Shown here: positions 1-23,021 of the stretch, in pieces
Layout of the letters: every line of letters starts with the position of its first letter
How positions within the stretch are numbered: position 1 is the stretch's first letter
Assembly: GCA_016926475.1 (NCBI GenBank)
Contig: JAFGON010000088.1
Location: 1-23,021, forward strand
Direction: 5' to 3'
DNA: 23,021 nt
Source of the DNA: a candidate division WOR-3 bacterium
GTDB taxonomy: Bacteria; SDB-A
Position numbers and translations under genes: made by a program
Notes under the pieces: generated by a model
What the model was told of the DNA's origin: nothing
Seen by the model: the letters and a program-made list of their open reading frames with translations, nothing else
Database searches by the model: none

Positions 1-177
1 GTTCCCCTCCTCGGCTCCCGTCAGCTCTTCGTAAAATCTGAAAGAAAAATCGTTTACAGCGCTTACTGTCCCCTCCGTGCCGATTTCAGGCAGGTTCAGG
101 CCAATTATTTGCGCCTCGATATATCCATAAGCCAGGATAAACATCGCTGTAAAGATTGTTTTAACATATTTTGACAT
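1..177 (-). CDS. Exported serpin (serine protease inhibitor), N-terminal part only
   Basis: The gene starts with ATG at 177 and runs off the left edge; 59 residues are visible. A GGAGGAG ribosome site lies just upstream (about 181-187). Residues 1-22 form a signal peptide (basic start, hydrophobic core, possible cleavage after IEA), so the product is exported. Residues 40-59 contain AVNDFSFRFYEEL followed by EEGN. This matches the first helix of serpins, where an N-x-F-x-F-x-L-Y-x-E-L stretch runs into EGN and then the strongly conserved FFSPYSI block, which here would lie just beyond the edge. Serpins trap serine or cysteine proteases through a reactive loop near the C-terminus, which is not visible, so target and inhibitory status are unknown. 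The gene diverges from the small membrane protein at 327. The call rests on a short N-terminal match only. Confidence 0.7.
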   Translation of the reverse strand, partial: MSKYVKTIFTAMFILAYGYIEAQIIGLNLPEIGTEGTVSAVNDFSFRFYEELTGAEEGN

Positions 178-208
178 AACTCCTCCTTCAACTGTTTTAC
201 TTAATTTT

Positions 209-237
209 ATCTTAAAATATTCCATTAATAATGTTAA
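209..237 (-). promoter_or_regulatory. Possible sigma70-type promoter for the serpin gene
   Basis: Read on the minus strand, TTAACA (232-237) and TAAGAT (209-214) are separated by 17 bases. The pair lies upstream of the GGAGGAG site and the ATG at 177. The surroundings are very AT-rich, so a chance match is possible. Confidence 0.35.
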
Positions 238-263
238 ATTTCCCTCTGAAAAAACAAATAGGA

Positions 264-292
264 TTGAAAATGTTCGACAGATATAATACTAT
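264..292 (+). promoter_or_regulatory. Possible sigma70-type promoter for the small membrane protein
   Basis: TTGAAA (264-269) is followed after 17 bases by TACTAT (287-292). An exact TATAAT also occurs at 282-287, but with a spacing of only 12. The ATG it would serve is at 327. The region is AT-rich, so confidence is low. Confidence 0.35.
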
Positions 293-326
293 TTAAAAAA
301 ATATCCAATTTTATAGAGGAGAAGAA

Positions 327-557
327 ATGAAGTATATTTTCCCGGCTTTCATGATAGTTTATGGAGTATTTCATTTATTGTCGTTGTTTGTAAAATATCC
401 TGGGATTCTCGGTCACCTCTTTGACTCCGATAAAATTCTGGGCATCTTCATTTTTTTTCCAGAAAAGATACGGTCCGCAATGAGTAAAATAGTCATAGGG
501 TTTCTTTCAATTGGTCTTGGAATTTTTCTTTTTGTAATTTTAAGCCGAACACCGTGA
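327..557 (+). CDS. Small two-helix membrane protein of unknown function
   Basis: This is a 76-residue protein with a good ribosome site (GAGGAGAAG at about 317-325) before its ATG. Two hydrophobic stretches, about residues 3-22 and 53-72, are predicted membrane helices. They flank a short, more polar loop with a PGILGHLFDSDK segment and a KIRSAMSK stretch. I do not recognise a family. It sits 50 bp upstream of the propeller gene at 608 on the same strand and could be co-transcribed with it. The ribosome site and clear membrane pattern make it a likely real gene despite its size. Confidence 0.6.
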   Translation: MKYIFPAFMIVYGVFHLLSLFVKYPGILGHLFDSDKILGIFIFFPEKIRSAMSKIVIGFLSIGLGIFLFVILSRTP

Positions 558-607
558 CAAAATTTGTCCATAGTTATATTTTAATTTCAAAAACAAGGGG
601 GGCGTGA

Positions 608-2278
608 ATGATTGCAGTATTTTCAATCGTCTTGATGATTTCTTCTCTATCCACAGCAAGCGTCAATTCAAGGACTTTTCTACAAATCACAAGAGACGGC
701 GTTGAATATGTTTCAAGACAAGAAAATTCACCCACCGCCGACAACAACTGCATTGCTTTGAGAAATCCGTCGTCGGGAGTTTTGTGGTCATACAGCGTCG
801 CCAGCGGACTGACTGGCAAGACAACTGCTATCGGAAATGGAGCAAGCCAGGTCTTCGCTGGTACTTATTACGGCGGCGCCAAAATGTTCACCGGCACTGG
901 CGGCAGCGGCACCCCTGTCTGGGAGACAACACAACCGGCCGTAGGAACCAATCAATACTGGCGCTACTGGTCATCTGGTGCCGCGGCTTCTGTGAATTCA
1001 GACATTTTTTTCTGCCTTTCGAGCTGGGAAGTATGGGACGATATGAAGACCCCAGGCTCTACAGCAGACGACACGCTCATTTCCGAAAACATTCAAATAG
1101 ACAAGTTTAGCCATTCTTCCGCGACACCGCTTTGGACATTCGACACCTTAAACCACTTCATACAGGGTTCAATAGACGACCCCGGAAAATACGACCTGAC
1201 AGACGACGGTTCAATGCTCGCTATCGCGGGGACCATAGGCGGACACCTCGCAGTGATGTTTTTCAGCGACACCTCACCTGTTCCCGTCATGATCTATGAA
1301 AACCCTTCTGTCGCCTATTCTCCGAGACAGATTCGGCTGACTTCCGACGGATCAAAGTGCATATTCAGTTGCGGGGCTGTTTTATACAGAATCGATGTCT
1401 TGACCGGCGCCCTCGAAGCTACCCACAACCTCGGCGCTTCGACTGACTGTTTCGGTGTCTCCGGTGACGGATCCATCGTCTCCTACGGCTTCACATCAGC
1501 GTATATCGCCCAGTGGAACGGCGTTTCTTATTCCGTGATACATTCATTCCCCGTGTCCGGATACTACGCGGGGGCTTCTGCGATAAGCGAGAACGGCAAC
1601 TATGTGTATTTCGGTTTCTACAAAAACACCTACCTTTCAAACAGAATATACTGCTACGATGTTTCCCTTTCGTCTCTCGTCATGACTTATGATTACCCCA
1701 CCGGAAGCGGAAGCAACCAAGACGTGGTTTCTTGGATGGAGTGTTCTGGTGACGGCATGAGGTTAATCGTCGGTTCTTGGGGATGTCAAACAGGAGGAGG
1801 CGACGAGATAGAAGTCTTTGACATTTCAAATCCAACCGCGCCTGTTTTTTCAATAAACACGCCGGGCTCGGTTTTCGACGTCACTATAACTCCCGACGGC
1901 CATTACATATCCGGAACGGGAAAACACGTCCACGCCAATACAATGGGTTCGGGAATTGACCTCTATTTCGCCGAAGTCGATCTTCTGTCTGTCGAAGAAC
2001 AACCCCGTCTTCCAAACAATCCGATAGTCTCAGACCCCACGTTAATTAGGCTTCATGACGGCAGTGTTCGGTTTTCCTTCAGACTTGCATCCCCGACAGA
2101 AGTCACTATAGACTTATACGGAGTAAACGGAGGGAAAATATCCAACGTAGTCAATTCTCGTCTTGAAGCTGGAGAACACAGTTTCGTACTCGATCAGGAT
2201 ATATCCCACGGAGTTTATTTCCTCAAACTGTCTGCCGAAGAATTCTCTGTTTCAGAAAAATTTTTCGTTTTGGAATAG
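608..2278 (+). CDS. Exported WD40-like beta-propeller protein with C-terminal sorting domain
   Basis: The 556-residue protein starts at ATG 608 behind a G-rich ribosome site (AAGGGGGG, 595-602). The first 17 or so residues (IAVFSIVLMISSLSTAS) read as a signal peptide. The middle (about residues 120-460) holds repeated blade-like units with DG turns: LTDDGSMLAIAG, LTSDGSKCIFSCG, SGDGSIVSYGF, SENGNYVYFGFY, SGDGMRLIVGSW and TPDGHYISGTG. This is the usual pattern of a seven-blade WD40/YVTN-type propeller. Residues about 478-556 form a FlgD/Por-type tail with TIDLYGVNGGKI, LEAGEHSF and HGVYFLKL. Such tails direct proteins through type IX secretion to the cell surface or medium. No catalytic motif is visible, so its ligand is unknown. 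It converges with the next gene across a palindrome. Confidence 0.8.
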   Translation: MIAVFSIVLMISSLSTASVNSRTFLQITRDGVEYVSRQENSPTADNNCIALRNPSSGVLWSYSVASGLTGKTTAIGNGASQVFAGTYYGGAKMFTGTGGSGTPVWETTQPAVGTNQYWRYWSSGAAASVNSDIFFCLSSWEVWDDMKTPGSTADDTLISENIQIDKFSHSSATPLWTFDTLNHFIQGSIDDPGKYDLTDDGSMLAIAGTIGGHLAVMFFSDTSPVPVMIYENPSVAYSPRQIRLTSDGSKCIFSCGAVLYRIDVLTGALEATHNLGASTDCFGVSGDGSIVSYGFTSAYIAQWNGVSYSVIHSFPVSGYYAGASAISENGNYVYFGFYKNTYLSNRIYCYDVSLSSLVMTYDYPTGSGSNQDVVSWMECSGDGMRLIVGSWGCQTGGGDEIEVFDISNPTAPVFSINTPGSVFDVTITPDGHYISGTGKHVHANTMGSGIDLYFAEVDLLSVEEQPRLPNNPIVSDPTLIRLHDGSVRFSFRLASPTEVTIDLYGVNGGKISNVVNSRLEAGEHSFVLDQDISHGVYFLKLSAEEFSVSEKFFVLE

Positions 2279-2281
2279 ATC

Positions 2282-2316
2282 TTTAGGGATAAGGCGGATT
2301 CCGCCTTATCCCTAAA
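2282..2316. terminator. Near-perfect palindrome between convergent genes, likely bidirectional terminator
   Basis: Two 17-base arms (2282-2298 and 2300-2316, beginning TTTAGGGATAAGGCGGA) are exact inverse complements around a single central base. It fills the 41-bp gap between the stops of the convergent genes ending at 2278 and 2320. There is no strong T-run on either side, so the terminator role is inferred from position and structure. Confidence 0.6.
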
Positions 2317-2319
2317 TTC

Positions 2320-4926
2320 TCACTTTATACAGGTGATTCTCCTTGAAATCCGGATTTCGTTCTGCCTTATGGAAAGAAAATAACTTCCGGCAGGCAATTT
2401 TTCCCCTTCTATCCTGAAAGTATGTGAACCCGGTTCGAGTGAACCTTCGAAGACCATCTGCACTTTCCTGCCGTTGACGTCGTAGAGGTCAACAGAGACG
2501 TCTGAATGCACCCTCAACCCAAGTTTTAAGACAGAATATTCTTCAAAAGGTTCAGGCACAACACTTTCCACGAAAACACCCGTTTCAGGTTGCACCGGAG
2601 TTTCTTCGACAGTGCTGACAGGGATAAGCATTTTGAACATGGACATTCCGTGGGTTCCGGAGACCAAAAATCTCTGCCCGTCGTGAAGGTCTATGTCGAA
2701 GACCGGGCATATCGGATGATCCCCCACAACCATCCATGTATTTCCTCCGTCAACCGTGTAGTAAAGACCGAAATCCGTCCCGGCGTATAACCTTCCTGAA
2801 ATCTGCGGATCAGGTATTATGTCATTGACCGGTATTTCACCCAAGTTTCCGCTTATGTCGGTCCAATTCAATCCGTAGTCCTGGGTGACAAAAATGTGCG
2901 GAAGATGCTCTCCTATCTTGTAACCTGAAAAGCTGACATAGCACTTGGCTGGATTTGAAAAATCGGCAGTCACGCGGGTACACCACCTGTCGGGAAGGTT
3001 CTGGGAGACCATCGTCCAGGAACTGCCTCCGTTCGTGGTAACCCAGACCCTGCTGTCGTCTGTTCCAGCCCATACCACAGAAGGGTTCACCTGAGACTGG
3101 CTTATAGTTGTTATGGTTCCGTATACGAGATTCCCGCTGCCGGAGCCTCCCGTCAAATCAGGGCTTATCGCGTTCCAGCTCGATCCTCCGTTTGTCGTCT
3201 TCCAGACTCTCTGGGCGCCGTAAAAAAGAACTTGATTGTCGTGTGGACTCATGACTACCGGCGTGCTCCAATTTGTCCTCTCTCCGTGGCTCGAATTCGT
3301 GAAAATAATGTCAAAACTATTTCCGCAATTCGTAGATTTCCCCAGGTACCCGTATTGCGCCTCGGCGTAAATGATGTTTGAGTTGTCGTAATCGACATTC
3401 GTGTAAAAACCATCGCCGTAGAAGAGTACATCCCAATCATCTAAATTCCCGGTCAACGTCCTCGGTGTGCTGTTGTCCTGCGTGCCGCCGTAGAGCCTTT
3501 GAGAGGTCAATTTGTCTATTGTTATCGCGTAGAACTGAGTTATCGGCAAATTTTCGAACTTCGTCCAAGAAGTTCCTCCGTTTAGAGAAACATACAGTCC
3601 TCCGTCGTTGCCCTCTACCATGAATTGAGGATTGGAAGGAGAGATGTACATCGCGTGATGGTCTACGTGCATGACGTCTCCGACAGTATTGAAATTGCTT
3701 CCGCCGTCAGAACTCTTCCACAGAGATACGTCGCCGATGTAAACGACGTCTGCGTTTGTAGGGCTTGTCCAGAGTTGCCCAAAATACCACCCGAAATTCG
3801 AAAAATTCGAAGGGCTTGGACTCTGAAGCCTCGAAGACCAGGTATTACCTCCGTCGGTCGTCCTCCATAAACCCAAAAAATCTCCCGGGTGATCCGTGTA
3901 AGAAGCGTAAACAATGTTCGGGTTTGAAGGGGCTATAGCGAGGCCAATCCTGCCGTTTGTAGCAGAATGCAATGGCAAGCCGTTTGTCATCTCCGTCCAA
4001 TTATTGCCGCCGTCGGTCGACTTGTATATTCCGGTTCCAAGCCCTCCGACATTTCTGTAATCGGGTTTTCTTATCCTCTGCCACATGGCGGCGTATAAAA
4101 TATTTGTGTTCTGGGGATTCATGACGACATCTACACATCCAGTCGTGTCGTTGATAAAAAGTTTCCTCTCCCAATTCATTCCGCCGTCTGTGCTCATGTA
4201 TAGACCTCTTTCAGGGTTTACACCGAACAGCGAACCCATGGCTGCCACGTAAATTCTGTTCGAGTCGACAGGGCTGACGAGGATCCTGCCAATATGTCTT
4301 GAGTTTTCAAGACCTAAAAATTGCCATGTAACCCCTCCGTCGTTGCTGCGATAAACCCCTGTGCCCTCGTATGAGTCGCCGCTCGAGTTGGCTTCACCTG
4401 TTCCAAAATACAGTTTTTCAGGGTTTTGTGGGTCTAAAACTACATCTCCAACAGAAAGGCTCGGGACGTCTTCTGACACAAACTGCCAGGAATTTCCACC
4501 GTCAGTCGTCTTCCATATACCTCCAAGCGCTGCCCCCGCGTAAATTATATTCGTGTTGGAAGGGTGCACCGCCACAGAAGTGATCCTCCCTCCAACATTT
4601 ACAGGTCCAGCTTGGGTGACCGTGAAATATTCAGAATTTGCGGTTGCTTCTCTTAGATCTACCGCCCTTTCAAGAGCCTGAATATACTGTTCATGGGGAA
4701 TTTGATCGTAGGGGTAAGCTCTGGACAGGGTAAACCATTCTGTAGGTTTTTTGCTTGTGTCGCCCCCTCTCATCCTTTTTTTGTAGACAGAAAATTCTTC
4801 GGGGGAGGTTTCGGCTATTCCTTCTTCATGTTCTTTTTGAACTGAATCTTTGACTATAAAAAAACCGACGACCATAACAGCAAAAGCGATGAAAAAAACC
4901 GATACAATTTTCAGCGGGTCTTTCAT
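2320..4926 (-). CDS. Exported BNR/Asp-box (VPS10/sialidase-like) beta-propeller protein with sorting tail
   Basis: The 868-residue protein starts at ATG 4926 behind an AAGGAAGG site. Residues 7-27 are a strongly hydrophobic signal peptide or anchor. From about residue 105 to 780 there are about twelve Asp-box-like turns (S/T-x-D/N-G-G-x-x-W), for example GIWKTTDGGNSWQF, GLYMSTDGGMNWER, GLWRTTDGGNTWSS, RVWKTTNGGSSWNA and GLYYTVDGGNTWMV. They are interleaved with VxxxPxNxxxxYAG strands. This matches the VPS10/sortilin-like and sialidase-fold propellers often labelled glycosyl hydrolase. I do not see the Arg triad and Tyr/Glu set of a true sialidase, so enzymatic activity should not be assumed. 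The C-terminal 80 residues are a sorting tail (VSVDLYDVNGRKV, LEPGSHTF, GSYFLSI, then RRITCIK), like that of its convergent neighbour. Confidence 0.85.
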   Translation of the reverse strand: MKDPLKIVSVFFIAFAVMVVGFFIVKDSVQKEHEEGIAETSPEEFSVYKKRMRGGDTSKKPTEWFTLSRAYPYDQIPHEQYIQALERAVDLREATANSEYFTVTQAGPVNVGGRITSVAVHPSNTNIIYAGAALGGIWKTTDGGNSWQFVSEDVPSLSVGDVVLDPQNPEKLYFGTGEANSSGDSYEGTGVYRSNDGGVTWQFLGLENSRHIGRILVSPVDSNRIYVAAMGSLFGVNPERGLYMSTDGGMNWERKLFINDTTGCVDVVMNPQNTNILYAAMWQRIRKPDYRNVGGLGTGIYKSTDGGNNWTEMTNGLPLHSATNGRIGLAIAPSNPNIVYASYTDHPGDFLGLWRTTDGGNTWSSRLQSPSPSNFSNFGWYFGQLWTSPTNADVVYIGDVSLWKSSDGGSNFNTVGDVMHVDHHAMYISPSNPQFMVEGNDGGLYVSLNGGTSWTKFENLPITQFYAITIDKLTSQRLYGGTQDNSTPRTLTGNLDDWDVLFYGDGFYTNVDYDNSNIIYAEAQYGYLGKSTNCGNSFDIIFTNSSHGERTNWSTPVVMSPHDNQVLFYGAQRVWKTTNGGSSWNAISPDLTGGSGSGNLVYGTITTISQSQVNPSVVWAGTDDSRVWVTTNGGSSWTMVSQNLPDRWCTRVTADFSNPAKCYVSFSGYKIGEHLPHIFVTQDYGLNWTDISGNLGEIPVNDIIPDPQISGRLYAGTDFGLYYTVDGGNTWMVVGDHPICPVFDIDLHDGQRFLVSGTHGMSMFKMLIPVSTVEETPVQPETGVFVESVVPEPFEEYSVLKLGLRVHSDVSVDLYDVNGRKVQMVFEGSLEPGSHTFRIEGEKLPAGSYFLSIRQNEIRISRRITCIK

Positions 4927-5205
4927 AGTTCCTTCCTTTTATTGAGTTGTAAAGTTTTACCAGAAAATTCATGGAGTTCTGTCATACAAAATTGGCCCCA
5001 TTATCTTCTTGAGGGTGTTTTGTCCATGCTCATTTGATACCACAAAAATCCGAAAATGCCATCAACAATTGCCGTGAAAATCGTTCAAGACAAAAAAAAT
5101 AATTTACAAATCCTGAAGACCCAATAATTATGGGTTAAACTTATCAATTGAAATTGGAGTCTAAATAGTTTAAAACTCTATAAAAATAAAATCGAGGTCT
5201 TAAGC
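4927..5205. other. AT-rich divergent intergenic region without a gene
   Basis: This 279-bp region separates the divergent propeller gene (start 4926) and exporter operon (start 5206). I see no gene, repeat or RNA in it. For the exporter, weak promoter-like pairs exist, such as TTGAAA (5148-5153) with TAAAAC (5171-5176) at 17 bases, and a TATAAA at 5179-5184. None is convincing. Confidence 0.4.
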
Positions 5206-6420
5206 ATGAAAAAGAAAATATTCATATCCTTGTTATTCATACTGGCGTTTTTTGCCGTTGTTTTTGTCATCTTGGGTTTTTTGAAAAAAAGAAACGGAAA
5301 CAACACAGAAATAATTACGGACCCAATAACCAGGGGCGATTTGGTGTCCGAAATAACCTCGACTGGAACCCTCGAAGCAGTCGGGACTGTTGAAGTGGGA
5401 ACCCAGATATCCGGTGTCATAGAAGAAATAAGAGTCGATTTCAACTCCACAGTAAGAGAAGGAGAGACCCTCGCTGTTCTCGATTCGAGGAGTCTAAGGG
5501 CTTCGCTTTTGGAAGCTCAATCAAGTTATGAAAAAAGTCTTGTTCAAATGGAACAAGCCAAAAGGGAGCTTGAAAGGATAACAGAGCTATTTGAACAGAA
5601 CCTCGTGTCACAACAGGAATACGACAACCAGGTCGATGCGCTTGAAATAGCCCGGAGCACGTTCAACCAGTCACAGGCTCAACTCTACAGGACAAAAATC
5701 AATTACGACTACACTGTAATAACCTCTCCCATAAGCGGTGTAGTGATATCGAGGAATGTCGATGAAGGTCAGACCGTAGCGGCAAGTCTCAACACCCCGA
5801 CTCTGTTTAAAATAGCCAGCGACCTCGCAGACATGCAAATTGAGGCTCTTATAGACGAAACCGACATTGGCAGCATAAAGGAGGGTCAGAAAGTCGTCTT
5901 TGACGTGGACGCTTTCCCCGAAGACACTTTTGTGGGTGTCGTAAGTCAAGTCAGGCTTCAACCCGAACTCGTCCAGAACGTGGTCAAGTACGTTGTAATA
6001 GTAAAAGTTCAGAATCCCGACCTTAAACTCTTGCCCGGAATGACCGCGAACCTGACTGTGATAATCGACAGCAGAGAAGATGTTCTGTCCGTGATCAACG
6101 CTGCTTTTCTTTTTTCTCCCCCTCCGGAAGTTTTGGAAAACTTCGTCAACAGTTCTTCGGACTCCATGCAAACACCCGACATCAGGGCGAGAGGCAGAAA
6201 TCCGGGGAGTTCTTCGCCGTCTTTCGGGACAATTTGGATAAAAAGAGGAGACCGGATAGAACCGGTAAAAGTAACAAGGGGTATGACTGACGGTTCGAGA
6301 ACCGAAATTTCCGGAGAGGGTATTCAAGAGGGGGACTCTGTGGTTTTGAGCATTACAGACGGAGATTTTTCTTCCGGCGATTCACAGAGGAGCCCTTTCT
6401 TGCCTGGAGGAAGACGTTGA
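5206..6420 (+). CDS. MacA/HlyD-type periplasmic adaptor of an ABC exporter
   Basis: This 404-residue membrane-fusion protein links an inner-membrane ABC exporter to an outer-membrane channel. Residues 5-25 are the N-terminal membrane anchor. Residues about 60-95 form the first lipoyl half-motif (VEVGTQISGVIEEIRV, then VREGETLAVLD). Residues about 98-165 form the alpha-helical hairpin, rich in Glu, Gln and Ala. Residues about 167-205 form the second lipoyl half (TSPISGVVISRNVDEGQTV). The beta-barrel domain follows (IEALIDETDIGSIKEGQKV, LLPGMTANLTV), and a membrane-proximal domain ends the protein. The ATG is preceded by GAGG at 5194-5197. It is the first gene of a tight operon with the ATPase and permease. 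No TolC-like gene is present. The Bacillus YknX protein shows the same gene order, so macA is not assigned as a strict orthologue. Confidence 0.9.
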   Translation: MKKKIFISLLFILAFFAVVFVILGFLKKRNGNNTEIITDPITRGDLVSEITSTGTLEAVGTVEVGTQISGVIEEIRVDFNSTVREGETLAVLDSRSLRASLLEAQSSYEKSLVQMEQAKRELERITELFEQNLVSQQEYDNQVDALEIARSTFNQSQAQLYRTKINYDYTVITSPISGVVISRNVDEGQTVAASLNTPTLFKIASDLADMQIEALIDETDIGSIKEGQKVVFDVDAFPEDTFVGVVSQVRLQPELVQNVVKYVVIVKVQNPDLKLLPGMTANLTVIIDSREDVLSVINAAFLFSPPPEVLENFVNSSSDSMQTPDIRARGRNPGSSSPSFGTIWIKRGDRIEPVKVTRGMTDGSRTEISGEGIQEGDSVVLSITDGDFSSGDSQRSPFLPGGRR

Positions 6421-6421
6421 A

Positions 6422-7129
6422 GTGAAAGAAATAATCCTTCTAGATAAAGTCACAAAAATCTATAAGATGGGTGAAATGGAAGTCAAAGCGCTTGACGGAA
6501 TCCACTTTTCAATGGATGAAGGGGATTTCGTGGCAGTCATGGGCGCCAGCGGCTCAGGAAAATCGACCATGATGAATATTTTAGGATGCCTCGACATACC
6601 GACAGGGGGAGAATATTTCCTCGACGACAAGCCGGTAAGCAGAATGAAAAAAGAAGAACTCGCACATCTCAGAAACCACAAATTAGGGTTTATCTTTCAG
6701 AGCTTCAATCTGCTTTCGCGAACTACAGCGCTGGACAACGTCGAACTTCCTCTATTTTACGGAAAACACATAAAAAGGAAGGAAAGACATGAAAAGGCCT
6801 TGAAAGCTCTCGATCTGGTCGGTCTTTCTTCAAGGCACAGACATTTTCCAAACCAACTGTCGGGTGGACAACAACAAAGAGTAGCCATAGCGAGAGCTCT
6901 CGTGACAAACCCTCTTGTAATACTCGCGGATGAACCGACGGGCAACCTCGACTCCACGACGAGCCAGGAGATAATGTCTCTTTTTACCGACCTCAACAAA
7001 ATGGGCAAGACAATACTTCTCGTCACCCACGAACATGATATTTCGCAATGGGCGAAAAGAAAAATTGTCCTCAAAGACGGAAGAATAATATCAGACACAC
7101 TGAACGGGGAGACCGATAAACAAAAATGA
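6422..7129 (+). CDS. MacB/LolD-type ABC transporter ATPase
   Basis: The protein has 235 residues and starts with GTG at 6422, one base after the adaptor's stop, with GGAGG at 6406-6410. All ABC ATPase motifs are present: Walker [10 protein letters not shown] (41-49), Q-loop IFQSFN (Gln93), signature LSGGQQQR (146-153), Walker B VILADEP (166-172) followed by the D-loop TGNLDS, and H-loop His203 (VTHEHD). The sequence and length fit the MacB/LolD/YknY family, which drives mechanotransmission rather than transport through the membrane. It overlaps the permease by four bases (ATGA), implying translational coupling. In E. coli MacB the ATPase and permease are fused; here they are separate. Confidence 0.93.
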
Positions 7130-8346
7130 ATCTCTACAGCGGATATAAAACGGCTTATAAAGCGCTTTTTAAAAACAAAACGAGGTCTTTTCTCACGACC
7201 CTTGGCATTGTCATAGGGGTTTCTTCGGTCATAACCATGCTCGCTATAGGGCAGGGTTCGAGCGACAGCATCAAAGACTCCATAAGAACAATGGGAACCA
7301 ACGTCATCATGGTATTCCCCGCCGCTTCATCAAGAGGCGGGGTGAGACAAGACGTAGGCAGCTCAGTGAGTTTCAAAGAAGAACAAGTCAAGGATATCAA
7401 AGACAACTGCCCATCCGTCGCCATGGCTTCTCCCGTGATATTCAGCGGGGCTCAGACGGTTTCCGGTTCAAGCAACTGGCAGACGAGAATCTACGGGGTT
7501 TACAGCGAATATTCATACATACGGGACTACGAAGTCGAGTTTGGAAGTTTTTTCACCCCAGAAGACGACAGAAAATCAACAAAAGTCTGCGTCATAGGCA
7601 AAACGGTCTCTGACAATCTATTCGGAGCCAACGTCAATCCCGTCGGACAGACAATAAGGATAAACCGAATACCTTTTCGAATAGTCGGCGTCTTGGAGAG
7701 CAAAGGCGGCAGTATGATGGGTCAGGACCAGGACGACTTGATACTCGCCCCTTTTTCAACCGTCAAACAAAGAATTTTACCCATTGACTACATTCACTTG
7801 ATATACGCTTCAGCGGTTTCCGAAAACGCAATAGACAGGGCGGTCACCGAAATCGAAAACGCCCTCACGCAGTCGATGAGAGTGGGTTCCAGACAAGAAA
7901 AACCTTTTAATGTTAGGACTCAGAGCGAAATAATCGAAATGGTTTCAAGCACCTCAAGAATTCTGATGATCCTTCTGGCGAGCATAGCGGTCATTTCGCT
8001 TATCGTCGGAGGCATAGGCATTATGAACATCATGCTCGTCTCAGTGACAGAGAGGACGAGGGAGATCGGATTGAGAATGGCTGTCGGAGCCACCGGAAGG
8101 GATATTCTCGCGCAGTTCCTTATAGAGGCAGTCCTTTTGAGCCTTATTGGAGGTTTAGCAGGAATCTTACTCGGCGTCAGCGCTTCTCTGACGCTTTCGA
8201 AAATACTCAACTGGCCGGTCGTCATAACTCCATATTCGATCATCCTGTCGTTTTCATTCGCCTCCCTCATAGGCATTTTCTTCGGTTGGTACCCGGCGAA
8301 AAAAGCTTCTTCCCTTATACCCATAGAAGCTCTTCGATACGAATAA
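7126..8346 (+). CDS. MacB-type ABC transporter permease (MacB core domain plus FtsX)
   Basis: The 406-residue permease starts at ATG 7126, overlapping the stop of the ATPase gene. It has the family's four helices: TM1 about 22-42, a long periplasmic MacB-core domain (about 45-270), then TM2 about 278-303, TM3 about 331-355 and TM4 about 369-387. The coupling segment between TM2 and TM3 ([17 protein letters not shown]) contacts the ATPase and is typical of MacB/YknZ. The ending [17 protein letters not shown] is also characteristic. With its two upstream genes it should form a tripartite exporter for a peptide, antibiotic, glycolipid or other envelope molecule; the substrate cannot be read from the sequence. 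The gene ends 7 bp before the stop of the convergent cyclase gene, with no hairpin terminator between them. Confidence 0.92.
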
Positions 8347-8353
8347 TTGCCAC

Positions 8354-11300
8354 CTAATTGCTGTTATCCCGACAACCGATACTCCGCGTATGAGAGGTTT
8401 TTAAAAATATTTCGAGCCTTCTTTTTTTTATCAAATAAATTGAATCCTTGAATCCCTGAATCTGTTCTACAGGAGTTTGGATCAACCGGATATACATATC
8501 CAGAGCTACAAAAGCCGCTTCCAATGATTTTGTGTCTTCCCAAATCGCATAAAAAGCGCTTGCTTTTTTTTCGAGGGATCCAATCTTTTCTGCCAATTTC
8601 TTCATATTTTCTATTTTTTCTCCTGAGGGTGATTTTATGTATGAGATTCTCTGTTCTCTGAGATCCAAATCCTCCAACGATTTTCCTTCAAACACCTCTT
8701 TGGTGAGTTTACCCAATTCCTTCATAACTTCCAGCGCCTGCTCCGGTTTTTTCAAAGCGCAATAGATCTCGTATTTCATGTCCATCACCTCTAAACGTAA
8801 TTCATTGAAATAATCTTTTCCAATAATTTTCTGTTCAGCCCTGAGCGCGTATTCGAGAGATTCTTGATGTTTTTCTTGAAATCTGTAAAAAGACGCGAGA
8901 TTAATGAGCGCGAAGTATGCCGGCAGTTTGTAGCCAAACTCGAGCGCCAAATCCAGTGATTTTCTGAAAAGTTCTTCTGAGCTTTTATCATCTCCAAGAG
9001 CCTGATATACTCTTCCCAAGTTGTTGGATACATACATAACAGTGGCTTTATTGCCGATTTTTTTGGAAATTTCAAGAGCTTTTAGGTAGTATTCCAGACT
9101 GTTTTCCATATTGAGGTAAACTTCCGTGTATGTTAGAGCGATATTTGAATAAATTACTTCCAGCAGGTAAAGGTCTTCAGCTTCTTTGGCAATTTCAAGG
9201 GCTTTCAGGAGAATTTTCAAAACGTTTGACAGTCCTATTCCCTCCACCCTGCCGCAGAATATCGCTATGTTTGACAGAATATAGGCTTGGCTGACCTTTG
9301 CATCCGCTTTTTCGAAACAATCCAGGGCTTTTTTAAAATATTCAAGAGCGGTCTTTTCGTCGTTTATATCATGGTAGTAGATGCCAAAAAACTGCTGAAT
9401 TTTCCCTTGAGTGATCAAGTCTGAAGAAATAGATTCGAGGCTCTCAATTCTTTTCAAAAATCCAAACATATCCTCCAATTTACCTCGGCTTTGGGCTATG
9501 GATGAAAGACAGATAAGACTTTGTGCTTTAATATCTTCCCATCCGTTCCCTTCGCTCTCATCAAGCGCCTGTATCGCGGATTCCTCGGCTGAAATCAGGT
9601 TTTCGGTGTTTCTCAAAAGTTCAGCTCTCCTGAGAGTGTTTCTGGTTTTCTCCCTGCCGAAAGGCAGGTATTTGTCGAGAGCTTTGTAAAATTTAATAGT
9701 ATCCGAAGCTGATACAGCGTTTTCCGAAATTTTAAGGGCTCTTTTCAAATAGAGCGGAGCATTTTTTTGATCTTCCGCCAAGTCGTAATGGTAAGCAACA
9801 AAAGCGGTGTAACGATCGTCTCTGTTCAAAAGCTCAAAACTTTTCGCGGCTTCAAGGTGCAGCTTTCTCCTCTCGCTCAACAACTGCATCTCGTAGATCG
9901 AGTCCCTTATCAAAGCGTGTGAAAACATGTAAAAACCGGTTTTCGCGCCAGCCCATATCCCGTTTTTCTCTCCATCTTCAAGAGTTTTTACAAGATTCAC
10001 CGACAATGCCATCTTTTCGAGTATTTCCACCTGAAAATCTCTTCCGATCACAGAAGCTTTGACGGCAACCCTTCTCAGGTCTTCGCCAAAACTGTCAAAC
10101 CTCGAGACAAGCAATGCCCTAATGTCAGAAGGGATAGAGACTGTCTTTGAAGTCAGCCTGTATTCAGCGTCTAACATCCCGTTTTCTGTGAAATAACCCA
10201 GTATCTGTTTAATGTAGAAAGGGTTTCCTTCCGTCTTTTCATGCACGAACTCCATCGTCGTAAAAGGAATGTTCTCATTCCCAAAGAATTTTCTCATCAT
10301 GTCGAACGAATCTTCTTTCTCAAAAGGTTCGAGTTTGACAGCCCTGAGACTTTCAAACCCTCTGAAAAGACCATCCTCTTCCCCTTCCCTCTGAGGTCTG
10401 GAAGCTACGACGACAATAAACGGAAATTCCTCGACGCCCTTGGTCAAAAATTTCAAAAAAGCGGCTGTCTCCGTGTCTATCCAGTGCGCATCATCTATAA
10501 ACACGCCCAAAGGTTTTTTCATCGAGAGTCTCTTTATAAAAGCTTTTATAAAATAAAATAATTCGTCTTTCTTGTTTTTTAATCCCAACTGTCCATATGG
10601 GGATTTTTCAGTCTTTAGGCCCAACAAATCCGTGAAAAGATAGGCCATCTTCTCCTTTTCGGATTCGTCGGAAAAACCATCGACTCCAAAAATCCCATCT
10701 ATACCTTGTCCTACTTTTAAAGCCTTTTCGCTCTCTCCTGCGACGTTTTCTAAGTTGAAGTAATCCTCCAAAAACTGCCGGATCGGATTCAAAGAATACC
10801 TGTAAATCTGGTCGCAAGCCATTGATACCCAGCGAATATCGGGGTTGTCCTCTGTAAGTTCTGAAACAAAATAACTCTTGCCGATTCCCGCTTCACCTTC
10901 GATTTTCAGGAAACCGCCGAATTTTTTAGACAGAATTGTATCTTTCAGTATTCTCAGAGTTTCTTCGAGTTGTCTTCTCCTGCCTACAAAACCGATCGCT
11001 TTTCTCTCTGTTTTTGTATTTTTTTTCTCTCCGACAACAGAATATATCTCTATGGGTTTTGTAAAACCCTTCATTTTCGACTTCTTGTACATTTCAAAGG
11101 TATACAAACTTTTCAATTTCTTGACCACGGAGTATTCGACAAATATCCTCGGCTCGGAAGGCAAATCCTTATCTTTGTATGCCATCAGCCGAGCCGCCAG
11201 GTTGACTTTCTCTCCTTGGCAAGTGTATTCAGCCCTTTCTTGACTTCCTGAAAACCCCGAAAAAGCCATCCCAAAAGTTATACCGGCGCAAATCATGAAA

Positions 11301-12220
11301 TCCGGAATCTTTGAAGCGGTAAGAGTCATCTCGACCGCCCTCTCGCGCAACTTCTCCTTTCCCTCGGGGGCTCCGTAGAAAGCGAGTATAAACCCGCCCT
11401 TGTCACCGTAACTCACCCTGTTGAAATACCCGCCGGTCTGAAGGACGAGGCCAGTGACTTCGGATATTTTTTCCTTGAGATCTGCGGTTTCTCTGAACGA
11501 CAAAAAAACACTCGCCACTTCCCTGAATTCACCTCTGAGAGATTCGTCCATCAGCCTTTTGGGAAAAAATCTCTCCGTGACGTCTTCTCGCGGAAGGCTT
11601 TCGACGTTCCGTCTCTCGTGAGGTTTCGGCCCATAAAAAGGAACGAAAACACCTTTTTCGACCTCTTTATAGTTTTCAGCCTTAAACCTGTTTTTGAATT
11701 CCAAATCCACAACCACGCTATTTTTCGGACAGAAGCCCTGGATTTTCCCCGCTGAATCAATGGGTTCACCCTTGAAATAATACGAGTTCTGCTTATCGTT
11801 CTCTATTATCCCCCACTCGATTTCACCGACCGAAAGGCCTGTTTTGACTGAAAGGTCAAACCTCCCCCACTTAGTTTCTTTAACGCCAGAACTTACAAAA
11901 AGAGAGCATATTTTCCCCCCGGTCAAAACGGCGTTTTCAAGATAATTTACGTCGGCACTGCTGAATATCGAGTAAAAAGCGTCACCTCCGAAAACCGAAA
12001 CAAAACCTCCATATTCTCTTGTCTCTGAAATCGCGGGGGAAAATATTTCGTTTATCGTCAGTGTCAGAACTTCTATACCTTCATTCCCTCTGTCCATCAG
12101 CTTTTTTGTCATCTCTGTGAATCCTGATATATCGACAAACAAAACAGCCGCTCGAAGTTTTCCAGACCTCTTGCCTTCAAGATATTTTTTGGAAATGAAA
12201 CTGGGTATCAGCTCTCGCAT
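8354..12220 (-). CDS. Soluble-adenylyl-cyclase-like protein: two class III cyclase domains, NTPase, TPR repeats
   Basis: This 1288-residue cytoplasmic protein has no membrane segment. Domain C1 (about 22-200) carries the metal aspartates Asp30 (LFVDISGFTEM) and Asp80 (VFGGDAFYSIF), and Lys126 (SVKTGLSVG). Domain C2 (about 233-398) lacks the first metal aspartate (VFLSFRE) but keeps Lys274 (GDKGG), Thr333, Asn340 and Arg344 (YTCQGEKVNLAARLM). The pair should form one active site making cAMP from ATP, as in human ADCY10. A P-loop NTPase of AAA_16 type follows, with Walker A GEAGIGKS (442-449) and Walker B VFIDDAHW (Asp576/577). From about residue 850 there are TPR-like repeats (ALEYFKKALDCFEKA, SLEYYLKALEISKKIG). 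By position, human bicarbonate ligands Lys95 and Arg176 correspond to Val76 and Gly158. No clear ribosome site precedes ATG 12220; the gene may follow 12803 in one transcript. Confidence 0.85.
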   Translation of the reverse strand: MRELIPSFISKKYLEGKRSGKLRAAVLFVDISGFTEMTKKLMDRGNEGIEVLTLTINEIFSPAISETREYGGFVSVFGGDAFYSIFSSADVNYLENAVLTGGKICSLFVSSGVKETKWGRFDLSVKTGLSVGEIEWGIIENDKQNSYYFKGEPIDSAGKIQGFCPKNSVVVDLEFKNRFKAENYKEVEKGVFVPFYGPKPHERRNVESLPREDVTERFFPKRLMDESLRGEFREVASVFLSFRETADLKEKISEVTGLVLQTGGYFNRVSYGDKGGFILAFYGAPEGKEKLRERAVEMTLTASKIPDFMICAGITFGMAFSGFSGSQERAEYTCQGEKVNLAARLMAYKDKDLPSEPRIFVEYSVVKKLKSLYTFEMYKKSKMKGFTKPIEIYSVVGEKKNTKTERKAIGFVGRRRQLEETLRILKDTILSKKFGGFLKIEGEAGIGKSYFVSELTEDNPDIRWVSMACDQIYRYSLNPIRQFLEDYFNLENVAGESEKALKVGQGIDGIFGVDGFSDESEKEKMAYLFTDLLGLKTEKSPYGQLGLKNKKDELFYFIKAFIKRLSMKKPLGVFIDDAHWIDTETAAFLKFLTKGVEEFPFIVVVASRPQREGEEDGLFRGFESLRAVKLEPFEKEDSFDMMRKFFGNENIPFTTMEFVHEKTEGNPFYIKQILGYFTENGMLDAEYRLTSKTVSIPSDIRALLVSRFDSFGEDLRRVAVKASVIGRDFQVEILEKMALSVNLVKTLEDGEKNGIWAGAKTGFYMFSHALIRDSIYEMQLLSERRKLHLEAAKSFELLNRDDRYTAFVAYHYDLAEDQKNAPLYLKRALKISENAVSASDTIKFYKALDKYLPFGREKTRNTLRRAELLRNTENLISAEESAIQALDESEGNGWEDIKAQSLICLSSIAQSRGKLEDMFGFLKRIESLESISSDLITQGKIQQFFGIYYHDINDEKTALEYFKKALDCFEKADAKVSQAYILSNIAIFCGRVEGIGLSNVLKILLKALEIAKEAEDLYLLEVIYSNIALTYTEVYLNMENSLEYYLKALEISKKIGNKATVMYVSNNLGRVYQALGDDKSSEELFRKSLDLALEFGYKLPAYFALINLASFYRFQEKHQESLEYALRAEQKIIGKDYFNELRLEVMDMKYEIYCALKKPEQALEVMKELGKLTKEVFEGKSLEDLDLREQRISYIKSPSGEKIENMKKLAEKIGSLEKKASAFYAIWEDTKSLEAAFVALDMYIRLIQTPVEQIQGFKDSIYLIKKRRLEIFLKTSHTRSIGCRDNSN

Positions 12221-12323
12221 AGTCTACTTTTTATTATCACATCCTTCGCTTGTCAACAAAGATGGATCGTAAGATTACACTTATTTGCAGATCTTTTTTA
12301 AAAAACGGTTTCAACCGAAGACG

Positions 12324-12803
12324 TCAGAATTTTACCCCGTATCCGAAATATATGAAATTTCTCCTGTCGCCTTCTACGTTTATCGGTTTAAGATACCCGA
12401 GTTCTATGTCGTTTACCATAAGTATCAGTTCAGCCTCCGCGTTGAAATACAGGTGACCCGACTCCAGGTATCTTGAATTTTTATACGAATAGAAAATTTT
12501 CATTGCGGCGTTGGCACCGATTGTCCCCATTGGACGCATGAAAGCGCCGTATCCCAGACCGATTCCCGAAGCCCTCCAGCCGAGATTGGCGCAAAAAAAC
12601 GGTCCTGAAATAGATTCAAAATGATACGGAGAAAATGTTCCGGTCCTCGGCAGGTATAAATTCAGTTCGGCGTTAATTCCGATTTTCTCGCTGTATGTCA
12701 GACCGACGTTGAACGGAACGAACCTGCGGGTTATGAATTGGCTTTCGTCTGGCACTTCTGATAATGCAGTTAGACAAAACAAAACAGAAAGAATTAGATT
12801 CAT
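12324..12803 (-). CDS. Small exported beta-barrel-like protein, probably outer membrane
   Basis: The protein has 159 residues and starts at ATG 12803 with AAAAGGGG at about 12811-12818. The first 15 residues are a signal peptide (LILSVLFCLTALSE). The rest alternates polar and hydrophobic or aromatic residues, with Gly/Tyr-rich strands (ANLGWRASGIGLGYGAF, GANAAMKIFYSY, GHLYFNAEAELIL) and ends in YFGYGVKF. A C-terminal Phe after alternating aromatics is a usual outer-membrane insertion signal. I do not recognise a family. It lies 103 bp upstream of the cyclase on the same strand and has a good promoter at 12825-12853. It is short for a porin and may be an eight-strand barrel. Confidence 0.65.
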   Translation of the reverse strand: MNLILSVLFCLTALSEVPDESQFITRRFVPFNVGLTYSEKIGINAELNLYLPRTGTFSPYHFESISGPFFCANLGWRASGIGLGYGAFMRPMGTIGANAAMKIFYSYKNSRYLESGHLYFNAEAELILMVNDIELGYLKPINVEGDRRNFIYFGYGVKF

Positions 12804-12824
12804 TTTTCATCCCCTTTTTCTTTT

Positions 12825-12853
12825 ATTATATAAAATCTCTCGGTTTTATCCAA
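12825..12853 (-). promoter_or_regulatory. Sigma70-type promoter for the barrel gene (and perhaps the cyclase)
   Basis: On the minus strand TTGGAT (12848-12853) is followed after exactly 17 bases by a perfect TATAAT (12825-12830). The site lies 22 bases upstream of the ATG at 12803, giving a short leader that contains the AAAAGGGG ribosome site. Confidence 0.6.
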
Positions 12854-12900
12854 CATTGAAATTTAAAGGGCTCAATAACACGAATTGAGAAACCCAACGT

Positions 12901-12929
12901 TTGAAATATTTCTTTTTTCCCAATACAAT
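12901..12929 (+). promoter_or_regulatory. Sigma70-type promoter for the PstS-like gene
   Basis: TTGAAA (12901-12906) is followed after 17 bases by TACAAT (12924-12929). Transcription would start near 12936, which supports the ATG at 12960 and excludes a start at 12885. It diverges from the barrel-gene promoter, with about 47 bp between the two -35 boxes. Confidence 0.6.
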
Positions 12930-12959
12930 AAATGCCTAACCCAAACAAAGGGACAAAAA

Positions 12960-13910
12960 ATGAAAATTAGCATTGTCTCCTATCTACTGTTTTTCCTGTC
13001 ATTAAAGGTTTTGCCTCTCAACAGCATCGGCTTAGAAGACCTTCCCCTGCAGGACGGTTATTTCCGACTCAACGCTTCGACGTCCGCCGAACCTCTTCTC
13101 AGGTCGATTCTCTTTACGGTTCTTGACATTCCTTTCGAGTGGACGGGCGACCCCGGAGATTTTCGGACTATACTTCCTCTACAAGGTTCTGTGACGGACA
13201 CTTCATATCTGAGGCTGATATCCAACATCTATGTCTCCGGAACACACAACGCATATACGGATCTGATTGTCGACAACGTCGATCTGATTTTGGTCGCGAG
13301 AAGTCCTTCGGAAGATGAACTCGAGGATGCCGGATTTAACGGCGTTGAATTCGAGGTTCATGTGGTCTCATACGACGCTTTCGTATTCTTGGCAAACAGT
13401 GACAACCCCTGTGAAAACCTGACCCTCGACCAGATAAGAGCGATATACTCTGGGAATATCTTACAATGGACGGATTTATTTGATTCGTTCAGGGGTGACT
13501 CCGAAATTCATCCATATCAAAGAGAACGTAATTCTGGCAGCCAGGAGCTGATGGAGGACCTCGTTATGGGGGATCTGGACATGATAGACGCCCCCGATAT
13601 GATAGCCTACACCATGGCGGGTCCTTTCAACGCTCTGGAGTGCGATCGGCAGGGCATCGGGTACTCGGTGTTCTTCTACGCGCAGAACATTTCACCCAAC
13701 GAGCGCATCAAACTCTTGGGCATCGAAGGGGTTTTTCCCACAAAGGAAACAATCCGAACGGAGGAATACCCCCTTACCACTGAAGTCTATGCAGTCATAA
13801 GAAAAGACACACCCGATGATCACCCCGCGAGAAACTTATTGAACTGGATTTTGTCCGAGGAAGGACAAAAAGCTGTCGCCGAGAGCGGATACGTCCCTTT
13901 GAATCGATGA
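12960..13910 (+). CDS. PstS-like exported substrate-binding protein (PBP_like_2 type)
   Basis: I place the start at ATG 12960, giving 316 residues. It has AAAGGGA at 12947-12953 and a signal peptide (KISIVSYLLFFLSLKVLPLNS). The reading frame extends up to a TTG at 12885, but that stretch overlaps the promoter and lacks a ribosome site. Features of phosphate-binding proteins are visible: LNASTSAEPL (37-46) resembles the N-terminal GSTS-x-P anion loop, LTLDQIRAIYSGNILQW (154-170) matches the I-F/Y-x-G-x-I-x-x-W element, and RERNSGSQE (188-196) matches the R-x-x-S-G-S/T loop. It probably binds phosphate or a similar oxyanion in the periplasm. No pstC, pstA, pstB or phoU is nearby, so it may work with a distant transporter or as a sensor or scavenger. 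Confidence 0.8.
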   Translation: MKISIVSYLLFFLSLKVLPLNSIGLEDLPLQDGYFRLNASTSAEPLLRSILFTVLDIPFEWTGDPGDFRTILPLQGSVTDTSYLRLISNIYVSGTHNAYTDLIVDNVDLILVARSPSEDELEDAGFNGVEFEVHVVSYDAFVFLANSDNPCENLTLDQIRAIYSGNILQWTDLFDSFRGDSEIHPYQRERNSGSQELMEDLVMGDLDMIDAPDMIAYTMAGPFNALECDRQGIGYSVFFYAQNISPNERIKLLGIEGVFPTKETIRTEEYPLTTEVYAVIRKDTPDDHPARNLLNWILSEEGQKAVAESGYVPLNR

Positions 13911-13927
13911 GTTTTCAGAAATTAAAT

Positions 13928-13963
13928 CTCTGAAAGCTCTTGAAGCTCTGAAAGCTCTGAAAA
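13928..13963 (+). repeat. Four-copy 9-bp tandem repeat (CTCTGAAAG)
   Basis: Four consecutive 9-mers read CTCTGAAAG, CTCTTGAAG, CTCTGAAAG, CTCTGAAAA in the gap between the PstS-like gene (stop 13910) and the M1 peptidase gene (start 14021). It is a simple short tandem repeat with no clear hairpin. Confidence 0.75.
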
Positions 13964-14020
13964 AAGTTTTCTAAAGAGAAAAGATATCTGTTATATTGCT
14001 ATTTTACAAAAGGAGACCAT

Positions 14021-16528
14021 ATGTTTTTTGTGACGGTATTTTTGTTGTCCGGTCTGGGTTCTTCCTGGGGGCTACCCCAAAATTTTGAAGGCAAGAGCAG
14101 ACCTGATTTTCAGTATCCCTCCGACAGCGTCATAACACACTCATACGACGTCCTGCACTACGACATAGACTTCAGCATCGAAAGCCAGTTCGATTCTATA
14201 GAAGGCAACACAACAATCACGTCAAGAGCAGAGCAGAACATCGACTCTATAGACATCCACTTCGGCATGAACATGTTCGTTGACAGCATCCTCGTAAACG
14301 GAGACGGCGCGTCTTATTTAAGAATAGCGGACACTATATACGTAAACGCTCCTACGACAATATTCATGGGTGACACTTTTACCGTTCAAACTTTTTACGC
14401 GGGAAAACCTTCCGCCGGTTTTTTTCACGGACACGGCGGTTTTTTCACACTTTCACAGGTCGAAGAAGCGGCAAAAAAATGGTTTCCCTGCTACGAATGG
14501 TGCTGGGATAAAGCGGATGACGGAGTTACGATGCATGTCGAAGTCCCCGACAGCATATACGCGGTCTGCAACGGTCTTTTGACCTCCATAGACACTCTAT
14601 CCGGTGACCGGCTCAGGTTCAACTGGGACCACAACCACCCCATAGCCGCTTACCTTATCGCTGTCTCGGCTTATGATTACACAATGCTGGTAAGACTTCA
14701 CAACGGCTACAACATAGTCTATTACGCACTGCCGGGATATGTGACTCAGGCACAGGCGATGCTCGATACGCTTGAAATTATTCTTTCTGTATATGACACG
14801 CTGATAGACACATATCCTTTCGCGGACGAAAAAATGGGAAATTACCAGATATCACTGCCTTCAGGAGCATACTGGTGCATGGAACACCAGACCTGCGTCC
14901 TCTACAGCCCATGGGGCTTTACAAACACGAACGTCCATTCGCACGAGACCGGACACATGTGGTGGGGAGACGAAGTCACCTGCATTAGCTACGCCCAGAT
15001 GTTTTTGAATGAAGGGACAACTTCCTACTACGAAAGTTTTCCCCTTCTTGAAATATACGGAATTCAGGGATTTCTGAACAACATAATCTCCCAGAGGGAA
15101 TCAGGATTAAACTATGACGACAATTATCATTACCCAATTATAAACAGCCCCGACCCTTTCGGGACAAACGTCTATGACAAAGGCGCGTGGTTTCACCACA
15201 TGTTGAGGCACCTGATGGGTGATACACTCTATTTTCCCGCCATGAGGGAGTACTACCAGACCTACCGAGGCAAAAACGCCTCCGTCTCGGAGCTCATGTC
15301 CGTGATGGAAAATTTTTACGGGGATTCTCTTGGGTGGTTTTTTCATCAGTGGCTGGAGGAGACAGATTACCCTCTTTTACAGGCGGGTTGGAAACACATC
15401 GGGGGTGACCTCTACATATTTGTCTTTCAGGTTCAGACCAGCGGACCTTCTGTATTCAGAATACCAATTGAATTCGGAATATGGGAGGATGACTCCATGA
15501 CTGTCGCGGGCCCCTACTGGATGGCAGATTCTTCAAATCTCGAGGTCGTTCTGACGGTCAAAAAACCCGATTCCGTCACCATAGATCCCCTGGTCAAACT
15601 CTACCATAGAATATACGGAATAATACCTTCAAACGGTGTTCTTCTCGTCGACGACGACGGAACGGGTAATTCTCAGGCTCAATACCTGACGGCATTCAAC
15701 GATCTTAATATTTCTGTTTTAAATTGGAATGTCAGCCAAGAAGGCCTTCCCTCCGACACTTTATTGTACGTGACGAAAGCCGTTTTCTGGGTGACGGGCA
15801 CAAGAGACAATCCTCTTACGTCGGACAGACGGGAAAAGATAAGATTTGCTCTTGAAAACGGGATTCCGGTCGCTATATTTTCTCCAAAAACACCGTCACA
15901 GCTCCAGGGGACAGCGTTTTTATCCGACACTCTTGGATTTACATATTCCGGCGGGACTACATCCGACACACTGTTTCAGGGTGTAACCGGAGACCCTATA
16001 GGCAAGGGTTGGCGGTGGTTCAACATACCAACACACAACAGCGCGACCCTCTCGCCCGTCGCAGGCAGCGGCACCGGGTGCATCCATTGGAACACAGGGA
16101 ATTTTGGCGTTGTAAGAAGCGACAATTTTCAGTCGGTTTTCTCTTCCATAGACCTGCAGTATATCTACAACATGCAAGGATACTCCACAAAAATGCTCCT
16201 TATCGCCAATATCCTGAACTATTTCGGCATCGCGACTCCTGTAGCCGTCGAAGAGATAGCCGAAACTCCCGTCCGGATAAGCACCACAGCAATAGATGTC
16301 CGGTATCTCCCGGGCACCGGCATTTTCCTCCATGCCGCATCGCCTGTCCGGACAGACCTTTCCGTATACGACATAACCGGCAGAGAGGTGATGAGCTGGA
16401 ACTTTGAAGGAGAACTCGAAGTCAGGTGGACAGGTCTGAGCAATGACGGCGCTGTTTTACCTTTCGGAAGGTATTTTGCGGTCCTTAAAGAAGGCGGAGT
16501 TCAAAAACAGATAATATTTCTGCAATAA
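14021..16528 (+). CDS. Secreted M1-family zinc metallopeptidase with C-terminal sorting domain
   Basis: The 835-residue protein starts at ATG 14021 behind AAAGGAG (14008-14014). A short signal peptide ends near residue 17. The M1 domain (about 35-455) carries HETGH (308-312) followed by 18 residues and Glu331 (NEG). This gives ligands His308, His312 and Glu331 with catalytic Glu309. Tyr384 (YDKGAWF) is the usual transition-state tyrosine. The exopeptidase GAMEN motif is replaced by WCMEH (285-289); Glu288 is kept. A domain beginning VLLVDDDGTG (539-548) follows. Such domains occur in secreted peptidases of this bacterial group and have a GATase-like look. The last 80 residues are a sorting tail (LSVYDITGREV, then GRYFAVLKEG). 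It should be an exported aminopeptidase or protease acting on peptides outside the cell. It converges with the next gene across a terminator. Confidence 0.88.
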   Translation: MFFVTVFLLSGLGSSWGLPQNFEGKSRPDFQYPSDSVITHSYDVLHYDIDFSIESQFDSIEGNTTITSRAEQNIDSIDIHFGMNMFVDSILVNGDGASYLRIADTIYVNAPTTIFMGDTFTVQTFYAGKPSAGFFHGHGGFFTLSQVEEAAKKWFPCYEWCWDKADDGVTMHVEVPDSIYAVCNGLLTSIDTLSGDRLRFNWDHNHPIAAYLIAVSAYDYTMLVRLHNGYNIVYYALPGYVTQAQAMLDTLEIILSVYDTLIDTYPFADEKMGNYQISLPSGAYWCMEHQTCVLYSPWGFTNTNVHSHETGHMWWGDEVTCISYAQMFLNEGTTSYYESFPLLEIYGIQGFLNNIISQRESGLNYDDNYHYPIINSPDPFGTNVYDKGAWFHHMLRHLMGDTLYFPAMREYYQTYRGKNASVSELMSVMENFYGDSLGWFFHQWLEETDYPLLQAGWKHIGGDLYIFVFQVQTSGPSVFRIPIEFGIWEDDSMTVAGPYWMADSSNLEVVLTVKKPDSVTIDPLVKLYHRIYGIIPSNGVLLVDDDGTGNSQAQYLTAFNDLNISVLNWNVSQEGLPSDTLLYVTKAVFWVTGTRDNPLTSDRREKIRFALENGIPVAIFSPKTPSQLQGTAFLSDTLGFTYSGGTTSDTLFQGVTGDPIGKGWRWFNIPTHNSATLSPVAGSGTGCIHWNTGNFGVVRSDNFQSVFSSIDLQYIYNMQGYSTKMLLIANILNYFGIATPVAVEEIAETPVRISTTAIDVRYLPGTGIFLHAASPVRTDLSVYDITGREVMSWNFEGELEVRWTGLSNDGAVLPFGRYFAVLKEGGVQKQIIFLQ

Positions 16529-16537
16529 TCCATATAA

Positions 16538-16570
16538 AAAGAGCCGGAAGAAATTTTCTTCCGGCTCTTT
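16538..16570. terminator. Bidirectional hairpin terminator between convergent genes
   Basis: Arms 16538-16553 and 16555-16570 (AAAGAGCCGGAAGAAA and its inverse complement) surround one base. The GC-rich core GAGCCGGAAG pairs across an A/T loop. On the minus strand it is followed by a T-run, and on the plus strand by a T/C-rich stretch, so it can serve both genes ending at 16528 and 16618. Confidence 0.85.
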
Positions 16571-16617
16571 CCTTGTTCTTCTCAACCCAATTTATTTTAA
16601 AGACACAAATTCAAACC

Positions 16618-18000
16618 TCAAAAAAATGTAAACTTTCCTTCAAAAGTCTTTTTTCCTGTATCTATCCTGTAAAAGTATGAACCGGACCTTATATTTCCGA
16701 CTATTATTTCAATCCTTCCATCTTCCGAACCGATACTTTGAGGAACAATAATTTCTCTCCCGGAAACATCATATATATGCAATGAAAAATCACTCCTGTG
16801 ATCCGCGACAAATGAGATTTTCACTGTTCCCAATGATATATTTTCAACTGTGATGCCGTCGTTGTAAGTTATAATGGGGTTCGGTTCTTCCTCGACACCC
16901 ATGGCATAACCAAGAGAGTCTGTCTTGATTATATAGAAATCGGAACTCCCTGTTCCGTATGATGTTGTGCTCCCGCAGATGATAAAACCTCCGTCCTGGG
17001 TCTGTTCGACGTATCTTCCACTGTCAAGACCTCCTCCTCCGTATATAACTGTCCAGAGCGAATCCCCGTCCGTGTTGAATTTAGTCAGGAAAATGTCATT
17101 GTTGTAAGATCCCGTCACGACAACCCCCCCGTCACTGCAGGGTGCTAAATTTGTATAACCATCACCTTCTATTACCCAAATTATTTGTAAACTATCGTCA
17201 ACCTTAATTATAGAATCTAAACCACTAAATGTATCAATAAATACATATTTCTGATCTGACAGCATTTCGATATCTGTATTAAATGCACTCAATGATTGTA
17301 ATGAATTTACCGGATTTCCAAATGAATCAAACTTTATTAATGTTTTTGGGGGATTATAATACCTGTTTAGCGTAACTATAATTGAATGATCGCAGGTCTC
17401 AATAACTGATGAAAAAAATTGCTCGCTTGTAGCTGAATTTTGAACCCATAGTGAATCACCGTTATCGTTAATCTTCAAGAGAAATCCTTCGCAATCTCCG
17501 TATTGGGTGTTTCCTACTATCAAAAAACAGTCATCATCGGTTATATCAATATCAAACGGAAAATTTTTTATTATGTATGGATCAAAATTCAAAATATAAT
17601 AGTTTACATTTCTATATATTGCGCCCGTTTCATTTATCCAATAAACACTCATTGGTATACTGTCGTAAGTGACAATTTTTGGAACATAAAAAACAAACCC
17701 GCTGTCCACTCCAATTTCAATGTCCAGGTTTATTTCATAACTAAAATAGTTGTATATCGAATCAGAGTATACCTTTGACCATATACTATCTCCGTATTCA
17801 TTAAGGCGTATCAAACAAACATAATCATTAAGTTGGTAATCCCATCCAATAACGACATAACCGCCATCCTGAGTCTGTTTGATTGTTTGAGCAATTTCAT
17901 TATAAGCATTTGTCCCATAAACCTTCGACCATGTTATTGTCTGTGTATGTATTGTAGAGATCAAGGAAAGGAAAATAAGTATAATAATTAAAACTTTCAT
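16618..18000 (-). CDS. Exported repeat (propeller-like) protein with C-terminal sorting domain
   Basis: The 460-residue protein starts at ATG 18000 behind AAGGGGGAGAG. Residues 1-19 are a signal peptide (KVLIIILIFLSLISTIHT). Repeats of the form WSKVYG...QTQDGGYVVIGWD occur near the N-terminus and again as VIYGGGGLDSGRYVEQTQDGGFIICGSTTSYG near residue 320, each followed by F-Y/L-I-K-x-D/N-x-x-G-D-S/A. This is the pattern of secreted propeller-like repeat proteins in FCB bacteria; no catalytic residues are apparent. The C-terminal 85 residues are a sorting tail (FSLHIYDVSGREI, GSYFYRIDTGKKTFEGKF). The middle (about 17150-17850 in DNA) is clearly more AT-rich, with many ATA, TTA and AAT codons, than the ends or the neighbouring genes. 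Its start is 9 bp downstream of the stop of a sorting-tail remnant. Confidence 0.8.
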   Translation of the reverse strand: MKVLIIILIFLSLISTIHTQTITWSKVYGTNAYNEIAQTIKQTQDGGYVVIGWDYQLNDYVCLIRLNEYGDSIWSKVYSDSIYNYFSYEINLDIEIGVDSGFVFYVPKIVTYDSIPMSVYWINETGAIYRNVNYYILNFDPYIIKNFPFDIDITDDDCFLIVGNTQYGDCEGFLLKINDNGDSLWVQNSATSEQFFSSVIETCDHSIIVTLNRYYNPPKTLIKFDSFGNPVNSLQSLSAFNTDIEMLSDQKYVFIDTFSGLDSIIKVDDSLQIIWVIEGDGYTNLAPCSDGGVVVTGSYNNDIFLTKFNTDGDSLWTVIYGGGGLDSGRYVEQTQDGGFIICGSTTSYGTGSSDFYIIKTDSLGYAMGVEEEPNPIITYNDGITVENISLGTVKISFVADHRSDFSLHIYDVSGREIIVPQSIGSEDGRIEIIVGNIRSGSYFYRIDTGKKTFEGKFTFF

Positions 18001-18009
18001 CTCTCCCCC

Positions 18010-18267
18010 TTATCTTAAAACCATTATCTTTTTAGTATTTATAAAATCACCCGCTGTCATCCTGATAAAAAACATACCTGAAGAAACATCGCTTTCATTA
18101 CAATCCCAATATACCCGGTAAATACCGGGTGATCTATTCATTGATTCTATATCAGAAACTTTTCTACCTGTTATGTCGAATACAGATATCTCGACTAAAA
18201 CTTCTTCCCCCACGTGTAATGCCCAACTAATCAAGCATAAATATTGAAAGATTTTATTTGATATCAA
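18010..18267 (-). pseudogene. Orphan sorting-domain remnant of a lost exported protein
   Basis: The frame encodes only a complete-looking sorting tail: VEISVFDITGRKVSDI, then GIYRVYWDCNESDVSSGMFFIRM and the terminal TKKIMVLR. No exported body precedes it. The first possible start in frame is a TTG at 18267 with no ribosome site, and the residues before VEISVF do not form a normal signal peptide or domain. In every intact neighbour such a tail is fused to a large body. The simplest reading is that the body was deleted and the 3' end remains. The 192 bp further upstream (18268-18459) contain no recognisable gene. Confidence 0.65.
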
Positions 18268-18459
18268 TATATCTTGAAGACAGAAAATAAAATGGTTTTA
18301 ACTACCGAGAAAACATCACCAAAAATAATATTTCACCAATTTCGCTACATACTCTTGAAAAGAGACCGGATCGGTTCAAATATTCTGAAGGACAGATTTT
18401 ATAAAAACTGCGAAGGGAATAATCCTTCCGCTTTTAATTTGCGCTTAAGAATCTATAAA

Positions 18460-19062
18460 TTATATATCCAGCCTTATACCGCATGAAAAAAGATACATGG
18501 GTTCATATCCATCACTGAAATAGACGTTCAGCTCCGGGACTATTTTTATAAAAGAGCCCACACCTCCTCCAAGGACAAGACCTAAAGCGTTTTTGGGAAT
18601 ATAAGCGGTATCTTCAGCGAGTATATGAGTGGAGTTGGGTTGTTCATGAACAAACATCGCTTTTATACCTGTGTAAATATTGTCGTTTCCGGCGAGAGCC
18701 ATTAAATACAGACCGTTTGTTCTAAAGCTTATCAACGCTCCCGCATCACCGGATACCATCACCGGTCTTTCAAGGAATCTGTATTTAACATCTGAAAACA
18801 AATTGAACTCTCCGCCTTCGTAGACCGTAGCTTTACAGCCGAAATCGAGATTGTGTTTCAACCCCGCTCTTGCGAAAACGTCAATACTTCCGGAGCCAAG
18901 CCTTGTCTCTCCGGAATCCTGAAAAACAAATTTGCTCCCCGCAATTACCACGGAGTAATCGCCTTTTTCAAGTGTTTTTGGCGACTGAAGGGTTGAATAA
19001 GTGACACATCCAGACAAAAAAAAACAAAATATTAAACTTGCATTTTTTAAAATATTAGTCAT
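18460..19062 (-). CDS. Exported lipoprotein of unknown function
   Basis: I place the start at ATG 19062 (200 residues), because the longer frame begins at a TTG (19107). The N-terminus is a lipoprotein signal: hydrophobic residues 9-16 followed by the lipobox LSGC, with the lipidated Cys at residue 19. The mature part is rich in alternating Gly/aromatic strands (VFARAGLKHNLDFGCKATVYEGGEFNLF, GLVLGGGVGSFIKIVPELNVYF, LFSCGIRLDI). This suggests a beta-barrel or beta-sandwich protein at the outer membrane. No family is recognised. The ribosome site is weak. It diverges from the channel gene at 19430. Confidence 0.65.
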   Translation of the reverse strand: MTNILKNASLIFCFFLSGCVTYSTLQSPKTLEKGDYSVVIAGSKFVFQDSGETRLGSGSIDVFARAGLKHNLDFGCKATVYEGGEFNLFSDVKYRFLERPVMVSGDAGALISFRTNGLYLMALAGNDNIYTGIKAMFVHEQPNSTHILAEDTAYIPKNALGLVLGGGVGSFIKIVPELNVYFSDGYEPMYLFSCGIRLDI

Positions 19063-19295
19063 CTCAATTATTTTATCATAAATCAACAAAAAAAAGTGTG
19101 GTCTCAAGATTTTAACGCAACATCAGCTGGTTTTTCAAAAGCCATATATGTGCAATCCCAATCCAACACTTTTCTAGTTCTGCCATTAAGAGCCAATGAA
19201 GTTTACTTCATGTTTTCTTAGAGATTACCTTTTATAAAGCCACCAGTTTATTTCCTCTTGATTCTCTTCGCTCAATCTTTGAAAACAACAACAAT

Positions 19296-19315
19296 GATAC
19301 TTTTTAAAAAGTATC
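19296..19315. promoter_or_regulatory. 20-bp perfect palindrome, possible regulator-binding site
   Basis: GATACTTTTT is followed directly by AAAAAGTATC, a perfect inverted repeat with no spacer. It lies about 32 bp upstream of the channel gene's -35 box. A dimeric regulator site is a reasonable guess; no regulator gene is adjacent. Confidence 0.5.
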
Positions 19316-19320
19316 TGGAA

Positions 19321-19342
19321 GGGTTTTTCGTTCGAAAAACCC
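19321..19342. promoter_or_regulatory. 22-bp inverted repeat abutting the -35 box
   Basis: GGGTTTTTCG (19321-19330) and CGAAAAACCC (19333-19342) are exact inverse complements separated by TT. It ends five bases before the TTGACA at 19348, a usual place for an activator or operator site. It lacks a following T-run, so it is less likely to be a terminator. Confidence 0.5.
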
Positions 19343-19347
19343 AGCGT

Positions 19348-19376
19348 TTGACACCTCGTTGTACTTATTCTATCAT
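19348..19376 (+). promoter_or_regulatory. Strong sigma70-type promoter of the channel operon
   Basis: A perfect TTGACA (19348-19353) and TATCAT (19371-19376) are separated by exactly 17 bases. Transcription would start near 19383, leaving a leader of about 47 bases before the ATG at 19430. Confidence 0.7.
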
Positions 19377-19429
19377 GTGAGTATTGCATTGAATTATTGA
19401 GCGGAAGTAACATTAAACCCGGAGAGAAC

Positions 19430-21331
19430 ATGAAAGACAAAGATGGGGTGACTTTCAAGGAAAAATTCAGTTATTCCTTTGACAACATAATGTCCAAAGG
19501 ACCTGCCGCTCTCATAGGATGGCTTGCCATTCTCTCGGTTGTCATTGTTTTGATATTTTCCGTTCTTGTATATCTGACAAGGTCTGCGCCCGAAGGCGCG
19601 GGTTTCATAAAACTTGTCTGGATGAGCCTTCTGAGAACCCTTGACCCCGGGACTATGGGCGCTGACGAGGGCAGTCTTCTTTTCCTCCTATCCATGTTCG
19701 GTGTCACTCTCGGGGGTATATTCGTCATCAGCACCCTCATAGGTATTCTAACCACAGGGCTTGAATCCCGCTTGGATTCGATGAGAAAAGGAAGGTCGAA
19801 GATAATCGAAGCCAACCACACGGTCATACTCGGATGGTCAGAGCAGGTCTTCACTATTATCAAGGAACTTGTCATAGCGAACGAAAACCAAAAGAACTCC
19901 TGCATAGCCATTTTAGCCGATAAAGATAAAGTCGAGATGGAAGACGAGATAAGAATTAAAACGGGCAGCACAGGTAGGACGAAAATAGTTTGCAGAACAG
20001 GAAATCCGGCTGATCTTGCGGATCTGGAACTGATGAGGCTCAAGACTTCAAAATCTATTATTGTCCTGTCCCCGGACTGTGAAAATCCGGATTCCGAAGT
20101 TATAAAGACAATACTCGCTATTACTAACAACCCCCGCAGAAGGGAAGAGCCCTACCATGTGACGGCTCTTTTGAGAAATCCCGAAAACGTCGAAATCGCT
20201 AAAATGGTCGGTAAAGACGAAGTCGAGCTCGTCTTATCCGGCGAACTTATAGCGAGGATGATGGCACAGACCTGCCTGCAGTCGGGTCTCTCCATTGTCT
20301 ATTATGAACTTCTCGATTTCGGGGGAGACGAAATATATTTCAAAGATGAACCCTCTCTTTATGGGAAAAAGTTTTCTGAAATTCTCCCACTTTACGAAGA
20401 TTCAACGGTAATTGGTCTGTTTCCAAAAGACGGAAAACCTCTTTTAAACCCTCCCATGGACACCTTAATCCGAGAAGGAGACCAGATCGTCGCCATTTCA
20501 GAAGATGACGACACTGTCGTTCTTTCAGGAGTGGAAAAGCACGATGTCGTTGAAAGCGCTATTGTCGAGAAACACGATGAAGTCAAAAAATCTCAAAGAA
20601 TACTTCTGATAGGGTGGAACTGGAGAGCTCCCATAATTATCAGGGAACTTGACAACTATCTCGCCCCGGGGTCCTTCATAGAAGTCGTGTACGACATTGA
20701 AAACAACGGAGTCGAAGACAGAATTTCCCAGCTAACCATGAAGAACACCACCTACAAGATCTCCAGAAACAAGACAACCGACAGAAAAGTTCTCGAAAGT
20801 CTCGACATTCCTTCTTTCAACCATGTCATACTTCTTTGTTACTCTGATCATCTCACGCCTCATGAAGCCGATTCACAGACTCTGATAACTCTTTTGCACA
20901 TCAGAGAAATTTCTGAAAAGACGAAAAATTCTTTTTCTGTGGTCAGCGAAATGATAGATGTCAGAAACCGGAATCTCGCGGAAATAACCAAAGCGGACGA
21001 TTTCATTATAAGCGACAACCTTATAAGCCTTCTGCTCTCTCAGATTTCCGAGAACAAGTACCTCAACGCGGTTTTTGAAGACCTCTTTGACCCTGAAGGT
21101 TCTGAAACTTACATTAAACCGGTTGAAAGATACGTAAAAACAGGCCTATCAATGGATTTTTACACCGTCGTAAAATCCGCTTCTCTCAAAAATGAAGTCG
21201 CGATAGGATACAGGCTCAAAAAACACTGGAACGACCCTGATAATGCTTACGGAATTGTAGTCAACCCGGACAAGTCTGACAGAATAACCTTTTCCGAAGG
21301 CGATAAGATAATCGTAATGGCGGAGGACTAA
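19430..21331 (+). CDS. CASTOR/POLLUX-type ion channel with two RCK-like NAD-binding domains
   Basis: I place the start at ATG 19430 (633 residues) behind GGAGA at 19421-19425; the frame extends to a TTG at 19397. TM1 (about 29-50) is followed by a pore helix and filter-like loop (VWMSLLRTLDPGTMG, 63-77), then TM2 (about 82-108). TM2 ends in LTTGLESRLDSMRKGRS, which leads into the first Rossmann-like RCK domain (HTVILGWSEQ, 130-139). A second RCK domain begins with RILLIGWNWRAPIIIREL near residue 393. This layout matches the CASTOR/POLLUX/DMI1 family, known from plant nuclear envelopes and present in many bacteria. It should form a tetrameric inner-membrane cation channel gated by cytoplasmic ligands. 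The ligand is not identifiable. An exported GyrI-like gene follows 24 bp downstream. Confidence 0.85.
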   Translation: MKDKDGVTFKEKFSYSFDNIMSKGPAALIGWLAILSVVIVLIFSVLVYLTRSAPEGAGFIKLVWMSLLRTLDPGTMGADEGSLLFLLSMFGVTLGGIFVISTLIGILTTGLESRLDSMRKGRSKIIEANHTVILGWSEQVFTIIKELVIANENQKNSCIAILADKDKVEMEDEIRIKTGSTGRTKIVCRTGNPADLADLELMRLKTSKSIIVLSPDCENPDSEVIKTILAITNNPRRREEPYHVTALLRNPENVEIAKMVGKDEVELVLSGELIARMMAQTCLQSGLSIVYYELLDFGGDEIYFKDEPSLYGKKFSEILPLYEDSTVIGLFPKDGKPLLNPPMDTLIREGDQIVAISEDDDTVVLSGVEKHDVVESAIVEKHDEVKKSQRILLIGWNWRAPIIIRELDNYLAPGSFIEVVYDIENNGVEDRISQLTMKNTTYKISRNKTTDRKVLESLDIPSFNHVILLCYSDHLTPHEADSQTLITLLHIREISEKTKNSFSVVSEMIDVRNRNLAEITKADDFIISDNLISLLLSQISENKYLNAVFEDLFDPEGSETYIKPVERYVKTGLSMDFYTVVKSASLKNEVAIGYRLKKHWNDPDNAYGIVVNPDKSDRITFSEGDKIIVMAED

Positions 21332-21355
21332 AACAATCATCAACTAGGAGGAAAG

Positions 21356-21895
21356 GTGAAAAAAATTATTATTACCTTGTTTCTGATTTCTCTCAACTCG
21401 TATGTGCTATCGGGTGAAATAAAAAACCCGCTCCCTGAGATTGTCGAGCTCCCGGAGATGACGGTCATTGGTTATCAGTCCATAATCAGTATGAACCATA
21501 ATCTGATCACCGACCTCTGGATGAGATATCTCGCTAAGATGGGAGAAATACAGAACATGTCGGAAGTCAGGGCTACTCTAGGTGTATCCTATTGGGGCGA
21601 GCAAAAAGGCGATGATTACATATTCTTTCATCTCGTGGGAGCTCCGGTCTCCGATTTTTCTACAATCCCTCAGGGGATGACCTATTTGATAATCCCCACT
21701 CACAAATACGCTAAATTCACTCACGTTGGTCCTGTCTCGGATATAGGAAAAACCTACGAGTACATCTACGGGGAATGGCTCAACAGCGGCGATTACATGA
21801 TGTCGGAAAAATGTTTCGAGATTGAATGGTACGACGAGAGATTCAACCCTGAAAGCCCTGAATCCGAGCTCGACATCTACATACCCATAGAATAA
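21356..21895 (+). CDS. Exported GyrI-like / AraC effector-binding-domain protein
   Basis: The protein has 179 residues and starts with GTG at 21356 behind AGGAGG at 21346-21351. Residues 1-20 form a signal peptide (KKIIITLFLISLNSYVLSG). The rest is a single GyrI-like small-molecule-binding domain: PEIVELPEMTVIGYQS at the start, then GMTYLIIPTHKYAKFTHVGPVSDIGKTYEYIYGEWL and a DIYIPI end. It has no DNA-binding part. Members are usually cytoplasmic or fused to AraC/MerR regulators, so an exported copy is unusual. It probably binds a small hydrophobic or cationic ligand in the periplasm. It lies 24 bp after the channel gene and is likely in its operon, followed by a terminator. Confidence 0.8.
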   Translation: MKKIIITLFLISLNSYVLSGEIKNPLPEIVELPEMTVIGYQSIISMNHNLITDLWMRYLAKMGEIQNMSEVRATLGVSYWGEQKGDDYIFFHLVGAPVSDFSTIPQGMTYLIIPTHKYAKFTHVGPVSDIGKTYEYIYGEWLNSGDYMMSEKCFEIEWYDERFNPESPESELDIYIPIE

Positions 21896-21907
21896 GTTTG
21901 TTGTTCG

Positions 21908-21941
21908 AGGGGCGATCCAAGGCTCGCCCCTTAATTTATTT
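21908..21941 (+). terminator. Rho-independent terminator after the GyrI-like gene
   Basis: AGGGGCGA (21908-21915) pairs with TCGCCCCT (21924-21931) around an 8-base loop and is followed by a T-rich stretch (TAATTTATTT). It lies 13 bp after the stop codon. Confidence 0.85.
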
Positions 21942-22038
21942 CAAAACTCCTTTAAATAGCTGTTATCACATAACTAAATACTTTGGTATTTTTTATTTCC
22001 AGGTAGTAAAATGTATTATACCTATAAAAGGAGCCGTT

Positions 22039-22917
22039 ATGAGGTTTCAACTATTTTTCTCCCCCTATTTTTAATATTTTAATCTTTCTTATTTTCAGAA
22101 AATGTTCTCGTATCCGTTGAATTGAACAACAAAAGTGAAATTTTAGAATAGGTTGAGTTGGGTATACCAACATACGAGTATATTGGTAACACAATCTTCA
22201 CGGTTTTGGAAATGGATAAAGTGATTGAACTTTCTGGTCAAGGTTTCGAAATATCTGTCCTTGATGAAAATTCCTACCGAAAAATTTACGTTTTCACCGA
22301 CGAAAATCTCTTTAGTCATACCGATGGAATTGACATTCTCTATAGCAATAAAGATTTTGTTCTTGCTGACATAACAAATCGAGGGACGGATTATTTCTTT
22401 TTGCAAAGGATACCCCACAGAATAATGAACCGAAATCCCATCCCTAAAAGATTTTGGGATAACCTTTTAAGGACGGCAGTTTACATGAACAACATCTCAT
22501 GGGATCCTTATGTTCATTCCATTGTCGACCAGGTCAATACAGATTCAATAACATCTTACATTCAGAAACTCCCGGACTTCAGAACGAGACTTCGGAGAAA
22601 CAGTTTTTGTCGAGGAAATACAGCTCCCAGTGACAATCCCATCGGTCGCAGTCCTGTCCGCGACGCCTAATTTCTTTTCAGCAGGGACTTACATTTACTA
22701 TTCTATACCTCAAAACTGTAGAGCTAGCCTGAAAATCTACAACACCGCCGGCCAGCTCGTTGCTACTTTATTCGATGGAGAACTCGAATCTGGCAGTTAC
22801 AGGATCTTTTGGGATTCAAGAGATGAAAGAAACGGTTTGGTCAAAAACGGTATATATTTTGTAAGACTCTCGGCTGGAGATCAGTCCCTTACGGTTAAAA
22901 TGACTCTGGCGAGATGA
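22039..22917 (+). pseudogene. Broken secreted peptidase gene (M28-like), internally deleted, sorting tail retained
   Basis: An ATG at 22039 with GGAG (22030-22033) starts a signal-peptide-like MRFQLFFSPYF but meets a TAA at once. The body continues in another frame (SFLFSENVLVSVELNNKSEILE), is cut by TAG at 22149-22151, and resumes as VELGIPTYEYIGNTIF. It stays open through WDPYVHSIVDQVNTDSITSYIQKLPDFRTR. That last stretch resembles the segment leading into the catalytic domain of secreted M28 aminopeptidases. Instead of the catalytic domain, the frame shifts near 22575-22591 straight into FGETVFVEEIQLPV and a full sorting tail (ASLKIYNTAGQLVATLF to VKMTLAR). There are thus two frameshifts, one stop and a missing enzyme domain. 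The repeated GACTTC at 22575 and 22588 marks the junction. The M28 assignment is from memory and moderate; the decay itself is clear. Confidence 0.75.
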
Positions 22918-22951
22918 GGGTTTTAAGATAAAGAAATTTCTACCACGAAGC

Positions 22952-23017
22952 AGAGACAAGCTGAATTGCATTCAGCTTGTCTCTTACACGAAGGAGGGAA
23001 TCATTACTGATTCCCTC
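22952..23017. repeat. Two tandem hairpins each preceded by ACGAAG
   Basis: Hairpin 1 has 15-base perfect arms (22952-22966 and 22970-22984) and a TGC loop. Hairpin 2 has 10-base perfect arms (22994-23003 and 23008-23017) and a TTAC loop. Each is preceded by the same ACGAAG (22945-22950 and 22988-22993). The sequence after hairpin 2 (TACA) matches the start of the earlier leader (TACACGAAG), so a third unit may lie beyond the window. Hairpin 1 may also end transcription of the broken gene, but no T-run follows it. Confidence 0.7.
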
Positions 23018-23021
23018 TACA

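Follow-up and report, generated by a model that had tools for sequence, protein, structure and literature searches.

Human soluble adenylyl cyclase (sAC, ADCY10), a protein of about 1610 residues, joins a C1-C2 cyclase pair to an NTPase domain and a TPR-rich region. Bacterial cyclases with the same domain order were reportedly described from Chloroflexus aurantiacus by Kobayashi, Buck and Levin in 2004, and an earlier bacterial precedent is said to be found in the work of Roelofs and Van Haastert of 2002. The combination of an NTPase, a winged-helix/helical arm and a repeat sensor in one chain also characterizes the STAND ATPases with TPR sensors (MalT, the 6mfv protein) and Apaf-1, whose effector is a DNA-binding or a death domain. 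Among animals, the sACs of sea urchin, salmon and most other non-mammalian species keep the catalytic residues and lack one or both of the bicarbonate ligands Lys95 and Arg176, as published in 2026; often a single ligand is lost, commonly to Asn, and two such enzymes that were tested are regulated by pH (PMC12867704).

The window analysed here, a 23,021-nt stretch of DNA from a bacterium assigned to candidate division WOR-3, carries a gene for a protein of this kind (Table 1). Its homologues occur at full length in the same genome and in other genomes, and they number at least 501 loci in public genomes, far beyond chance. A preliminary description of this DNA had proposed the C1-C2-NTPase-TPR order of ADCY10. 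Pfam and structure models bear this out, and human sAC is both the closest solved structure by sequence (E 7e-19) and the best match by fold, although identity is 22-23% and the bacterial protein is shorter. In view of the precedents mentioned above, the full sAC order in a bacterium is not a novelty; more unusual is the number of sAC-type copies in a small genome.

The C1-C2 pair, whose modelling had been proposed as a check, is predicted with confidence to adopt the sAC fold (pLDDT 94.9, pTM 0.92). In a Foldseek search with this model, human sAC came out on top (3.1e-29) and filled the first 24 rows. Structural comparison (VIA) gave Z 39.7 and an rmsd of 2.4 Å over 380 residues for human sAC, whereas the best-scoring membrane cyclase reached Z 35.9. 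The model represents the ligand-free sequence, and these values give support at the level of the fold.

Residue correspondences were obtained by alignment to human sAC, re-made with 93 bacterial sequences. Asp30 and Asp80 align with Asp47 and Asp99, Lys126 with Lys144, Thr333 with Thr405, Asn340 with Asn412 and Arg344 with Arg416, exactly as had been assigned. Lys274, in contrast, had been taken for the adenine-reading Lys334; comparison of the human segment GQINK(334)VFMFDK(340)G with GGYFNR(268)VSYGDK(274)G places Arg268 at that position and equates Lys274 with Lys340 in the C2 beta2/3 loop. Thus, the set for ATP cyclisation that had been described as full is kept at six of its seven positions and has a Lys-to-Arg change at the seventh. 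Since Lys is found at the Lys334 position in just 32 of the 93 bacterial members, this residue is no defining trait of the sAC-like family in bacteria. Arg is the state throughout the clade of the window protein, and the pair Arg/Thr as base-reading residues recurs in 11 of the 93 homologues and, within a genome almost certainly belonging to C. aurantiacus, in two of its five sAC-type enzymes. Relative to the nearest paralogue, identity amounts to 60-65% in C1 and C2 and drops to 40% in the TPR part, the pattern to be expected when an enzyme under constraint is joined to a sensor that diversifies. The C1/C2 active site is probably competent.

Table 1. Features of the sAC-like cyclase gene and its product (window coordinates; residues numbered in the window protein unless marked human)
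Feature	Position	Strand	Details	Basis
sAC-like cyclase gene	8354..12220	-	1288 aa; ORF 8357-12220, stop included from 8354; ATG 12220-12218, stop 8356-8354	ORF and translation
C1 cyclase domain	11636..12166	-	residues ~19-195	alignment to human sAC 42-190, 93-sequence alignment, model
C1 residues			metal-binding Asp30 and Asp80; Lys126; Val76 and Gly158 at human Lys95 and Arg176 positions	
C2 cyclase domain	11021..11533	-	residues ~230-400	alignment to human sAC 315-427, 93-sequence alignment, Pfam Guanylate_cyc 306-395, model
C2 residues			Arg268 (human Lys334); Asp273-Lys274-Gly275 (human DKG 339-341); Thr333; Asn340; Arg344	
Val76 codon	11993..11995	-	position of bicarbonate ligand Lys95	alignments
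Gly158 codon	11747..11749	-	position of bicarbonate switch Arg176	alignments
Arg268 codon	11417..11419	-	position of adenine-recognising Lys334	alignments
STAND-type NTPase and helical/winged-helix arm	9632..11002	-	residues 407-863	Pfam AAA_16 411-602 (E 1e-14), invariant residues, model
NTPase motifs	10874-10897 (Walker A); 10490-10510 (Walker B)		GR 413-414; Walker A GEAGIGKS 442-449; Walker B LGVFIDD 571-577; GNP 665-667	
TPR superhelix	8357..9631	-	residues 864-1288	Pfam TPR_12, model, TPR matches including LGN and Rap
Putative promoter-like element	12228..12256	-	TTGACA (12256-12251), 17 nt, TAAAAA (12233-12228); ends 7 nt before start codon	sequence and comparison

The model of the NTPase-TPR half (pLDDT 90) matches MalT, the STAND-TPR protein 6mfv and Apaf-1, with Avs3 as the second Foldseek match; residues 407-863 align with MalT at Z 24.7 and an rmsd of 4.0 Å over 369 residues. 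The GR motif, Walker A and B, the GxP motif and the STAND fold are all present, by motif definitions that we take to be those of STAND proteins, and G413, R414, G442, G447, K448, D582, R608 and G665-N666-P667 are invariant. A regulatory role for this half, suggested earlier, is supported by the STAND-type fold of the model, in which an N-terminal cyclase pair takes the place of the DNA-binding or death domain. In mammalian sAC, autoinhibition comes from a sequence that lies C-terminal to C2, and activity of the full-length form is lower by about ten-fold (PMC11006738).

The domains, the fold and the residues are computational observations; for activity, substrate, gating and receptors, we infer that the window protein is probably an sAC-like class III cyclase that would convert ATP to cAMP under the control of a STAND ATPase-TPR switch. 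C1 and C2 would fold on each other to form one active site, where Asp30 and Asp80 of C1 would coordinate a pair of metal ions, base recognition would fall to Arg268 and Thr333 of C2, Lys126 would take the pyrophosphate and Asn340 and Arg344 would stabilise the transition state. With Arg replacing the adenine-reading Lys, some doubt attaches to the base preference. The second pocket, related to the active site by symmetry and occupied by bicarbonate in human sAC, would be degenerate. The C-terminal two thirds may work as an ATP/ADP-dependent switch, as in MalT and Apaf-1, and keep the cyclase in check as long as no ligand or partner is bound to the TPR superhelix. The cAMP could be read by the cell's cNMP-binding proteins; the genome encodes five, including a CRP-like protein and a CNB-MscS channel, and four of the five have the Arg of the phosphate-binding cassette.

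That Val76 and Gly158 stand in for Lys95 and Arg176 had been recognized from the start, and the alignment agrees: there are no gaps around Gly158, though the next residue is Lys159. Having neither ligand and no Lys334, the protein was not filed with the mammalian-type bicarbonate-regulated sACs. The absence of the ligands is, however, no special trait. Arg176 occurs in none of 129 aligned bacterial homologues, a sample comprising the best 80 of at least 501 loci by similarity to the window protein plus a set from Chloroflexota, so that a rare Arg176 enzyme elsewhere is possible. Lys95 is absent in 117 of the 129; where present, it is almost confined to a clade that adjoins human sAC and consists mainly of Chloroflexota. 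The presumed C. aurantiacus genome contributes five enzymes to the human-sAC clade; all lack Arg176 and three keep Lys95. The window protein falls in the second large clade, apart from human sAC and the Chloroflexus enzymes. The two ligands occur together in none of the bacterial relatives examined, that genome included, and a loss by the window protein of residues that its relatives keep was therefore rejected. The bicarbonate sensor has long been claimed to be ancient and conserved, and this idea thereby becomes directly testable.

The preliminary description had also read a possible insensitivity to bicarbonate from the missing ligands. Thr333 is the Thr of class IIIb cyclases, a type that has been linked to a bicarbonate response. 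A Chloroflexus enzyme is reported to be activated by bicarbonate (Kobayashi 2004, as cited in PMC11006738; also PMC6660944). With all five presumed C. aurantiacus enzymes lacking Arg176, insensitivity does not follow from the absence of Lys95 and Arg176. A response of the window protein to bicarbonate or to CO2/pH through some other site would also accord with the pH regulation of animal sACs that have lost one ligand (PMC12867704). We nevertheless judge such a response rather unlikely, as the protein belongs to the other clade and lacks even the Lys95 that is retained in three of the five from Chloroflexus. Taken jointly, these observations allow a tentative, quite possible reading in which no bacterial sAC-type enzyme has the Arg176 switch, which would have been acquired late, in the lineage leading to mammals; any bacterial stimulation by bicarbonate would then have to work through a different site or be an effect of pH, and the clade of the window protein, with a dozen copies per genome, would consist of STAND-TPR receptors writing into one cAMP pool.

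Paralogues collected from the search loci show that, of the 21-25 cyclase genes in the genome (2.15 Mb), 12 are of the sAC type and complete. The resulting density, about 10 cyclase genes per Mb, exceeds that of the record holders of a 2005 census (PMC1183210). About half of the sAC-type paralogues have lost catalytic residues: L022 lacks Asp47 and Arg416, and L012, L019-L021 and L023 lack base-reading or other residues. The family thus tolerates dead cyclases, and conservation alone is no proof of activity. These degraded copies, and the Arg at the Lys334 position, would fit a pseudo-cyclase whose C1/C2 pair serves as a nucleotide-binding or scaffold module while the STAND-TPR half does the work; this is improbable for a protein that keeps all metal, phosphate and transition-state residues, whose C1 and C2 are among the parts best conserved between near paralogues and whose Arg is common to its clade. 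The architecture being known, a single protein of this type matters little. That relatives of candidate division WOR-3 with small genomes carry 12 or more sAC-type STAND cyclases, about half of them degraded, suggests a set of receptors whose outputs converge on a single second messenger.

The preferred reading, a cAMP-forming cyclase, is also to be set against the formation of another cyclic nucleotide (cGMP, cCMP or cUMP), perhaps as an alarm signal for defence that a sensor sets off, in the manner of Pycsar cyclases, which we consider very improbable. In its favour, Arg268 is not the usual Lys of adenylyl cyclases, the genome carries many copies of the family, STAND sensors serve in phage defence (as the Avs3 match recalls) and PADLOC PycC models give weak matches (best E 1.9e-9). 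These PycC matches, however, extend over no more than the general class III fold and fall far short of the match to sAC; Thr333 is suited to adenine, and no Pycsar-typical effector gene is found among the listed neighbours of the window gene.

Encoded on contig C105 of the same genome, paralogue L010 is 51% identical to the window protein over its full length, has the Arg/Thr pair and also lacks the bicarbonate ligands. Unlike the window copy, it appears to lie divergently beside a gene for a cNMP-binding GGDEF protein, as judged from genomes of the same genus. A clean relay from cAMP to c-di-GMP through the CNB-GGDEF gene beside the nearest relatives was considered and rejected, since its cassette lacks the Arg (KITSA, KTTSA or KTTTA versus xRSA) and the window copy does not adjoin it. 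The neighbours of the window gene are ABC exporter genes and genes for an outer-membrane-like and a phosphate-binding-like protein. The putative promoter element falls outside the -10 rule of our consensus promoter scan and hence was not listed by it; a TTGACA followed by a TA-rich segment in the same arrangement also precedes the genes of the nearest relatives, L114 and L115.

Among solved structures, the best sequence match to the 1288-aa protein was human soluble adenylyl cyclase (sAC; E 7e-19), in two stretches corresponding to C1 and C2 (see table). The C1/C2 model proposed in the preliminary description was built for residues 1-405 from 70 sequences and is very confident (pLDDT 94.9, pTM 0.92). 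In Foldseek searches with this model human sAC filled the first 24 matches; VIA-align gave a Z score of 39.7 (2.4 Å over 380 residues) against human sAC, versus 35.9 for the best membrane cyclase. A second model, of residues 407-1288 (pLDDT 90, pTM 0.86), matches the STAND-TPR protein 6mfv, MalT, Apaf-1 and the NB domains of plant NLRs, followed by TPR proteins; these matches identify this half as a STAND switch coupled to a TPR sensor. Domains, folds and residues are established by these computations. We consider it fairly probable that the protein is a STAND-gated ATP cyclase, whose C1-C2 pair would make cAMP from ATP, whose NTPase-TPR half would restrain the cyclase and whose receptors would be cNMP-binding proteins. 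Such gating is plausible because autoinhibition by a sequence located after C2 is known from mammalian sAC, whose full-length form is ten-fold less active (PMC11006738). The domain order itself is not new for bacteria: its descriptions date from 2002-2004 (Roelofs and Van Haastert; Kobayashi, Buck and Levin; as cited in PMC6660944).

Residue equivalences were taken from the structure-search alignment to human sAC, re-made with 93 bacterial sequences. Asp30, Asp80 and Lys126 correspond to human Asp47, Asp99 and Lys144, and Thr333, Asn340 and Arg344 to Thr405, Asn412 and Arg416 (roles in sAC: PMC12867704, Table 1; for Thr405, PMC12250328). All six had been assigned correctly in the preliminary description; its sole slip was to equate Lys274 with human Lys334, which aligns with Arg268, Lys274 being the counterpart of Lys340. 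The combination of Arg334 and Thr405 recurs in 11 of 93 homologues, is distributed clade-wise in the tree and is found in two of the five sAC-type enzymes of a genome (G187) that carries a chlorosome CsmA gene and that we take to be Chloroflexus aurantiacus. Because of this recurrence, Arg268 with Thr333 is a natural variant and not damage, and may affect base choice. An unlikely alternative is that the enzyme makes another nucleotide product. In guanylate cyclases the base-reading position typically holds Glu, and 27 homologues, nearly all from Saprospiraceae/Chitinophagales (e.g. loci L048, L065, L072, L085 and L091), have Glu at 334 with Ala at 405, cleanly covarying; these may therefore be sAC-type guanylate cyclases.

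The bicarbonate ligands Lys95 and Arg176 fall, as first described, on Val76 and Gly158. A scan of genome contigs found at least 501 related loci, the best 80 carrying labels such as WOR-3, Cloacimonadota, Mcinerneyibacteriota, Neomarinimicrobiota, Saprospiraceae, Chloroflexota, Spirochaetes, Polyangium and Gemmatimonadetes. When 129 bacterial C1-C2 pairs (scan loci, 13 own-genome proteins including the window protein, and further Chloroflexota enzymes) were aligned with human sAC, none had Arg at position 176, while position 95 was Lys in 12 and Arg in two. Hence, the missing ligands are nothing special. FastTree placed human sAC beside Chloroflexota enzymes that bear Lys95 (support 0.73), within a clade made up largely of Chloroflexota; the window protein lies in the other big clade (93 sequences), from which Lys95 is absent throughout. 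None of the five sAC-type enzymes of the presumed C. aurantiacus has Arg176 (they carry Ala, Ala, Ala, Gly and Ser there), and three retain Lys95, yet a Chloroflexus enzyme was reported to be bicarbonate-activated (Kobayashi 2004, cited in PMC11006738). Hence, absence of Arg176 does not predict bicarbonate insensitivity in bacteria, and the earlier suggestion that the protein may not sense bicarbonate does not follow. A response to bicarbonate or pH through another site is a less probable reading, though it would be compatible with a STAND-gated ATP cyclase. Independently, sea urchin and salmon sAC respond to pH instead of bicarbonate, and one or both ligands are missing in most non-mammalian animal sACs (2026 study, PMC12867704). 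Ligand loss is thus the published norm outside mammals; what is unusual is that Arg176 is absent from every bacterial member examined, against the reported bicarbonate response, and that sAC-type genes are so dense in a small genome.

The window is a whole contig (C88) of this 2.15 Mb, 106-contig genome. Alongside 12 complete C1-C2-NTPase-TPR genes the genome has nine further class III cyclase genes and as many as four pieces that are truncated or lie at a contig edge. These amount to 21-25 altogether, which would be about 1% of an estimated 2,000 genes, versus 0.3-0.5% in a 2005 census (37 adenylate cyclases in Bradyrhizobium, 16 in M. tuberculosis; PMC1183210). The full catalytic set, including Lys/Arg334 and Thr405, is present in seven of 13 own-genome sAC-type C1-C2 pairs, the remainder (about half) being degraded to varying extent with loss of catalytic residues. 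That the window protein is likewise a pseudo-enzyme fits poorly with the catalytic residues it retains. Genome G002, which matches JAFGIG01 "candidate division WOR-3 bacterium Zod_Metabat.185" (L041, L106), belongs to the same genus, and LKUE01 "Desulfuromonas sp. SDB" (L034, L094) to the same family as this WOR-3-like genome; the latter label looks wrong. Related genomes of the family are likewise rich in cyclase genes, its three relatives giving at least 12-16 matches each under capped scoring, and more in the two re-examined with the cap lifted.

Coordinates of the features discussed
Feature	Position	Strand	Source or context
Window-protein ORF	8354-12220	-	window
C1, match to human sAC	residues 25-172		sequence search
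C2, match to human sAC	residues 249-355		sequence search
Cyclase domain	residues 306-395		Pfam
AAA_16	residues 411-602		Pfam
TPR repeats	residues about 1000-1170		Pfam
Promoter-like boxes	12221-12256		window
CNB-GGDEF gene	L114:295-1395	-	same-genus genome
CNB-GGDEF gene	L115:294-1394	-	same-genus genome
CNB-GGDEF gene	L033:85-1185	+	
MscS-type mechanosensitive channel, C-terminal cNMP-binding domain	L029:1330-2847	-	own genome
sAC-type and other class III cyclase genes	contigs C88, C105, C8, C33 (two), C62, C54, C73 (two), C49, C24, C90 and others		own genome (G000)

The in-genome sister of the window protein is L010 on contig C105 (51% identity, support 1.00), and each same-genus genome has a single close relative (L114, L115). 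These two genes are convergent with a TPR gene and divergent, about 105 bp apart, from a CNB-GGDEF gene. This pairing is a possible link from cAMP to c-di-GMP, but the CNB cassette of the GGDEF protein is without the usual Arg. In the window's own genome the CNB-GGDEF gene begins right where contig C14 starts, as L010 does on C105, and sequence at this terminus of C14 is similar to the intergenic region of L114. It is therefore probable that L010 is the positional orthologue and that the window gene is an additional copy. Identity between the window protein and L010 is 60% in C1, 65% in C2, 47% in the NTPase, 63% in the arm after it and 40% in the TPR, which shows a conserved enzyme beside a diverging presumed sensor; this contrast was not seen in the orthologue pair L011/L041. 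The window gene and L114/L115 are preceded by TTGACA and a TA-rich -10-like box, which stop just a few nt short of the start codon and so suggest leaderless mRNAs.

The messenger could be read by the five cNMP-binding proteins of the own genome (a CRP-like 214-aa protein, a CNB-MscS channel, two CNB-only proteins and the CNB-GGDEF protein), four of which have the cassette Arg. The MscS-type channel is a candidate cyclic-nucleotide-gated channel.
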